Source of the DNA: Spirochaetota bacterium
GTDB lineage: Bacteria > Spirochaetota > UBA4802 > UBA5368
NCBI GenBank assembly: GCA_004297825.1
Contig: SCSX01000047.1
Span: 1 to 64,000, forward strand
Reading direction: 5' to 3'
Length of the DNA stretch: 64,000 nt
A program made the position numbers and the translations under genes. Below the pieces are notes generated by a model, which did no database searches, was not told the origin of the DNA, and saw only the letters and a program-made list of their open reading frames with translations. Numbering within the stretch: position 1 is the stretch's first letter; every line of letters starts with the position of its first letter. Shown piece after piece: positions 1 through 64,000 of this stretch.

Positions 1-50
1 AGAAAAATTGATCCGAGGGGGAGAATAAGGGAAATGAGAAAACGTGTCAT
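1..50 (-). CDS. 5' end of a secreted or membrane protein (partial)
   Basis: An ATG at 50 reads leftwards off the window edge. It is preceded by a perfect Shine-Dalgarno sequence (GGAGG, five bases before ATG). The sixteen visible codons give MTRFLISLILPLGSIF, which looks like the start of a signal peptide or a first membrane helix. No family can be named. It lies downstream of the LuxR-type gene on the same strand with a 170-base gap. Confidence 0.55.
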   Translation of the reverse strand, partial: MTRFLISLILPLGSIF

Positions 51-220
51 AACAACCTCCGTAAATATCCTGTTACCGGGAATGGCGGCCGCATGAAGTT
101 ATTCGCGGCATCCGTACCAGCCCGGTTACCACAAATTAAGGCGACTTATTGGGTGCCTGTAAATGGGAGTAATTTCTCATTTTTATAAAAAAACTTTTAC
201 TGGGGGGAAATTCCCAGGCA

Positions 221-910
221 CTAGTCGACATTTTTCATACCAAGGAGCAATCCAACCAGACCGTTGCGGTTTTTTACGCCCGTTTTTTGGAAAATATTAT
301 ATACGTGATTTTTTACCGTATCATCGGTGATATCCAGCGCCCGGCTTATTTCGCGGTTGGTTGAACCGCCTGCGATCATGCCGATGATCTCCTTTTCTCT
401 GCGGGTTATCCCGTACCTTTCGCAGAGCTGGCGTAGCGCATCGGGCGGAACACGGTTTTTCCCCGATAATTCCATGTTCTTTTTCCGGAAAATGCCGCTC
501 GCCTGCTTCAACACGATGACTGCAATGAGCGCCGCAATCATTCCGGTGGCGGCGTGAATTCCGACACGGTATGCAAGGTTGAAGGAGAGTTTTCCTGAAT
601 TCCAGAGGAGAATTACGAGTCCGACTGTCAATCCGATAAAAACGCCGTGAAGTGAAGTCTTTTCGCAAAAATCCAGGATATGCGCGGATACGGGATCTCC
701 CCGTTTCAAGGAATCCCCGCCCAAGGCGACGCGGAAAGCGGTAATCACCCTGTCCAAAGGCCATATGGCGAGTGCCGTAATCGGGGGAAATAACAGAATG
801 AGAAGTAACGGGGAAAGTGCGACCAGCGAGAGGATGTCGCCTCCTTCAAGGTATATCGAGAATGCAAGCACCCCTAGCACAAGTTCAAGGATGAGGATAA
901 GTCGGCTCAT
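221..910 (-). CDS. Membrane-anchored LuxR-type transcriptional regulator
   Basis: A 229-residue protein. The N-terminal 135 residues hold about four hydrophobic segments (roughly 3-25, 28-52, 86-105 and 115-135). The C-terminal 60 residues form a LuxR/GerE helix-turn-helix with the typical GITRREKEIIGMIAGG start and the recognition part NREISRALDITDDTVKNHV. No receiver or ligand-binding domain is visible, so the signal probably acts through the membrane part. It is divergent from the phosphodiesterase gene at 1153. I see no strong ribosome binding site before the ATG at 910. The DNA-binding domain is certain; targets and signal are unknown. Confidence 0.85.
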   Translation of the reverse strand: MSRLILILELVLGVLAFSIYLEGGDILSLVALSPLLLILLFPPITALAIWPLDRVITAFRVALGGDSLKRGDPVSAHILDFCEKTSLHGVFIGLTVGLVILLWNSGKLSFNLAYRVGIHAATGMIAALIAVIVLKQASGIFRKKNMELSGKNRVPPDALRQLCERYGITRREKEIIGMIAGGSTNREISRALDITDDTVKNHVYNIFQKTGVKNRNGLVGLLLGMKNVD

Positions 911-1152
911 GGCTGAACGTACGATGACGCGAAAATTTGTTCAAATCATATTTATTTATGACCGCAGCCTGTACTCAGCAGACAGTGATAATTAATTGAC
1001 TTTTGCTTGTCGTTCGGCAATGTATAAACAACCATTCAGCATTGCATGGGCCGGCGCTGAGTGTTCATTTCATGAGCCGTGTTCTGGTTGGTGACATTAT
1101 AAAGCGTTTTCTTAAACGAGGCTGAATATTTCTGGGAAATTAAGGATTTAAC

Positions 1153-2082
1153 ATGAAAATGATTCTAATAATTTGCGCCTCTTGCGCCGTCATTTATGGA
1201 GTCGCCCTGGCCATCGCTACCTTTTCAAATGCGAAGAAAACGCAGAAACCCTTCTTGAATCATCTTGCCAAATTCACCGTATCCGGCCACCGCGGCGCCT
1301 CCGTCGAGGCGCCCGGCAACACGATGGACGCCTTCAGGCTCTGCCACGAGATCGATCCGGGATCCCTGTTCGAATGCGACGTCTGGGAATCGAGCGACGG
1401 GGTCGTGATGATTTCGCATGACGGCGACCTTTCGATATGCACGAACGGGAAGGGGAATATCGGGGATTTCCCGCTGGGGGAGCTCAAGAAGCTTGATGCC
1501 GGTTACAATATAAGCTTTGACGGAGGTGCGATATATCCCTTCCGCGGAAAGGGATACGTCCTCGCGACCCTCGAAGAGCTGCTCGCGGCATATCCCCGGA
1601 AACTTCTCTCGATCGATATCAAGTACCATGCCCCGGTGTTCGCGAAAAAGGTGGTCGCACTCGTTCAAAAATATCACGCAGAAGAATATGTCGTGATCGG
1701 CTCTTTCAGCGATTCCGTTTTGTCCATGATACGCAGGGAATACCCGTCGCTGTGCAGTTCATTCGGGGTGCACGACGTCATCGTGTTCATGCTCCTGCAA
1801 AAAATCGGTCTTGCGCGCCTGTACGCGCCGGCGGGCGACGTGATCATGGTGTCCGAGTTCTCTAATACCAATTATCCCGAGGACTCGCATGGCGCGCATC
1901 GGCAGGGATTCCGGATCATCACGGAGCGCTTCATCCGCGACGCGCACGGCATGGGTGTCCCGGTGTTCGCGTGGACCATCAACAGGGCGGACAACATGAA
2001 GAGGCTCTACGGGTGGGGGATCGACGGCATCGTTACCGATAATCCGCGTTTGTTGAAACAGACGGTTCCCGGAAATAATTAA
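1153..2082 (+). CDS. Glycerophosphodiester phosphodiesterase family protein
   Basis: A 309-residue protein with an N-terminal hydrophobic anchor (about 3-22), so it probably acts at the outer face of the inner membrane. The GDPD TIM-barrel starts near residue 45 with HRGASVEAPGNT. It continues with FECDVWESSDG and ISHDGDL, which carry the metal-binding Glu/Asp and catalytic His typical of the family, and ends with AWTINRADNMKRLYGWGIDGIVTDNP. The family hydrolyses deacylated phospholipids to glycerol-3-phosphate and an alcohol. An AAGGA sequence lies six bases before the ATG. The 3' end overlaps the convergent amidohydrolase gene by four bases. The exact substrate is unknown. Confidence 0.9.
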   Translation: MKMILIICASCAVIYGVALAIATFSNAKKTQKPFLNHLAKFTVSGHRGASVEAPGNTMDAFRLCHEIDPGSLFECDVWESSDGVVMISHDGDLSICTNGKGNIGDFPLGELKKLDAGYNISFDGGAIYPFRGKGYVLATLEELLAAYPRKLLSIDIKYHAPVFAKKVVALVQKYHAEEYVVIGSFSDSVLSMIRREYPSLCSSFGVHDVIVFMLLQKIGLARLYAPAGDVIMVSEFSNTNYPEDSHGAHRQGFRIITERFIRDAHGMGVPVFAWTINRADNMKRLYGWGIDGIVTDNPRLLKQTVPGNN

Positions 2083-3659
2083 TTTCGGGATTCCGGTAAC
2101 CGGCACACCGGAAACGATTTCTCGCAGTGCAGGATTTTGCCCGCCTTCATCACCGCGGCGGGCGTGCGGCAGGCGGTGATGTCTTCCAGCGGATTCCTGT
2201 CGAATAGCGCCAGGTCGGCGAGCTTTCCCTCCGCGACGGTGCCGATCCTGTCCTCCATGCGCACGATCCTCGCGCCGTTCACGGTGGCGCAGCGTAGAAT
2301 TTCGGCGTTCGTGAGGCCCGCGCGCGCCATGCATTCGAGCTCGCGGTAGTAGCCCCCGAAATAGCAGAAGGGCATGCCCGCGTCGATCCCCACGCCCATG
2401 GGGACGCCCGCGTCGCGCATCCTCTTCACGTTCCGCATCCCGTACTTCATGATCCCGAAATAGACCGCCGGGTCGACCAGGTAAATATGGTTCTCCCAGA
2501 GCTTTTCGAGGCCGGGGTGCCGATAATACCTGAGCACGTCCATATTTGCCGCGTGAAGATCGGGATCGCAGTGGCGCAGGGCGTCCGAACGCAGGTAGGC
2601 GCGCCGCGCGGCGAGCTCTTCGCGCATGAGGTCGTCGTCGAACCCGTCCGGAATCTTCCCGTACGCCTCGTCGAAAAGATACGACTGCGCCACCGTCAGC
2701 GTGGGCACGACCGATACGCCTTTCTTCACGAGCGTATCGAGCTCCGCGTCCGAGAGCAGGGCATCGCACACCGTGTGCTCCAGCGAGTGTATCGGGTATT
2801 TCATCATGCGGTCGAAGCCCCACTTGCGATGATGGTGGCAGGCGACGGGAAGGCCCTGCTTCGCCGCGTAGTCGAAGATCAGCGCGAGCTGTTCGTCGCT
2901 GTAGCAGGGAATGTCTCCCGTGCGCGGAAAGATCGACTTGTTGTCCACCGTGAGCTTGATGAAGGAAGCGCCCCGTGCGTTCTCGTCCATCACGCGGCGG
3001 AGCTCGGCCGTGTCCTCGAAGTTCGTCATCATCATCCCGATGAACAGCGACGCCGGTTTCGCGAAGACGGAGACCTCGGAGACCGGTATGTCGGGGTGGC
3101 TCCCGGCGATGTTCAGGATGGAGTTGCAGTGAACGACCCGGGGGCCTATCAGCCCCCCCTCGTCTATGTCCTTCATGAACCCGTGAAGAAGGGGAGGGAA
3201 GGCGCCCATGTCGCGGACCGTGGTTACGCCCGATTCGATCGAGGCGACAAAATGGCGTTTCTGCATCGTGGCGTGCTTGAACATGTCGAGCGGGCTCATC
3301 GTGAACACGGGCGAGGCCGTGGTGTGGCAGTGCGCGTCCACGAACCCGGGGGTAACGAAGCGCCCCCCCGCATCGATCACCGCGGCGCCGGGGGCATCGA
3401 TATCGTCACGCTGCGAGAGCGCAAGTATCTTTTCGCCGCGAATGCGCAGCGTGGCGTTTTCCATGAGCGCGCCCGAAACGGTATCGATCACGGAACAGTT
3501 CTTAATGACGAGCCCGCGCGTATAGTCGATCCGGGGAAGCGGTTTCGCGGGAAGCGAGACGCACCCGGGGATGCCCGGCACGGCCGTATACGCCGCGAGC
3601 GCCCCGGCGAATTTCAAAAGCTCCCTGCGCGACATGCCCTTTCCGAGCTTATCTTTCAT
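2079..3659 (-). CDS. Tat-exported, lipoprotein-like metal-dependent amidohydrolase
   Basis: I place the start at the ATG at 3659 because GAGAGG lies five bases upstream. An ATG 26 codons earlier lacks this and would bury the export signal. The 526-residue product begins with a twin-arginine motif (SRRELLK, residues 10-16), a hydrophobic stretch and IPGC (Cys33), which could be a lipobox. The amidohydrolase barrel shows HCH at 110-112, a metal-bridging Lys candidate in FIKLT, later His residues in ACHHH and LEHTV, and the late Asp in GIDAGMPF. It resembles imidazolonepropionase/prolidase-type members. The substrate cannot be inferred. No terminator separates it from the convergent gene at 1153. 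Confidence 0.87.
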   Translation of the reverse strand: MKDKLGKGMSRRELLKFAGALAAYTAVPGIPGCVSLPAKPLPRIDYTRGLVIKNCSVIDTVSGALMENATLRIRGEKILALSQRDDIDAPGAAVIDAGGRFVTPGFVDAHCHTTASPVFTMSPLDMFKHATMQKRHFVASIESGVTTVRDMGAFPPLLHGFMKDIDEGGLIGPRVVHCNSILNIAGSHPDIPVSEVSVFAKPASLFIGMMMTNFEDTAELRRVMDENARGASFIKLTVDNKSIFPRTGDIPCYSDEQLALIFDYAAKQGLPVACHHHRKWGFDRMMKYPIHSLEHTVCDALLSDAELDTLVKKGVSVVPTLTVAQSYLFDEAYGKIPDGFDDDLMREELAARRAYLRSDALRHCDPDLHAANMDVLRYYRHPGLEKLWENHIYLVDPAVYFGIMKYGMRNVKRMRDAGVPMGVGIDAGMPFCYFGGYYRELECMARAGLTNAEILRCATVNGARIVRMEDRIGTVAEGKLADLALFDRNPLEDITACRTPAAVMKAGKILHCEKSFPVCRLPESRN

Positions 3660-3814
3660 GGGTTCCTCTCCCCGTCCGCGATTCCGTTTTACCTGACACG
3701 TCATTCTCCGCCCGTCAATTCTATTTTTGCTTGCCATCGTCCCCGAAAGTATTTATGATACCGAATTCCATCCGCGGTGCACCAGTGACCGCGGCGCGCG
3801 TACGAGGGGGGACA

Positions 3815-5476
3815 ATGCCGCCAAAATCGAAATCCGCAGCTAAGAAAAAAGATAAGCGCAGCGACGAGGCGCGGGTGTGGTGGAAGCACGGCGTGATCTA
3901 CCAGATATACCCGCGCAGCTTTCTCGACGCGAACGGCGACGGCATAGGTGACATCGCCGGCATCACCCAAAAGCTCGACTATATAAAGGACCTGGGTGTG
4001 GACGGGGTCTGGCTCTCGCCCATCAACACCTCGCCCATGTACGATTTCGGTTACGATATCTCCGACTACCGCGGAATCGAACCCATTTTCGGCACGTCAG
4101 CGGATTTCGACCGGTTCATCAGGGAGGCGCATAAGCGAAAAATGCGCGTCATCATGGACCTGGTGCTCAACCACACGTCGCACATGCATCCCTGGTTCAT
4201 CGAGTCGCGCTCCTCGCGATCGAGCGCGAAACGCGACTGGTATATCTGGCACGACGGGAAAAACGGGAATCCGCCCAACAACTGGATGGCCGCCTTCGGG
4301 GGGCGCGCGTGGGAGTGGGACGAGGAGACGGGCCAGTATTATTTGCATTCCTTCCTCAAGGAGCAGCCGGACGTAAACTGGCGCAATCCCGCCCTCAAGA
4401 AGGCGATGTGGGGCGAGGTCAAATACTGGCTGGACAGGGGCGTGGACGGCTTCCGGCTGGACGTCGTGAATTATTTCGTCAAGGACGACCGGTGGCGGAG
4501 CAACCCGTGCACGATCGGGGAGCACCCGCGGCCCTACGACATGCAGAGGCATATCTACGACCGCAACCGCCCAGAGATGCACGATATCGCCAGGGAATTC
4601 AGGAAGCTCCTGGACCGCTACGACGAGCGCATGTCGGTGGGCGAGGTCTACGCCGAAAAGCCCGGCGACCCGGAGCTTTCCGCGAGCTACCTGGGAAACG
4701 GGGCCGACGAGCTCCACCTCGCGTTCGATTTCTCGCTCATCTTTTCGAAGTGGAACGCGCGCGTGTTCAGGGAGCGCGTGGCCATGTACGACGCGCACGT
4801 GCCGCCGGAGGGCTGGCCGTGCTATGTGCTCTCCAATCACGACCAGCCCCGCAGCATAAGCCGTATCGGCGGCGGACGGGACGCCCAGGCGCGCGCGCGC
4901 GTTGCCGCGACGATGCTCCTCACCCTGCGCGGGACGCCGTTCGTCTACTACGGCGAGGAACTGGGCATGCGCAACGGCGCGATCCGGAAGCGCGACATAC
5001 AGGACCCCGTGGGAAAAAAATACTGGCCGTTCGACAAGGGGCGCGACCCGGAGCGCACGCCCATGCAGTGGACGCCCGGCGCGCACGCGGGCTTCACGAC
5101 CGGCGAGCCATGGCTTCCCGTGGGCGCGGATTACCGGTCGGCGAACGTGGAGCGCGAGGAGGGGGATCCCGGTTCGCTCCTCGAGTTCTACAAATCGCTC
5201 ATCCGGCTCAGGGGGGAAAAACGCGCCCTGCATCGGGGGGCGTGGATTTCCATAACCGAGCTTCCCCGGGCAGTGATGGCGTACTACCGGATATACCGCG
5301 AAGAGGAATGCTTCGTGGCGCTCAATTTCAAGGGCTCTTCCCGCACGGTGCTTGTGGAAGACGAATCGCTCTGGAAGGTGATCCATTCTACGCACAGGCC
5401 CCATGGCGAGGTGCTGACCCAGCTATCGTTCAGCCTGGCCGGGTACGAGGCGCTTGTGCTAGAAAAGATCCGCTGA
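3815..5476 (+). CDS. GH13 alpha-glucosidase (oligo-1,6-glucosidase type)
   Basis: A 553-residue cytoplasmic enzyme without a signal peptide. GH13 conserved regions are in order: DLVLNHTS, GFRLDVVN (catalytic Asp), VGEVYAE (catalytic Glu) and LSNHDQPR (transition-state Asp). The N-terminal QIYPRSFLDANGDGIGD is typical of the oligo-1,6-glucosidase/alpha-glucosidase subfamily that cleaves short alpha-glucosides. The start at 3815 is preferred because a GAGGGGGG sequence lies just before it. An ATG at 3731 would add 28 residues of unlike composition. It points towards the AraC regulator, and a glucan phosphorylase is encoded 16 kb away. Specificity within GH13 (maltose, isomaltose, trehalose or sucrose) is open. 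Confidence 0.92.
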   Translation: MPPKSKSAAKKKDKRSDEARVWWKHGVIYQIYPRSFLDANGDGIGDIAGITQKLDYIKDLGVDGVWLSPINTSPMYDFGYDISDYRGIEPIFGTSADFDRFIREAHKRKMRVIMDLVLNHTSHMHPWFIESRSSRSSAKRDWYIWHDGKNGNPPNNWMAAFGGRAWEWDEETGQYYLHSFLKEQPDVNWRNPALKKAMWGEVKYWLDRGVDGFRLDVVNYFVKDDRWRSNPCTIGEHPRPYDMQRHIYDRNRPEMHDIAREFRKLLDRYDERMSVGEVYAEKPGDPELSASYLGNGADELHLAFDFSLIFSKWNARVFRERVAMYDAHVPPEGWPCYVLSNHDQPRSISRIGGGRDAQARARVAATMLLTLRGTPFVYYGEELGMRNGAIRKRDIQDPVGKKYWPFDKGRDPERTPMQWTPGAHAGFTTGEPWLPVGADYRSANVEREEGDPGSLLEFYKSLIRLRGEKRALHRGAWISITELPRAVMAYYRIYREEECFVALNFKGSSRTVLVEDESLWKVIHSTHRPHGEVLTQLSFSLAGYEALVLEKIR

Positions 5477-5534
5477 GGCGACCGCACGCGTATTCCATGA
5501 TTTTTTGTAATGGTCCGATCCTTTCTATCTCGCC

Positions 5535-5551
5535 ATCTCCCATGAAGGGCG
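5535..5551 (+). repeat. 17-bp intergenic repeat, copy 1
   Basis: This 17-mer (ATCTCCCATGAAGGGCG) recurs exactly at 7366-7382. Both copies lie in the gap between two convergent genes. Partial similarity continues about 18 bases downstream, including a shared TGCAT. Confidence 0.6.
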
Positions 5552-5587
5552 CCTGCGGAAGCTGCATGTTAGTATGAAAGCCCGTTC

Positions 5588-6631
5588 TCATTCATGGCGT
5601 TTGGCGCTTCCCCTTTTCCTGAATTCTCCGGGCGTGCTGCCGGTCCATTTCCTGAACGCGCGGTTGAACGCGCTCTGCTCCGAGAACCCCAGGAGCAGGG
5701 CGATCTCGCATAACGACATCTCGCCGCGCGTCATGCAGCCCTCCGCAGTCTCGCTGAGCGCGCGGTCCCTGAGCGCGCGGAAGCCCGTTCCCTCTGCCGC
5801 GAGACGGTTCTGGAGCGTTCTTGCCCCCGTCCCCAGCGTCCTGGCCACGGCCTTGAGCGACCGGTCGTCCCCGGACAGTATCGCCGCATCTATCGCCTCG
5901 AGCGTCGCGTGCGCCCAGCGGTCCCGCGCGTACAGCTTTTCATGGAGCCCCTGGGCGTAGCGTGCGAGCGCTTCCCGCGCCCCGGCGTTCGCGAAGGGGA
6001 GGGGCCTCGCGAGCGCCTCGTGCGCGAAGCGTATTTCATTGCGTAGAGCGCCGAATTCCACGGAAGTGTTGAACACCTTCCGGTACTCGCCGCGCTCCGG
6101 CGGGGCCTCGTGGCGGAAGCGGACCGCGATGACGGCAACGGCGTTTCCCGTTATCCTGCGCAGCACCGAGACGATCATCGAGGCCGTCGATTCGGCGAGC
6201 TGGCGTCCTATCGCGGAAGGCACCGTGACGCCGATCACGGTGATGACGGCCTCGCTTCCCTCCTCCGCGAGGCGGGGTCGCACGCGGTCGGACATGAGGG
6301 CGTGGTAGCGGAAAAATATTTCCAGCGCCCTCCGGACGTCCGCCGAGTTCATCATCATCGCATGAAGGAAATGCCCCTCCATGAGCGTTCCGAACGCCGC
6401 GCCGAAATGCAGGCCAAAGAAGGGATCCTCAAGCGCGGGGCGCAGGCCGGCGAGAATCGCGTCGAACTCACCGGTGGAAACGCGCGCCCCGGGAGCGTCG
6501 AGCGCGTGCGCCTCCAGTCCGGCGGCGCGTAGGGCGCGCGCCTTTTCCGCGGGGGAAATCGCGGTATAACGCATCACCATCCTGACCAGGTCCGCCGAAA
6601 CCGTCGATCCCCCGCGACGCGCGTCCGTCAT
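5588..6631 (-). CDS. AraC-family transcriptional regulator
   Basis: A 347-residue protein. Roughly residues 15-200 form an arabinose-binding-type N-terminal domain of the kind seen in OruR/ArgR-like AraC members. The last 100 residues hold two helix-turn-helix motifs, the second with SLCEIALLLGFSEQSAFNRAFRKWTG, a textbook AraC signature. The start at 6631 is set by GGAGGGG four bases before the ATG; an in-frame ATG 24 bases earlier lacks a site. It is divergent from a small membrane protein gene at 6788, which is its most likely target. The ligand is unknown. Confidence 0.9.
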   Translation of the reverse strand: MTDARRGGSTVSADLVRMVMRYTAISPAEKARALRAAGLEAHALDAPGARVSTGEFDAILAGLRPALEDPFFGLHFGAAFGTLMEGHFLHAMMMNSADVRRALEIFFRYHALMSDRVRPRLAEEGSEAVITVIGVTVPSAIGRQLAESTASMIVSVLRRITGNAVAVIAVRFRHEAPPERGEYRKVFNTSVEFGALRNEIRFAHEALARPLPFANAGAREALARYAQGLHEKLYARDRWAHATLEAIDAAILSGDDRSLKAVARTLGTGARTLQNRLAAEGTGFRALRDRALSETAEGCMTRGEMSLCEIALLLGFSEQSAFNRAFRKWTGSTPGEFRKRGSAKRHE

Positions 6632-6787
6632 AATACCCCTCCGTTTCCCGTCCATGGGGCGAAGGACACCCCCGGCAAAAAAATAGGCCGCCTTCGCGGA
6701 AAATCAAATCCTTTTCGTGATGCGTCAAGACGTTTGCGCCGTTTCATGTGATACTATCCGTATACTTTTATTGAAACGGAGGCTGAA

Positions 6788-7210
6788 ATGAAACGCTCAC
6801 GTGCTTTTATAAGGGCCTGTTACTGGGCGGGCGCGCTCGCCGACCTTATCGCGACGGCGCCGCTCGTCTCACCGCGCGCCGCATCGTTCATGTTCGGCGT
6901 GGACCCGTCCGCCGCGACCGACGCGTACTTCTACGTCGCCAGGGTGGGCGCCTCCCTCATGCTCGGATGGACCTTCCTGCTCGCGTGGGGGGCCAGGAGG
7001 CCTATCGAGCGAAGGGGCGTCCTGCTCATCACCGTATTTCCCGTTCTCGCCGGGATCATTACGGCGGGCATCCTTGCGGTGGCATCCGGGTTCGTCATGC
7101 CCGAACGCATGATACCCACGTGGATCTTCCAGGCGCTCATAACCCCGGCATATATCATCGCATGGGTCATGGCGGGAAGGATTGCGGCGCAGGGAGGCCG
7201 TGATGAATAG
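6788..7210 (+). CDS. Small integral membrane protein, unknown function
   Basis: A 140-residue protein with four predicted membrane helices (about 8-25, 45-66, 75-98 and 108-132). The ATG has CGGAGG five bases upstream, so the gene is very likely real. No conserved catalytic motif is seen. Its only context is the divergent AraC-type regulator, suggesting that it is induced by whatever that regulator senses. Confidence 0.75.
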   Translation: MKRSRAFIRACYWAGALADLIATAPLVSPRAASFMFGVDPSAATDAYFYVARVGASLMLGWTFLLAWGARRPIERRGVLLITVFPVLAGIITAGILAVASGFVMPERMIPTWIFQALITPAYIIAWVMAGRIAAQGGRDE

Positions 7211-7316
7211 CCCAATCATTGAAGCATTACTGCGAAACAGGCACCATGCTCCGAACAGGGCGCACCGGCTAGGGCGCAGGGAGTAGGGGAGTCGGGGATG
7301 GAAAAAATGGGGGTAC

Positions 7317-7362
7317 GGCCTCGATGAAGGTGCGGATCCGAATCCGCACCTTCATCGAGGCC
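7317..7362. repeat. Perfect palindrome, 21-bp arms and 4-base loop
   Basis: The arms are 7317-7337 and 7342-7362, the loop 7338-7341. It lies between the convergent membrane-protein gene and mutS2 and could end transcription from both sides, although no T-run follows. The core TGAAGGTGCGGA is nearly the same as that of the palindrome at 52304, which has identical arm and loop lengths. The remainder of the 7211-7416 gap holds no gene that I can support. Confidence 0.85.
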
Positions 7363-7365
7363 ACT

Positions 7366-7382
7366 ATCTCCCATGAAGGGCG
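7366..7382 (+). repeat. 17-bp intergenic repeat, copy 2
   Basis: Exact copy of the 17-mer at 5535-5551, here directly beside the large palindrome at 7317-7362. Confidence 0.6.
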
Positions 7383-7416
7383 TCTCCAGTATTTGCATTG
7401 ACGGGGATTGTTCGGT

Positions 7417-9819
7417 TCAGTCCCTGAGCGTCACGATCGTGACGCCGTCGCCGCCCTCGCCCATTTCACCGGGACGGAAATCCATCACGTAGCCCGAATG
7501 GGGGAGGGTGCTGCGCACCGCGGCCTTGAGCGCGCCCGTCCCGTGGCCGTGGATGACCACGGCCACGCGTATGCCGCTTCGCGTCATCCTGTCGAATTCG
7601 CTTTCCATTTTCGCGAGCGCCTCTTCCACGCGCATGCCGCGCATGTCCACGGTGTTGTAGCTCGTCTGCACCGTGAGCGGCACGAACTTTTCCTCGGGCT
7701 CCGGCTCCTTCGGCTTTTCCTTGCGGGGCGGCGCGGGGGGAGCGCCGCGCGGGAGCATCAGGTCCTTCCAGCGGTACCGGCTCTTGAGGCCCCGGCCCAG
7801 TACGACCTCCGCCGTTCCGGCGGCGCGGTCGAGCGGGCCCAGCGTCCCCTCTTTTTCGAGGGGGATTACCAGGACGCGCGCGCCCGGGATCGCAGCGTCC
7901 GGATCAAAATTCGCATAACGGTCCAGAAAGCGCGCGGGGCCCTCGTTCTGCATACGCCCGCGGACGCCCGCCTCGATCGCGAGCGCCTCTTTCTGGAGCG
8001 TGACCGCGTCCTTCATCCCCGCCTGCTGTATTTCCTTCATGCGCGAGGCTATCTTCACGCGGAAACTGCGGAGCTCGTCCAGGAACTCGACGCCGCGCTC
8101 GAACTTGAGCTCCTCGGCGGTGTGGGCCTGGCGGCGCACCTTGTCGGCGAAGGCGCGCTTCTCCTTATCGAGCTCCACCTGCGCGTCCCCGAGCCGGGCG
8201 CGCTCCTCGTCCAGCTCGCGCGCGTGCCGCTGCAGGGATTCTATCAGCCCCTCTGCGGTGGTGCTGCGCTCGTCCAGGAGCGCCTGCGCGCGGGCGAGCA
8301 CGTCCTCGGGCACGCCGTAGTTGCGGGCTATCTCGATCGCGTAGCTCGCGCCGGGGATTCCCACGTGCAGCCGGTAGGTGGGCGCGAGCGTTTCCATGTC
8401 GAAGGATACGGACGCGTTCACGAAGCGGGCGTCGCCCGATCCGAGCTCCTTGAGCTCCCCGTAATGCGTGGTGACGATGATGCTCGCGCCGGATTCCACG
8501 AGCCTTTCGAGGAGCGCCTGCGCGAGCGCCGCCCCCTGGCGCGGGTTGGTTCCCTGCGCGATCTCGTCGATGAGCACGAGGCTTCCCGGCCGGGCGCGCT
8601 CGATCATCTCGCCCATGACCACGATTTGCCCGGAGAACGATGAGAGGGATTGGGCGATGCTCTGGTCGTCGCCGATATCGGCCATGATGTCCGTGTAAAG
8701 CCCTGCCCGCGAATCGGGACCTGCGGGCAGGTGAAGCCCGTGCATGAGCAGGAGCGCCGACAGGCCTATGGTCTTCATGAGCACCGTCTTGCCGCCCGTG
8801 TTCGCGCCCGAGATGATGAGGCAGCGGTACGGGTCCCCAAGCGAAATATCGTTGGCGACGGTGCCGCCCGGGTTCATCAGGTACAGGAGCGGGTGGCGCG
8901 CGCCATAGAGCTGCATGCGCGGCTCGTCCAGGACCTCCGGCGCGCTCCCCCGGATGTGGGCGCTCAAGGCGGCCGCGGCGCATAGAAAATCGAGGTAGGC
9001 GGCGCGCTCCAGGTTCGCCATGAGCTCGTCGGCATGAGCGCCCACAAGCTCCGAAAGCTCCCGCACGATGCGCCCTATCTCCATCTGGAGCTCGACCGAG
9101 AGCGAGATAAGCCGGTTGTTCGCCTGGTGGACGCCATCGGGCTCCATGTAGACGGTCTGCCCGCTTGAGGACACGTCCAGCGCGGTGCCCCGCACCGAGT
9201 TCTTGTACTGCGCCTTGACGAGTATCACATAACGGTCGTTGCGCGTGGTGAATACGCGTTCCTGGACGGCGCGCTCCATCGAGGGCGCGTAGACGAGCGC
9301 GAGGAGCGCCTTCTCGGTCTCCTGGCGCAGGCGAAACATTTCTCCCTTGAGGCGCGCGAGTACGGGGTAGCGCGCCTCCGAAAGCTCGTTTGCGTCCGTG
9401 AGCGCGGGGATGAGCGATGCGCCGATCTCTTTTAAGGGGCTCGTCAGGGAAAGCTCGTCCGAGAGGGAGGGTATATCGGCGCGGTGCAGGGTGAGAAACC
9501 CGCGCAATGCCTGCGAGGCAATCACGAATTCGCGCACCGCCGCGATCTCGGCGAGCTTGAGGCTCCCGCCCTTGCGCGCGAGGACGCAGGACGGGGCGAT
9601 ATCGGTCACCCCGGAGAACGAGGGGGCTTCACCCTTGCCCAGGAGCTCCTTGATCTCGGTGATCATGCGGAGCTGCGGCTCTATCCGCTCTTTCCCGGCC
9701 GGTGCGAGCGCGCGCACGCACTGCGCCCCCGGTTCGCTGCTCGTGCGCGCCGCAAGCTCGCCGAGCACCTGATCCCATTCGAGGATCTTCAGCACGCGCG
9801 CGGAGAGTGGGGCGTTCAT
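7417..9819 (-). CDS. mutS2: Endonuclease MutS2
   Basis: An 800-residue MutS2 homologue, the usual family length. The Walker A motif GANTGGKT lies near residues 338-346, followed by the Walker B region LVLIDEIAQGTNPRQGAAL and the MutS signature. A long charged coiled coil spans about 510-620. The C-terminal Smr nuclease domain (about 725-800) has VDMRGMR and HGHGTGALK. MutS2 acts on branched DNA to suppress recombination and, in some bacteria, rescues collided ribosomes. It is the last gene of the leftward operon starting at yggS; the gap to terC is 16 bases. Another Smr-domain gene is in the same operon at 11885. Confidence 0.95.
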   Translation of the reverse strand: MNAPLSARVLKILEWDQVLGELAARTSSEPGAQCVRALAPAGKERIEPQLRMITEIKELLGKGEAPSFSGVTDIAPSCVLARKGGSLKLAEIAAVREFVIASQALRGFLTLHRADIPSLSDELSLTSPLKEIGASLIPALTDANELSEARYPVLARLKGEMFRLRQETEKALLALVYAPSMERAVQERVFTTRNDRYVILVKAQYKNSVRGTALDVSSSGQTVYMEPDGVHQANNRLISLSVELQMEIGRIVRELSELVGAHADELMANLERAAYLDFLCAAAALSAHIRGSAPEVLDEPRMQLYGARHPLLYLMNPGGTVANDISLGDPYRCLIISGANTGGKTVLMKTIGLSALLLMHGLHLPAGPDSRAGLYTDIMADIGDDQSIAQSLSSFSGQIVVMGEMIERARPGSLVLIDEIAQGTNPRQGAALAQALLERLVESGASIIVTTHYGELKELGSGDARFVNASVSFDMETLAPTYRLHVGIPGASYAIEIARNYGVPEDVLARAQALLDERSTTAEGLIESLQRHARELDEERARLGDAQVELDKEKRAFADKVRRQAHTAEELKFERGVEFLDELRSFRVKIASRMKEIQQAGMKDAVTLQKEALAIEAGVRGRMQNEGPARFLDRYANFDPDAAIPGARVLVIPLEKEGTLGPLDRAAGTAEVVLGRGLKSRYRWKDLMLPRGAPPAPPRKEKPKEPEPEEKFVPLTVQTSYNTVDMRGMRVEEALAKMESEFDRMTRSGIRVAVVIHGHGTGALKAAVRSTLPHSGYVMDFRPGEMGEGGDGVTIVTLRD

Positions 9820-9835
9820 GGGATGTAATGCGCGG

Positions 9836-10759
9836 CTACTTCTTTCCCCTGGGCGGGAAAAAGACGGAGGCGAGAATGGAAACCAGGAGTATTCCGCCTA
9901 CGACCCCCAGCGCGACGCTTATCGGTATTTTAACGTCGAAATAGCCGGTAACCAGCATTTTGGCGCCCACGAACACGAGTATGGCGGATAACCCGTAGTT
10001 GAGATAATGAAAGAGGGGCATGATGCCCGCCATCGCGAAATAGAGCGCCCGCAGGCCCAGGATGGCGAAGATGTTGGACGTGTAGACGATGAAGCGGTCA
10101 AGGGTTATCGAGAGAATGGCCGGGATCGAATCGACCGCGAAGACGACATCCGTCGTTTCGATGACCAGGACCACCACGAACAGCGGGGTGGCGAAAAGCT
10201 TTCCCTTCTCCCGCACGAAAAAGCGGGCCCCGTGGTAATCCTTGGTCACGGGCATGAATTTGCGGAACAGCTTCAGCATCGGGTTGTTCTCCGGATGCAC
10301 CTCCTTCTCCTTTTCGAACGCCATCTTGACGCCGATAAAAATCAGGAATGCCCCGAACACGTATATTATCCAGTGTATGCGCTCGATCAGCTCGACGCCC
10401 GCGAGAATGAACATGGCCCGCATTACGATCGCGCCCACGATGCCCCAGAACAGCACCTTATGCCGGTACTTGGGGGGGATCGCGAAATAGTTGAAGATCA
10501 GGATGAAGACGAAGATATTGTCCACGCTCAGCGAATATTCGATGAGGTAGCCCGTCAGGAATTCGAGCGCACTGTCGGCTCCACGGTAATAGTATATGCC
10601 CGCATTAAAGACGATTGCCAGGCTTATCCAGAATGCCACCCATTTGAAAGACTCCCGGACATTGATCTCGTGGTGCGTCCGGTTCAAAACCTTGAGGTCG
10701 AACACCAGCAGTGCCACGATGAAAAAGACGAACCCGCCCCAGATTAACAGCTCGTGCAT
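9836..10759 (-). CDS. TerC/Alx family integral membrane protein
   Basis: A 307-residue protein with about nine hydrophobic segments. The conserved TerC patterns are clear: SLSVDNIFVFILIF and the later VVFAVDSIPAILSIT, each with a membrane-embedded Asp. Family members such as Alx and MeeF export manganese or load exoenzymes with it; others are linked to tellurium resistance. The neighbour CorA also moves divalent cations, which supports a metal role. The gap to corA is 36 bases and contains no riboswitch that I can recognise. Confidence 0.9.
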   Translation of the reverse strand: MHELLIWGGFVFFIVALLVFDLKVLNRTHHEINVRESFKWVAFWISLAIVFNAGIYYYRGADSALEFLTGYLIEYSLSVDNIFVFILIFNYFAIPPKYRHKVLFWGIVGAIVMRAMFILAGVELIERIHWIIYVFGAFLIFIGVKMAFEKEKEVHPENNPMLKLFRKFMPVTKDYHGARFFVREKGKLFATPLFVVVLVIETTDVVFAVDSIPAILSITLDRFIVYTSNIFAILGLRALYFAMAGIMPLFHYLNYGLSAILVFVGAKMLVTGYFDVKIPISVALGVVGGILLVSILASVFFPPRGKK

Positions 10760-10795
10760 GTTTAACCAACCCCGCCGCCGGAAAATTTAGATCAT

Positions 10796-11860
10796 CTAAA
10801 ACCACTTGCGCTTCTTGAAAATCGCGAGCATTCCAAGACCGATAAGGATCATGACGCCCATCGCGATGAAATATGCGTACGGATTCTCGAGCCCCGGCAT
10901 GAACTTGAAATTCATCCCGTATACCCCCGTGATAAAGCTCAGGGGAATGAAGATCGTCGTGATGATCGTGAGTACCTTCATGATCTCGTTCATACGGATG
11001 TTCAGGCTCGACAGGTAAATGTCCACCATGCCCGAAAGCATATCGCGGAAAACCTCGATCGTGTCAATAATTTGTATGGTATGGTCGTAGATATCCTTGA
11101 AATATACCAGGTTCGCCTGGCTTATCATGGGCGATTCGCCCCGTCCCAGGCCGCTTACCACCTCCCGCAGCGGCCATACCGACCTGCGAAGCAGTATCAT
11201 CTCGCGCTTCATGAAATGTATGTCGTTGATCGTGTCCCGGTCGGGGTGGCCGATCACCTCTTCCTCGATCGCCTCGATCTTCTCCCCCAGTTTTTCGAAA
11301 ATGGAGAAGTAATTGTCCACGATCGCGTCCAGGAGCGCGTAAAACAGGAAATCGGCGCCCTGTTTCCGGATGCGTCCCTGGTCGTTCATGATGCGGTCGA
11401 TCACCGGGATGAAGTCGTCGCCCGCGGTTTCCTGGAAGGTGATGACCAGGTCCCGCCCCAGGATGATGCTCACCTGCTCGGGCACGATTTCGCCGCTCTT
11501 CTCGTCAAAGTGGAGGATTTTCAGCACCACGTAGGTGTAGTCCTCCCAGACGTCGAATTTCGGCCGCTGGTTGGTGTTCAGGATATCCTCGAGTACGAGC
11601 GGGTGAATTCCAAACGTCTTGCCCAGTTCGCCAATCAGATCCACCTTGTGGATGCCCACAACGTCTATCCAGCGAATGGAATTCTCGAAAGCGCTGTCGC
11701 AGCAGGCGGAAATTTCGCCTATGTCCTTGATGTTGAACTTCTGCTCGTTGTACTCGACGAGGAGAACCCGCACCTCCTCGGTCTTTTTCTCGCCCACGTG
11801 CACCAGCGAACCGGGGGGCAGCCCCTTCTTTTTCGAAACCCGGTTGACGAGCTTTTTCAT
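10796..11860 (-). CDS. corA: Magnesium/cobalt transporter CorA
   Basis: A 354-residue protein with a large soluble N-terminal funnel domain and two C-terminal membrane helices. The pore signature GMNF is at about 315-318 within FITGVYGMNFKFMPGLENPY, and the protein ends with a basic KKRKW tail as expected. CorA forms homopentamers taking up Mg2+, with Co2+ or Ni2+ as alternatives. It lies between the Smr gene and terC in the leftward operon. Confidence 0.95.
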   Translation of the reverse strand: MKKLVNRVSKKKGLPPGSLVHVGEKKTEEVRVLLVEYNEQKFNIKDIGEISACCDSAFENSIRWIDVVGIHKVDLIGELGKTFGIHPLVLEDILNTNQRPKFDVWEDYTYVVLKILHFDEKSGEIVPEQVSIILGRDLVITFQETAGDDFIPVIDRIMNDQGRIRKQGADFLFYALLDAIVDNYFSIFEKLGEKIEAIEEEVIGHPDRDTINDIHFMKREMILLRRSVWPLREVVSGLGRGESPMISQANLVYFKDIYDHTIQIIDTIEVFRDMLSGMVDIYLSSLNIRMNEIMKVLTIITTIFIPLSFITGVYGMNFKFMPGLENPYAYFIAMGVMILIGLGMLAIFKKRKWF

Positions 11861-11884
11861 TGGCGTGTTATCCCCCCGCGCGCC

Positions 11885-12157
11885 TCATTTGTCAATGTTA
11901 ATATGGACGATCGTCGCCCCCCAGTTCGCCTTGTCGTCGTGAAAGGATAGGACCGCCGGGTGGGCGGCGAGGGCGGCGAGGGTGATGGACTTGAGTACGG
12001 AGCGTCCCCTGCCGTGGACGATCCTCACGCGGGCAAGGCCCTTCGCGCGCGCGTCGTCGATAAAATCCACCACAAGGTTTTTTGCGTCGCGGGGGCTGAA
12101 ATGGTGCAGGTCGAGCTCTTCCCCGGGTTCGATCCTGAACACGCCGGGTTCGTCCAC
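11885..12157 (-). CDS. Stand-alone Smr-domain protein
   Basis: A 90-residue protein that is almost entirely one Smr domain. LDLHHFSPRDAKNLVVDFI gives the LDLH motif and VRIVHGRGRSVLKSI the HGxG motif. Such domains are structure-specific endonucleases acting on DNA or on RNA in stalled ribosomes. The start is a GTG at 12157 with GGTAGGG upstream, just 7 bases after the peptidase gene. Confidence 0.88.
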   Translation of the reverse strand: MDEPGVFRIEPGEELDLHHFSPRDAKNLVVDFIDDARAKGLARVRIVHGRGRSVLKSITLAALAAHPAVLSFHDDKANWGATIVHINIDK

Positions 12158-12164
12158 GCGAACC

Positions 12165-13136
12165 CTACCAGATGAAGAGAAGCGGATTGAGGACCTTGCC
12201 GTGGCGTGTCATCATGAAATGCAGATGGGGTCCGGTTGACAGCCCCGTCGATCCCACGAGGGCAATCACCTGATCCCGGGCGACCATGTCCCCTTGTTTC
12301 GCCTTGATGGCGAGGCAGTGGCCATACATCGATTCGTATCCGTCGGGATGAATGATCTTGATCGCGTGGCCGTACCCGTCCAGCCAGCCGGTGTATGAAA
12401 CGATTCCCTCGCGGATGGGATAGATCGGGGCGCCCATGCGCGATTGGATGTCCACGCCGTTATGAAACTCCATCTTGGTGTGGTAGGGCGCGACCCGGTC
12501 CCCGAAGAGCGACGAGTACAGCCCCTCGGTCAGCGGGTGCTGGTAGTTTCTCCTTATATTGTAAAGCATTTGGAGCTGCCGGCTCACGAGGTAGGGCTGC
12601 GCGCCTTTGAAAAAGGCGAGGCGCATGTCGTCCATGGAGAAAAGGCGGAAGGGGGAATGGATGTAATTGCCCAGGATGGGGCCCTTGTGGCCCAGGAGGC
12701 GTTTCATGCGCAGGGCGTCGATAAAACTGTCGCAGGGCACGAGCACGCCGGTCTCGAGCGGAACTGCGATCTCGGTCCCTTCCTTCGCCTGCATCGAGGT
12801 GAGGAACGGGTTCGCCGCGATGATCGTGTCGACGTTGATGTTATAGCGGCGCGCGATGTCCCAGAAGGACTCCCCCGACTGGACCGTGTGAAACTTCAGC
12901 TTCGTCCCCGGGTTATGCGGGTAGGATTTCAGGAACTTGATGTAGTCAGGCCCGGAGGTGAAAAAGGGAAATCCCTCCCGGATCGTGTAACCCTGGGGAT
13001 CCACGACGACCTGCGTGACCACGAAGACGGCGATGATGTTGCCCACCACGAGTACGGCGGAGATCGCGATGGCTATAAGCGCCAGGGCCCACTTGACCTG
13101 TTTTAGCTGGTACTGCGTTACCGGCCATCCGTTCAT
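12165..13136 (-). CDS. LysM and M23 (LytM) domain peptidoglycan hydrolase
   Basis: A 323-residue protein with a short cytoplasmic start, a membrane helix at about 17-40, and a LysM repeat at about 80-125 (FHTVQSGESFWDIARRYNINVDTIIAANP). A C-terminal M23 peptidase domain covers about 225-320. Zinc ligands are visible: HNGVDI (His and Asp), YGH and HLHF. It should cleave peptide cross-links in the periplasm while tethered to the inner membrane. Its start overlaps the proC stop by four bases. Confidence 0.93.
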   Translation of the reverse strand: MNGWPVTQYQLKQVKWALALIAIAISAVLVVGNIIAVFVVTQVVVDPQGYTIREGFPFFTSGPDYIKFLKSYPHNPGTKLKFHTVQSGESFWDIARRYNINVDTIIAANPFLTSMQAKEGTEIAVPLETGVLVPCDSFIDALRMKRLLGHKGPILGNYIHSPFRLFSMDDMRLAFFKGAQPYLVSRQLQMLYNIRRNYQHPLTEGLYSSLFGDRVAPYHTKMEFHNGVDIQSRMGAPIYPIREGIVSYTGWLDGYGHAIKIIHPDGYESMYGHCLAIKAKQGDMVARDQVIALVGSTGLSTGPHLHFMMTRHGKVLNPLLFIW

Positions 13137-13951
13137 GCCTTGGTGTCCCCCAATTTTGCGGCCTTAACGGTTGCGGCTTCCACGGCGTCCATGACAATTC
13201 CCGAAAAGCCTGATCTTTCAAGGATGTGCACACCCTCGATGGTAGTGCCGCCCGGCGAGGTAACCTTCCCGCGAAGTGAGATCGGGTTTTCATTCGATTC
13301 GAGCACCATCGCCGCCGCGCCCGACACGGTCTGGGCGGCGAGCATGAGCGCCTCCCTGCGGGGAATGCCCATCTTGACCCCCCCGTCGGCAAGCGCCTGA
13401 ATGAACGTGAACACGTATGCCGGTCCGCTGCCGGAGAGGCCCGTGACCGCATTCATAAGCTTTTCCGGTAAAATGAGCGTCCTGCCGCTGCACGCGAATA
13501 CCTCTTCTACCAGGTCTATCCCCTCCGGGGCAGTGTGCCCGTTCGGCGCGAGAACGCTCATTCCCTCGCCCAGGAGCGCGGGGGTGTTCGGCATGACCCG
13601 TACGATCTGCTGGCCGGGAAGACTCATCGCCCCGAGCGCCTCCAGCGTGACGCCCGCGGCGATCGAAACGAGTATCTTCCCCCCGAGCGCTTCCCGGATC
13701 CCGGCGACCACGGCCGGTACCGTGTCGGGCTTTACCGCGAGTATCACGATATCGGACATCCTGACGAGGTCCGTGGCGGCAGCGGCGCATGAAAGCCCGT
13801 GCTCGCGCTGCAGCGAATCGACCCGGGAGGCGTCCACGTCGAAACAGACGATGCGGCAGTTCGCGTCGCGGCGGAGCAGCCCCTGGATGAGCGCGCCGCC
13901 CATGTTTCCCGTACCGATCACGCCGACGGTTCTATTGTCCAGCCTTTTCAT
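13133..13951 (-). CDS. proC: Pyrroline-5-carboxylate reductase
   Basis: A 272-residue enzyme that reduces 1-pyrroline-5-carboxylate to proline with NAD(P)H. The Rossmann motif VGVIGTGNMGGALIQGLL is at the N-terminus, VILAVKPDTVPAV follows, and the C-terminal signature GKVTSPGGTTIEGV is intact. It forms one transcription unit with yggS (three bases apart), a pairing found in many bacteria. Confidence 0.96.
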   Translation of the reverse strand: MKRLDNRTVGVIGTGNMGGALIQGLLRRDANCRIVCFDVDASRVDSLQREHGLSCAAAATDLVRMSDIVILAVKPDTVPAVVAGIREALGGKILVSIAAGVTLEALGAMSLPGQQIVRVMPNTPALLGEGMSVLAPNGHTAPEGIDLVEEVFACSGRTLILPEKLMNAVTGLSGSGPAYVFTFIQALADGGVKMGIPRREALMLAAQTVSGAAAMVLESNENPISLRGKVTSPGGTTIEGVHILERSGFSGIVMDAVEAATVKAAKLGDTKA

Positions 13952-13954
13952 TCC

Positions 13955-14635
13955 CTAATCCCTGGTCCCGAATATGGCAGTCCCGATGCGCACCATGGTC
14001 GCCCCCTCCTCGACGGCGATACGGTAGTCCGACGACATCCCCATGGAAAGCTCCTGCATATCGGTTCCCAGCGCCGCGTTCGTCTTCGTTAGAATTTCCG
14101 CGAGCATGCGGAACGAGGCGCGGACCCTGTCTTCGTCCCCCGTAAGGGGCCCAATGGTCATAAGTCCCCGGAGATCCACGCTGGGGAGCTCCCGCACCGC
14201 ACGACAGAGGGCTATCGCGTCATCGGGACGGACCCCGCTCTTGCTGTCTTCGCCCGAGGTGTTCACCTGGACGAGCACCTTTTGCACCTTATCGATTTTC
14301 CGCGCCTCCGTGTCAACCATTACTGCGGTGCCGTGTTTGTCGATGGAATGGATCAGCTCGAATAGCGCGACCGCGTCCCTGGCCTTGTTCGACTGGAGGT
14401 GGCCCACCAGGTGAAAGCCAAATTCGCCCTTAAGCAGCGGGATTTTCGCCCTGGCCTCCTGTATCCTGTTCTCGCCGAACAGCCGGATACCTTCATTTAT
14501 GGCCTTTTGTATAGTATCGGCGTCATGCGTCTTGGAAATCGCTATTATCTGCACGCCGCGCGCGTCTCCCCCGCGCGCATGTGCGATCGCGTCGATCTCC
14601 TCGCGTATGCCGTGTACCTTCTCTATGTAGCTCAT
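13955..14635 (-). CDS. yggS: YggS/PROSC family pyridoxal phosphate homeostasis protein
   Basis: A 226-residue single-domain PLP barrel protein. IIAISKTHDADTI near residues 29-41 carries the PLP-binding lysine, and FHLVGHLQSNKARD and MGMSSDYRIAVEEGATMVRIGTAIFG are hallmark segments. The family buffers free PLP and affects amino-acid pools; no enzymatic reaction is established. It is the first gene of the leftward operon through mutS2. The upstream Shine-Dalgarno sequence is weak. Confidence 0.95.
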   Translation of the reverse strand: MSYIEKVHGIREEIDAIAHARGGDARGVQIIAISKTHDADTIQKAINEGIRLFGENRIQEARAKIPLLKGEFGFHLVGHLQSNKARDAVALFELIHSIDKHGTAVMVDTEARKIDKVQKVLVQVNTSGEDSKSGVRPDDAIALCRAVRELPSVDLRGLMTIGPLTGDEDRVRASFRMLAEILTKTNAALGTDMQELSMGMSSDYRIAVEEGATMVRIGTAIFGTRD

Positions 14636-14820
14636 CGGGCGCTCGCGGGGTTATGGTGAATCCGGATAACTGCGCTCTCCACGTTATTTCCAGCTTTATG
14701 AAACCCGGGCAAGGCGATATGTCAATATCTTTTTACCGGGCGGACGGTCGGTTTTTTTGATCGCGGGCGGGCCGTCATCCAGGGATACTATGCATGGCTT
14801 TCTGTTCCTTTTACGGCCAT
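14636..14820. other. Intergenic stretch left of repeat A
   Basis: Part of the 499-base gap between divergent yggS and the chemoreceptor gene. Apart from the repeat element at 14821-14984, I see no open frame with a ribosome binding site and no promoter I would defend in this gap. Confidence 0.5.
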
Positions 14821-14984
14821 CTACCCATTACCCACATCACACAAACTGTCTAAAGAGGCCCCCTAAATCCCCCGGAGGGGGACTTCAACAATCGGCAGAA
14901 TATGCATTTTCTGTCATTGGCAGATATCGTTGCCCCCCATCGGGGGGTATGGGGGGTGTTTTTTGACTTGTGGGTAATGGGTAG
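14821..14984 (+). mobile_element. MITE-like element, copy A
   Basis: A 164-bp element ending in perfect 16-bp terminal inverted repeats (CTACCCATTACCCACA at 14821-14836 and its reverse complement at 14969-14984). Inside are two G/C-block hairpins, one around CCCCCGGAGGGGG and one around CCCCCCATCGGGGGG, joined by a middle section with ATGCATTTT. Nearly the whole interior reappears, inverted, at 46453-46610. It encodes no protein, so any mobility would rely on a transposase supplied elsewhere. Confidence 0.75.
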
Positions 14985-15134
14985 TACGGCCATAGGGGTC
15001 CGATATCACCCGCTGCTGCCTCCGGTTGAGATATTTTCCTTGAGTCGAATCGGGTTTGCGAATATAATCCGATGCATTCGGTTGCGTGAGCGGCCCCGAA
15101 AGAGGCCCGATAAATATGTGTAAGAGCGGAATAC

Positions 15135-17084
15135 ATGAAAATCACCCGAAAAAGCCTGTCGGCGAAGATTACCTTTATACTCGTGCTTATTATACTCGCG
15201 GTAACCGCGGTCATGGCCGGAGTGGCCTACGTGCGGACGCGCGCGAAGGTGCTCGACGCCTATAAAGAAAAGGCCGGGGAGTTTGCGAGCATCGGCGCGG
15301 AACTGGCGCGCGAGCAGATCGAGAACGAGATCGATTCGGGAAGGCACAAACTTGCCGAATTCATTAACTTCAAATACAAGGAGCTTTCCGTGGGAGAGTG
15401 CGTGAAGCTCTGGGTGCGCCCTGAAGACAGGGAAAGGCTGCCCAAGGATTATCTCCAGAAGGTGTTCGCCTCCCGGGAGACCCGCAAGGATGGGAGCATC
15501 GACAGCTTTCAGCGCTTCATGCCTGAATACGGCGACGACGAGCAGTTTGCCGGCCGCATGCGCCGCCTGGTGGACGGCTTCCTCAAGGTGCCGGAGGTGG
15601 GAATAACCGCCCTGATGGATAAAAACGGGCTGGTTCCCTTTCATAATTCGAGAAATTCCCAGAAGCTCACCGGGGATTTGAAGAAAGACATAGAGGGGTC
15701 CCGGACGAACAGGATATGGGACTACCTGGGAAAAAACTTCGAGCCGGATCGGATCAAGTCTGCCGATTACGTGCGTGACACGGGAGAGGTCTATATAAAC
15801 AGCTATGCGCCCATCCGCATCAAGGGCCAGTTCTGGGGCGGCGTCATCCTGGCGTATTACGCGAAGGACGTAAACCGCCAGATCGTGACCGAAACGATCT
15901 TCACCGTGAGCGTGATCCTCATCGGGGCGGTCATCATATTCATCGCGCTCAACCTCCTCATCACGCGAAACCTCCGGCCCATCGTGCGGGTCTCCGAAAT
16001 CCTGAAAGAGGTCGCACGGGGCGATTTCACCAGGAGGGTCGATTACGAGGGCGAGGACGAGGTCGGGATGATCTCCACGAACCTGAACATCATGATCGAG
16101 CAGTCCAGCCGGACCATCGAATTCCTTAAAAACGCGGCCACCTCTCTCGCCGCGTCCAGCGAGGAGCTTACCTCCACCTCGATGACGATGGGCTCCAGCA
16201 GCACCGCGCAGGCGGGCTCCGTGCGGGAGATCACCGTGGAGCTCAACCTGGTGCTGGACTCGCTCAAGGAGACCACGGAGTACATCAACGAGCAGGTGGA
16301 GGACGTTTCCCGGGCGGCGGAGTCGATATCGAGCCTGGAGGACATGTCGAAGAAGATCGCCGGCAACATGCAGGTGGTCAGGGACCAGAGCGCGCGCTCC
16401 ATGTCGATCTCCAGGGACGGGGAATCCATGGGCGAGTCCACCGCGGACGCCATGAACCTCATCGTGGAGTCCTCGAAACGGATCACCGACATGGTGAACA
16501 TCATCAACGACATATCCGACAAGATCAACCTGCTCTCCCTGAACGCCTCCATCGAGGCCGCGCGCGCGGGCGACGCGGGAAGGGGTTTCGCCGTGGTGGC
16601 CGACGAGATTGGAAAGCTCGCCGACAATACCAGCCGGCAGGTCAAGGAGATCCAGACCCTATCGACCGAGATCGAGCACAACGTGGGCACCGGCAGCCAG
16701 ATGGTCGGAAAAATCCGCCAGGCAATCGCCACGATCATGCAGATCATCGAGAACAATTCCAACCTTATCGAGGAGATCGCCGGCCTCTCGAACCAGCAGG
16801 CGGATAACCACAACCGCATTCGCGAGGTGATGAGCCGGCTGGAGGAAAAGGCCGCGAATATAATCAAGGTATCGGAGTTCCAGCGGTCTAACAGCGAGTC
16901 CATGAAAGACGCGATGCGCCGGATACAGGAATTCGCCTCCGAGAACGCCTCGGGGGCCGAAGAGATCGCCGCCTCATCCGAGGAGCTCTCCTCGCGCGCC
17001 GAGGGCCTGCACCAGCTCATCGAGGGGTTTAAAACCTTGACAATGGAGGAACTGGACCGCAAAGATGGCGCCGGAAATTCCTGA
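15135..17084 (+). CDS. Methyl-accepting chemotaxis protein with periplasmic sensor
   Basis: A 649-residue receptor. A first membrane helix (about 11-31) is followed by a periplasmic domain of some 225 residues with a Cache-like pattern (GITALMDKNGLVPFHNS, YINSYAPI, WGGVILAYY). Then come a second helix (about 259-282), a HAMP domain and a long helical signalling domain. The hairpin tip reads INLLSLNASIEAARAGDAGRGFAVVADEI. It senses an extracellular small molecule and signals through CheA/CheW, which are not in this window. The mtaB gene follows after 20 bases but is functionally unrelated. Confidence 0.93.
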   Translation: MKITRKSLSAKITFILVLIILAVTAVMAGVAYVRTRAKVLDAYKEKAGEFASIGAELAREQIENEIDSGRHKLAEFINFKYKELSVGECVKLWVRPEDRERLPKDYLQKVFASRETRKDGSIDSFQRFMPEYGDDEQFAGRMRRLVDGFLKVPEVGITALMDKNGLVPFHNSRNSQKLTGDLKKDIEGSRTNRIWDYLGKNFEPDRIKSADYVRDTGEVYINSYAPIRIKGQFWGGVILAYYAKDVNRQIVTETIFTVSVILIGAVIIFIALNLLITRNLRPIVRVSEILKEVARGDFTRRVDYEGEDEVGMISTNLNIMIEQSSRTIEFLKNAATSLAASSEELTSTSMTMGSSSTAQAGSVREITVELNLVLDSLKETTEYINEQVEDVSRAAESISSLEDMSKKIAGNMQVVRDQSARSMSISRDGESMGESTADAMNLIVESSKRITDMVNIINDISDKINLLSLNASIEAARAGDAGRGFAVVADEIGKLADNTSRQVKEIQTLSTEIEHNVGTGSQMVGKIRQAIATIMQIIENNSNLIEEIAGLSNQQADNHNRIREVMSRLEEKAANIIKVSEFQRSNSESMKDAMRRIQEFASENASGAEEIAASSEELSSRAEGLHQLIEGFKTLTMEELDRKDGAGNS

Positions 17085-17104
17085 ACCGGAGACGCGCGGC
17101 GCCC

Positions 17105-18409
17105 ATGAGCGGCACTTTTTCCATAAAAACCCTTGGCTGCAAGCTCAACCAGTACGAATCCTCGAAGATCGCGCACGATCTGGCGCACGCGGGGTGGCGT
17201 TCCGTGCCCTTCGGGGAGCCCGCCGATCTCGTGATCGTGAACACCTGCACGGTGACGGACCGCAGCGATAAAAAATGCCGCAACTACATCCGCCAGGGGG
17301 CCGGATATTCACATTCGGGCCTCGCGCTCGTGACCGGCTGCCTCGCGCGCCGCGATCCCGGGGGGCTTCGCGCCATGCCCCAGGTGGGCGCGCTCGCCGC
17401 GGAGTCGCATCGCGCGGAACTATGGCGCGCGATCCGGGAGGTCACGGGGGAGGACGGCCCGGTACCGTACACGGCAGAGGAAATATCGGCCCCCGAAAAT
17501 CCGTGCGCCCCTCTCCCGTATCTTCACACGCGCGGGTTTCTGAAAATCCAGGACGGGTGCGACGGTCACTGCTCCTATTGCGTGGTTCCGAGCGTGCGCG
17601 GGGCGCCCCAAAGCAGGGATTTCGGCGAGATACTCGACCACGCACGGGCGCTCATCGACCACGGCTGCCCCGAGCTCGTGCTGACCGGCATTACCATAGG
17701 CAAATACGAGCACGGGGGACATGACCTTTCCGTCCTCGTCGAAGCGCTGTGCGGGCTTCCCGGCGCATTCAGAGTCCGCATCACCTCCATAGAGCCCCTT
17801 CACCTCAACGACAGGCTTATCGGGCTTTTGGGCGAGGGCAAGGTGTGCCCGCATATCCATCTCCCCCTGCAATCCGGATCCGACAGGATACTCGCGGCGA
17901 TGAACAGGCCTTACACCGCGCGCGAATATCTTGAAATCATCACTAATATAAGGAAGAAAACCCCCGAGATTGCGATCGGAACGGATATAATCGTGGGCTA
18001 TCCGGGTGAGGAAGACCCGGATTTCGACGAAAGCCTCGCGATGATCGACCGCGCAGGATTCGCCTATGTGCACCAGTTCAGCTTTTCGGCGAGGAGCGGC
18101 ACGCCCGCGTCGATTGCGTCCGGCCGGGTCCCCGCCGCAAAGGTCCGCGCGCGCTCTGGGGCGATGAAGCGCGCGGGCCGGGACGCGGGTGAGCGCTACC
18201 GGGCGCAGTTCATGGGCAGAATACTTTCCTGCGTCATCGAAAAAGGCCGCGGCAGTGAAGGGTATACCGCCGTGAGCGACAACTATATCAAGATCGGGCT
18301 GCCCGGCGGCGCCCCGGAAATCGCGCGTGCCGGAATTGCGGCGCGCGTGCTCGTCACCGGCCTCACACCGGCGGGCGCGACCGGCATTCTCGCACCCGCC
18401 CAAGACTGA
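17105..18409 (+). CDS. mtaB: tRNA t6A37 methylthiotransferase MtaB
   Basis: A 434-residue radical-SAM methylthiotransferase. The N-terminal UPF0004 domain supplies three cluster cysteines in TLGCKLNQYE, VNTCTVT and VTGCLARR. The radical-SAM CxxxCxxC is in IQDGCDGHCSYCVVPSVRG, and a TRAM domain closes the protein. The KLNQYE variant of the first motif is typical of MtaB rather than MiaB or RimO. The enzyme converts t6A37 to ms2t6A in tRNAs reading ANN codons. RimO, a paralogue, is encoded at 28639. Confidence 0.92.
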   Translation: MSGTFSIKTLGCKLNQYESSKIAHDLAHAGWRSVPFGEPADLVIVNTCTVTDRSDKKCRNYIRQGAGYSHSGLALVTGCLARRDPGGLRAMPQVGALAAESHRAELWRAIREVTGEDGPVPYTAEEISAPENPCAPLPYLHTRGFLKIQDGCDGHCSYCVVPSVRGAPQSRDFGEILDHARALIDHGCPELVLTGITIGKYEHGGHDLSVLVEALCGLPGAFRVRITSIEPLHLNDRLIGLLGEGKVCPHIHLPLQSGSDRILAAMNRPYTAREYLEIITNIRKKTPEIAIGTDIIVGYPGEEDPDFDESLAMIDRAGFAYVHQFSFSARSGTPASIASGRVPAAKVRARSGAMKRAGRDAGERYRAQFMGRILSCVIEKGRGSEGYTAVSDNYIKIGLPGGAPEIARAGIAARVLVTGLTPAGATGILAPAQD

Positions 18410-18420
18410 ATCCGCACCGT

Positions 18421-18480
18421 GAAGTGGTCATCGAGTGACCATAGCGGCCACTTCCCCTGAAAAAATCCTCATTTTTTTCG
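18421..18480 (+). terminator. Possible terminator after mtaB
   Basis: GAAGTGG (18421-18427) pairs with CCACTTC (18448-18454). Inside it, TGGTCA and TGACCA can form a competing short hairpin. A run of seven T lies some 20 bases further on, after a second A/T hairpin. The spacing is not canonical, so this is only a candidate. Confidence 0.35.
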
Positions 18481-18544
18481 TGTGACATAATTTTTTTACT
18501 TGAATAATTGGGATTATTAATCTCATACTCTGCCAATTTATTCG

Positions 18545-18622
18545 TGATGAGCATTAATTTTTGGCCACCATCGGCCGGCCGGGATGTCGCGGGCGGTCCT
18601 GGAGGGTGAATAAAGCTCATCA
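18545..18622. other. GC-rich block bounded by 8-bp inverted repeats
   Basis: TGATGAGC (18545-18552) and GCTCATCA (18615-18622) enclose a GC-rich 62-base segment in an otherwise AT-rich gap. It could be a folded RNA or a relic; I recognise no family. The rest of the 18410-18763 gap looks non-coding. Confidence 0.3.
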
Positions 18623-18760
18623 TAAATTGAGAGAAGTGTTACAAAATGTTTTATGTTTGTTTTTGGGAAATTTATTTCTCGGGAAACGGGGCAGGGGATA
18701 AAAAAATATTTGAAATATTTGTTTTTTCTCGGCCTAATTGATTAATGTTCTTGAAAATTT

Positions 18761-18769
18761 TGCTATAGT
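18761..18769 (+). promoter_or_regulatory. Extended -10 promoter for the speD operon
   Basis: TGCTATAGT gives an extended -10 (TGn followed by TATAGT at 18764-18769). No good -35 lies 17 bases upstream, which extended -10 promoters tolerate. Transcription would start near 18776, just before the folded leader. Confidence 0.45.
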
Positions 18770-18779
18770 TCAGTGTATG

Positions 18780-18983
18780 GTTTGGAGCAATCGCAAGGGG
18801 GGGTGATATTTCTTACAGGTCGCAATACCTGTGAATTGCCAAACAACGCGAAATGAAGGGCCGGCGGGCAGGCAGAATAGACGGTACCCGCTGTAACCCC
18901 GGATAACGGCTAGAGGGATCTAAAATCCCCAGGGCATATCTTCAAGCGTGAAACAGTCTTAAAGCATACACTCACGTAAGTGT
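18780..18983 (+). promoter_or_regulatory. Structured 5' leader of speD
   Basis: At least four stems can be read. A long-range stem pairs 18780-18785 and 18788-18791 with 18835-18844 and encloses a hairpin ACAGGT/ACCTGT (18815-18820 with 18827-18832). GCCG plus GCGGG (18860-18868) pairs with CCCGC (18887-18891) and CGGC (18907-18910). GGGAT (18915-18919) pairs with ATCCC (18925-18929). A short ACACT/AGTGT hairpin (18968-18983) precedes the start codon. It matches no riboswitch class I know. Position and density of pairing suggest cis-regulation of polyamine synthesis. Confidence 0.5.
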
Positions 18984-19013
18984 AGAAGATATTTAATGAA
19001 TAGAGGTTTTGCC

Positions 19014-19424
19014 ATGGAGGGTTTGGGGACGCACTTGATAGCGGAACTCTTCAACTGCAACGTGTTCCACATTAACGATGTAAAAAAGGTTGAGGAGGTA
19101 ATGATGGCCGCTGCCGAACTCTCTAGTGCCACGATAATAAAACCCTTCTTCCACAAGTTCTCGCCCTATGGAATAAGCGGCGTAATCGTAATCGCAGAGT
19201 CGCATTTCACCATTCACACGTGGCCGGAGTACGGCTATGCCGCGGTGGATGTGTTTACATGCGGCGACCTGGACTACACCGCCGCCGTGGATCACATTAA
19301 AAACGAGCTCGAAGCAGAGCGGTGCTCCATCTTCCAATTCCAGAGGGGAATACTCTCGGAAAATACCAAGCCAAAAGAGATACTTTCCTTCAGGGAGGTC
19401 GAAAATGCAGGCTACGTTGAATAG
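19014..19424 (+). CDS. speD: S-adenosylmethionine decarboxylase proenzyme
   Basis: A 136-residue class 1b AdoMetDC. The enzyme cleaves itself before a serine to form a pyruvoyl group and makes decarboxylated AdoMet, the aminopropyl donor for SpeE. With the start at 19014 (AGAGG seven bases upstream) the catalytic residues fall at Ser63, His68 and Cys83, the same numbers as in the Thermotoga enzyme. The motif is AESHFTIHTWPEYGYAAVDV. An in-frame ATG at 18996 would add six residues but has a poorer site. The stop overlaps the next gene by 20 bases. Confidence 0.95.
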   Translation: MEGLGTHLIAELFNCNVFHINDVKKVEEVMMAAAELSSATIIKPFFHKFSPYGISGVIVIAESHFTIHTWPEYGYAAVDVFTCGDLDYTAAVDHIKNELEAERCSIFQFQRGILSENTKPKEILSFREVENAGYVE

Positions 19425-19824
19425 CGAACGCATACTCAAGGCAATCCCCACGATTGACAACTTCAACGAGCTGGGCGCGTGGGGATTATACAGCAGCGTG
19501 GATATTCACAACTGCGATCCCATGATCATCAGGGATTCCGAGATGATCCGGCAGTATGTGATCCAGCTCTGCGACCTGATCGAGATGAAGCGCTTTGGGG
19601 AGACCCAGGTGGTCAATTTTGGAGAGGACGAGCGCGTGGCCGGGTATTCGATGACTCAGCTTATCGAAACTTCGCTCATATCCGGGCATTTCGCGAACCT
19701 GACGAACACCGCGTATATCGATGTGTTCAGCTGCAAGTATTACGATCCCGACGTCGTGGCCCATTTCACGCTGAGCTACTTCAAGGGCACCGATTATACG
19801 CTTAACATTACCTTGCGCAAGTAA
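19405..19824 (+). CDS. Divergent SpeD paralogue, possibly a pyruvoyl amino-acid decarboxylase
   Basis: A 139-residue protein with GGGAGG just before its ATG, overlapping the end of speD. Its second half resembles SpeD: NTAYIDVFSCKYYDPD aligns with YGYAAVDVFTCGDLDY. A gapless alignment keeps a Ser (90), His (95) and Cys (110) at exactly the SpeD spacings of 5 and 20 residues, although the surrounding TSLISGHF differs from ESHFTIHTWPE. The product may therefore still self-process but bind another substrate. SpeD relatives that decarboxylate ornithine or arginine are known. That role would fit here, because no other putrescine-forming enzyme is visible in the cluster. A non-catalytic partner subunit is the alternative. 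Confidence 0.75.
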   Translation: MQATLNSERILKAIPTIDNFNELGAWGLYSSVDIHNCDPMIIRDSEMIRQYVIQLCDLIEMKRFGETQVVNFGEDERVAGYSMTQLIETSLISGHFANLTNTAYIDVFSCKYYDPDVVAHFTLSYFKGTDYTLNITLRK

Positions 19825-19844
19825 CGATTATTTGAAATTCCTGA

Positions 19845-19883
19845 TATTAGTCGGGGGGATACTTCCCCGGCTAATATTTTTTA
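19845..19883 (+). terminator. Hairpin with T-run between the speD paralogue and speE
   Basis: A 12-bp stem (19845-19856 with 19865-19876, one G-T pair) with an 8-base loop is followed directly by TTTTTTAT. It has the form of an intrinsic terminator and ends 15 bases before the speE start. It would lower or gate speE expression relative to the decarboxylases. Confidence 0.65.
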
Positions 19884-19898
19884 TGGGGGGTGAAAACT

Positions 19899-20756
19899 AT
19901 GCCCATGGAATCGCATCTGTGGTTCGAAGAAATTCTTGAATTTGACGCCGGCCGCACCCTCAAAATCAAGATTAACAGCCTGCTCGAGAAGAAAGACTCG
20001 AAATTCCAGCGGATAGAAGTCTATGACACGAAGCCGTTCGGGCGCATGCTCGTCCTGGACGGCGTAATCATGTGCACGGAGTACGACGAGCATGCCTATC
20101 ACGAGATGATAGCGCACGTGCCGCTGTGCGCGCATAAGAATCCCGAAAACGTACTGGTGATCGGGGGCGGGGACGGGGGTACCATCCGTGAGACCCTCCG
20201 GCATCGCGGGGTGAAACGGGTAGACCTCTGCGAGATAGACGGCGAAGTGGTTGAAGTGTCCAGGAAATACCTCCCGAAGATGGCGTGCGGGTTCGATGAT
20301 CCCAGGGTCAAGGTCTACCATGAGGACGGTGCCCGATATATCGAGGCGCATCCCGACACGTATGACGTCATCATGGTCGATTCCTCCGATCCCATTGGTC
20401 CCGCCGAGGTGCTGTTTTCGGAGGAATTCTACGTGGCGATGAAGAAGTCGCTGCGTGCCGACGGCATCGCGGTGACCCAGTCCGAGTCATTCTACTATCA
20501 CGGCGATATCGTGAAGCGCCTTACGGGGTACGCGAAGAAGCACTACGCGGTTTCCGGCTATTATTTTACCGTGGTGCCCACGTATCCAAGCGGTATTATC
20601 GGATTCACCTTCTGCTCCAAGAAATATCATCCCCTGGCCGATTTCAACGAGGCGAGGGCCAGGTCTCTGGAGCCGGAACTTACCTATTACAATGCCGAAA
20701 TTCACCGGGGCTCGTTCGCGCTGCCCAATTTTATCAGGCAGCGGATCGACCGGTAA
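19899..20756 (+). CDS. speE: Polyamine aminopropyltransferase (spermidine synthase)
   Basis: A 285-residue enzyme transferring the aminopropyl group of decarboxylated AdoMet to putrescine. VLVIGGGDGGTIRETLRH is the AdoMet-fold glycine motif, and DVIMVDSSDPIGPAEVLF carries the catalytic Asp and the family signature. TQSESFYYH is also typical. The start at 19899 has GGGGGG eight bases upstream; an in-frame GTG three codons earlier is less likely. It completes the spermidine branch with the two upstream genes. Confidence 0.96.
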   Translation: MPMESHLWFEEILEFDAGRTLKIKINSLLEKKDSKFQRIEVYDTKPFGRMLVLDGVIMCTEYDEHAYHEMIAHVPLCAHKNPENVLVIGGGDGGTIRETLRHRGVKRVDLCEIDGEVVEVSRKYLPKMACGFDDPRVKVYHEDGARYIEAHPDTYDVIMVDSSDPIGPAEVLFSEEFYVAMKKSLRADGIAVTQSESFYYHGDIVKRLTGYAKKHYAVSGYYFTVVPTYPSGIIGFTFCSKKYHPLADFNEARARSLEPELTYYNAEIHRGSFALPNFIRQRIDR

Positions 20757-20764
20757 CGCGGGCG

Positions 20765-20788
20765 GCAACCCCATCGGGATGGGGTTGC
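20765..20788. terminator. Bidirectional hairpin between speE and the nitrilase gene
   Basis: A perfect 10-bp stem (20765-20774 with 20779-20788) with loop CGGG fills most of the 36-base gap between two convergent stop codons. There is no T-run, so termination efficiency is uncertain. Confidence 0.55.
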
Positions 20789-20792
20789 GGGA

Positions 20793-21512
20793 TCACGGGA
20801 CCTCCACCTCGCAGGTGATGAGCATACGCTTTTCCTCCTGGTCGGGGCGCACGCGGTAGATGACGCCCTGCTCCCCGGCGACAAGGCTGCGCGCCTGCAA
20901 AAAGGTGCGGTATTCGGACTTCACCCCGCACACCTTCACGATAACGGCCCCCGAGAGCCGGGCGCCTCGAACGAAGATGGCATTATCGCGCGCGAACTTG
21001 TCGTCCATGGTCTCCTCGCGGTGCGGTGAGAAGGTGGGAATAAAGACGAGGCCTGCCCCGCGGCGCTTCATCTCGAGGAAGCTTTCATCCCTGAATACAT
21101 CTGCGCAGATGAGAACCCCGAACGTGATACCGTACGCCTGGAAGGTGCCGAACTCCGTCCCCGGGGTGATTTTCCCCTCTTCCGCGAAAAACAGGTTCTG
21201 CTTGCGGTAGAAACCTATCTGCCTGCCGCGGTCGTACACGAAACTCGTATTGTAAAGAAGTTCCCCGGACTGCTCCGGCATCGATCCGCCGATAACAATC
21301 GTATTCAGGCACCGGGAAAGCCCGGCAAGCCGCGTGTGCTGGCGGTGAAAATTGTGCGGGGTTTGGGCATGGTTTCCCAGGCGCCGATTCACGAAGAAAT
21401 ACTCCGGGAAGCACACGAAGTGGGGACGGTATTCGCGCATGAATGCCGCATCGATGTGCGTTACCGTTTCGCCGAGCGGCATCTGGCACAAAACGATCCT
21501 TACGGCTTTCAT
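20793..21512 (-). CDS. Carbon-nitrogen hydrolase (nitrilase superfamily)
   Basis: A 239-residue protein from the ATG at 21512; upstream codons have a different composition and no family similarity. The Glu-Lys-Cys triad is recognisable: FPEYFF (Glu), GFYRKQN (Lys) and LICADVFRDE (Cys). Enzymes of this superfamily hydrolyse amides, nitriles or carbamoyl groups. N-carbamoylputrescine amidohydrolase belongs to it, and the gene is convergent with the spermidine cluster. However, the residues around the active site do not let me assign that substrate. Confidence 0.8.
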   Translation of the reverse strand: MKAVRIVLCQMPLGETVTHIDAAFMREYRPHFVCFPEYFFVNRRLGNHAQTPHNFHRQHTRLAGLSRCLNTIVIGGSMPEQSGELLYNTSFVYDRGRQIGFYRKQNLFFAEEGKITPGTEFGTFQAYGITFGVLICADVFRDESFLEMKRRGAGLVFIPTFSPHREETMDDKFARDNAIFVRGARLSGAVIVKVCGVKSEYRTFLQARSLVAGEQGVIYRVRPDQEEKRMLITCEVEVP

Positions 21513-21716
21513 GGGGGAAGTGTGTCCTTTCCCGGCCTCCCCGCAAGCATTATTTGGGGAGCCGGCAGGGAATGATCGCCCGTACGGGGGGCATGTCCCG
21601 GTGAAATTTACTTGCCCTGCGCGGACAAGTAGGCTATACCGTGGCAATCGGACAACCGCCGGCGATTATCCACGCGCGCCCGGAAGACATATATTGCAAT
21701 TTATAGAAGAGGTACT

Positions 21717-24275
21717 ATGGCACGTATCCGCAAATTCAGGGTGATTCCCTATCTGCCCGAAAAACTGAAACCCCTGGCCAAGATCACGCACAATCTCTGG
21801 TGGGCATGGAATTTCGAAGCGATCGAGCTGTTCCGGAGGCTCGACGTCGAGGCCTGGCGCGAATCGGACCATAATCCCATCGCCCTCATGGGTATGCTTT
21901 CGCAGGACGAGTTGGACGCCGCCGCGGAGTCAGAGAGCTTCATCGCGCACATGCAGCGCGTCGAGGAGGAGCTCGACTGGCACATGACGAAAAAGTCCTG
22001 GTTCGAGGAAAACTACCCCGACATGAAGGACGTGCGCATCGCCTATTTTTCCGCCGAATTCGGCATCCACGAGTGCCTGCAGATCTATTCCGGCGGACTG
22101 GGGATCCTTGCGGGCGATCACCTGAAATCGGCGAGCGAGCTCGGGATCCCGCTCACCGGCGTGGGGCTGCTTTACCGGCTGGGCTATTTCCACCAGTACC
22201 TGACGATCGACGGCTGGCAGCAGGAGAGCTTTCCGGTAACCGATTTCCACAACATCCCCGTGTCGCCCGTACGCGGCGACGGGGGCGAGCCGCTGGTCGT
22301 ATCGGTAGAAATGTCGGGGAGGAAGGTTCACGCCCAGGTGTGGGAAGCGGTGGTGGGGAGGATCAATCTGTACCTCCTGGACACCAATATCGACCTGAAC
22401 AGCCCCGAGGACAAGGCGATCACCGACCAGCTCTACGGCGGGGATTCCGAGATGCGCATCAAGCAGGAGATGATCCTTGGAATCGGCGGGGTCAGGGCGC
22501 TCAGGGCCCTGGGTAAAAAGGTGACCGTGTATCATATGAACGAGGGCCATTCGGCATTTCTTGCGGTAGAGCGCATCGCGAACGCGATGACGGATCACGG
22601 GCTGACCTTCAGCGAGGCCCTCGAGTTCGTGGTCCCCGGCAACGTGTTCACCACTCACACGCCGGTTCCCGCGGGCAACGACCGATTCGACCCCCCGCTC
22701 ATCAACCAGTACCTGTCGAGCCATTATAAAAAGCTGGGGCTCACCGGCGAGGAGTTCCTGGCCCTGGGCCGCGAGAATCCCTCCGACCCGGATGAAAGCT
22801 TCTGCATGACGGTGCTCGCGATACGGACCGCGGCGGGGTGCAACGGGGTGTCCAAGCTGCACGGATCGGTCTCGCGGAACATGTGGAAGAATATCTGGCC
22901 CTCGCTCCCCGTGCACGAGGTGGGGATAGGGCACATCACGAACGGGGTGCAGATACTCTCCTGGACGTCGGACGAGTTCATGCGGCTTTTCAACCGGTAC
23001 CTGGGACCGCGCTGGATCGACAACCCCGTGGACAAGCAGATGTGGAACAATATCGACTCCATACCCGACTCGGAGCTTTGGCGCTGCAGGGACCGGCTGC
23101 GGGAGCGCCTGGTCGCCTTCGCGCGCAAGAAGCTCTACGACCAGCTCATCGCCCGGGGCGTGCCCAGGAGCGAGGCCGAAAAGGCGAATGCCGCCCTCGA
23201 TTCCGAGGCGCTCACCATTGGGTTCGCCCGGCGCTTCGCCACGTACAAGCGCGCGACGCTCATTCTCCGGAACATGGAGAGGCTCGAGCGGCTGCTCCTC
23301 AATAAGGAGCGCCCCATCCAGATCGTGTTCGCGGGCAAGGCGCATCCCCGCGATACCGAGGGCAAAAACCTCATCAAGCACATCATCAACCTCGTACGTG
23401 ACGACCGGTTCCGCAACAAGATCGTCTTCGTGGAAGACTACGAGATGAATATCGCACGCTACCTGGTCCAGGGGGCCGACGTCTGGCTCAACACACCCAT
23501 AAGGCCCAAGGAAGCGTCGGGAACGAGCGGCATGAAGGTGCTTCCCAACGGCGGCCTCAACATAAGCACCCTGGACGGCTGGTGGATGGAGGCCTATAAC
23601 GGCGAGAACGGGTGGGCGATTGGCAAGGGCGAGGAATACGAGGACCTCGAGTACCAGGACGAGATCGAGAGCCTCTCCCTTTATAATATTCTCGAGAAGG
23701 AAGTGGTGCCCGCGTTCTACGATCGCGGCGCCGACGGGCTTCCACGGCAATGGATCGCCAAGATGAAGGAATCCATGAAAACCAACTGCCCGCGGTTCAA
23801 TACGAACCGCATGGTCCACGAATACTCGGAAAAGTTTTACATCCCCGCGCACATGAATTCGACGGGCTTCACCTCGCATCATTTCGCCCGCTCAAAGGAA
23901 TTCGCGGAATGGAAACGGTGCATCAACTCACAATGGGGAAAGGTCTCCATCAAGGACCTTCTTTTCGGCGAAGAGCGGGAGGTCACCGTGGGTTCGAAGG
24001 TAAAGGTCCGCGTCGAGGTGGGCCTGGGAGATCTCACCCAGGAAGACGTGCAGGTGGAGCTCTACTTTGGCGGCCTGAATCCCGTGGGCGAGATCATCGA
24101 GGGTGCCGCCCTTCCCATGCAGGTCGCGGAGACCAGGGAGAACGGCCTCTACGTATACGAAGGCCAGATGCTCTGCCTGAAATCGGGCCAGTTCGGCTTT
24201 ACGGTGCGGGTAATCCCCGTCCACAAGCACCAGGTGAGGAAATTCGAGCCCGACCTGAGTATTATGTGGGCATAA
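21717..24275 (+). CDS. glgP: Alpha-glucan (glycogen/maltodextrin) phosphorylase
   Basis: An 852-residue GT35 enzyme releasing glucose-1-phosphate from alpha-1,4-glucans. The N-terminus (LAKITHNLWWAWN) is the DUF3417 region found in the Thermus/Thermotoga-type branch. The C-terminal half contains RPKEASGTSGMKVLPNGG, the PLP-binding signature, and a glycogen-phosphorylase type TLDGWWMEAYN. AAGAGG precedes the ATG. It may work with the GH13 enzyme at 3815 in intracellular glucan turnover. A chemoreceptor gene follows 25 bases downstream. Confidence 0.95.
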   Translation: MARIRKFRVIPYLPEKLKPLAKITHNLWWAWNFEAIELFRRLDVEAWRESDHNPIALMGMLSQDELDAAAESESFIAHMQRVEEELDWHMTKKSWFEENYPDMKDVRIAYFSAEFGIHECLQIYSGGLGILAGDHLKSASELGIPLTGVGLLYRLGYFHQYLTIDGWQQESFPVTDFHNIPVSPVRGDGGEPLVVSVEMSGRKVHAQVWEAVVGRINLYLLDTNIDLNSPEDKAITDQLYGGDSEMRIKQEMILGIGGVRALRALGKKVTVYHMNEGHSAFLAVERIANAMTDHGLTFSEALEFVVPGNVFTTHTPVPAGNDRFDPPLINQYLSSHYKKLGLTGEEFLALGRENPSDPDESFCMTVLAIRTAAGCNGVSKLHGSVSRNMWKNIWPSLPVHEVGIGHITNGVQILSWTSDEFMRLFNRYLGPRWIDNPVDKQMWNNIDSIPDSELWRCRDRLRERLVAFARKKLYDQLIARGVPRSEAEKANAALDSEALTIGFARRFATYKRATLILRNMERLERLLLNKERPIQIVFAGKAHPRDTEGKNLIKHIINLVRDDRFRNKIVFVEDYEMNIARYLVQGADVWLNTPIRPKEASGTSGMKVLPNGGLNISTLDGWWMEAYNGENGWAIGKGEEYEDLEYQDEIESLSLYNILEKEVVPAFYDRGADGLPRQWIAKMKESMKTNCPRFNTNRMVHEYSEKFYIPAHMNSTGFTSHHFARSKEFAEWKRCINSQWGKVSIKDLLFGEEREVTVGSKVKVRVEVGLGDLTQEDVQVELYFGGLNPVGEIIEGAALPMQVAETRENGLYVYEGQMLCLKSGQFGFTVRVIPVHKHQVRKFEPDLSIMWA

Positions 24276-24300
24276 AAATAAAAAAGGCGCGTCGCCCGAT

Positions 24301-25722
24301 ATGAAATTATCACCCTCACCGGTTTCCGGGAGAGCGTTGCCGACGCTCCTGGCGGGTATCCTTTTCGCGTCCGTGATCGTATCCGGCGGCGCCGGGTTCC
24401 TCTGGATGAGCCGGCTGGTCGATGAAACAGGCCGCCAGGCGGAGGTGATCCGGCTGAGCGTCGAGGCGCTGGACGGAAGCGTCGACGCGCAGGGGCGGGG
24501 GAGAATGAACGACGCCCTGGCAGCGCAGGCGGCGGCGTGTGCGCAGGGACGCGCGAAGATCATCGCGAGCTTTGCGCTCATGGCGGGGGGGCTCGTCGCG
24601 CTCATCGCCCTGGCCGCGTTCCTGGGACGGCGGCACGCGCGCACGATCATCCGGCCGCTCGTGGAAATCGACAAGCTCATAGACGCGTATTTTCCCTCCG
24701 GGAAATCGGGGGAGGAGGAAAAGGGCGATTTCAGCCCCATGCGTATCGCCGCGAAGCTCGACGAGTTCATAACCTTCACCCTGACCGCGATCAAGGAGCT
24801 CAAGGACACCACCGGCAAACTGCTCGAATCGGTGGACACGATGTCGCAGGTGCTCGACTCCCTCTCCAAGCAGGCCTCGAAGCAGTCCGAGGCGGCAGAC
24901 GGCGACCTCGCCACCATCCAGCGCATCAGCGCGATGATCGTGGAGATATCCGAAGGCGCCGACGAGCAGCAGATCAACCTGGGGATCCTTATAGTGCGCA
25001 TACTGGATTTCACGAAGATCATACAATCGATAAATACGGATCTGAAGCAACAGATCGTGCTCATCAACCGGATTTCGGAGGTTTCCGGAGCCGGGAAATC
25101 GTACCTCGACCAGCTTTCGGGAAACATGGAGAAGATCAACACGAGCTCACGCCAGATGACCGAGATACTCGAGCTGATCAACGACATATCGGACCGGATC
25201 AACCTGCTCTCACTAAATGCCGCGATCGAGTCCGCCCGGGCCGGGGAGCACGGGCGCGGGTTCGCCGTCGTCGCCGACGAGATATCGAAGCTCGCGGACC
25301 AGACCGCGCGCAGCATCAAGGATATCGACTCCCTGATAAAACGGAACAGCGTGGAGATCGCCGACAGCATGGACAACGCGGCGAACACGGTGAAGACCAT
25401 CGCGACGATGGTCGAAGGCGTGGGGACGATACGCGAAATGATGGACAAGTCCTACACACGTATCGAAGCCCAGATACAGAATAACTACATGGTGACCCAG
25501 GAGTCCAAGGAGATCGGGGAGCGCGGGCGTGAGGTCAACTTCGCGATCGCGCGTCACAAGGAGGAGCTCGACCTGCTGGTAAGTTCGATTTCGAATATCA
25601 AGGAATCGTCCCAATATTTTTCCTACCTCACCGGCCGCATCGTCAACAATTCACAGGACCTCATCTCATCGGCGAGCACCCTGAAGGGGACCATCGATTC
25701 CTTCCTCAAGATCAAGTCGTAA
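24301..25722 (+). CDS. Methyl-accepting chemotaxis protein with minimal sensor region
   Basis: A 473-residue receptor with two membrane helices (about 14-36 and 82-106) enclosing only some 45 periplasmic residues. The input may therefore be membrane-level or cytoplasmic rather than a bound ligand. The signalling domain has the tip INLLSLNAAIESARAGEHGRGFAVVADEI. It follows the glucan phosphorylase gene closely and probably shares its transcript. The first receptor at 15135 has a full periplasmic domain. Confidence 0.9.
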   Translation: MKLSPSPVSGRALPTLLAGILFASVIVSGGAGFLWMSRLVDETGRQAEVIRLSVEALDGSVDAQGRGRMNDALAAQAAACAQGRAKIIASFALMAGGLVALIALAAFLGRRHARTIIRPLVEIDKLIDAYFPSGKSGEEEKGDFSPMRIAAKLDEFITFTLTAIKELKDTTGKLLESVDTMSQVLDSLSKQASKQSEAADGDLATIQRISAMIVEISEGADEQQINLGILIVRILDFTKIIQSINTDLKQQIVLINRISEVSGAGKSYLDQLSGNMEKINTSSRQMTEILELINDISDRINLLSLNAAIESARAGEHGRGFAVVADEISKLADQTARSIKDIDSLIKRNSVEIADSMDNAANTVKTIATMVEGVGTIREMMDKSYTRIEAQIQNNYMVTQESKEIGERGREVNFAIARHKEELDLLVSSISNIKESSQYFSYLTGRIVNNSQDLISSASTLKGTIDSFLKIKS

Positions 25723-25813
25723 GTCGGCTATACATATATTTCTGGACAGTTTATTTGAACTTGTTTAATTTCATTGAAAAAAGTGATAAAAACGCCTCAT
25801 TTTGACGTTGCTT

Positions 25814-25819
25814 TATAAT
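25814..25819 (+). promoter_or_regulatory. Candidate -10 box before the MCE gene
   Basis: A perfect TATAAT lies in an AT-rich gap 80 bases before the start codon. No convincing -35 sits 17 bases upstream, so this is only a candidate. Confidence 0.35.
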
Positions 25820-25898
25820 TTGTGATCCGCAATATCTATATCTTTGCAGAGAGCGGGGCATACGGGAAAAGGGTCCTGCGCCCCGGGGAGGCGGCTGT

Positions 25899-26555
25899 AT
25901 GCATATAAAAAATGAGATCGCGGTGGGGGTTCTCTTCACCACGGCCCTGATCATACTCGGGTATTTCACCATCATGGTGAAAGATGAGATTTTTCAGCCC
26001 AGGGACTATTATGTCATGCATGTGAAGTTCGACAACGTCGAGGGGCTTGAATCCGGGGACGATGTGAAGGTGAACGGGGTCAAGGCGGGCGTTGTGGACA
26101 AGATAGCCCTGGAGGCGGAATCCATAGACGTCCAGCTCAAGATGTTCAGCTCCTTCAGGATGTTCGAGAATTACCGCATTAAGATCGCGAGCCAGTCCGC
26201 GCTGGGGGGAAAGTATATCAGTATCTACCCGGGGGCGCGGATGCTGCACGGCACGATACACAAGGAAATTTCCGATCGCAGCGAGCTTACGGGCATTTCC
26301 GGGGACGACCCGATAGCGCTGATATCGGACCTGGTGTCGGAGAACCGGGAAGGCATATATCAGACCATTAAAAACATAGAGATGATCACCGGCAAGCTGA
26401 ATTCGGGAAGCGGTACGCTCGGCAAGCTCCTGACAGATACCAAGGTCCACGACAACGCGAACGACCTGGTCAAGGAGCTCCGCGATACCGTCGAAGACGC
26501 GCGTGAACAGGCCCCCATCACGAGCTTCATCCGCGCCGCGCTCACCGTATTTTAA
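25899..26555 (+). CDS. MCE/MlaD-domain lipid-transport protein
   Basis: A 218-residue protein with one N-terminal membrane helix (about 8-26) and an MCE domain at roughly 36-120. This contains VKFDNVEGLESGDDVKVNGV and the typical ISIYPG end. A helical C-terminal tail follows. MlaD-type proteins form hexameric rings that carry phospholipids between the inner and outer membranes, normally with an MlaE permease and MlaF ATPase. Neither is adjacent here. GGAGG lies seven bases before the ATG. The lolA gene downstream fits an envelope-building role. Confidence 0.88.
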   Translation: MHIKNEIAVGVLFTTALIILGYFTIMVKDEIFQPRDYYVMHVKFDNVEGLESGDDVKVNGVKAGVVDKIALEAESIDVQLKMFSSFRMFENYRIKIASQSALGGKYISIYPGARMLHGTIHKEISDRSELTGISGDDPIALISDLVSENREGIYQTIKNIEMITGKLNSGSGTLGKLLTDTKVHDNANDLVKELRDTVEDAREQAPITSFIRAALTVF

Positions 26556-26627
26556 AGGGATGGGGCGAGTTCGGCCGGGCAGCGGTTCTCGTTATTGGGA
26601 TGGGTGACATCACGCGGCGATTCGCGG

Positions 26628-26653
26628 CGGGGGAGCGGCTGCGCCCCGTTTTT
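26628..26653 (+). terminator. Candidate terminator after the MCE gene
   Basis: CGGGG (26628-26632) pairs with CCCCG (26644-26648) and is followed by five T. The stem is short but GC-only. Confidence 0.45.
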
Positions 26654-26810
26654 CTCCATACTATACGCCTGCCCGGCGGCGTGGTCTGAATTTAAAAGGG
26701 GCGCATTTTTAGTATTGACTTTTTGCCCGGTTTAAATAGTCTTTGCACCAAAATTTTTTCTTCCCGGAACGCCGTTTCCTCATACTCTTTCTTCATATGG
26801 GATGTGATTT

Positions 26811-27512
26811 ATGAGACACTGGAAAAAACTGATGATCGCCATACTTCCGCTGCTGGTGATCGTATCGTTCATTTCATATTCGGCCGCGTACAAGTTCGAT
26901 TTTACGACGGTGAGCGACGTGGTAAAGAAGGTGAGGGACAAGTTCTCGTCCATTGACTCCTACCAGGCGAATTTCAAGATCAATTCCGATAAGATGGGCA
27001 AGCGCTCCGCGCAGAGCGGCACCGTCCGCTACAAGTCCTCCAGCAGGCTGCTCGTCGAATTCGACCAGCCCTACGGCCAGAAGATCATAACGAGCGGGAA
27101 TACCATGTGGATATACATCCCCTCGATGAACGTGGTGGCCGAGCAGGATCTCAAATCGTCATCGGACTCGCTTTTCACCTCCAACACGGCCAGCGGCCTG
27201 CAGAGGCTTTTTTCCAAGTATCACTATAAATTCGCATCCCGGGAGCAGCCGGAGCCCCAGGCTGACGGATCGAAGAAATATACCCTCATGCTCCAGCAGA
27301 AGGAGAGCCGCAGCGGCTTCCGTACGCTCAAGCTCTGGATTTCCGAGGATTACCTGATAACGCGCGCTTCCGGAGAGACCTCCAACGGCAAGAAGGTCGA
27401 TATCGATTTCTCCAATATCAGGACGGACGTGGACCTGCCCAACGGCCTGTTCAAGTTCGATATTCCCTCGAAGGCGCGCGTCATCAAGAACCCCATGATA
27501 GCCGAGGAGTAA
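26811..27512 (+). CDS. lolA: Outer-membrane lipoprotein carrier LolA
   Basis: A 233-residue protein with an N-terminal signal peptide (hydrophobic about 8-24). The LolA half-barrel pattern is visible: SYQANFKINSDK, GTVRYKSSSRLLVEFDQPYGQKII, MWIYIPSMNVV and a C-terminal region with FSNIRTDVDLPNGLFKFDIP. LolA shuttles lipoproteins across the periplasm to the outer membrane. The rodZ-like gene starts five bases after the stop. Confidence 0.9.
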   Translation: MRHWKKLMIAILPLLVIVSFISYSAAYKFDFTTVSDVVKKVRDKFSSIDSYQANFKINSDKMGKRSAQSGTVRYKSSSRLLVEFDQPYGQKIITSGNTMWIYIPSMNVVAEQDLKSSSDSLFTSNTASGLQRLFSKYHYKFASREQPEPQADGSKKYTLMLQQKESRSGFRTLKLWISEDYLITRASGETSNGKKVDIDFSNIRTDVDLPNGLFKFDIPSKARVIKNPMIAEE

Positions 27513-27516
27513 GAGC

Positions 27517-28638
27517 GTGGAAAGCATTGGCGAAAAAATGCGGATGGCCCGCGAGGCGCGGAGACTGACGCAGAAAGACGTTGCGAAAGAGACAAACATC
27601 GTACTGAAATATATCGAGGCCCTCGAGGACGAGGATTTCGAGAAGTTTCCCAGTGAAACCTACGCCATGGGCTTTCTCCGGAGTTACGCCGAGTACCTTA
27701 AGCTCGACGCCGACGAAATGATCCAGTATTACAAGGCCTACAAGATAGGAGAGAGCGCGACGCCGCTGGAGGAGCTCACGCGGCCCACGCGCACCCCGGT
27801 CATGATGACGGTGCAGTCCCTCTATAACCAGTACCGGAATTACGTGGTGATCGCCGGCGGGGTCCTGGGCGCGATCATCGTCATCATGCTCTTCCGCTCG
27901 ATATTCCTTTCGAATATAAACGTGGATAAAAACGACTCGGTGAAGAGCATCAAGGACGAGTACAACCTCTCCAAGCACAACCTGGGAATCGACAACATCC
28001 GGACACTGCAGCTCGCGAACGACGCGGGATTTATTCTCCTGTACGGCAACGAGGCTGTGCAGTTCATGGTGGACAACAAGGAAGTGCTGCTCATCCTGAA
28101 AGAGATTAAGAAGGAGAAGGTATACGTCGAGCTGCTCCCGGGTGAGAAGGACGAAACCCTGGAGATGGAGAGGGCCTTCACGGTCAAGCTCCCCGAGATC
28201 CGGCGCGAGATCACCTTCACCCTGAAGGGCCTCACGGAGAATCGCGCCAAGGTGCAGATCGTACTCGGCCAGAAGGGCGAGGTCGAGAAGGAAGGCGCAG
28301 ACGGCGAAAAAGTCGCGGACACCACGACGGTAGTCGCCCAGAACAAGAAGAACCTGAAAATCGTGTTCGAGGCCGAGTTTCTGCAGAACACCTACATAGA
28401 GCTGTACCTTGACGGCGCGGACAAGCGCAAGGGCTTCGTCGAGGCGGGCACCCGCGAACGATGGGAGGCCGCGTCCATGCAGGTCAAACTCGGGAACGCC
28501 GGCGGGGTGCGGGCGCGCATCAACGGGAAGGACTTCAATTTCGGAAATCCGGGCGAGGTGGTGAACAAGGTCATCACCTGGGAGGGCGATATCAACAATC
28601 CAAACCTGTACCGGGTGGTGGTAAGAGACGGCAAGTAG
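27517..28638 (+). CDS. RodZ-like helix-turn-helix membrane protein
   Basis: A 373-residue protein. An N-terminal XRE-type helix-turn-helix (about 4-70, with TQKDVAKETNIVLKYIEALE) is followed by a membrane helix near 107-127. The periplasmic part ends in a DUF4115-type domain with EAEFLQNTYIELYLDG. This is the layout of RodZ, which links MreB to the wall-synthesis complex and sets cell shape. The start is GTG with GAGGAG upstream. It is embedded in an envelope operon (lolA before, pgsA/pgpA after). Confidence 0.85.
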   Translation: MESIGEKMRMAREARRLTQKDVAKETNIVLKYIEALEDEDFEKFPSETYAMGFLRSYAEYLKLDADEMIQYYKAYKIGESATPLEELTRPTRTPVMMTVQSLYNQYRNYVVIAGGVLGAIIVIMLFRSIFLSNINVDKNDSVKSIKDEYNLSKHNLGIDNIRTLQLANDAGFILLYGNEAVQFMVDNKEVLLILKEIKKEKVYVELLPGEKDETLEMERAFTVKLPEIRREITFTLKGLTENRAKVQIVLGQKGEVEKEGADGEKVADTTTVVAQNKKNLKIVFEAEFLQNTYIELYLDGADKRKGFVEAGTRERWEAASMQVKLGNAGGVRARINGKDFNFGNPGEVVNKVITWEGDINNPNLYRVVVRDGK

Positions 28639-29979
28639 GTGTTTTCCCCCGACGATATTTCATATCACATCGTATCCCTTGGCTGTTCCAAAAATCTCGT
28701 AGATTCCGAGCGGATCAACGGCGGCATGTCCGCCGCGGGTTTCCGCGCGTCCGCCGCGGCCGAATCGGCGGACATTGTCATTATTAATACGTGCGGGTTC
28801 ATCGAGGACGCGAAGCGCGAATCGATTGACGCGATCCTCCAGGCGGCCGATCTGAAAGACGATAGTACGACCTGCGCGGAAGGGGCCCCGCTTCGCGCAG
28901 GCGCGCGTTCCTTCCCGAAAAAGCTTGCGGTTGTCGGATGTCTCTCGAAAAGATACCGGGAAGACCTCGCGAGGGACATGCCGGAGATCGATTTTCTCTA
29001 TGGCGTCGTGGACGATGATCTGGTGCCCTCGCTCTGCCGCGCAATGGGCATACGGCCTGCGGCTGCGGGCAGGGCGAAGAAGCCGATCGAGGAGGGGCTG
29101 CCGTACCGATATATCAAGATATCGGACGGGTGCTCCAACCTGTGCAGCTACTGCGCCATACCGCTGATACGCGGGCCTCATGTACCGTTCCCCCCCGATG
29201 CGATCATGGATGACGTCAGGGCCGCGGTCGACGGCGGCGCGAAAGAGCTCGTCATGGTCGCGCAGGATACCGCCGCGTATCGCCACGGGCGGACGGGGCT
29301 CGCGGACCTGGTCTACGATGCGGCCCGGGTCCCCGGCGTCGAGTGGATACGCCTGATGTACTGCCACCCGGACCACATCGACCGTTCGATTATCGAACTT
29401 GTCCGCGACTGCCCCGCCGTGGTGAAATATCTCGACATCCCGTTCCAGCATGCGAACGGCGAAATCCTCGCCTCCATGGGCAGAAAGGGGAACGCGGCAT
29501 CCTACCTCGCGCTCGTGGAAACCCTGCGGGCCGAGATTCCCTCAATACGAATCCGCTCGACTTTTATGACGGGTTACCCCGGGGAAGGCGAGCGCGCGCA
29601 CCGCGCGCTCGCGGATTTTCTGAAAAGCGCAAGGCTGGACAAGGTGGGATTTTTCACCTATTCCCCTGAGGAGGACACTCCTGCCGCGGGCTTGGGTGCG
29701 CAGGTGCCGCACAAAACGCGTCGCTCCCGTTACCGCGCGCTCATGCGCATCCAGAAAAATATTTCACTCGGAAGGATGGGGGCGCTCGTGGGTGCCACGC
29801 TCCGCGTCCTGGTGGAAGAGCGGATCGACGAGCGGACATGGTGCGGGCGTTCGGAGTATGATGCGCCCGAGGTGGACGGTGTTTTTTACTTGACCGCGGA
29901 TTTTGCAGAGGTTAACACGATCGTGTCGGCGAAGGTGACCGACAGTCTCGAATACGATCTCATCGGGGTCCTGGCGTGA
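28639..29979 (+). CDS. rimO: Ribosomal protein uS12 methylthiotransferase RimO
   Basis: A 446-residue radical-SAM methylthiotransferase. The first domain has SLGCSKNLVDSE, the RimO form, plus INTCGFIEDAK and VVGCLSKRY. The SAM-cluster motif is SDGCSNLCSYCAIPLIRG, and a C-terminal TRAM domain follows. RimO methylthiolates Asp89 of ribosomal protein uS12. The start is GTG, touching the stop of the previous gene. A 20-odd residue insertion near residue 75 separates the second and third cysteines. Confidence 0.94.
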   Translation: MFSPDDISYHIVSLGCSKNLVDSERINGGMSAAGFRASAAAESADIVIINTCGFIEDAKRESIDAILQAADLKDDSTTCAEGAPLRAGARSFPKKLAVVGCLSKRYREDLARDMPEIDFLYGVVDDDLVPSLCRAMGIRPAAAGRAKKPIEEGLPYRYIKISDGCSNLCSYCAIPLIRGPHVPFPPDAIMDDVRAAVDGGAKELVMVAQDTAAYRHGRTGLADLVYDAARVPGVEWIRLMYCHPDHIDRSIIELVRDCPAVVKYLDIPFQHANGEILASMGRKGNAASYLALVETLRAEIPSIRIRSTFMTGYPGEGERAHRALADFLKSARLDKVGFFTYSPEEDTPAAGLGAQVPHKTRRSRYRALMRIQKNISLGRMGALVGATLRVLVEERIDERTWCGRSEYDAPEVDGVFYLTADFAEVNTIVSAKVTDSLEYDLIGVLA

Positions 29980-30647
29980 ATCTAGGCAGCTTGTGTTCCG
30001 TTCCCAATCTCATCTCGTTGCTCCGGATCGTGCTGATACCCCTGTTCCTGTATTTCATCTTCACCCCGATCCCCGCCTACCGCATCCTGGCCCTGGTGGT
30101 ATTCGCTGCCGCATCCATCACGGATTTTTTTGACGGGTGGATGGCGCGCCGCCTCAAGCAGGAGTCCGAGATGGGAAAGTTTCTCGATCCGCTCGCGGAC
30201 AAGTTCCTGGTGGTATCGGGACTCATCGCGTTCCTTATCCTCGATCCGCTTATTCCGTTCTGGATGATCGTGGTCATCGTGGGCCGTGACATCCTGATCA
30301 CGTTCATGCGCTACCTGGCCATAAAGAAGGGGCATACCCTTCGCACAAGCAGGTTCGGGAAGGTCAAGACCGCGTTCCAGATGGTATCAATAATCGTCAT
30401 AATAATGGTGTTCGTCGTCAGAAAATCGGGCGTCTACCTTGAAATCAAGGACGATGTATTTTCAATGTACCATGTTTTCGAAATCATCACGGATTCCACC
30501 GATCCGGAAAAATGGCTTATCATCGCGCCGTACTGTCTCATGGCGCTCGTAACGCTGCTCACCGCGCTCTCGGGCATCCGTTACCTTATAACCAACTGGA
30601 GGCTGTTTTTGCCTCCCTATTCAGAAAAGAATAAAAGCGTGTCCTGA
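29976..30647 (+). CDS. pgsA: CDP-diacylglycerol--glycerol-3-phosphate 3-phosphatidyltransferase
   Basis: A 223-residue integral membrane enzyme with the complete CDP-alcohol phosphatidyltransferase motif DGWMARRLKQESEMGKFLD, followed by PLADK. It makes phosphatidylglycerophosphate, the precursor of phosphatidylglycerol and cardiolipin. Its GTG start overlaps the rimO stop and its stop overlaps the pgpA start by one base. An insertion with little hydrophobicity lies at about 155-180. Confidence 0.95.
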   Translation: MNLGSLCSVPNLISLLRIVLIPLFLYFIFTPIPAYRILALVVFAAASITDFFDGWMARRLKQESEMGKFLDPLADKFLVVSGLIAFLILDPLIPFWMIVVIVGRDILITFMRYLAIKKGHTLRTSRFGKVKTAFQMVSIIVIIMVFVVRKSGVYLEIKDDVFSMYHVFEIITDSTDPEKWLIIAPYCLMALVTLLTALSGIRYLITNWRLFLPPYSEKNKSVS

Positions 30648-31120
30648 TGTGGTGGAAGGAGATTCTTTTTACAGGGGCTTATAGCGGCTATTTCCCGTTC
30701 GCGTCGGGGACCGCGGGAACGCTGGTCGCCCTGGCCCTGTGTGTCCTTGAGCATCTTTTATTCGGCCAGGTTTCCTGGATTATCAACACCGCCGTCATCG
30801 CCGCGCTGCTGTATCCGTGCGTCCGGCTCTGCGGGGCGGGAGAGGCGTTCCTGGGAGTAAAAGACCCGGCGGAAGTGGTCCTTGACGAAATCATGGGATT
30901 CAAAATCGCGCTGCTCTGCCATTCATTCTGCTGGAAGACCGCGCTCGCGGCGTTTCTATTGTTCAGAATTTTCGACATCCTGAAGCCGTTTCCGGCAAAG
31001 AGGCTCCAGGAACTGGACGGCGGCATAGGTATAGTGGTGGACGATATCATCGCGGGGATTTATACCAATATCACGATCCTTGTCGCCTTGCGGCTCATCC
31101 CGGAGTGGATCCTCCGGTAA
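30647..31120 (+). CDS. pgpA: Phosphatidylglycerophosphatase A
   Basis: A 157-residue membrane phosphatase of the PgpA family, removing phosphate from phosphatidylglycerophosphate. The signature EVVLDEIMGFKIAL and the following FRIFDILKPFPAKRLQELDGGIGIVVDD are diagnostic. It directly follows pgsA, giving two consecutive steps of phosphatidylglycerol synthesis. Confidence 0.94.
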   Translation: MWWKEILFTGAYSGYFPFASGTAGTLVALALCVLEHLLFGQVSWIINTAVIAALLYPCVRLCGAGEAFLGVKDPAEVVLDEIMGFKIALLCHSFCWKTALAAFLLFRIFDILKPFPAKRLQELDGGIGIVVDDIIAGIYTNITILVALRLIPEWILR

Positions 31121-31174
31121 TACCACGCGCGCATACGGGAAGTCCGCAAGGGCCCGTATAGGGGAGCTCGGGAA

Positions 31175-32053
31175 ATGCTAAAAGGGAAATTCTTGTTCGC
31201 CTCAATGATGATTGCCGCTGCCCTCGCTGCCGCGGGTTTCGCGTACGCCCAGGCGGAGAAGATGCCCGTTTCAAAGCCCGCGGCGCAGGGAGAGAAGAGC
31301 CAATGCGTCGAATGTCATCGGGGCCTGAATCCCCGGCTGTCGGCGCCGGTAACGGACTGGGAATCGAGCGTTCATGCGAAGGGGGGGCGCGATTGCACCA
31401 CCTGCCACGGGGGCAATCCCTCGATAAATGACGCGAAACGGTCGAAGGGAAAAGAAAACAATTTCACGGGGAAGCCCGACAGGAAAGACATCACGCAGTT
31501 CTGCGGCAGGGACGAGTGCCACGCGACCGCTGCGGGCCAGTTCAAGCGCAGCCCCCATTTCGACACGGTGAAAAAAACGGGCGAGCCGGGGTGCACGACC
31601 TGCCACGGGAAGCATAACATCCAGCGCTCGTCGGCGAATATCATCGACGAAAAGCTCTGCATCAATTGCCACCCGGCCGCGTATTCGCGCGATCTGGTCA
31701 CCTCTCTCAAGGGGACGCAGAAAGACATCGAGTACATCGAGAGCGCCATGGAGTATCTGGACCGGAAGAAGGCGGACATCAAGGGCCTGGGCGAATCCCT
31801 CTCGAAAATCAAGCACCTGTTCCAGCAGATGGTGCACGTGTTCACGACACAGGAAATACAATTCACGCGGAGGATTGTCGAGACTCAGACGAAGACCCTT
31901 GTCGACGATGTCGACATCAAGACGAATATCATTCGCAGGCTCGATTACATATACCTGTTCACGGTAGTGTTCTGCTTTCTCACCACCCTGGTGATAGCCT
32001 CGTACACGCTCTTAATGATCCGCAGGCGGAGAAAAAAGTACCGGGAAGAGTAG
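31175..32053 (+). CDS. Membrane-anchored multihaem c-type cytochrome
   Basis: A 292-residue protein with a signal peptide ending near residue 26 (AYAQA). Four CXXCH haem sites lie at 44-48, 74-78, 140-144 and 162-166, and there is one CX4CH at 110-116. A helical stretch follows, then a C-terminal membrane helix (about 261-283) with a basic tail. It should face the periplasm and pass electrons; the redox partner is unknown. RBS GGGGAG precedes the ATG. Together with the haem-motif protein at 33912 it suggests a local respiratory or redox-sensing theme. Confidence 0.85.
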   Translation: MLKGKFLFASMMIAAALAAAGFAYAQAEKMPVSKPAAQGEKSQCVECHRGLNPRLSAPVTDWESSVHAKGGRDCTTCHGGNPSINDAKRSKGKENNFTGKPDRKDITQFCGRDECHATAAGQFKRSPHFDTVKKTGEPGCTTCHGKHNIQRSSANIIDEKLCINCHPAAYSRDLVTSLKGTQKDIEYIESAMEYLDRKKADIKGLGESLSKIKHLFQQMVHVFTTQEIQFTRRIVETQTKTLVDDVDIKTNIIRRLDYIYLFTVVFCFLTTLVIASYTLLMIRRRRKKYREE

Positions 32054-32065
32054 GGCCAAAATCCA

Positions 32066-32557
32066 ATGCGCAGGTACCTCTTCAACGCAGAGAAACTCAA
32101 GTATGTGAGGGGAGAAAAGCCCCGCGTCGAGTGCATCCTGTGCGCCATCCGGGACCGTCATCCGGACGTGGAATCCCTGGAGGTGTTCCGGGGCGAACAC
32201 ATGATCGTCACCGTAAACCTCTATCCCTTCAACGCAGGGCATCTCATGATTTTCCCCCGCCGTCATGTCGAAGAACTGTCGGCCCTGAGCGATGACGAGG
32301 CGCTGGAGCTGCACCGTGTCACCGTGAAGGCGATCGAGGCGCTCACGCAGGAGTTTCACCCCGCCGGTTTCAACACGGGTGTCAACCTGGGAAGGTCGAG
32401 CGGTGCAAGCATACGCCATGTGCATCAGCATATCGTCCCGCGCTATGACAACGAGATAGGGTTCCTCGACGTGCTCGCGGATACCCGCGTCATGGTCGTC
32501 GATCCCCGCGATGTCATGGAACGGCTCATCGCGCGTTTTTCCGAAAAGCGCCCATGA
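32066..32557 (+). CDS. HIT family nucleotide hydrolase/phosphorylase
   Basis: A 163-residue HIT protein. The catalytic histidine triad HVHQH lies at 118-122, and a CILC pair at 23-26 probably binds zinc with later residues. The pattern NLYPFNAGHLMIFPRRHV is typical of the diadenosine tetraphosphate phosphorylase-like bacterial group. It begins 12 bases after the cytochrome gene. Likely substrates are dinucleoside polyphosphates, but this is family-level inference. Confidence 0.9.
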   Translation: MRRYLFNAEKLKYVRGEKPRVECILCAIRDRHPDVESLEVFRGEHMIVTVNLYPFNAGHLMIFPRRHVEELSALSDDEALELHRVTVKAIEALTQEFHPAGFNTGVNLGRSSGASIRHVHQHIVPRYDNEIGFLDVLADTRVMVVDPRDVMERLIARFSEKRP

Positions 32558-32744
32558 TGCGCGCATAAAAATTTCCTGATTCGCTCTCCCCGCTCGTATT
32601 AATTTCATTATGCCGCGTTCCACGGTTTCATGAACCGGGAACGGCCATGCGGGCATGAAGGGGAGGGGCGGTCTGCCGTCCGGCGGAACGGGGACTATGC
32701 CATGCAGGGCATGCGGGAACGCTGTCCGGGACGGGGAACGGTAC

Positions 32745-33872
32745 ATGGATGAGCTGACATGCGCGGTCGCGCTTTCGATTATTTCTTCACCGGCGACGCA
32801 CGGGGTATGGGCGGCCCTCGCGCGGCCCTCCGCTGGCGAAGCATTCGCCCGGGTATACGGCGCGGCGCAGCCGGAGGCGCAGGAACACCTGCACGTACAG
32901 TATCACCGTGATGTGCGCGAGGCGGCGATAATGATCGCGGCAAGGAGCGCGGCGGCCGGGTCCGATATTATCAGTTTCTGGGATGAGTCTTACCCCGCGA
33001 TTCTTCGCGAGATCGCGCAGCCGCCCGTCGTGCTGTATGTCCGGGGACGGATTCTCGCGCGCGAGCGGATCGCCGTGGTGGGGACCCGCAAGGCGGATCC
33101 AAATGCGCGGGAGCACGCGCGCCGCATATCGGGAGAGCTCGCCGATCACGGGTTCGTCATCGTGAGCGGCATGGCCGCGGGAATCGACCGCGAGGCTCAC
33201 TGCGCGGCCCTCGCGCGCGGTGCACCTACGATCGGTGTGCTCGCGAACGGGATAGACCTGGTGTATCCGGCGGGAAACAGGGACGTGGGGGCCGCGATAC
33301 TCGCTTCCGGAAACTCGGCGCTGGTATCCGAGCACCCCCCGGGGATTAAGGGGATTCAATGGGGTTTCGTACGGCGGAACCGGATCGTGAGCGGCCTCGC
33401 GCGGGCGACCGTGGTGATCCAGGCCGGGGAGGGGAGCGGGGCGCTCATTACGGCGCGCCACGCGCTTGAGCAGAATCGCGAGGTATTTGCCTGCCCCGGG
33501 CCCGCGTTCGACCAGGGATACGCCGGATGCCATGCGCTTATAAAAAATGGGGCCAACCTCGCGGCGGCGACCGATGATATACTCAGGGAGCTCGCGTCCC
33601 TGATCCCCGGGATACGGCTGCCGGAGCCGGTAAAGGCCGTTCGGCCCGGCGAAACCGATACGCCGCGTGAACCGGGGAAACCGGCCGGATACCCGGAAGG
33701 CACGCCCGAAGCCGGGATAATCGAGGCGCTGCGGGCGGGGGCGATGGAAACCGACAGGCTCATCCGCGTGCTGGAATTTTCCGCCGGGCGGATACAGGAG
33801 GCCCTCATGGGACTGGAGCTCGAGGGGCGGATCGAGCGGTTTGGAACCGAGGTGCGCGTGCGCCAAAGGTAA
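32745..33872 (+). CDS. dprA: DNA-processing protein DprA
   Basis: A 375-residue protein from the ATG at 32745 (GGGG eight bases upstream). The Rossmann-like DprA core has VVGTRKADPNAREHARR, IVSGMAAGIDREAH, GVLANGIDLVYPAGN and RRNRIVSGLARATVVIQAG. It is followed by a C-terminal winged-helix domain with ETDRLIRVLEFSAGRIQEAL. DprA loads RecA on incoming single-stranded DNA during transformation. It is three genes upstream of topA and xer, an order seen in many bacteria. Confidence 0.93.
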   Translation: MDELTCAVALSIISSPATHGVWAALARPSAGEAFARVYGAAQPEAQEHLHVQYHRDVREAAIMIAARSAAAGSDIISFWDESYPAILREIAQPPVVLYVRGRILARERIAVVGTRKADPNAREHARRISGELADHGFVIVSGMAAGIDREAHCAALARGAPTIGVLANGIDLVYPAGNRDVGAAILASGNSALVSEHPPGIKGIQWGFVRRNRIVSGLARATVVIQAGEGSGALITARHALEQNREVFACPGPAFDQGYAGCHALIKNGANLAAATDDILRELASLIPGIRLPEPVKAVRPGETDTPREPGKPAGYPEGTPEAGIIEALRAGAMETDRLIRVLEFSAGRIQEALMGLELEGRIERFGTEVRVRQR

Positions 33873-33911
33873 TTCAGACGCCGGAACCGGCGCCATTACG
33901 GGAATACAATC

Positions 33912-34526
33912 ATGAAGATCAAATTTGCATTCGCGTCCGTGCTCGCAATGTTGCTGCTGCTCACGGGGGCCCAGATGTTCTCGATCCCTCCGTACGCGGG
34001 GGACATACATGAAATATACCGATCGGGCTATTTCGTCGAGATCGAGCGGGGGTTTGGCGTGATCCGGGACTCGTTTATCGGTACCAAGATGATGGCGAAG
34101 GACCCGGCCTATGCATGGATGCTTCTTCAAGACATAGGCGAGAGCCAGGGGACCGATATCGCGGTCTATACTACAAGCGCTTACCGGGTAACCGCGCCGG
34201 GAAAGATCGAAAGCTCCCAGGATCCGGAGGTCGTGCGCCTGCTGAATTCCGTGGAACCGCGTCCCCAGTGCCGCGCCGGGCAGAGACGCTATTCCTGCCT
34301 CATCCCTGTACGTTTCGAGGAGAAATGCCGCTTTTGTCATGAATCCGCGCGCAAAAAGCCCATTGCCGGGGTGATGCGATTCGAGCGGGACTATGACGCC
34401 ACGGTATACTACAGGGCCGAACGCATGGTACTTTTCGGGGTATTATCGGCGATATTCGCCCTGCTGCTGTATTATGTGCTAAAATGGGAGCCGGGACGGG
34501 GTGTAAAAGAATTGTTTGACAAATGA
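33912..34526 (+). CDS. Haem-binding DUF3365/Tll0287-like membrane protein
   Basis: A 204-residue protein. A signal anchor (about 5-20) is followed by a soluble domain with one haem motif CRFCH (139-143) and two further Cys (120, 129). A C-terminal membrane helix spans about 173-190. The layout resembles Tll0287/DUF3365 sensor-type domains that bind a c-type haem. It probably lies in the periplasm and may sense redox state or small ligands. It sits between dprA and topA without an evident link to either. Confidence 0.7.
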   Translation: MKIKFAFASVLAMLLLLTGAQMFSIPPYAGDIHEIYRSGYFVEIERGFGVIRDSFIGTKMMAKDPAYAWMLLQDIGESQGTDIAVYTTSAYRVTAPGKIESSQDPEVVRLLNSVEPRPQCRAGQRRYSCLIPVRFEEKCRFCHESARKKPIAGVMRFERDYDATVYYRAERMVLFGVLSAIFALLLYYVLKWEPGRGVKELFDK

Positions 34527-34572
34527 ACATGGTGCGATGAGTGTGCACTAGATTTTAGCGCCCGGAGAGAGT

Positions 34573-36738
34573 ATGCCTTCCAAAACTGGAAAAAAACCCG
34601 TACGACACGATACAACCCTGGTAATCGTCGAGTCGCCTTCCAAGGCTAAGACTATTCACAAGTACCTGGGAAAAAAATACGTTATTTCATCCTCGATGGG
34701 GCATATAATCGACCTCCCCAAGTCGAGGCTGGCGGTGGATGTGGGCAACGGCTTCACCCCCGAGTACATCACCATACGCGGCAAGGCGAAGATACTCAAC
34801 GACCTGAAAAAGAAGGCCTCCCAGTCGGCGAACGTGCTACTCGCGACCGACCCCGACCGCGAGGGCGAGGCGATATCCTGGCACCTGGCGAACGCCCTGC
34901 GTCCGCTGAACGACAACATACGCCGCATCGAGTTCAACGAGATCACCGAGTCCGCGATCAAGGCCGCCGTGGAGCACCCGCGCGATATCGATATGAGCCT
35001 CGTAAACGCGCAGCAGGCGCGCAGGATCCTCGACCGTATCGTGGGCTATAACATAAGCCCCATACTCTGGAAGAAGGTGAAGAAGGGGCTCTCCGCCGGG
35101 AGGGTGCAGTCCGTGGCGCTACGGGTCATCTGCGAGCGCGAAAAGGAGATCGAAAACTTCAATCCCGAGGAATACTGGACCCTTCAGGCCGAGTTCTCCG
35201 TGGGCGGGAAAAAATTCAAGGCCTCACTCTACAGCATTGACGGAAAAAAGGTGCGGCTTAAAAACCGGCTGGAAGTGGACGAGGTGCTCGCGCGCATCGA
35301 ATCGAAGCAGTTCGTCGTGCAATCCGTGCAGCGCCGCGAGAGGAAGCGCAACCCGCTGGCGCCCTACATCACGAGCAAGCTGCAGCAAGACGCGGCCAAC
35401 CGGCTGGGATTCACTACGAGCAAAACGATGATGATCGCCCAGCAGTTGTACGAGGGCATCGACCTGAAAGGCGAAGGCCCCGTGGGCCTTATCAGTTACA
35501 TGCGTACCGACTCGACGCGCGTGGCCGAATCGGCGCTGTCGATGGTGCGCGGGTATATCGGCGCCCATTACGATTCCGCGTACATGCCCGAAAAGCCGAA
35601 CGTATACACGAACAAGAAAAACGCGCAGGACGCGCACGAGGCCGTAAGGCCCACGGACGTGATGCGCGTCCCCGAATCCATAAAGGCGGACCTCTCGCGG
35701 GACCAGTACCGCCTCTACAGCCTCATCTGGAGGCGTTTCGTCGCCTCGCAGATGACGCCCGAGATATCCGAGGTGTGCACGGTCTCCCTGGACGCGGAGG
35801 GCGTCGTCTTTCGCGCAACGGGAAGCCGTGTGCTCTTCGACGGATTCACCGCGGTCGAGAACGAGGACAAGACCCAGAAGCTGGACCTGCCCAAGATCGA
35901 AGAGGGCGATAAGGTCCAGACCGTCGAGTACGCGCCCGAGCAGCATTTCACGACGCCCCCCCCGCGCTACAACGACGCCTCGCTGGTCAAGTTCCTTGAG
36001 GAATCGGGGATCGGGCGGCCCTCGACCTACGCCCCCACGGTCAATACGCTCATCAACCGCTACTATGTCACGCGTTCCGGACGCCAGCTCGTGCCCACGG
36101 TACTGGGAAGGCTGGTGAACGAGATCATGATCGTCCATTTCGCGCACCTGGTATCGATCGATTTCACCGCGAACATGGAAGAGAAGCTCGACCTTGTCGA
36201 AGAGGCTCACACCAACTGGGTCGACATGCTCCAGGAGTTTTATAATCCGTTCCAGAAAGCGGTCAGCGACGCCGAGGTCAACATCGAGGAGATGAAGAAC
36301 ATCCTGGACGAGAAGACCGACGTCGTGTGCGAACGCTGCGGCCGGGGTATGCTGAAAAAGCTCGGCAAGTACGGATTTTTCCTCGCCTGCTCGGGATTCC
36401 CGGAATGCAGGAACGCCAAGCCGCTCCCGCTGGGAAAATGCCCGGTCGAGGGATGCGACGGGAACGTCGTGAAGCGCCAGTCGAAGAAGGGGCGCCCCTT
36501 CTTCGCGTGCACGAACTATCCTACGTGCACCTTCCTGACGCGCGAGGCGCCCTCCGACAAACCGTGCCCCAAATGCGGCAAGCTCCTCTTTACCAAGAGG
36601 GTGAAGGGGCGCGGGGAAATGCTTCTTTGCCTGAACGAAACGTGCGGGTACAAGATCGAGCTCCTTGACGAGGAGGCGAAAGCGGCGGAAAACGGCGCTC
36701 AGGCGGAAGCAGAGGCCGAGGCGAACCGTGATTGGTGA
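34573..36738 (+). CDS. topA: DNA topoisomerase I
   Basis: A 721-residue type IA topoisomerase that relaxes negative supercoils. The TOPRIM domain begins with LVIVESPSKAKTIHKYLG and has ATDPDREGEAISWHL. The active-site region is GLISYMRTDSTRVAE (catalytic Tyr). The C-terminus carries zinc-finger repeats (CERCG, CPVEGC, CPKCG). It ends in a short Ala/Glu-rich tail and overlaps the start of the recombinase gene. RBS CGGAGAG precedes the ATG. Confidence 0.97.
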   Translation: MPSKTGKKPVRHDTTLVIVESPSKAKTIHKYLGKKYVISSSMGHIIDLPKSRLAVDVGNGFTPEYITIRGKAKILNDLKKKASQSANVLLATDPDREGEAISWHLANALRPLNDNIRRIEFNEITESAIKAAVEHPRDIDMSLVNAQQARRILDRIVGYNISPILWKKVKKGLSAGRVQSVALRVICEREKEIENFNPEEYWTLQAEFSVGGKKFKASLYSIDGKKVRLKNRLEVDEVLARIESKQFVVQSVQRRERKRNPLAPYITSKLQQDAANRLGFTTSKTMMIAQQLYEGIDLKGEGPVGLISYMRTDSTRVAESALSMVRGYIGAHYDSAYMPEKPNVYTNKKNAQDAHEAVRPTDVMRVPESIKADLSRDQYRLYSLIWRRFVASQMTPEISEVCTVSLDAEGVVFRATGSRVLFDGFTAVENEDKTQKLDLPKIEEGDKVQTVEYAPEQHFTTPPPRYNDASLVKFLEESGIGRPSTYAPTVNTLINRYYVTRSGRQLVPTVLGRLVNEIMIVHFAHLVSIDFTANMEEKLDLVEEAHTNWVDMLQEFYNPFQKAVSDAEVNIEEMKNILDEKTDVVCERCGRGMLKKLGKYGFFLACSGFPECRNAKPLPLGKCPVEGCDGNVVKRQSKKGRPFFACTNYPTCTFLTREAPSDKPCPKCGKLLFTKRVKGRGEMLLCLNETCGYKIELLDEEAKAAENGAQAEAEAEANRDW

Positions 36739-37672
36739 GATAGACCGCTTTCTCGACCACCTCCGGTTCGAGAAGAACGCCAGTCTCAAAACGATCGAAG
36801 CCTACCGTGACGACCTGAGCCAGTTCAACGCGTTTCTTATCGACGAGCTGATCGATTGCACGGAGGAACGCGCCGGCACGGCGAAGGGTTCCGATGCGCA
36901 CCTCCCCGTATCCGGCGTACGTACCGACGATATCCGCGCCTTCGTGGAATCGTGCTACGACCGGGGACTCAAGAAAACCTCGATATCGAGGAAGATCGCC
37001 ACTCTGAAATCCTTTTTCAAGTACCTCCACTATAACGATTTCATTCCTGTCGATCCCTCCCGCGCGGTCAGATTCCCCCGGAAGGGCAGCACTATTCCGC
37101 GGTTTCTGTACCTGGAACAAATGAACGCCATACTCGATTTTCCGCTTGAAAGCTTTATCGACTACCGCGACCGCGCGATCCTGGGAACCTTTTATTCCTC
37201 CGGGGCGCGCGTCTCGGAGCTCGCGTCCGCGGACCTGTCGGGAATGGACCTGGAGAGCGGAAGATTACGCGTGTTCGGCAAGGGCTCGCGCGAGCGCGTG
37301 GTATTCCTTACCGCCGAGTGCGCCCGGTGGATTCGCGCGTACCTTGCGCAGCGCGAAAAGCGCTTTGGTGAATTGACCGATGTGCTTTTCGTGAACAATA
37401 ACGGTAAAAGGATCACGGAGCGCGGGATTTTCGGAATCGTATCCGCGCGGGCGCGCGCTTCGGAGGTGCTTGCGAAGGTTTCCCCCCACGTGATTCGGCA
37501 CAGTTTCGCGACCGAGCTTCTCAACCGCGGGGCGGACATCCGCGCGGTCCAGGAAATGCTGGGCCACAAGAATATCTCGACCACCCAGATCTACACACAT
37601 ACCACGAAGGAGCGCCTCAAGAAAACCTACCTGCGTTTTCATCCGCACTCCGGGAAGAGCAAAAAGGACTAG
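36728..37672 (+). CDS. Tyrosine recombinase of the XerC/XerD type
   Basis: A 314-residue protein using the GTG at 36728, which overlaps the topA stop; the family N-terminus IDRFLDHLRFEKNASLKTIEAYRDDL follows at once. Catalytic residues are present: Arg in GARVSEL, Lys in GKGSRER, HxxR (His254, Arg257), His in LGHKNISTTQIY and the terminal Tyr nearby. It should resolve chromosome dimers at dif. Position after topA supports a housekeeping rather than phage role. XerC and XerD cannot be told apart here. Confidence 0.92.
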   Translation: MIGEIDRFLDHLRFEKNASLKTIEAYRDDLSQFNAFLIDELIDCTEERAGTAKGSDAHLPVSGVRTDDIRAFVESCYDRGLKKTSISRKIATLKSFFKYLHYNDFIPVDPSRAVRFPRKGSTIPRFLYLEQMNAILDFPLESFIDYRDRAILGTFYSSGARVSELASADLSGMDLESGRLRVFGKGSRERVVFLTAECARWIRAYLAQREKRFGELTDVLFVNNNGKRITERGIFGIVSARARASEVLAKVSPHVIRHSFATELLNRGADIRAVQEMLGHKNISTTQIYTHTTKERLKKTYLRFHPHSGKSKKD

Positions 37673-37789
37673 GCGTATCGGTCCCCGGTTCCCCGCCGGG
37701 TAAAAATCGAGGGTGAATTATTTCCGGGAAATGGACGGCGGAAAGACACACCTCGCCCCCGGATAGGGCGTGCATCTTGTCGGGAGTGA

Positions 37790-38269
37790 CTAGAGGGAGG
37801 CGGTGCGGCGGTGGATTTTCGTGTTTCCTCCGCCTTTCAAGGTGGGTGTGGGGTCTCCCCAGTACATTTCCCAGCAAAGGATGCCATTTTCGACCCTTTG
37901 ACCGATTGTATAGTGGGTATACGCTGTATTGTTATGCTCCTCCTCAGCCTCATTGAGCAGATCATCCAAGTACCGCTCCGTCGCAATCGTGATTAGAAAG
38001 GAGACCGAGAACTTGGAGAGCCTACGAATATCCGAAAAGAACTCATATTCATCCTTCTTAAAAGAAATCCCCACACAACGCCACTGTTTCTCAGGATTGC
38101 GCTCCTGATACCTCACCAGGGTGAATCCGCCCTGGAATCTCCCGATATTGTCCATGATCCGCATGAGAAGCTTCACGATCACCTCGCGGCGGGGTTTTCC
38201 CAATCGCTCGGCGGCAGCGTTCAGGGTGTGAAGAATATCGGGCCTCATGTTCGCGCTTGTTCGCAGCAT
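37790..38269 (-). CDS. Unknown 159-residue protein, family copy 1
   Basis: The ATG at 38269 has AGGGG upstream. The product shares its length and about half its residues with the protein at 51689: MLRTS(A/I)NM, RFQGGFTLV(R/K)YQ, LSKFSV/LSRFSV, A(T)ERYL/ATKRYL, (T/A)IGQR and GILCWE(M/F)YWGD. The N-terminal half looks helical and could be a ribbon-helix-helix-like DNA-binding fold, but I see no decisive motif. It resembles the layout of small Leptospira proteins of unknown function (DUF1564), which I could not confirm. It is divergent from the trpB leader. Confidence 0.75.
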   Translation of the reverse strand: MLRTSANMRPDILHTLNAAAERLGKPRREVIVKLLMRIMDNIGRFQGGFTLVRYQERNPEKQWRCVGISFKKDEYEFFSDIRRLSKFSVSFLITIATERYLDDLLNEAEEEHNNTAYTHYTIGQRVENGILCWEMYWGDPTPTLKGGGNTKIHRRTASL

Positions 38270-38384
38270 TCCGTATCCCCTGGGGAAAAGTGAAGTGTCC
38301 AAAATGGATACGAATGAGGAGCGGAAAATAAAAATAATTTTACCGCCCTCCGATCCTGATTGCAGATCTTTTCCGGAAAAATTC

Positions 38385-38413
38385 TTGACAATCCCGGGGC
38401 ATGTCTTTACAGT
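38385..38413 (+). promoter_or_regulatory. Promoter of the trp leader
   Basis: A perfect -35 TTGACA (38385-38390), a 17-base spacer and -10 TACAGT (38408-38413) predict a start near 38420, about 22 bases before the leader-peptide ATG. Confidence 0.75.
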
Positions 38414-38442
38414 ACTCACACAAAGGATTCACGTAGAGCGCG

Positions 38443-38529
38443 ATGAATATACCTGTTAACAACATTTTTTCTCAGGTTTGGGGGTGGCGCACCGGACATA
38501 AAGATCCGTGTGCTTCCCGGCGCGTTTAG
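38443..38529 (+). CDS. trpL: Trp leader peptide
   Basis: A 28-codon reading frame starts 22 bases after the predicted transcription start and reads MNIPVNNIFSQVWGW at its beginning, with two Trp codons at 38479-38481 and 38485-38487. The stop is at 38527-38529. GAG lies a few bases before the ATG, a modest ribosome site. In ribosome-mediated attenuation, stalling at these codons when charged tRNA-Trp is scarce would change the fold of the following RNA. The next gene is tryptophan synthase beta. Confidence 0.7.
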   Translation: MNIPVNNIFSQVWGWRTGHKDPCASRRV

Positions 38530-38588
38530 GCGAAACGTCAGAATTGAATGCCAAAGGGCTGCGGATTAAAAAACCGCAGCCCTTTTTT
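38482..38588 (+). promoter_or_regulatory. Tryptophan attenuator
   Basis: Region 1 (38482-38495) overlaps the Trp codons and pairs with region 2 (38506-38518) through about 12 pairs around a 10-base loop. Region 3 (38553-38564) pairs with region 4 (38574-38585) in a perfect 12-bp stem followed by T, giving a strong terminator. Region 2 can pair weakly with region 3 (about six pairs with an internal loop), the expected antiterminator. The layout matches the enteric trp leader in kind, not in sequence. Confidence 0.65.
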
Positions 38589-38590
38589 AT
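38553..38590 (+). terminator. Intrinsic terminator in the trpB leader
   Basis: AAAGGGCTGCGG and CCGCAGCCCTTT form a 12-bp stem with a nine-base A-rich loop, followed by TTTTTTAT counting the end of the stem. It lies 75 bases before trpB, so it must be read through for trpB expression. Confidence 0.9.
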
Positions 38591-38664
38591 TGCCAGGTGA
38601 ATGTGCTCGGGGAATACGGCAATTTGGCGCCCCGGGAGAAAATATCAGGGAAAAGGAGGAGTCT

Positions 38665-40026
38665 ATGCCTAAAGAATCGTACAAGATATTGTTACCCGAA
38701 AAGGAAATGCCCCGGCAGTGGTATAACGTTATTCCGGACCTGCCCAAGCCCTTGAACCCGCCGTACAGTCCCCAGACCGGAAAGCCCGTAACGCCCCAGG
38801 AACTGGCGGTGCTTTTTCCTATGGGTCTCCTGGAACAGGAGATGAGCGGCGAACGTTACATCGATATCCCCGAGGAGGTCCTGGAAATATACAGGCTATG
38901 GAGGCCCTCGCCGCTTTTCAGGGCGCGTCGCCTGGAGCAGAAGCTGGGTACTCCCGCGAAGATCTATTACAAGTACGAGGGTGTGTCCCCCGCGGGCAGT
39001 CACAAGCTCAACACCGCAGTACCGCAGGCATATTACAACAAGAAAGAGGGCATAACCAAAATCGCAACGGAAACGGGCGCCGGCCAGTGGGGGAGCGCCC
39101 TTGCCCTTGCGTGCGACATGTTCGGCATCGATCTCCATGTTTTCATGGTCAAGGTAAGCTATGACCAGAAACCATACCGGAAATTCATGATGGAGACGTG
39201 GGGGGCGAAGGTTACGCCGAGTCCCAGTCCCCTCACGAACGTGGGCCGCGGCCTGCTCGCGGCGAATCCGGACAATCCGGGGAGCCTCGGCATCGCCATA
39301 AGCGAGGCGGTCGAGGTGGCGGCCATGAACGCCGACACGCACTATGCCCTGGGAAGCGTACTCAACCACGTGTGCCTCCACCAGACGATTATCGGGCTCG
39401 AGACGAAAAAGCAGCTTGCAATGGTCGACGACTATCCGGATGTCGTGATAGCCTGTGCGGGCGGGGGCTCGAATTTTGCCGGGATAGGCTTTCCGTTCGT
39501 CCAGGACAAGATCAACGGCAAGAAGGTCCGCATCCTCGCCGTGGAGCCCTCGGCATGTCCCAGCCTCACCAAGGGCAAGTTCGTGTACGATTACGGCGAC
39601 GAGGCGAAGATGGCGCCCATCGTGGAAATGTACACGCTGGGCCACGGATTCATCCCGCCCACGATCCACGCGGGAGGACTGCGCTACCACGGCATGTCAC
39701 CTCTCGTGAGCTTGCTTAAACACGAGAACGTGGTGGAAGCGATTTCCGTGCCGCAGAAGGGGTGCTTCGAGGCCGCGATACTTTTCTCGCGGACAGAAGG
39801 AATCATTCCGGCGCCGGAGTCGTCGCACGCGATTCGCGCCGCCATCGACGAGGCTATCAGGGCGAAGGAGGAAGGGAAGGAACGTACCATCGTCTTCAAC
39901 CTGAGCGGTCACGGTCATTTCGACCTTGCGTCGTACGATATGTTCCTGGCCGGAAAACTCGAGGATTACGAGTATCCCCGGGAGCTGATCGAGCAGGCTC
40001 TGAAAAACGTGCCGAATATGGGGTAA
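38665..40026 (+). CDS. trpB: Tryptophan synthase beta chain, TrpB2 type
   Basis: A 453-residue PLP enzyme with the long N-terminal extension ([20 protein letters not shown]) characteristic of TrpB2. The PLP lysine is Lys114 in AGSHKLNTA, and ETGAGQWG and [15 protein letters not shown] are conserved. It joins indole (or indole-glycerol-derived indole) with serine to give tryptophan. TrpB2 often occurs without an adjacent trpA, as here. RBS AAGGAGGA lies five bases before the ATG. Expression is probably governed by the leader at 38443-38588. The gene ends just before the palindrome at 40037. Confidence 0.94.
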
Positions 40027-40036
40027 GGATCGGCTG

Positions 40037-40093
40037 CGGAATGCGGTACGGTAGAGACGTCCCGTCGGGACGTCTCTACCGTACCGCATTCCG
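40037..40093. terminator. Long perfect palindrome at the trpB/ferredoxin convergent junction
   Basis: Arms of 27 bp (40037-40063 and 40067-40093) with a 3-base loop, followed by GTTTTACC on the plus side. It overlaps the last codons of the convergent ferredoxin gene. It may terminate transcription from both directions, but its length and perfection are unusual for a terminator and suggest an inserted repeat. Confidence 0.75.
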
Positions 40094-41146
40094 TTTTACC
40101 TGCCGTATGTCCGGCTTTAACGCCTTGTACCTGCGTCCCCAGAACTTATACTTTGTGAGCGAAGTGTAGACCATGATCCTTTCAATGAATCTGAATCGCA
40201 TAAAGAAGTGAACGAGCCGATACCACACACCCAGAAGCGCGAGCATCAGAAGGGTTTCCAGCACGAACCTGACCGCCGCGGTTTCAATTTTGAAAAAGAA
40301 TGATTCAAAATACCCGTAAAACAATACCAAGACTACCGAAGAAAAAAACACCATGAATCCGATAATGAAGCCGTGGGCGGTCTCGATCGCCTTTTTCGGG
40401 CAATTGCCCATGCATTTCATGCAGCTTTCGCATTTAAACGTCCAGTAGGGTCTTTTATCCAGCCGGATAATCGCCTTTACCGGACAGCCTTCGATACAAA
40501 CCCCACACTCATTACAGTCTCCCGACGCGTAATAGGTCCTGGCGAACACGAAACGGCCGCAGAAGTAATAAAAAAAGGCAATGGGCGATGCCACGGCATC
40601 TTGAAGAATTTCACGCAGGGACCTGAAATCGCTTTTTCCCGATAAAACCCTCCGGGCGAAGGCGGCAACCCGTTCCTCATTTTTTTCATGAAGGTAGCGT
40701 ATCGTCCGCTGATTCAGGCCGGGGTGCACGGATATCCAGTTTGAGGGCATATCGACGGGAAACATCGCCTTGATGGAGTAGCCCTTGAGCCTGAGCACGA
40801 GCGCCGATAAATAAAACGCGATCCCCGTCAGGCCGGGCGTGATATATTTTCCGACCAGCATCCCGGCCCTCGTATTCATCAGGAGCACCCTGTTCTTACC
40901 TTTCGGGAACCGCATGATGAAACGCAGCATCACCGGCGGGTAATTGAACCCGTGTATCGGCGAGACGAAGGCGATCAGGGAACCGGGATCCGGTTTTTCG
41001 ATGGAAAGCCTGTCGATGCGGGCGATATCGATTAATCGGGATTCAATTTTACTTTCAACGGCGATATCGGACAGCCACGAGGAGACATTTCTCGAATTGC
41101 CGGTTCCGGAAAAATAGTACACGGTAAGTTTTTCATACGCGGGCAT
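40076..41146 (-). CDS. EFR1-family flavodoxin/ferredoxin fusion
   Basis: A 356-residue protein. The N-terminus has a flavodoxin-like phosphate-binding start (VYYFSGTGNSRNVSSWLSD). Two 4Fe-4S motifs follow near residues 215-260: CNECGVCIEGCPVKAI and CESCMKCMGNCPKKAIE. The C-terminal quarter contains two membrane helices and a basic tail. It is a membrane-bound electron carrier of unknown partner. The last codons lie inside the palindrome at 40037. It is co-directional with the TetR gene 40 bases upstream and is probably controlled by it. Confidence 0.87.
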   Translation of the reverse strand: MPAYEKLTVYYFSGTGNSRNVSSWLSDIAVESKIESRLIDIARIDRLSIEKPDPGSLIAFVSPIHGFNYPPVMLRFIMRFPKGKNRVLLMNTRAGMLVGKYITPGLTGIAFYLSALVLRLKGYSIKAMFPVDMPSNWISVHPGLNQRTIRYLHEKNEERVAAFARRVLSGKSDFRSLREILQDAVASPIAFFYYFCGRFVFARTYYASGDCNECGVCIEGCPVKAIIRLDKRPYWTFKCESCMKCMGNCPKKAIETAHGFIIGFMVFFSSVVLVLFYGYFESFFFKIETAAVRFVLETLLMLALLGVWYRLVHFFMRFRFIERIMVYTSLTKYKFWGRRYKALKPDIRQVKRNAVR

Positions 41147-41186
41147 TATTGACGGCCTCGTTTCGAAATTATGGAGATGGATTTCA

Positions 41187-41783
41187 TCAAGGATGACCTT
41201 TCCTGTAGGTGTGTATGAATGCCTCTTCGTAACAGTCTATCGCGCGGTCCGGTGAAAGCGTGTCATCCATAACTATGTATGCCGTGATCCCGTCGAGTGC
41301 GGCCATGAGCGCAAGGGAAACCGCGCCGTAGTCGAATTCACGGAACTCGCCGGCCTGGACCCCGGAACGGTAGAGTTCCTCGAAAAAACCGGTGCAGTGC
41401 GCCGTGTAGCCGCTGTAGAGCCGCCACAGTCCGGGTTCCGCCATGGTCTTGGTGAGGGTGAGGAATATGAAAATCAGCTCGCGGTGGTGCCCGGTCCAGT
41501 ATTCCAGGTAATTCCGGATGTAGCGCGCGAGCCCATCGGCGGGCGAGGGGAGGGACCGGGCGTCCGCCATGAACGAGATGATGGGCTCCATGAAGCGCTC
41601 GTTCGCCTTGATGAGAATATCGTCCTTGCCCTTGAAATGGTAGTATACCCCGCCCTTGGTGATGCCTGCGCGCGCGGCGATGGATTCCATTGAGGCGCTC
41701 TCGTATCCCTTGTCGACGAACTCGGTTATTGCGGCGTCCAGTATATCGGACACCCTTTTATCCTTTGTCTCTTTCCTGGTCAT
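41187..41783 (-). CDS. TetR-family transcriptional regulator
   Basis: A 198-residue regulator from the ATG at 41783 (a TTG two codons earlier is less likely). The helix-turn-helix is ESIAARAGITKGGVYYHFKGKDDIL, and the C-terminal half is all-helical as in the family. It heads an operon with the EFR1 gene. A palindrome matching a TetR-type operator lies at once upstream, so autorepression is likely. The ligand is unknown. Confidence 0.93.
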   Translation of the reverse strand: MTRKETKDKRVSDILDAAITEFVDKGYESASMESIAARAGITKGGVYYHFKGKDDILIKANERFMEPIISFMADARSLPSPADGLARYIRNYLEYWTGHHRELIFIFLTLTKTMAEPGLWRLYSGYTAHCTGFFEELYRSGVQAGEFREFDYGAVSLALMAALDGITAYIVMDDTLSPDRAIDCYEEAFIHTYRKGHP

Positions 41784-41791
41784 ACGCAAAT

Positions 41792-41810
41792 AATACCTAC
41801 GGTCGGTATT
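41792..41810. promoter_or_regulatory. Probable TetR operator
   Basis: AATACC (41792-41797) and GGTATT (41805-41810) form an inverted repeat with a 7-base spacer, nine bases upstream of the tetR start in the divergent region. Its symmetry and place are typical of TetR autoregulatory sites. Confidence 0.6.
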
Positions 41811-41954
41811 TTTTCAACAATTTTTTATACAATGCGGTAAAAAGCACGGCTATGGAGAAGGGGTGGGGGCCGATACGAAATTTTTGTTTGCATTATGCAG
41901 GTTTTTGGGGGATGAATCGGCATATCCTCATATATAACTATGCAGAGGTTCACC

Positions 41955-42443
41955 ATGGCAAAAAGCACCAAGAACGCGCTCGTACTATGCCTCGCCTTCA
42001 GCGCTGTTGCCGTACTCGCCGCTCTACTGGGATACTGGAAGTCGCTCCCGCTGGCAATCCTCGCGGGCATGCTCCCCGCCGTCGCGTACGAAACGTATCG
42101 GACCGAGGGGGCAACGACGACGCTTGCCTCCTGGGGAATCGCGGCGGCCATCGTCGTGGAGGCGGTGCTGATCATTTTCAAACTCCAGCTCAACATCATG
42201 CAGTACCTGGGTTCCTTTGCCGCTTCATTTCCCGCAGTCGACGTCAGGATGGCGGGACCGATAGTTATCGGCATCCTCTCGATTACGCTGCTGAAGCGCA
42301 CCGCCGGGATATACACGAAGTGGCTGGCGGTAGTCATATTCCTCGCCGCCTGCGCGCTCTTCTACGTGCTCGATCCCGACCTCTTCTCAAGGCTTTTCAA
42401 GTCCGGTTTGAGCGAGGGGGCGAAACATATTCCCCGGCCGTAA
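41955..42443 (+). CDS. Small membrane protein, unknown function
   Basis: A 162-residue protein with about five hydrophobic segments (13-30, 35-50, 58-76, 100-118 and 128-145). AGAGG lies six bases before the ATG at 41955. It is divergent from the TetR gene and shares the operator region at 41792-41810, so it may belong to the same regulon. No family is recognised. Confidence 0.7.
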   Translation: MAKSTKNALVLCLAFSAVAVLAALLGYWKSLPLAILAGMLPAVAYETYRTEGATTTLASWGIAAAIVVEAVLIIFKLQLNIMQYLGSFAASFPAVDVRMAGPIVIGILSITLLKRTAGIYTKWLAVVIFLAACALFYVLDPDLFSRLFKSGLSEGAKHIPRP

Positions 42444-42531
42444 CTTCCCCTGATTCTTTGCGCAACAAAGAACCGCGCGCGGTTGGGCGCATCTCGAACG
42501 GGGGTCTCTCGAATCAGGTTTTGCTGGACAT

Positions 42532-42588
42532 AAGTATCCGGATCATGTAGTATTCCGGTGTGACGGCGCCGATATCGCCGGGATACTT
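42532..42588. other. Inverted repeat in the leader of the response-regulator pair
   Basis: AAGTATCC (42532-42539) and GGATACTT (42581-42588) can pair around a 41-base segment containing a GGCG/CGCC hairpin. It lies about 85 bases before the response-regulator start. The rest of the 42444-42671 gap shows nothing clear. Confidence 0.3.
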
Positions 42589-42671
42589 CGGTTATTGTCC
42601 GGGAGTGGACACTTGAGGTAACGGCGCATGGCCACGCGGGAGGGATTTTTTTACAGGAACCGGAGGGTGCG

Positions 42672-43034
42672 ATGACCTTGAGGATACTCTTTCTCGATGA
42701 CGACGAAAACCTGTTGAAGGGAATCGCGCGGGTTCTCAAGGCGCAGCGCGCGGATATCGGCTTTTCAATGTGCGCCACCTGCGACGAGGCGCTGCGCGCG
42801 CTCGAGGAACAAAGCTTCGACGCCGTTGTCGCCGATTACCGGATGCCGGGCAGGGACGGGCTCGATTTCCTGGAAGAGGTAAAGGCGCGTTTTCCGAATA
42901 CGAAGCGCGTCCTCCTCACGGGACAGTCGGAATCGGAAGTGCGCGAAAAGGCGTCTCCGATAGTGGACAGGTATTTTACAAAGCCCTGTGAGACCCTCGC
43001 GCTGCTGGAAGCCATCGAGTCGCTGACACGATAG
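42672..43034 (+). CDS. Single-domain response regulator
   Basis: A 120-residue CheY-like receiver. The acidic pocket is DDD (10-12), the phospho-acceptor Asp is in VVADYRMPGRDG, Thr in LLTGQSES and Lys in YFTKPCE. No output domain is present, so it passes phosphate or acts by binding. The similar receiver of the next gene, 27 bases downstream, suggests a phosphorelay or a duplicated pair. Confidence 0.9.
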   Translation: MTLRILFLDDDENLLKGIARVLKAQRADIGFSMCATCDEALRALEEQSFDAVVADYRMPGRDGLDFLEEVKARFPNTKRVLLTGQSESEVREKASPIVDRYFTKPCETLALLEAIESLTR

Positions 43035-43061
43035 GCAAAGGGGAGAATCGGGAGAGAGGCG

Positions 43062-44219
43062 ATGAAGGGTACGGATATTCTGCTCGTTGACGACGAAAAA
43101 AACGTTCTCGAAGGATATATGAGAAATCTTCGAGGCCACTTTAACGTCATCACCGCCGATTCGGGAAAGGCCGCGCTGGAACTGATACGCGGGGGCACGG
43201 TCCCGCCCGTCATCGTGAGCGATTACAAGATGTCGGGAATGAACGGCGTGGAGTTACTGGCCGCAGTGGGCGAACTTTCACCCGATACGGTGCAGATCAT
43301 GCTCACCGGGCAGGCCGACATGCAGGCGATAATAGACCTGATAAACAAGGGGAAAATATTCCGGTTCCTCACCAAGCCCTGCGCCCCCGAAGACCTGATC
43401 GCCGTCATCAACACCGGCATCCGCCAGTACGAACTGATCACCGCCGAGCGGGAACTCCTGGGGAAGACCCTGGGCGGAAGCATCCGGGTGCTCACCGACC
43501 TGCTCGCGCTCGCGAAACCCCTGGTTTTCAACCAGTCGATGCGCGTAAGGGCGCTTGCCAGGAAAATGCATTCCGCCCTGAAGGCCGAAAATACGTGGCA
43601 GATCGAAATCGCCGCGCTGCTGTCGCAGATAGGCTGCGTGACCATCCCCGACGCGGTGCTCAAGTCCGCGTACCAGGGCGTGACGCTCAGCGAGGATGAA
43701 GGCGTCATGTTCAATAATCATACCGTCATCGCTTCGGAAATGATCAAAAACATCCCGCGCATGGAGAAGGTTGCGGAGATCATCAAGTACCAGGAAAATC
43801 ATTACGAGGGCGGCGGCATATCGATAGATGGTCTCACGGGGGAACAGCTTCCTCCCGGTTCCAGGATTCTGAAAATCGCGAACGATTATTGCAGGCTCAT
43901 GAACCGGGGTCTCGATGAGATTAACGCACTGTATGAGATGAAGAAGCGGCAGGGATTATATGATCCGGCGATGCTCTCAATCCTGGAAACCGGAATGCTG
44001 CGCGAGGGTGAGAGCAATAAGGTGTACCTTACCAAAGAATTGCCGATACACCGGCTTCGCGAGGGAATGTATCTGGCGGAGGACATCGCGACCGCATCCG
44101 GATCGTTACTGGGAAACCGCAACCAGCCGGTCAACCGGGCACTTATCATTACGCTCAATAATTACGCAAAGAACGACCAGATCAGGGACATGGTGAAGGT
44201 TATTATGCGGTCGGAGTGA
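43062..44219 (+). CDS. Response regulator with degenerate HD-GYP output domain
   Basis: A 385-residue protein. The receiver (1-120) keeps DDE, the Asp in VVSDYKMSGMNG (here SDYK), Thr in LTGQAD and Lys in FLTKPCA. The output domain follows the HD-GYP plan, but key residues are altered. Where HD and IGKIGIPD are expected, LLSQIGCVTIPD appears (about 186-197). The GYP region reads YQENHYEGGG (243-252). Without the HD pair it probably does not hydrolyse cyclic-di-GMP and may instead bind a nucleotide or a partner. A 120-residue C-terminal extension is unassigned. Confidence 0.82.
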   Translation: MKGTDILLVDDEKNVLEGYMRNLRGHFNVITADSGKAALELIRGGTVPPVIVSDYKMSGMNGVELLAAVGELSPDTVQIMLTGQADMQAIIDLINKGKIFRFLTKPCAPEDLIAVINTGIRQYELITAERELLGKTLGGSIRVLTDLLALAKPLVFNQSMRVRALARKMHSALKAENTWQIEIAALLSQIGCVTIPDAVLKSAYQGVTLSEDEGVMFNNHTVIASEMIKNIPRMEKVAEIIKYQENHYEGGGISIDGLTGEQLPPGSRILKIANDYCRLMNRGLDEINALYEMKKRQGLYDPAMLSILETGMLREGESNKVYLTKELPIHRLREGMYLAEDIATASGSLLGNRNQPVNRALIITLNNYAKNDQIRDMVKVIMRSE

Positions 44220-44293
44220 GGGCCCTGCACTGGCTCCGCCGCCCCGTTTAATATTCCCCAACCTCCGCCGCGACAACCCGCAGATACGGCTGG

Positions 44294-46297
44294 TCAAGGG
44301 ACCCCCTCCCGCTGCCTGGTGCGTACATAACTATGTATCCGCTCTGCGATATTCTCCGCGGTAAATCCGAAACGCTCCCGGAGCGCGCGCTCGGGCGCGG
44401 ATTCCCCGAACCCGTCCATGGTGAAATAGAGCGCATCGGTCCCCGCAAAGCGCTCCCAGCCCATGCGTGAACCGGCCTCGATCACCACGCGGGGGATCCC
44501 GGGCTTGAGCACCTCCTTTTTGTAATGCTCCCCCTGCGCGTCAAAAAGCTCCCAGCAGGGGAACGAGACGACCCGCGCGGCCACACCCCTTCCCGCAAGC
44601 AGGTCCGCGGCCGCGAGGGCCAGGGAAACCTCCGAACCGGAGGCGAGAAGCAATACGTCCGGCCCCCGGTCGGGCTCCTTTAAAATATATGCCCCCCGGT
44701 GCAGGAATTGCGCCCGCGTCCCATCCGCGATAGTCGGCACGCCCTGGCGCGTGAGGACGATCATCGTGGGCCCGGAGGCGCGGTGAAGGGCGTGTATCCA
44801 CGCCTCGGCGGTTTCGCGCGGGTCGGCGGGACGCACGACGTGAAGGTTCGGGATCGCGCGTGCCGCGGCGAGATGCTCCACGGGCTGGTGGGTGGGTCCG
44901 TCCTCCCCGAGAAACAGCGAGTCGTGCGAGAAGAGGTATATCGTCCGGAGACCCTGCAGCGCCGCGAGCCTCATGGACGGGCGCATGTAATCCATGAAGA
45001 TGAAGAACGTGGAGGAGTAGGGGATGTGCATCCCGTAACAGGCGATCCCGTTCTGGATGGCCGCCATGGCGTGTTCCCGGACGCCAAAGTGAATATTGCG
45101 CCCGATCCTGTTCCTGCCCGATTCCCCGTACCCCTTCGCATACGCCTTCACGCTCGTCCCCAGGTCCGCTGATCCCCCCACGAGGTTCGGGACGAGCCCG
45201 AACAATCGCTCCAGGACCCTGCCGCTCGCCTCCCTGGTGGGGATGGGGCGCGTGTCGTCCAACGCGGGAAGGCCGGCACGCAGGGCCTGCGCGTCCGGGA
45301 GAATGGTATAGCTTTTCCAGCGTTCCCCCACGGGACCGGTGGTGAACCGTGCGAAGCGGGCGTCCCACTCATCGTACGTTTCGCGAAGCTCGGCGTCCCT
45401 GCGGCGGAAAAGCTTGTAGACCTCTTTGGGGACGAAAAAGCGCCCGGCGGGATCAAGTCCCATCGCGTGCTTCGTGGCTGCCACCTCGTCCGGGCCCAGC
45501 GGCGCGCCGTGCGTGCGGGCATCGCCTTCCATGGCGGCTGCGCCCTTCGCGATCCTGGTCGCGGTGATGACGAGCGAGGGCCGGGTTTTCTCCGCGACGG
45601 CGGCGGCCAGCGCGCGCGCAATGTCCGCGTAATCGTGCCCGTCCGCCTCCTCGACGTGCCACCCGTACGCCTCGAATCGACTGCGCACGTTCTCGCCCAG
45701 GGCGAGCGCGGTGCTTCCTTCTATTGAAATGCCGTTGGCGTCGTAGATGTAGACAAGGCTCCCCAGCCCCAGGTGCCCGGCGAGCGAGGCCGCCTCGGCG
45801 CTCACGCCTTCCATGATGTCCCCGTCGCTCACGAGGGCGAACACCCGGTGGTCCAGTATCCCCTCCAGTTCCGGGAACTCGTTCAGGAGCAGCTCCCGCG
45901 CGATCGCCATGCCCACACCGTTCGCGAAACCCTGCCCGAGCGGCCCGGTGGTAGCCTCCACCCCCGGCGTTTTTCCTCGCTCCGGGTGGCCGGGCGTCCT
46001 GCTCCCCAAGCGCCGGAAGTTTTTCAGATCTTCGATACTCATTCCGCAGCCCGCGAGGTGCAGCATTGCGTACAGGAGCATGGATCCGTGACCCGCGGAG
46101 AGCACGAACCGGTCACGGTTGAGCCAGGAGAGGTCATGGGGTCGATACGCGAGAAATTCCGTCCATAAAACCGCGGCTATATCGGCGCATCCCATGGGCA
46201 TGCCGGGATGCCCGGATTGGGCCTCCTCGACGGCATCCATGGCGAGCGTCCGTATCGTGCGGGCGATGAGCGCGAGCTCGGTATTTTCAAGGCGCAT
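44294..46297 (-). CDS. tkt: Transketolase
   Basis: A 667-residue TPP enzyme of the pentose phosphate pathway, full family length. The N-terminal signature is [19 protein letters not shown]; the TPP/metal motif is [19 protein letters not shown] with ANGI following. Later [17 protein letters not shown] and [19 protein letters not shown] are conserved. The start at 46297 has GGAG six bases upstream; the reading frame is open 22 codons further without a ribosome site. It stands alone, convergent with the HD-GYP gene. Confidence 0.96.
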
Positions 46298-46452
46298 GAT
46301 GATCTCCGGACAGTTGTATCGGACCCCCTTATTCTTACCATAGGTATGCGTCGCTGTCAGCAAAGATAATTGGAGGCGGCGAATTCCCTCCGGGTGTCGT
46401 GGTTGACTCCATGCAGGGCGCGGTATATACTCCGCTCATGGTCCGGCCTGTA

Positions 46453-46610
46453 CTACCCATTACCCACAAGTTGAAAAACTCCCCCCACACCCCCCGCGGG
46501 GGGGCAACGACATCTGCCAATGGTAGGAAATGCATATTCTGCCGATTGCTGAAGTCCCCCTCCGGGGGATTTAGGGGGCCTTCTGAGGCAGTTTTTGTGA
46601 TTGGGTAATG
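46453..46610 (-). mobile_element. MITE-like element, copy B (inverted relative to copy A)
   Basis: On the minus strand this is nearly the same sequence as 14821-14984, with the same order of blocks and middle section. The end at 46453-46468 keeps the full 16-bp terminal repeat; the end near 46596-46610 has changes. It fills most of the 374-base gap between tkt and the GH172 gene, in which I see no gene. Confidence 0.75.
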
Positions 46611-46671
46611 AACAGCGGCGCGTGAGGGGTCGGGACCGGCCCCAGGTAAAAGTCAATTCCGGAGGGATGCC

Positions 46672-47889
46672 ATGAAAAAAATAATGTTGGCGGGAACGCT
46701 CGCGATTTTATGGGCGATCGCACCCGATGAGACGGGCGGGGCGCTCGCGCAGGGGGCGCCCGTGTTCGGCAGGGAGGGCGGCCTGGGATCGCTGCCCTAT
46801 GCGCGCGATTTCGTCCGGAAGAGATTCTCGAGCTACGACCGGAGCGGCGGCAACAGCGACAGCTGGAGGTTCGCCCCGGGCGGGACGAGGACGATCGCGG
46901 AAACCCAGGCACCCGGCTGCATACGGCACATCTGGTGCACGATCGGCCCGGCCGGCAGGGACGGGAGGCCGGAGGAACACTATCTCCGGAAGATCCTCGT
47001 CCGCATGTACTGGGACGGCGCGGCGAGCCCCGCCGTCGAGGCGCCTATTGGCGATTTTTTCGGGATGGGGCACGGCATCAGCCATAACTTCACGAGCGCG
47101 CCCCTGCAGATGAGCCCCGAGAACGGGACCGGCTTCAACTGCTGGTTCCCCATGCCCTTCGCGCGCGGCGCGAAGATCGAGGTGACGAACGAGTGCGACG
47201 AGGGCATCAAGCTCTATTTTTACGTGGACTGGGACGAGCACACCCGCGCGGACGGGGAGGCGCTCCGCTTCCACGCGTCGTGGAACCGCGCGGTCACGAA
47301 GGGAATATCCGGCGAGGGCATGGGGCCCATGGAGTTCCAGGACGCGGGGACGAACACCTCCGGCGACGATAATTACGTCATCCTTGACGCGCGCGGAGAG
47401 GGCAACTATGTGGGCTGCAACGTGAACATCCACAACCAGAAGCTCTCGTGGTACTGGGACTGGCCGGGCGAGGGCGACGACATGATCTTCGTGGACGGCG
47501 AGACCTGGCCGCCCGCGATACACGGCACCGGGACCGAGGACTATTTTTCCGGCGCGTTCTGCCCCACGCAGGAATACAACGCCCCGTTCCACGGGATCAT
47601 CCTTCCCGGCGGCGTCAACTGGGCGTCAAAGATAACCTATTACCGCTACCACGTGCTCGATCCCGTGCCGTTCGGCAAATCGATACGCGTCACGATCGAG
47701 CACGGTCACGCGAACCGGCGCTCGGATGACTGGTCGAGCACCGCGTACTGGTACCAGCGGGGGACCGGCACGATCCGGCGCGTGCCCGCGGTCGCGGAGC
47801 GCCTTCCGCTCGAGGATCGCTGGACCTTCTTTCGCATCGTCGCGAACGTGCTCCTGTGGCCTATTTATACGATCTTCTACGCGATGTAG
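46672..47889 (+). CDS. GH172 family (DUF2961) exported glycosidase
   Basis: A 405-residue protein with a signal peptide (MKKIMLAGTLAILWAIA, cleavage near ALAQG). It shows the DUF2961/GH172 pattern: GCIRHIWCTIG, PIGDFFGMGHG, NCWFPMPFARGAKIEVTNE, FVDGETWPPAIHGTGTEDYF and the later YRYHVLDPVPFGKSIRVTIEHG. Characterised GH172 enzymes act on fructofuranosides, difructose anhydride or D-arabinofuranosides. The substrate here is open. GGAGGG precedes the ATG. It is followed by the corrinoid methyltransferase gene after 147 bases, with no evident functional link. Confidence 0.88.
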   Translation: MKKIMLAGTLAILWAIAPDETGGALAQGAPVFGREGGLGSLPYARDFVRKRFSSYDRSGGNSDSWRFAPGGTRTIAETQAPGCIRHIWCTIGPAGRDGRPEEHYLRKILVRMYWDGAASPAVEAPIGDFFGMGHGISHNFTSAPLQMSPENGTGFNCWFPMPFARGAKIEVTNECDEGIKLYFYVDWDEHTRADGEALRFHASWNRAVTKGISGEGMGPMEFQDAGTNTSGDDNYVILDARGEGNYVGCNVNIHNQKLSWYWDWPGEGDDMIFVDGETWPPAIHGTGTEDYFSGAFCPTQEYNAPFHGIILPGGVNWASKITYYRYHVLDPVPFGKSIRVTIEHGHANRRSDDWSSTAYWYQRGTGTIRRVPAVAERLPLEDRWTFFRIVANVLLWPIYTIFYAM

Positions 47890-48036
47890 CGGGGGCGTAT
47901 TCCCGGCAACCATGCGATGTGATCCATAGGCCCGCGATTCGTTTTTTCGGGGGCCGATGCGCGGCCGGGTCGTTCATCCGGGCGGCGGGCGATATCGGCG
48001 CAGCACATACAAAAAAATTCTCCACGGAGGAATGCA

Positions 48037-49956
48037 ATGACGAACCGCGAAAGAATTCTCAGGGTCCTGAAGGGGGAAATGGTCGACGTGATTCCCTTCG
48101 TCCCGCGCCTTGATCTCTGGTGGCTGTCGAACGCGTTCAAGGGGACGCTCCCGGCAGGGTACGCGGGCAAAACTCACGACCAGGTCGCGCGCGCCGAGGG
48201 GTGGGCGATCTACCGGATGGTGCCGGATTTCGCGACCATGATTCGCGGGCCCCAGGACATCCTGCACCGATCCATAGGGCTTTTCAGCTTCGACCAGTCG
48301 GTGTACAAGTGGGAATTTTCGGGCGACGTGCGCGTCGAGACTAAAAACGAGAACGGGCTTTCGGTGGTCGAGTACCACACGCCGCTGGGCATGGTGCGCA
48401 CCGCGGGCGGGCTCACGGAGGAGATGAAGCGCCGCGGCGCCTCCCTCGGGTGGACGCAGGAGCATTTAATCAAGAAGCCGGAGGACTACGCGGTCGCCGG
48501 CTACATCTTCGAGCACATTCGCGTGGAGCCCCACTACGACGGGTTCACGCGCTACCGCGACGCCTCGGGCGACGACGGGGTCGTGGCGGCCGGGGGGCCG
48601 TCGCTCGCGGCCTCGCCCTTGCACCTGATCCAGAAGGAGCTTATCGATCCCACCAAATTCTATTTCGAGTACAAGGACAACCGATCCCTCATGCGCGCCC
48701 TCGCCGAAAAAATCGAGCTCTACTACGACCGCGTTCTCGAGATCATGGAGGGCTCTCCTGCCGCGGTGGTGATGTGGGGCGCGAACTACGACGACACGAT
48801 CACCTACCCGCCCTTTTTCCGCGACGAGATCATGCCCTGGCTCAGGAAGGCCGGGGAGCGCCTGGGCGCGAAGGGAAAGCTCGTCGCCACGCACACCGAC
48901 GGCGAGAACTTCGGGCTCATGAACCTGGTCCGCGATTCGGGCGTGCATATCGCCGAGTCCATCACGCCCCATCCCATGACCAGGGTGACCGTGGGCGAAT
49001 ACTACCGGCGTTGGAGGGAGAAGCTCGTCCTGTTCGGATGCATTCCCGAATGCATCCTCCTCGAGGAGACCGCGACCAATGACGAGTTCGAGGCCTACCT
49101 GGACATGCTATTCAAAGAGATCGCGCCGGGAGACCGGATCGTGCTGGGCGTCGCGGATTCGGTGCCGCCCAACGCGGTGTTCGACCGCCTGCGCCGCATC
49201 GCCGACAGGGTCGACCGGGAGGGCAGGCTTCCCCTGAAGGCCGGCACCTTCCGGCCGCTGCCGTCCGCGGCCCCGGCGGAAAAAACGAGCGCCTCCCCCG
49301 GAACACCGGCGCTTGCGGCGGAACTTGCCTCCGTCTACCAGGGGGTGCTGGACGGCGACGCGGACGCCGTCGCGCGCCGGATCGATGAATTGTTGAATGG
49401 CGGAACCGGCGCGGGCGCGATCCTGGACGCGATGATCGCGGCCATGGAGACGATCGGGAACCTCTTCAAGGAACAGGAGGTGTTCATCCCCGAGGTCCTG
49501 CTCGCCGCGCGTGCCATGAACGCGGGACTCGCGCTTCTCGAGCCGCATCTCGCGTCGCCGGGCGCGGGCGGTCGCGCGCGCGCGAAGATGCTCCTGGGCA
49601 CGGTCGCCGGGGACATGCACGACATAGGCAAGAACATGGTCGCCACGATGTTCCGCGGGGCCGGCTTCGAGGTGATGGACCTGGGAATCAACGTTACTGC
49701 CGACGAGTTCGCGCGCGTGGCGGATGAATACAAGCCGCGGATACTGGGTCTCTCGGCGCTCCTGACGACAACGATGCCCGAGATGAAAAAGGTGATCGAT
49801 GCGCTCCGGGAAAAGGGCCTGCGGGACGGGCTGAAGATACTCGTGGGGGGCGCGCCCCTGAACGAGAAGTTCGCGCGCGACATAGGCGCGGACGGCTACG
49901 CCCCCAACGCATCCGACGCGGTGCGTACGGCGCGCGCGATGCTGGGTGCGGGGTAG
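48037..49956 (+). CDS. URO-D-type methyltransferase fused to a corrinoid-binding protein
   Basis: A 639-residue fusion. Residues 1-390 have the uroporphyrinogen-decarboxylase fold used by methylcobamide methyltransferases, with candidate zinc ligands in HTDGENFGL and FGCIPECILLEE. A Pro/Ala linker near 405-425 leads to a B12 cap domain (about 430-510) and a Rossmann B12 domain with DMHDIGKNM (cobalt-ligating His near 528). In methanol, methylamine or methoxy-aromatic systems these parts are usually separate genes. Fusion suggests transfer of a methyl group from the bound corrinoid without a separate shuttle. The methyl source is unknown. GGAGG precedes the ATG. The last 76 bases form part of the direct repeat. 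Confidence 0.88.
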   Translation: MTNRERILRVLKGEMVDVIPFVPRLDLWWLSNAFKGTLPAGYAGKTHDQVARAEGWAIYRMVPDFATMIRGPQDILHRSIGLFSFDQSVYKWEFSGDVRVETKNENGLSVVEYHTPLGMVRTAGGLTEEMKRRGASLGWTQEHLIKKPEDYAVAGYIFEHIRVEPHYDGFTRYRDASGDDGVVAAGGPSLAASPLHLIQKELIDPTKFYFEYKDNRSLMRALAEKIELYYDRVLEIMEGSPAAVVMWGANYDDTITYPPFFRDEIMPWLRKAGERLGAKGKLVATHTDGENFGLMNLVRDSGVHIAESITPHPMTRVTVGEYYRRWREKLVLFGCIPECILLEETATNDEFEAYLDMLFKEIAPGDRIVLGVADSVPPNAVFDRLRRIADRVDREGRLPLKAGTFRPLPSAAPAEKTSASPGTPALAAELASVYQGVLDGDADAVARRIDELLNGGTGAGAILDAMIAAMETIGNLFKEQEVFIPEVLLAARAMNAGLALLEPHLASPGAGGRARAKMLLGTVAGDMHDIGKNMVATMFRGAGFEVMDLGINVTADEFARVADEYKPRILGLSALLTTTMPEMKKVIDALREKGLRDGLKILVGGAPLNEKFARDIGADGYAPNASDAVRTARAMLGAG

Positions 49957-49992
49957 ACGCCTAGGGAAGGCGCTCCCTCCACCTGGGGCGCC
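49881..49992 (+). repeat. 112-bp direct repeat, left copy
   Basis: Contains the last 25 codons and stop of the corrinoid fusion gene plus the following hairpin. The first 81 bases are identical to 51189-51269 and the next 31 differ at four positions. The two copies bracket the nucleotidyltransferase cassette. Confidence 0.95.
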
Positions 49993-49995
49993 TAA
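49965..49995 (+). terminator. Hairpin after the corrinoid fusion gene
   Basis: AGGCGC plus CCC pairs with GGG plus GCGCCT (one bulged T) directly after the stop codon. In the right repeat copy this stem carries substitutions, some giving G-T pairs. There is no T-run. Confidence 0.45.
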
Positions 49996-50098
49996 ACGAT
50001 CGGTCCGGCGGTGCTGCTTGAAATTTCCAGGGGTACACACAGGACTGGCAGCACGCGCAAGTATGGCGGATCGCCGGCAGCCAGCCGGTAATAATCTC

Positions 50099-50194
50099 TT
50101 ACCTAACATTGCTGAAATTACCCCTCTTGTTAGGTAATTTTGCATTGACAAGTATTACCTAACATTTTAATTTAATAATAAAATGTTAGGTAAT
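50099..50194. promoter_or_regulatory. Cassette promoter with four operator half-sites
   Basis: Half-sites TTACCTAACA (50099 and 50155) and TGTTAGGTAA (50128 and 50184) alternate in orientation. The second pair is a perfect 16-bp inverted repeat (50154-50169 with 50179-50194). A -35 TTGACA (50145-50150) lies between the pairs and an AT-rich -10 region inside the second. A protein binding these sites would cover the promoter, typical of toxin-antitoxin or mobile-module autoregulation. Confidence 0.7.
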
Positions 50195-50200
50195 TTATCC

Positions 50201-50515
50201 ATGGGAATCATACAAGGGGTCCTCGAAGAAGAATACAAGCGATTGCAAACCCTGGCGGAGAAGTATATTCAGGAAATATCCGCTCTCCCGGCGGGCTCCC
50301 TCTCCGTCAAAAACATTTCAGGGCATCGCTATGCCTATATCGCTAAAAGAGTGGGCGGGAAAATACATTTCAAATACCTGGGAAAAGAATCCACGCCCGA
50401 GGTAGAAAAGCTCAGGCGGCGAATAGCGGAACGAAGGGGATTACAGGCAAAACTGAAAACGATTAAAAACGATCTCGCGGAAATAGAAAGGGCCATCGGT
50501 GGAAGAAAGATATAG
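50201..50515 (+). CDS. Small coiled-coil protein, first gene of cassette
   Basis: A 104-residue protein from the ATG at 50201 (GTTAGGTAA upstream doubles as operator and weak ribosome site). The middle (LSVKNISGHRYAYIAKRVGG) resembles small DUF6788-type proteins often found with nucleotidyltransferases. The last 40 residues form a charged coiled coil. Its stop overlaps the next gene by 17 bases, so the two are cotranslated. It may be the antitoxin or partner of the nucleotidyltransferase; no DNA-binding motif is evident. Confidence 0.7.
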   Translation: MGIIQGVLEEEYKRLQTLAEKYIQEISALPAGSLSVKNISGHRYAYIAKRVGGKIHFKYLGKESTPEVEKLRRRIAERRGLQAKLKTIKNDLAEIERAIGGRKI

Positions 50516-51179
50516 GCTGTTCGATGCGACCCTGGCATCCTTGAACGAGGCGGGTGCGCTCTCATCACTCATACTTGTCGGCAGTTGGTGCCAGCACTTA
50601 TACAGGTTTGCATTCGGCGATCCTGAAGAAATACCCGCCCTCATCACATCCGATATCGATTTCCTGATTCCTCACCATGGACAGATCACCAGGGACATCA
50701 ATATATCCGAGCTCCTGGAGTCGTTAGGCTTCGCATTGGTGATTTCCCCGGTCGAGCACTTCACAAAATATATTCGGCGCGAACTCGAAGTCGAATTTCT
50801 TGTCTCGGAAACGGGTAGGGGTCGGGACAAGCCGCATGACATTAAGAAACTTCACATCAATGCCCAGGGCCTGCGCTATCTCCTCATGCTGCAGGAAAAC
50901 ACTGAAACGTTACCCTACAAAACGATACCGGTAAGGCTTGCGGCTGCGGAGGCCTATGTTCTTCACAAATTCCTGATAAGCGGAAAGCGTGCAAAACCGG
51001 AAAAACGGGAAAAGGACCTTGCCGCTGCGGTACAACTGGGAGAGTACCTGGTTCGTCTTGAAGATAGAGCGATGAACATGAAAAAAATACTCGCTTCAAT
51101 TCATCCCCGGTGGAGACGCGACATTTTGAAAACCATTGGCGAACAATCCGTGCAGCTCTACAAAATACTGAATATATGA
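50499..51179 (+). CDS. Nucleotidyltransferase-fold protein, second gene of cassette
   Basis: A 226-residue protein starting at a GTG inside the previous gene. LVGSWCQHLY (26-35) and TSDIDFLIP (53-61) give the GS...DxD signature of the Pol-beta nucleotidyltransferase superfamily. The rest resembles GSU/AbiEii-like toxins and other defence-linked members, which transfer nucleotides to tRNA or proteins. Its base composition is more AT-rich than its neighbours, and it lies between direct repeats, so acquisition is likely. Toxin, defence factor or resistance enzyme are all possible. Confidence 0.75.
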   Translation: MEERYRLFDATLASLNEAGALSSLILVGSWCQHLYRFAFGDPEEIPALITSDIDFLIPHHGQITRDINISELLESLGFALVISPVEHFTKYIRRELEVEFLVSETGRGRDKPHDIKKLHINAQGLRYLLMLQENTETLPYKTIPVRLAAAEAYVLHKFLISGKRAKPEKREKDLAAAVQLGEYLVRLEDRAMNMKKILASIHPRWRRDILKTIGEQSVQLYKILNI

Positions 51180-51188
51180 TACCATAAC

Positions 51189-51300
51189 CATAGGCGCGGA
51201 CGGCTACGCCCCCAACGCATCCGACGCGGTGCGTACGGCGCGCGCGATGCTGGGTGCGGGGTAGACGCCGAGGAAAGGCGCTCCCTTCACCTGGGGTGCC
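51189..51300 (+). repeat. 112-bp direct repeat, right copy
   Basis: Duplicate of 49881-49992 starting nine bases after the nucleotidyltransferase stop. It holds an orphan 3' end of the corrinoid fusion gene with no coding context, so it is the debris of an insertion or duplication. Confidence 0.95.
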
Positions 51301-51427
51301 GCACCCCCGGCCCAGACGCAACCGTTCGCAACGACAAAAAGCGCGCGGTGCCGATACACTATTGGGTTGATGATCAAACAGTCCAGGGGATCGCAGGATG
51401 GGTGCGGAGACCGGTGAGGCGCGTCTG

Positions 51428-51498
51428 AGCGGGTGATGGGAATCGAACCCACGCTATCAGCTTGGAAGGCTGAAATTCTACCACTGAATTACACCCGC
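51428..51498 (-). tRNA. tRNA-Gly (anticodon UCC)
   Basis: A 71-base cloverleaf. The acceptor stem is GCGGGTG with CACCCGC, the D arm is present, the anticodon stem TCAGC/GCTGA encloses loop CTTCCAA with anticodon TCC, and the T arm is GTGGGTTCGATTCCCAT. The terminal CCA is not encoded, so it must be added after transcription. It stands alone between the cassette and the second 159-residue protein gene. Confidence 0.95.
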
Positions 51499-51688
51499 GG
51501 CAATTCTGATACTACCAATTCGCCAGATCGGGGCGAGCGTCAAGCAAAAAACACTGCTTTGAAACGTCGAAGCCGGGGGTGTGAATTATTTTTCGGGCGC
51601 CCGGCTCATAGCCGGGAAAACCGTCCATATTTTCCATGTCCCGTTCGTATTCACTCTGGACGCTCAGTTTTGCCCCGGAGGATACGGA

Positions 51689-52168
51689 ATGCTTCGCACT
51701 TCTATAAACATGAGCCACATCGTCTTCGTGAATATTGCCCTTGCCGCGGCAAAGCTCAAAACAAGCCGCCAGGCGGTCGTCATCATGCTCCTGAAGCGCG
51801 TTTTGCGCGATATTGATCGGTTTCAGGGAGGGTTTACTTTGGTGAAGTATCAGCCCCGTGATCCTCTGAAGCGCTGGCATTGTTTTCCTATTTGCTTCAG
51901 GAAGAATGAGAATGAGTTTGCGTCGGATTTCCGTAAGTTGAGCCGGTTCTCGGTCGCGCATCTGGTAGCCATTGCGACGAAGCGCTACCTGCACGAGCTG
52001 CTGCACGATTCAGCTGGAAGGCATAATTATGTTCGGTTCCCCCATTATGCCATCGGCCAGAGGAGCACAGGGGGCATACTGTGCTGGGAATTCTACTGGG
52101 GGGACACCGAAAACCACCCGGAAAGAGCCTCACCCACGAAAATACTCCGCCGCACCGCCTCACATTAA
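51689..52168 (+). CDS. Unknown 159-residue protein, family copy 2
   Basis: ATG at 51689 with GGAGG seven bases upstream. It has the same length as the protein at 37790 and aligns throughout: MLRTSINM, RFQGGFTLVKYQ, LSRFSV, ATKRYL, AIGQR, GILCWEFYWGD and a shared ending (K)ILRRTAS. The function is unknown. A charged N-terminal half with helices and a C-terminal aromatic patch suggest a compact binding protein. It lies beside tRNA-Gly and a set of hairpins. DNA similarity with copy 1 extends some 75 bases upstream of the start. Confidence 0.8.
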   Translation: MLRTSINMSHIVFVNIALAAAKLKTSRQAVVIMLLKRVLRDIDRFQGGFTLVKYQPRDPLKRWHCFPICFRKNENEFASDFRKLSRFSVAHLVAIATKRYLHELLHDSAGRHNYVRFPHYAIGQRSTGGILCWEFYWGDTENHPERASPTKILRRTASH

Positions 52169-52237
52169 GCATCTCAGTTACGCGCGCACACCAAACCAAG
52201 GCAGAGGTATGCCTATGCACGCCCATCTTCCCGGAAA

Positions 52238-52264
52238 ATGTCACACTCTAAGCCGGTGTGACAT
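52238..52264 (+). terminator. Hairpin after family copy 2
   Basis: ATGTCACAC (52238-52246) pairs perfectly with GTGTGACAT (52256-52264), 69 bases after the stop codon. Only a CTTT follows, so its strength as a terminator is doubtful. Confidence 0.4.
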
Positions 52265-52303
52265 CTTTCGGAAAAACAGCAGATTTAGAAATTTTTCCAG
52301 AAA

Positions 52304-52349
52304 TATGCCTGTGAAGGCGCGGAAGCGTTTCCGCGCCTTCACAGGCATA
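52304..52349. repeat. Perfect palindrome, 21-bp arms and 4-base loop
   Basis: The arms are 52304-52324 and 52329-52349. It has the same architecture and a nearly identical core (TGAAGGCGCGGA) as the palindrome at 7317. It lies in the 603-base gap before mraZ. A further 9-bp inverted repeat, GGGCCGGCG/CGCCGGCCC, is at 52475-52483 and 52526-52534. I see no gene in this gap. Confidence 0.85.
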
Positions 52350-52677
52350 ACAATGCATGGCGAGGATATCCGCGAGTGATCCCAAGCGAAGCGGGACTCT
52401 TGGCGGTGTGACCCGTAGTGTATAGTGTAATGCGCTGGAAGCGAATCGGCGTCAATGGGCGTTTGTGTTTCGGAGGGCCGGCGCGTACCCCGGCGAGGCG
52501 TTCGATGCGGGCCGATACGCTCGTCCGCCGGCCCGTAATATCGGACCCCCCGGTCGCTGCCGTGTGACCGTCTGCCGCCCGTTTTCCCGCACGTGAAACC
52601 GGTCACCGCCGATTTCGGGAAAATGGAAGGAAATTAATGATTAACAGGCCAATTACCCCTATATAGGCGTTTTTTTC

Positions 52678-52722
52678 TTGACAGTTATGTCTCATTGTGT
52701 TTCTCTGTGGGGAAAAGTGGGG
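52678..52722 (+). promoter_or_regulatory. Promoter and MraZ boxes of the division/cell-wall cluster
   Basis: A -35 TTGACA (52678-52683) is followed by an unclear -10. Two TGGGG boxes at 52708-52712 and 52718-52722 are spaced exactly 10 bases apart. MraZ of Escherichia coli and other bacteria binds TGGGN repeats with this period, so autoregulation of the cluster is likely. Confidence 0.65.
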
Positions 52723-52771
52723 ATTCGTGTTGAATTGTGTCGAGTTGAGGCCGAAATAGGGGGGTTTCCGC

Positions 52772-53209
52772 ATGTTCATGGGTGAATTTCGCCCATCTAT
52801 CGATGAAAAGGGGCGAATCGCGATCCCCGTGAGGCTGCGCAAGGCCTTCGGGGAGGAGCGCATCGTCAATACCCTCATCCTCACCCACGGCTTCGATAAG
52901 TGCATCATGGCCTTCCGGCAGGACGACTGGCGCGAGTTCGTCGAGACCAGGCTCGTGCCCCTCTCGCAGGCGGACCCCAAGAACCGGATGCGCCTGCGCT
53001 TCCTCATGGGCGGCGCCGCCGACTGCGAGCTCGACCGGCAGGGAAGGATCATCATCCCCCAGCACCTGAAGGAATACGCGGAAATCGGGAGCGAGGTGAT
53101 CATCCTGGGGCTTTACAACAGGGTAGAGATATGGGCGAGCGACTTGTACGCCCGCTACAGGCCGGACGGCGAGTCCCTGAACTCGTTCGCCGGGGAGCTG
53201 GGGTTTTAA
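52772..53209 (+). CDS. mraZ: Transcriptional regulator MraZ
   Basis: A 145-residue protein with two SpoVT-AbrB-type swapped-hairpin domains. MGEFRPSIDEKGRIAIPVRLRKAFG starts the first, and the second has DCELDRQGRIIIPQHLKEYAEIG. MraZ forms a ring-shaped oligomer and controls its own cluster through TGGGN boxes, which are present at 52708 and 52718. It opens the cluster, 15 bases before rsmH. Confidence 0.96.
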   Translation: MFMGEFRPSIDEKGRIAIPVRLRKAFGEERIVNTLILTHGFDKCIMAFRQDDWREFVETRLVPLSQADPKNRMRLRFLMGGAADCELDRQGRIIIPQHLKEYAEIGSEVIILGLYNRVEIWASDLYARYRPDGESLNSFAGELGF

Positions 53210-53224
53210 GGGGTCCGATATTCA

Positions 53225-54196
53225 ATGCGACATAACGAGGACATCTCCCGCGAGGATTTCGCCCATCGGCCGGTGATGCTGGACGAGGTGCTCGAGTTCG
53301 CGCGCGGGGCCTCCGGCGGCGACATGCTCGTCGACTGCACGGTGGGCGAGGGCGGGCATTCCCAGGCGCTCCTTGAAAACTTTCCCGGTATCGCCCTCAC
53401 CGGTTTCGAGCGCGATGCGCAGATACTCGAGGTCGCGCGTCCAAGGCTGGAGCCCCTGGGTTCTGTGACGCTTATCAACGACAATTTCGCGCACGTATCG
53501 AGCCACCTGGAGGGCGCACGGGGGCGGGTGCGGCTCTTCCTGTATGATTTCGGCATATCGTCGTACCATTTCGACCGCAGCGGCAGGGGATTCAGCTTCC
53601 GCGACGACGAGCCGCTCGACATGCGGCTGGACGACTCCTGCGAACGCGACGCGGCACAGCTCGTGAATACCCTCCCGGAAAAAGAATTGACAGAAATCAT
53701 CCAGGTGTATGGTGAGGAGCGCTGGGCCCGGCGCATCGCGAGGGCGATCATCCGGGAGCGCAACAGCAAGCTCATCCGCACCAGCAAAGAGCTCGCGCAG
53801 ATCGTCGTGGGGGCCATTCCGGCGCGCTACCGGGTGAAGAACATTCACCCGGCGACCCGCGTGTTCCAGGCCCTGCGCATTGTCGTGAACGACGAGCTCG
53901 AAGCGATCCGCACCACCCTGGGCGAGGCCGTAAGCCTCCTGGCCCCCGGCGGGCGGATAATCGCCATCTCCTTCCATTCGCTCGAGGACCGTATCGTCAA
54001 GACCGAGTTCCGGCGCATGGCCCGGGGGTGCGTGTGCGGCAACGAGCCGCCGCGCTGCGCATGCACCGTGGCCCCCATGATATCGATCCTGACCAAAAGG
54101 CCGCTGGTTCCGGGCGAAGCGGAGACGGCGGAGAACAAGCGCGCGCGCAGCGCGAAAATGAGGGTGTGCGAGAAATTGCCGCATCCGGGGGCGTAG
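53225..54196 (+). CDS. rsmH: 16S rRNA m4C1402 methyltransferase RsmH
   Basis: A 323-residue AdoMet-dependent methyltransferase. HRPVMLDEVLEF, DCTVGEGGHSQALLENFPG and the family end segment KIRRMRVCEKL-like (here SAKMRVCEKL) are characteristic; ISFHSLEDRIVK lies before it. It modifies C1402 in the ribosomal P site. It follows mraZ and precedes ftsL as usual. Confidence 0.96.
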   Translation: MRHNEDISREDFAHRPVMLDEVLEFARGASGGDMLVDCTVGEGGHSQALLENFPGIALTGFERDAQILEVARPRLEPLGSVTLINDNFAHVSSHLEGARGRVRLFLYDFGISSYHFDRSGRGFSFRDDEPLDMRLDDSCERDAAQLVNTLPEKELTEIIQVYGEERWARRIARAIIRERNSKLIRTSKELAQIVVGAIPARYRVKNIHPATRVFQALRIVVNDELEAIRTTLGEAVSLLAPGGRIIAISFHSLEDRIVKTEFRRMARGCVCGNEPPRCACTVAPMISILTKRPLVPGEAETAENKRARSAKMRVCEKLPHPGA

Positions 54197-54216
54197 CGGA
54201 GGATATATATCCTCCG
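54197..54216. repeat. 20-bp perfect palindrome at the rsmH-ftsL junction
   Basis: CGGAGGATATATATCCTCCG starts at the rsmH stop codon and includes a Shine-Dalgarno-like GGAGG. In RNA it would form a strong hairpin about 36 bases before the ftsL start. Confidence 0.6.
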
Positions 54217-54252
54217 GTTCAGGAGAATGCGCATCCCCCCGGGAGTCGGGAT

Positions 54253-54534
54253 TTGACGGAGGCCGTTACGAGATATATAGGAATAGTCGTTACCATCATT
54301 GTCTTCGTGGTGCTGTACGTGTGGCAGAACATCGAGGTGATGAAGATGAAGATGGAATACCGGAGGGGCGTACGGATCGAGAAGCAGCTCGTCAAGGAAA
54401 ACGACCGCCTGCATTACGAGATAGAGCGGATGCGCAGACTCGACAGGATAGAGAAATACGCGCAGGGGGCGGGGCTCAGGTACCTGGGTCCCCAGGATTT
54501 CGACGTGATCACCGTGAAGCAGAAAGGGAAATGA
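54253..54534 (+). CDS. ftsL: FtsL-like cell division protein
   Basis: A 93-residue bitopic protein. A short cytoplasmic start is followed by one membrane helix (about 8-27, YIGIVVTIIVFVVLYVWQNI) and a coiled coil with leucine-like periodicity. GLRYLGPQDFDVI at the end is typical of FtsL/DivIC partners. It recruits FtsQ and FtsB and helps activate septal synthesis. The start is a TTG with GGGAG seven bases upstream; no ATG gives a frame that keeps the helix. The next gene is murE, not ftsI. Confidence 0.8.
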   Translation: MTEAVTRYIGIVVTIIVFVVLYVWQNIEVMKMKMEYRRGVRIEKQLVKENDRLHYEIERMRRLDRIEKYAQGAGLRYLGPQDFDVITVKQKGK

Positions 54535-56066
54535 CAGGGAAAAATCAAATTGCGCCCGTTGACCTGGATGCGCTGCTGGAGCGCTGCGGCGGCATGGTCC
54601 TGCGCGCGGACTGCGGCGCGGACCGGATAATTTCTTCCATAGAGTATAATTCCTCGAAGGTGCAGCCGGGCTCCCTCTTCGCCGCCATCCAGGGATTTCA
54701 GAGCGACGGCCACGCGTACGTCGAGGACGCTATCGGGCGCGGCGCGGCTGCGGTGCTCGTGTCGGCCTCGCGTGCGACGGAGTTTGCCCGCACGGGGGGA
54801 CGCGGGGTTGCGCTCCTTCTAGCCGAGAACACGCGGGCGGGATTGTCGCGCCTTTCGGCCGCGTTCTGCGGCTTTCCCGCCCGGGGGCTCACGGTGATCG
54901 GGATCACCGGCACAAACGGGAAGACCTCCATCACCTATATGCTCGAATCGATCTGCCGGGAGGCGGGCCGCGTCCCCGGGGTGATCGGCACCGTCGATTA
55001 CCGGTGGCGCGGGAAATCGGTGGCCGCCCCCAATACCACGCCGGAATCGAAGGACCTCCAGGAGCTTATCCGCGCCATGGCCGGCGACGGTGTGGACACG
55101 GTCGTCATGGAAGTTTCGTCGCACGCGCTCAAGCTCAACCGCGCGGACGATATCGAGCCCAATGTCGCGGTGTTCACCAACCTCACACGCGACCATATGG
55201 ACTTCCACCCCGATTTCGAGGACTACTTCGAAGCGAAGAAGCGGCTTTTCGCGCTCGTGCAGGCGTGCGGCAAGGAGCGGAAGGCGGGCGTGGTGAACGC
55301 GGACGACGAGTACGGCGCGCGCATCCTCTCCGGGAGCGGCGCGTATACCTACCCGGTGCACGCGCTGTCGGCGCGGGGGGAGGCGGCGTACGCGGTGGAG
55401 CCGGGGAGCATCGTCAACACGATCGAGGGCGTGCGCTACGCGCTCGCCCGCCCGGTGAAGGGGGCGGAAATCCGGCTTCGCGTGCCGGGGACCTTCCAGG
55501 TGTACAATTCGCTGTGCGCGCTGGGCGCGGCCCACGCGCTGGGCCTGCCCTGGGACGCGATCGTGCGCGGGCTCGAGAAGGTCGAATCGATCCCCGGGCG
55601 CTTCGACTGCGTGCGCTCCGGCATGGGCTTCAGCGCGATCGTCGACTATGCGCACACGGGCGATGCGCTCGAGAAGCTCCTGGAATCGGCGCGCGAGCTG
55701 GCGGCGGGGAGGCTCATCACCGTGTTCGGGTGCGGCGGGGATCGCGACAGGACCAAGCGTCCCCTCATGGGCGATATCGCGTCACGGCTTAGCGACCGGG
55801 TCATCGTCACGAGCGACAATCCCCGCACCGAGGTGCCGGACGCGATCATCCGCGACATCCTCGCGGGAATCACGGGAAAGAATTTCGAGATCGAGCCGGA
55901 CCGTGAAAAGGCGATACGGGAAGCGATCTTCATGGCGCGCCCGGGCGACCTGGTCGTGATCGCCGGCAAGGGCCACGAGGACTACCAGATCACGGGTACC
56001 GTTAAGCGCCATTTCGACGACCGCGAGATCGCGCGCGCGTTCATGCGCGAGAGGGAGGCGGGATGA
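54531..56066 (+). CDS. murE: UDP-MurNAc-tripeptide synthetase MurE
   Basis: A 511-residue Mur ligase. The ATP loop is GITGTNGKTSITYML; the substrate-specificity region reads SDNPRTEVPDAI. The DNPR form is associated with meso-diaminopimelate addition, unlike the lysine enzymes. The ATG overlaps the ftsL stop. It adds the third residue of the stem peptide in the cytoplasm. Confidence 0.96.
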   Translation: MTGKNQIAPVDLDALLERCGGMVLRADCGADRIISSIEYNSSKVQPGSLFAAIQGFQSDGHAYVEDAIGRGAAAVLVSASRATEFARTGGRGVALLLAENTRAGLSRLSAAFCGFPARGLTVIGITGTNGKTSITYMLESICREAGRVPGVIGTVDYRWRGKSVAAPNTTPESKDLQELIRAMAGDGVDTVVMEVSSHALKLNRADDIEPNVAVFTNLTRDHMDFHPDFEDYFEAKKRLFALVQACGKERKAGVVNADDEYGARILSGSGAYTYPVHALSARGEAAYAVEPGSIVNTIEGVRYALARPVKGAEIRLRVPGTFQVYNSLCALGAAHALGLPWDAIVRGLEKVESIPGRFDCVRSGMGFSAIVDYAHTGDALEKLLESARELAAGRLITVFGCGGDRDRTKRPLMGDIASRLSDRVIVTSDNPRTEVPDAIIRDILAGITGKNFEIEPDREKAIREAIFMARPGDLVVIAGKGHEDYQITGTVKRHFDDREIARAFMREREAG

Positions 56067-57451
56067 GGGTCCCGTTCGAATCCACCGCGGGCCGCGTCGC
56101 CGCGATGTGCGGCGGAAGGCTCGTGCAGGGCGGTGCGGACACGCGCATATCCTGCGTGAGCACCGATTCCCGCGACCCCGGCTCCGGCGGCCTGTTCGTT
56201 CCGCTCAGGGGCGAGCGCTTCGACGGGCATGAGTATATCGGCGCCCTCGCGCGCGACCATGCCGTGAACGCGTTCATGACGATGCGGGACGGGGACGATG
56301 AAACCGCGCGCATCCACGGCTGCGCCTGCATCCGCTGCGAAGATACCCTCGCCGCGCTGGGAAGGCTTGCGGCCTCGCACCGCGCGGCGCTTTCCCCGGT
56401 CGTCGCGGGGATCACCGGCACTAACGGCAAGACCACCACGAAGGAAATGCTCTGGGCGCTCCTGGACGAGAACGAGAGCTGCCTCAAGAACGAGAAAAAC
56501 TACAACAACGAGATCGGCGTGCCGTGCACGCTCCTGGGACTTGCCCCCCGGCACCGGCACGCGGTCATCGAGCTCGGGATGAACCACGCCGGCGAGATCG
56601 ACCGCCTGGCCAGGATCGTGCGGCCCGACGTCGCCCTGATCACCAACGTGGGCGAGGGGCACCTGGAATTCCTGGGTAGCGTGGAGGGCGTCGCGCAGGC
56701 CAAGGCCGAGATCATGAACGGGATGCGTCCCGGTGCGAAAATATTCATCAACGCCGATTCCGCGTACGCCGACACCCTGCGCGCACGCGCCGTGGAACGG
56801 GAACTTCGCCCCGTGAGCTTCGGGCTCGCCGCGGGCGCGGACATACGGCCGGATTCGTATTCCCTTTCCACGGGCGAGATACGGCTCACGCTGGACGGGG
56901 AGGAGTACGCCGCGCCCGTCTACGGGATCCACAACGTGTACAACGCCCTGGGCGCGCTCGCGGTGGCGCGCGAGCTGGGCGTGACGTCTGCCCGGATGAA
57001 GGCGGCGCTTGCCGGGGTCCGGAACGTCGACATGCGCGGACAGGTCGTGCAGCGCGAATACACCGTCGTGAACGATACGTATAACTCGAACCCGCTTTCC
57101 TCGCGCTCCGCGCTCGCGTCCATAAAGGAAATCTTCCCCGGCGCGCGCAAGGTGGCGGTGCTTTCGGACATGAAGGAGCTCGGGGACCAGGCGCCGCGGT
57201 ACCACCGGGAGACCGGCAAGGCGGTGGCGGATAACGGGTTCGCCCTTTTGTGCACCTGGGGGGAACTCGCGCGCCATATCGCAGAGGGGGCGCGTGCGGC
57301 CGGGATGGGGAACGGCGCCGTGCACCATTTCGAAACGAAAGACGACCTGGCCGCATTCCTGGCAGAAAACGTCCGCGGGGGCGACGTGGTCCTCGTCAAG
57401 GGTTCGCGATCGATGAAGATGGAGGAGATAGCGGAGCGCTTGCTCCGTTAA
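56063..57451 (+). CDS. murF: UDP-MurNAc-tripeptide--D-Ala-D-Ala ligase MurF
   Basis: A 462-residue Mur ligase with the loop GITGTNGKTTTKEML, the MurF segment KNYNNEIGVPCTLLG and C-terminal NDTYNSNPLSSRSALASIKE. It completes the UDP-MurNAc-pentapeptide. Start and murE stop overlap by four bases. Confidence 0.97.
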   Translation: MRVPFESTAGRVAAMCGGRLVQGGADTRISCVSTDSRDPGSGGLFVPLRGERFDGHEYIGALARDHAVNAFMTMRDGDDETARIHGCACIRCEDTLAALGRLAASHRAALSPVVAGITGTNGKTTTKEMLWALLDENESCLKNEKNYNNEIGVPCTLLGLAPRHRHAVIELGMNHAGEIDRLARIVRPDVALITNVGEGHLEFLGSVEGVAQAKAEIMNGMRPGAKIFINADSAYADTLRARAVERELRPVSFGLAAGADIRPDSYSLSTGEIRLTLDGEEYAAPVYGIHNVYNALGALAVARELGVTSARMKAALAGVRNVDMRGQVVQREYTVVNDTYNSNPLSSRSALASIKEIFPGARKVAVLSDMKELGDQAPRYHRETGKAVADNGFALLCTWGELARHIAEGARAAGMGNGAVHHFETKDDLAAFLAENVRGGDVVLVKGSRSMKMEEIAERLLR

Positions 57452-57461
57452 GGGGAACGAT

Positions 57462-58547
57462 ATGTTTTATCACTTACTGCTGCCGCTCAAGGAATATCTC
57501 TCGTACCTGAGGCTCTTCAAGTACATCACGTTCCGCTCGGCCCTGGCCGCGCTCACTGCGCTCGTGATCGTGCTCATTTTCGGAAGGCTCATCATCCGCG
57601 GGCTCCAGCGCCTCAAGTTCGGCGAACAGATCCGCGACCTGGGACCGGAGAGCCACAAGAGCAAGGCGGGCACGCCCACGATGGGGGGCGTCATCATCCT
57701 GGGGGCCGTGCTCGCGTCGATCCTCCTGTGGGGGAATTTTTCGAGCCATTACCTGATCATCCTGATCGTGTCCACGCTCCTGCTGGGGGCGCTTGGATTC
57801 GCGGACGACTACATCAAGTCCATAAAAAAGAACAAGAACGGCGTCCCCGCGCGCATGAAGCTTCTCGTCCAGTTCCTGGTGGCGTTAGGCGCGGCCGGCG
57901 CGGTCTACCTGTACCCCTCCGCCCGCGAGCATGTGACCGACCTCTTCGTCCCCTTCATGAACGAGGCGATCCTGGACATGGGGCTCATGTGGGTTGTGTT
58001 CGCGATGATCGTCATCGTGGGCTTCTCGAACGCGGTGAACCTCACCGACGGGCTTGACGGCCTGGCAATCGGCAACATGGCAATCGTGACGGTCGTGCTG
58101 GCGATCATGTGCTATCTCTCGGGTCATTCGAGGATCGCCTCGTACCTGCGCATACCCTACATACCGGACAGCGCGGAGCTCACCGTGTTTCTTTCGGCGC
58201 TCATCGGGGCGAGCCTTGGGTTCCTCTGGTTCAATTCGAACCCGGCATCGGTCTTCATGGGGGACACGGGGGCGCTGGCCCTGGGCGGCGTCGTGGGCGT
58301 CGTGGGCATCATGATAAAGAAGGAAATATTCCTGGTGATCGTGGGCGGCGTGTTCGTGGTCGAGGCGCTCTCGGTGATCATTCAGGTGGCGTCATTCAGG
58401 CTCAGGAAAAAGCGCGTCTTCAAGATGGCGCCCATCCATCACCACTTCGAGCTCTCGGGCATGCCCGAGCAGAAGGTGGTGGTGTGCATGTGGATACTCG
58501 GAATCGTGCTCGCGATCCTGGGATTAAGCTCGTTGAAGATATTGTAG
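57462..58547 (+). CDS. mraY: Phospho-MurNAc-pentapeptide-transferase MraY
   Basis: A 361-residue membrane enzyme with about ten helices making lipid I. Conserved motifs are GTPTMGG, FADDYIKSIKKNKNG, NLTDGLDGLAIG, FMGDTGALALGG and APIHHHFELSG. AAGGGG precedes the ATG. A repeat element lies directly behind it. Confidence 0.97.
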   Translation: MFYHLLLPLKEYLSYLRLFKYITFRSALAALTALVIVLIFGRLIIRGLQRLKFGEQIRDLGPESHKSKAGTPTMGGVIILGAVLASILLWGNFSSHYLIILIVSTLLLGALGFADDYIKSIKKNKNGVPARMKLLVQFLVALGAAGAVYLYPSAREHVTDLFVPFMNEAILDMGLMWVVFAMIVIVGFSNAVNLTDGLDGLAIGNMAIVTVVLAIMCYLSGHSRIASYLRIPYIPDSAELTVFLSALIGASLGFLWFNSNPASVFMGDTGALALGGVVGVVGIMIKKEIFLVIVGGVFVVEALSVIIQVASFRLRKKRVFKMAPIHHHFELSGMPEQKVVVCMWILGIVLAILGLSSLKIL

Positions 58548-58635
58548 ACCCCCGCACCCCCGGAGGGGGCAAGGAGGAGGCGGATGTTGGTAAATCCGTA
58601 TATGGGGTAAATAAAGTAAAGGGGTGTCTCATAAC

Positions 58636-58713
58636 GCCCCCCAACCCCCCAAAGGGGGGCTTTAACAAACCGGAAGGCGATAAACAAGTCCCCCTCCGGG
58701 GGATTTAGGGGGC
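58636..58713 (+). repeat. Palindromic repeat inside the cell-wall cluster (copy C)
   Basis: Two G/C-block hairpins (CCCCCCAAAGGGGGG, and the block at 58689-58713 with CCCCCTCCGGGGG) are joined by a short spacer. The second block and its flank GATTTAGGGGGC are the same as in copies A and B, whereas the spacer is different and shorter. A half-copy (CCCCCGGAGGGGG) lies nearby at about 58556-58568. The whole 183-base mraY-murD gap is made of this material. Confidence 0.7.
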
Positions 58714-58730
58714 TTTGGGGTCATCTTCAT

Positions 58731-60134
58731 ATGAAAAGAAAAATGAACGGACACACGGAACATACATCGGTACTCGTCGTGGGACTGGGTTACAGAACCG
58801 GGCTCGCCGCGGCGAACTTCCTGCACGCGCGCGGCAGCCGCGTGGCGGTGAGCGACGTTAAAAGCGAAAAGGATCTGGCGCCGATAACAGGAAAGCTCGC
58901 GCGCGGGGTGCGCGTGTTCGCGGGAAACCAGGATCCCTCGATCCTGGACGAGGGCTTCGACCTGCTGGTCCTCTCTCCCGGCGTGCCGCAGACGATCCCG
59001 CTCGTCGCCGATGCGCGCCGCCGGGGTATCCCGGTCATCGCCGAGATCGAGCTTGCGTACCGATACATCAGGGGGAAAATCATCGCCATCACCGGCACCG
59101 ACGGCAAGTCGACGACGACGACGCTCACCGGCCATATCCTCGCGGAGATGGGGGAGCACGCGTTCGTGGGAGGGAATATCGGCATCCCGCTCATCTCGCT
59201 CGTCGATAGGACGACCGATGAATCGGTGAGCGTGGTGGAGCTCTCGTCATTCCAGCTCGAGACCGTGGAGGAGTTCACCCCCGACGTCGCGGCCGTGCTG
59301 AACGTCACGCCCGACCACCTAGACCGCTACGACGGCATGGAGAGCTATTTCGCCGCGAAGATGCGCATCGTGAAAAACCAGGGCGTGGACGATTACCTCG
59401 TCTACAACCTGGACGACGCCAGGGTCGCCGCGTCCGCCTCCGGGGTGAACGCCCGTGCCTATTCCTTTTCGCTTTCGGACCGGCGGGCCGACGCCTATTG
59501 CGAACACGGCGCGGTGTACCTGCGCACGGGGGAACGCAGCGAGCGCGTGCTGGAAGCCTCCGCGCTCCAGATCATGGGCGTGCATAACGTCCAGAACGCG
59601 ATGGCGGCCCTGCTCATGGTGCGCGCGGTGTTCGCGAAGTCGGGCAGGGCGTTCGACGCGGCGCGCGCCGCGTCGGCCTGCGCCTCGTTCAAGGGGCTCG
59701 CGCACCGCATGGAGCGGCTCGGGGATTTTGAGGGGCGTCTCTTCATAAACGATTCAAAGGCGACGACGGTGGGCGCGGTCGAGATGGCGCTCCGGAGCCT
59801 CGCCTCGCAGGGCGTGCTCATCCTGGGAGGGCGCACCAAGGGCGACGACTATTCCAGGCTCCGCGCGGTGCTTCCCGGCAGGGTGAAGGCGCTTGTGTTC
59901 ATAGGCGAGTCGGCGGACGAGTTCGCGGAAATTTTCAAGGGGTTCGCGTGCGAAAAGGCATCGTCCATGGACGAGGCCGTCGCCCGGGCGATGAGGCTAT
60001 CGGCCCCCGGCGACGCCGTGCTCCTTTCCCCCGCGTGCGCGTCGTTCGACTGGTTCAAAAATTTCGAGGAGCGCGGCGACGCGTTCCGCGTGTCGTTCAA
60101 AAAGCTTGGGAGGGGGGAGATCGCGTGGACCTGA
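58731..60134 (+). CDS. murD: UDP-MurNAc-L-alanine--D-glutamate ligase MurD
   Basis: A 467-residue Mur ligase with VLVVGLGYRTGLAAANFL at the N-terminus, loop GTDGKSTTTTL and C-terminal NDSKATTVGAVEMAL. It adds D-Glu to UDP-MurNAc-Ala. The start codon lacks a good Shine-Dalgarno sequence; the nearest candidate, GGGG, belongs to the end of the repeat element, so the insertion may have changed translation of murD. Confidence 0.95.
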   Translation: MKRKMNGHTEHTSVLVVGLGYRTGLAAANFLHARGSRVAVSDVKSEKDLAPITGKLARGVRVFAGNQDPSILDEGFDLLVLSPGVPQTIPLVADARRRGIPVIAEIELAYRYIRGKIIAITGTDGKSTTTTLTGHILAEMGEHAFVGGNIGIPLISLVDRTTDESVSVVELSSFQLETVEEFTPDVAAVLNVTPDHLDRYDGMESYFAAKMRIVKNQGVDDYLVYNLDDARVAASASGVNARAYSFSLSDRRADAYCEHGAVYLRTGERSERVLEASALQIMGVHNVQNAMAALLMVRAVFAKSGRAFDAARAASACASFKGLAHRMERLGDFEGRLFINDSKATTVGAVEMALRSLASQGVLILGGRTKGDDYSRLRAVLPGRVKALVFIGESADEFAEIFKGFACEKASSMDEAVARAMRLSAPGDAVLLSPACASFDWFKNFEERGDAFRVSFKKLGRGEIAWT

Positions 60135-61285
60135 AATCGGTCATCGATACCCGGCGCAGGGCCGAGCCCGACCTGGTGCTCTTCACCCTGGTGCTCGTCC
60201 TCGCGGGAATCGGCATCGCGATGAGCTACAGCGCGAGCGCCGCGTTCGCGATCAGGACGTTCGGCGACGCGCTCCATTTCCTGAAGCGCCAGCTCGCCTG
60301 GATCGTGCTGGGGTCGGCGGCGCTCTTCGTGGTGCAGGGCATCGACTACAAGATATACGCGCGCTACACGCGCCTTATGCTCCTGGGGGTGCTTCTCCTC
60401 CTCGTGATCGTGCTCATTCCGGGACTCGGGCACAGCGCGAAGGGGAGCGCGCGCTGGCTGGGGTTTGGCGGGCTGGGGATACAGCCCTCCGAGTTCGTAA
60501 AGATCGCCGTGGTCATCTACCTCGCGAAGGTATTCTCCACCGAGTACGACGGCGTCGTGAACCACGTGATCCAGATACTCGTCCCCATGATCATCGTCGC
60601 GATCATGTTCGTGCTCATCATGATGCAGCCGGATTTCGGCACCGCGATCACGCTCGTCTCGGTCTCGGCGATCATCCTGTTCGTCTCGGGATTCCCCTTC
60701 ATGTATATCCTGATGCTCGGCATCATAAGCATACCCATGTTCTACCTGCTCGTCTACCAGGTGAGCTACCGGCGCGAGCGCATCTTCGCGTTCCTGAACC
60801 CGTGGAGAAACCGCTACGGCATAGGCTACCACGTGATCCAGTCCTTCACCGCGTTCAAGAAGGGCGGGTTCCTGGGCGAGGGACTGGGGAACGGCACCCA
60901 GAAGCTGGGAAGGCTCCCCGAACCTCACACGGACTTCATCTTCGCGGTGATCGCGGAGGAGGCGGGGCTCCTGGGGACGCTCGTCATCGTGGGACTTTTC
61001 TGCGCGCTCTTCTGGCGTGGCATGAAAATCGCGCTCGCGGCGCCGGACGAATTCGGCAGGCTCCTGGCCATGGGGATCACGCTCCTGCTCGTGGTGCAGG
61101 CGTTCACCAACATCGCGGTCGTGACCGGGAGCCTTCCCACGACGGGGATTCCGCTCCCGTTCATCTCGTACGGGGGCTCGTCCATGCTCACGAGCATGAT
61201 CGGGGTCGGCATACTGTTGAACATATCGCGCTACCGCGAGGCGGCGCCGGAGAATCTTAAGGGCGGCATAGAGGTGTGGCAATGA
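60125..61285 (+). CDS. ftsW: Septal peptidoglycan polymerase FtsW
   Basis: A 386-residue SEDS-family protein with about ten membrane helices. GSARWLGFGGLGIQPSEFVKI and the C-terminal TTGIPLPFISYGGSSML are family signatures, and NGTQKLGRLPEPHTDFIFAVIAEE is the loop with catalytic residues. It polymerises glycan strands with a class B PBP. The GTG at 60125 has GGAGGGGGG upstream and overlaps murD. Position between murD and murG supports FtsW over RodA. Confidence 0.95.
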   Translation: MDLKSVIDTRRRAEPDLVLFTLVLVLAGIGIAMSYSASAAFAIRTFGDALHFLKRQLAWIVLGSAALFVVQGIDYKIYARYTRLMLLGVLLLLVIVLIPGLGHSAKGSARWLGFGGLGIQPSEFVKIAVVIYLAKVFSTEYDGVVNHVIQILVPMIIVAIMFVLIMMQPDFGTAITLVSVSAIILFVSGFPFMYILMLGIISIPMFYLLVYQVSYRRERIFAFLNPWRNRYGIGYHVIQSFTAFKKGGFLGEGLGNGTQKLGRLPEPHTDFIFAVIAEEAGLLGTLVIVGLFCALFWRGMKIALAAPDEFGRLLAMGITLLLVVQAFTNIAVVTGSLPTTGIPLPFISYGGSSMLTSMIGVGILLNISRYREAAPENLKGGIEVWQ

Positions 61286-62400
61286 AACCGGAATGTGTAC
61301 TGATCACCGGAGGCGGGACCGGGGGGCATCTCTCCCCGGGTATCGCCCTCTACGAGGAATTCACGGCGAAAAACATACAGGCGTACATGCTCGCGGGGAA
61401 GAGGGACGCGCGGTTCACCTATCTCAAGGAGTTGGGGGAAGGGCACCTGCTCCTGTACGGCGCGCCCTCCTTCACGAAGAACCCGCTCAAGCTCCCGTTT
61501 TTCCTGCTCGCGTTCGGTTTCGCCGTTATGCGCGCTATGCGGATCATCCGCAAAACCGGGGCCCAGGCGGTGGTCGGCATGGGGGGATACGTATCGGGAC
61601 CCGCACTCATCGCGGCGCGGTTCAAGGGGGTTCCGATATACCTGTGCGAGCAGAACACGGTTCCCGGGAGGGTCACCTCGTTCTTCGCGAAAAAGGCGGC
61701 GCGCGTGTTCACCACCTTCGAGGCGACCGCGAACTATTTCAAGAAGGACGTCGCGCAAAAACTGCTCCCCGCGGGGAATCCGATACGCAAGAAGATCCTC
61801 GCGCAGGTCGACCGGGACACGGCGCGCAGGCACTTCAACCTGCGTCACTGCAAGCGGGTCGTGCTCGCGATCGGCGGGAGCCAGGGGGCGCTCCGGATCA
61901 ACGAGCTCATGCTCGGCCTCAAGCGGCAGTTCCCACGCGACTTCCAGGAGACGGGCATCATCTGGAGCACGGGGGACCTGAGCTTCCGGAAGTACAAGGA
62001 CCAGGTCCACGCCTCCAACAACGCGGGCTCGGTCTATATGTCCCCCTTCATCGAGGAGGTGACGCTGGCCTACCGCGCGAGCGACCTGGCGATCAGCCGC
62101 GCGGGCTCGGGGGTCATGATGGAGATCGCGGCGATGGGGCTTCCCTCGGTGCTCATCCCGTTCCCCTTCGCGGCGCAGGACCACCAGGACAAGAACGCGG
62201 ACGTGTTCGCGGAGGCGGGGGCGAGCCTCAAGATTTCCAACAGCGACGCCGCCCCTGAAAAGGCGGGCCCCGCGATCCTTGAGCTTTTAAACAATCCCTC
62301 GCGCCTGCAGCGCATGGCCGCGCGTGCGCTCGAGGTCGCGAAGCCGGACGCGGCGGCGGACATAGTCAAAACGATCATGAGCGATATCGCACAACGGTAA
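61282..62400 (+). CDS. murG: Lipid II synthase MurG
   Basis: A 372-residue GT28 glycosyltransferase. TGGGTGGHLSPGIAL is the N-terminal phosphate-binding loop, GMGGYVSGP follows, and AIGGSQGALRINELM opens the C-terminal domain. ISRAGSGVMMEIAAMGLPSVLIP holds the UDP-GlcNAc site. It turns lipid I into lipid II at the inner membrane. The ATG overlaps the ftsW stop; AGAGG is upstream. Confidence 0.97.
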   Translation: MKPECVLITGGGTGGHLSPGIALYEEFTAKNIQAYMLAGKRDARFTYLKELGEGHLLLYGAPSFTKNPLKLPFFLLAFGFAVMRAMRIIRKTGAQAVVGMGGYVSGPALIAARFKGVPIYLCEQNTVPGRVTSFFAKKAARVFTTFEATANYFKKDVAQKLLPAGNPIRKKILAQVDRDTARRHFNLRHCKRVVLAIGGSQGALRINELMLGLKRQFPRDFQETGIIWSTGDLSFRKYKDQVHASNNAGSVYMSPFIEEVTLAYRASDLAISRAGSGVMMEIAAMGLPSVLIPFPFAAQDHQDKNADVFAEAGASLKISNSDAAPEKAGPAILELLNNPSRLQRMAARALEVAKPDAAADIVKTIMSDIAQR

Positions 62401-62412
62401 AGGGGCGGAAAC

Positions 62413-63792
62413 GTGTTTCGTAAATCGAACAAAATGCATTTTATCGGGATAGGCGGGATCGGCATGAGCGGGATCGCCGAGATCCTCATCAACCTGGGGT
62501 ACGAGGTTTCGGGCTCGGATCTCCGGGAATCGGAACAGACGAAGCGCCTGGCGGCGCTCGGGGCGAAAATTTATATCGGACACCGGTCCTCGAATATCGG
62601 CGACTACAGCGTGGTGGTAAGCTCGAGCGCCATCAGCGCGGCCAACCCGGAGGTCGCCGAGGCGCGCGCACGCAGGATACCGATCGTCCACCGCTCCGAG
62701 ATGCTCGCCGAGCTCGTGCGTCTCAAGCACGGCGTGGGCGTCGCCGGCACGCACGGCAAGACCACGACCTCCAGCATGCTCGCCTACGTCCTCTATGCGG
62801 GCGGGATGAACCCCACCTCGGTCATAGGCGGGAAGGTGCTTAACTTCGGCACCAACGCGAAGATTGGCCAGGGGGAATACATCGTCTTCGAGGCGGACGA
62901 GTCCGACGGCTCGTTCCTGCGCCTCATGCCCACGATCGCCGTCGTCACGAATATAGACGCCGATCACCTGGACCACTACAAGTATTTCGAGGCAATCAAG
63001 GAAGCCTTCCTCACCTACATCAACAACGTGCCCTTTTACGGGTTCTCGGCCCTGTGCGCGGACGACAACGTCATCGCCGAGCTCCTGCCCCGGATCGATC
63101 GCCCCTACGTCACCTACGGGTTCTCCGAGGGCGCGGATTTCCGCGCGCGCGACGTGCGCGCCGCGAACGGCTCCACCTCCTACGACGCGTATTACAAGGA
63201 CGACCCCCTGGGCACGATCACGCTGAACCTGCTGGGGCGCCACAACGTCGTGAACTCGCTGGCGGTGGTCGCGGTGGCGCTCGACCTGGGAATGAGCTTC
63301 AAGGCGATCCGGGACGGGATCGCGCAGTTCCGCGGCGTGGGCCGCAGGATGGAGAGGATCGGTGAGGAGCGCGGCGTACTCGTCATGGACGATTACGGGC
63401 ACCATCCCACCGAGGTACGCGCGACGCTCGAAGCCATGAAGGGACTGGGACGGCGCATCGTCGCAATCTTCCAGCCCCACCGCTATTCCCGCACCCAGGT
63501 GCTCTGGGACGATTTCGGCCAGTGTTTTCCCAACGCCGATATACTCTTCCTCACCGAGATCTACCCGGCGGGGGAGGAGCCCGTCGAGGGCGTATCGAGC
63601 GCGCTCATCGCGGGCTCGGTGAAGAAGCACGAGGGACGCGACGTGCCCGTGATCGGGAGGCTTGACGAGATCCCGTCCGCGGTGCTTCCGGGCCTGCGCG
63701 AGGGGGACGTGGTCCTCACCCTGGGCGCGGGCGACATCTACAAGGCGGGGCCCATGATACTTGCGGCGCTCAGGGAGAGAGGCAAGGCATGA
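62413..63792 (+). CDS. murC: UDP-MurNAc--L-alanine ligase MurC
   Basis: A 459-residue Mur ligase with the start HFIGIGGIGMSGIAEIL, loop GVAGTHGKTTTSSML and DDYGHHPTEVRATLEAM near the C-terminal domain, all diagnostic for MurC. It adds the first alanine. The start is GTG with AAGGGG upstream. The stop overlaps the ftsQ start. Confidence 0.97.
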   Translation: MFRKSNKMHFIGIGGIGMSGIAEILINLGYEVSGSDLRESEQTKRLAALGAKIYIGHRSSNIGDYSVVVSSSAISAANPEVAEARARRIPIVHRSEMLAELVRLKHGVGVAGTHGKTTTSSMLAYVLYAGGMNPTSVIGGKVLNFGTNAKIGQGEYIVFEADESDGSFLRLMPTIAVVTNIDADHLDHYKYFEAIKEAFLTYINNVPFYGFSALCADDNVIAELLPRIDRPYVTYGFSEGADFRARDVRAANGSTSYDAYYKDDPLGTITLNLLGRHNVVNSLAVVAVALDLGMSFKAIRDGIAQFRGVGRRMERIGEERGVLVMDDYGHHPTEVRATLEAMKGLGRRIVAIFQPHRYSRTQVLWDDFGQCFPNADILFLTEIYPAGEEPVEGVSSALIAGSVKKHEGRDVPVIGRLDEIPSAVLPGLREGDVVLTLGAGDIYKAGPMILAALRERGKA

Positions 63793-64000
63793 GGCGCAGA
63801 TGCGCACAACGGTCCGCCGCGGCGGCTCTCATGATCGCGATGCTCTTCGCGACCGACAGCCGCGTGGACGCCTTCCGCGACGTGCGCAGGGTTAAGGCCG
63901 TGGAGTTCCGGGGCACGAAGCTTCTCTCCAAGGCCGAGCTCGTGAAGGACGTGGAAACCCGCGTCGAGGCGGACGGCATCGTGATAGACGTTGACGGGCT
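63789..64000 (+). CDS. ftsQ: FtsQ-like cell division protein (partial)
   Basis: Only the first 70 codons are in the window. A basic start (MRRRCAQRSAAAA), a hydrophobic stretch (about 10-22) and then a POTRA-like beginning, VKAVEFRGTKLLSKAELVKDV, match FtsQ/DivIB. It overlaps murC by four bases and continues past the end. Confidence 0.75.
   Translation, partial: MRRRCAQRSAAAALMIAMLFATDSRVDAFRDVRRVKAVEFRGTKLLSKAELVKDVETRVEADGIVIDVDG

Follow-up and report, generated by a model that had tools for sequence, protein, structure and literature searches.

A probable ribosome-mediated tryptophan attenuator precedes a stand-alone trpB2 gene in Spirochaetota

The window (the whole 64,000-nucleotide stretch of contig SCSX01000047.1 that was analysed, from a Spirochaetota bacterium) carries the gene of a stand-alone tryptophan synthase beta chain 2, trpB2, and immediately upstream of it 280 bases (38385–38664) in which a promoter, a leader frame, a hairpin and an intrinsic terminator follow one another in that order. 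The first-pass annotation had located a promoter, a 28-codon frame with a Trp-Gly-Trp run, a hairpin and a terminator here, correctly in each case. The features of the locus are as follows.

38385–38413, + strand: sigma-70-type promoter, TTGACA-17-TACAGT, matching the consensus at 10 of 12 positions
38443–38529, + strand: leader peptide frame of 28 codons plus stop, MNIPVNNIFSQVWGWRTGHKDPCASRRV, whose Trp cluster and tail are kept in 13 leaders
38479–38487, + strand: putative regulatory Trp-Gly-Trp codons, TGG GGG TGG, codons 13–15 of the leader frame
38482 to about 38518–38520, + strand: 1:2 (anti-antiterminator) hairpin, which overlaps the Trp codons, recognised by its shuffle z-score and pair conservation
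38503–38515, + strand: region 2, the 5′ strand of the antiterminator, placed by mask folds and comparison
38556–38567, + strand: region 3, the shared strand, which pairs either with region 2 or with the 3′ arm of the terminator, placed in the same way
38553–38587, + strand: intrinsic terminator with a 12-bp stem, a 9-nt loop and a T run to about 38587, recognised by its shuffle z-score and pair conservation
38665–40026, + strand: trpB2, stand-alone tryptophan synthase beta chain 2, 453 residues (NF009057, TIGR01415, PF00291)

The TTGACA box of the promoter occupies 38385–38390 and is followed by a 17-nt spacer and the TACAGT box, which ends at 38413, which puts the expected transcription start near 38420. 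The leaders of relatives have a TTGACA at a comparable upstream position. The leader frame opens with an ATG at 38443 and closes with a TAG at 38527–38529; its ribosome-binding site is weak, with no clear Shine-Dalgarno sequence, and the start codon varies among relatives. The two Trp codons (38479–38481 and 38485–38487) correspond to TGG TGG TGG or a longer run in most of the relatives' leaders. Compared with dinucleotide shuffles, the 1:2 hairpin (−20.2 kcal/mol, z = −4.2) and the terminator (−22 kcal/mol, z = −6.1) are both unusually stable, and the entire leader folds with z = −3.3. The trpB2 ATG at 38665 is preceded at a short distance by AAGGAGGAG.

The trpB2 product scores above the curated cut-offs of both TrpB2 (COG1350) models, with 750 bits for NF009057 (cut-off 366) and 650 bits for TIGR01415 (cut-off 519), and reaches 172 bits with the ordinary TrpB model TIGR00263 (cut-off 392). 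The gene stands apart from trpA, and trpCFB1A lies on another contig. Right after trpB2 there is a perfect long palindrome (40042–40088) containing GTAGAGACGTCCCG-T-CGGGACGTCTCTAC, which occurs once in the window and in none of the other loci compared; it may serve as the terminator of trpB2 or be a dispersed repeat. On the other side, adjoining the trpB2 promoter, the minus strand encodes a protein of about 160 residues (37790–38269) with 52 matching places in its own genome. Many of these copies are whole and many are cut at contig ends, as in a large paralogous family, and one is found just past trpA on contig C60. The protein matches no Pfam family above the cut-off and shows a weak likeness to VirD1 (E = 0.016).

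TrpB2 was searched for in the family of the window (f1, eight genomes), in GTDB representatives and in the order (46 genomes), and a covariance model of the leader was run against 393 Spirochaetota genomes. The leader precedes trpB2 in all eight f1 genomes, in all four genomes of family f2 that have trpB2 and in the single genome of family f7, 13 leaders that all come from metagenome-assembled genomes (MAGs). Every strong match of the model in the 393 genomes (above 60 bits) stands before trpB2, and the f7 leader reaches 62 bits with a model built from f1 and f2 alone. Outside the order the matches in this set are weak, and those inspected are ordinary terminators. A second weak match in the genome of the window (contig C10) was likewise set aside as a terminator right after an unrelated gene. 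In locus L008, a run of N at 1392–1502 within trpB2 of genome G007 is flanked on both sides by the same short stretch and looks like an assembly gap, not a broken gene.

The leader peptides (VWGWRTGHKDPCA, AWWWRNGHKYPCA, AWWWRTGHRYPGA, AWWWCFGHRYPGV, IWWWWRQDNIYPGA and AWGWRGGSHHPRA, for example) show what is retained. Clustered Trp codons, ranging from WGW to WWWW, are present in all 13 leaders from the three families. The tail after the Trp run reads RxGHxYPxA in f1, RQDNIYPGA in f2 and RGGSHHPRA in f7. In the RNA, 99% of the terminator pairs are kept over the 13 leaders, with two-sided changes at three positions, and 85% of the pairs of the 1:2 stem are kept, with a one-base slip in f2.

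The antiterminator is formed by GAUCCGUG-U-GCUU (38503–38515) and GGGCUGCGGAUU (38556–38567), in which 38503–38510 and 38512–38515 pair with 38556–38567, making 12 bp with a single bulged U. This is a better helix than the pairing of about six bp with an internal loop that had been considered the weak point of the first-pass annotation, but significance in the window alone is lacking: five of the 12 pairs are G-U or similarly weak, and the duplex is no better than chance (p = 0.23 against shuffled spacers; z = −0.8). What makes the window's antiterminator convincing is solely that its relatives share the pairing at a like place. All 13 leaders have a 2:3 pairing in a common register, located right behind the Trp codons, and in six relatives it is unlikely to arise by chance (p = 0.0025–0.014 in L004, L009, L012, L102, L011 and L013); the helix is longer in relatives such as L004 (p = 0.003) and L102 (p = 0.004). 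Over the alignment, 90% of the antiterminator pairs are kept, compared to 25–59% for slid registers. Two-sided changes occur at three pairs, one of which appears as UA, CG or GU. Compensatory changes of the kind proposed as a check are thus present in the terminator and the antiterminator, although the signal of the latter is modest against letter shuffles. Since the core of the 2:3 helix is invariant, most of its pairs yield no covariation, as expected of a strand that needs to pair in two ways.

The leaders were also folded with a ribosome mask, as the first-pass annotation had proposed. All 13 leaders adopt the 2:3 antiterminator when the ribosome sits on the last Trp codon, a further 12 bases are masked and the polymerase has just cleared region 3; when the ribosome is moved to the stop codon, all 13 form the terminator. 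At equilibrium, the unmasked RNA of several relatives favours 2:3 over 1:2, so the 1:2 hairpin would have to win kinetically; termination without translation in those relatives would depend on 1:2 forming first.

Very probably, then, trpB2 is under classical transcription attenuation, with a translating ribosome as the sensor of charged tRNA-Trp. We favour this reading because of the promoter, the conserved Trp frame, the mutually exclusive stems, the position before trpB2 and the exclusion of TrpR described below; together with the mask folds, they support the attenuation logic first suggested for this lone trpB2. The leader has the Trp-codon frame, the terminator between frame and gene, the exclusive antiterminator and the 1:2 hairpin of a classical attenuator, and the gene downstream belongs to the Trp pathway, with the qualification that the physiological role of TrpB2 is debated. 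A shortage of Trp-tRNA would make the first ribosome stall on the Trp codons (38479–38487), where it would cover the 5′ arm of the 1:2 hairpin and leave region 2 (38503–38515) available for pairing with region 3 (38556–38567); no terminator would form and the polymerase would enter trpB2. When tryptophan is plentiful, the ribosome would reach the stop codon at 38527. As this codon lies beyond region 2, a ribosome finishing the peptide would cover region 2 directly, the terminator (38553–38587) would form and transcription would end. That the leader is translated, that ribosomes stall on it, that transcription terminates and that tryptophan governs the outcome is what we infer from the sequence. 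TrpB2 itself would make tryptophan, with free indole as its probable substrate, since the genome also has trpA-trpB1.

Three other explanations of the leader have to be weighed. The element might be a constitutive terminator or a short RNA gene in which the Trp frame is accidental, with trpB2 expressed by leakage or from another promoter. The strength of the terminator, the weak ribosome-binding site at the leader start and the lack of significance of the window's own antiterminator would all fit, but 13 genomes from three families conserve the Trp cluster, the frame, the stems and the placement upstream of trpB2, and a fixed rule that requires a Trp-cluster frame plus a terminator gives 0% in shuffles for the Spirochaetota group. 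This explanation is very unlikely. Two hairpins with an alternative pairing in front of a biosynthetic gene would also suit a metabolite riboswitch, a T-box or a TRAP-like protein-binding leader that senses tryptophan or tRNA without translation, and one Tepidanaerobacteraceae MAG does have a T-box (RF00230) upstream of trpB2 (L037, 2504–2832). The window, however, has no T-box signature and no match to the RF00230 covariance model; no Rfam family matches it at the gathering level and none credibly at E up to 5. Nor would a sensor of this kind require a frame rich in Trp codons, the feature of the leader that is conserved best, and we regard such a sensor as highly improbable.

A rhizobial trp leader RNA and its peptide reportedly act in trans, and the f1 peptide tail RxGHxYPxA is kept beyond the Trp run, but a leader whose RNA or peptide acts mainly on other genes, with the control of trpB2 secondary, is scarcely to be expected here: RNA pairing of region 2, which encodes the tail, accounts for the conservation of these residues, the tail differs in f2 and f7, and the leader always stands immediately before trpB2.

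The attenuator reading also agrees with the layout of the rest of the genome, where a different contig carries the full trpEGDCFB1A operon (gene names are from gene order and matches). The trpE of this operon has a second Trp leader upstream, unlike the trpB2 leader in sequence and made up of a promoter, the frame MNGKTVHTISNSDAAGVRFYWFWWTTSTVFA and a pair of terminators. This leader (L155, contig C60, upstream of trpE at 80064) encodes FYWFWW and has its two terminators in tandem, an arrangement that is also seen before trpE in several relatives. Trp leaders are found upstream of trpE in many genomes of the order. Because the genome's own trpE has a Trp leader too, trpB2 can be counted as part of the tryptophan regulon; it appears to be controlled along with the main trp operon, yet separately.

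The sister families f3, f5 and f6 lack the trpB2 leader, and in 17 of their genomes a TrpR-family gene lies directly upstream of trpB2. Within the order, 36 genomes have trpB2. TrpR is missing from all 13 that carry the attenuator and present in 22 of the 23 that do not, counts that are inflated by shared descent, the events not being independent. TrpR adjoins trpB2 in one Margulisbacteria MAG (L015) as well. A tree in which the attenuator-bearing TrpB2 proteins form one clade was rejected (AU p = 1e-5). A single clade for all TrpB2 proteins of the order except one long row survives the test (p = 0.085), and f7 is basal to the TrpR-linked group. The attenuator, shared by three families, is probably ancestral to the order, which answers in part the earlier question of whether it evolved here or was kept. 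The simplest history is an ancestral attenuator that was then replaced by TrpR in f3, f5 and f6; transfer of the leader is the alternative.

Ribosome-mediated attenuation is among the best-known RNA controls of bacteria. The leader described here resembles that of E. coli trpL (RF00513) in its short frame with tandem Trp codons, its 1:2, 2:3 and 3:4 stems and its intrinsic terminator before the gene. It differs in preceding a lone trpB2 instead of trpE, in having its stop codon beyond region 2 and in belonging to another phylum, and the RF00513 covariance model does not match it, whether at the gathering threshold or with E relaxed to 5. In Actinobacteria, trp attenuators were predicted before trpB2A of Corynebacterium diphtheriae and trpS2 of Streptomyces avermitilis (PMC1262725). 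Compared on their general plan, these are also of the classical Trp type and stand before a second trp locus or trpS, but the name trpB2 there denotes a second trpB copy in an operon with trpA. The trpB motif SRC-39-1 of Firmicutes and Fusobacteria (PMC11109978) has a hairpin, a possible antiterminator arm and a terminator and is sometimes located before trpB; it is set apart by its description, since it mostly precedes an ABC transporter gene and the text of the paper mentions no Trp leader frame. Control of trp genes by TrpR, as in E. coli, likewise responds to tryptophan and shares the target trpB2 in the sister families, but TrpR is a DNA-binding repressor, not an RNA, and none of the order's attenuator genomes has it. 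A search of the open literature found no description of a ribosome-mediated Trp attenuator upstream of a trpB2 of this type, nor of one in Spirochaetota. The mechanism is known; its occurrence before this gene and in this phylum, and the swap between TrpR and attenuator, appear to be undescribed.

Trp leaders before lone trpB2 genes are not confined to Spirochaetota. The fixed rule, applied to trpB2 upstream regions with shuffles and reverse complements as controls (background 0–0.4% and 0, respectively), finds a Trp leader with a terminator in nine of 27 upstream regions from the class of a Desulfarculaceae MAG and in 12 of 30 from the class of a Caldithrix MAG. A small class that includes a groundwater Desulfobacterales MAG (L041, L050, L252–L254) has Trp leaders further upstream of trpB2. 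In these loci and L063, an NWxWWNN leader lies about 250–390 bases 5′ of trpB2 and is accompanied by a 12–13-bp antiterminator and two tandem terminators. The leaders of the other classes are unrelated in sequence to that of Spirochaetota, and mask folds of four of them (L020, L041, L050 and L057) give antiterminators. Their presence before lone trpB2 genes adds to the case for attenuation in the window. On balance, we lean towards the view that stand-alone trpB2 genes form a tryptophan-regulated class over several phyla, that attenuators have been placed before them more than once (in Spirochaetota, in the classes of the Desulfarculaceae and Caldithrix MAGs and in the smaller class of the Desulfobacterales MAG) and that attenuator and TrpR have been swapped within a single Spirochaetota order.

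Apart from those of Geobacteraceae, TrpB2 genes are described as located outside the trp operon (PMC2700814, PMC1854888), and their role there is debated, with indole rescue and serine deamination as the two proposals (PMC1854888, PMC2700814). The present case bears on the purpose of TrpB2. The replacement of TrpR and an RNA attenuator by one another before the same gene, within one order, would be a clean natural case of regulator replacement. A switch that responds to charged tRNA-Trp, kept before trpB2 across families and recurring in other phyla, would be genetic evidence that tryptophan is the product that matters. The presence of the same switch or of TrpR in relatives, together with similar switches in other phyla, suggests that TrpB2 really makes tryptophan; if the wider view is true, TrpB2_o would be a physiological producer of tryptophan rather than, for example, a serine deaminase.
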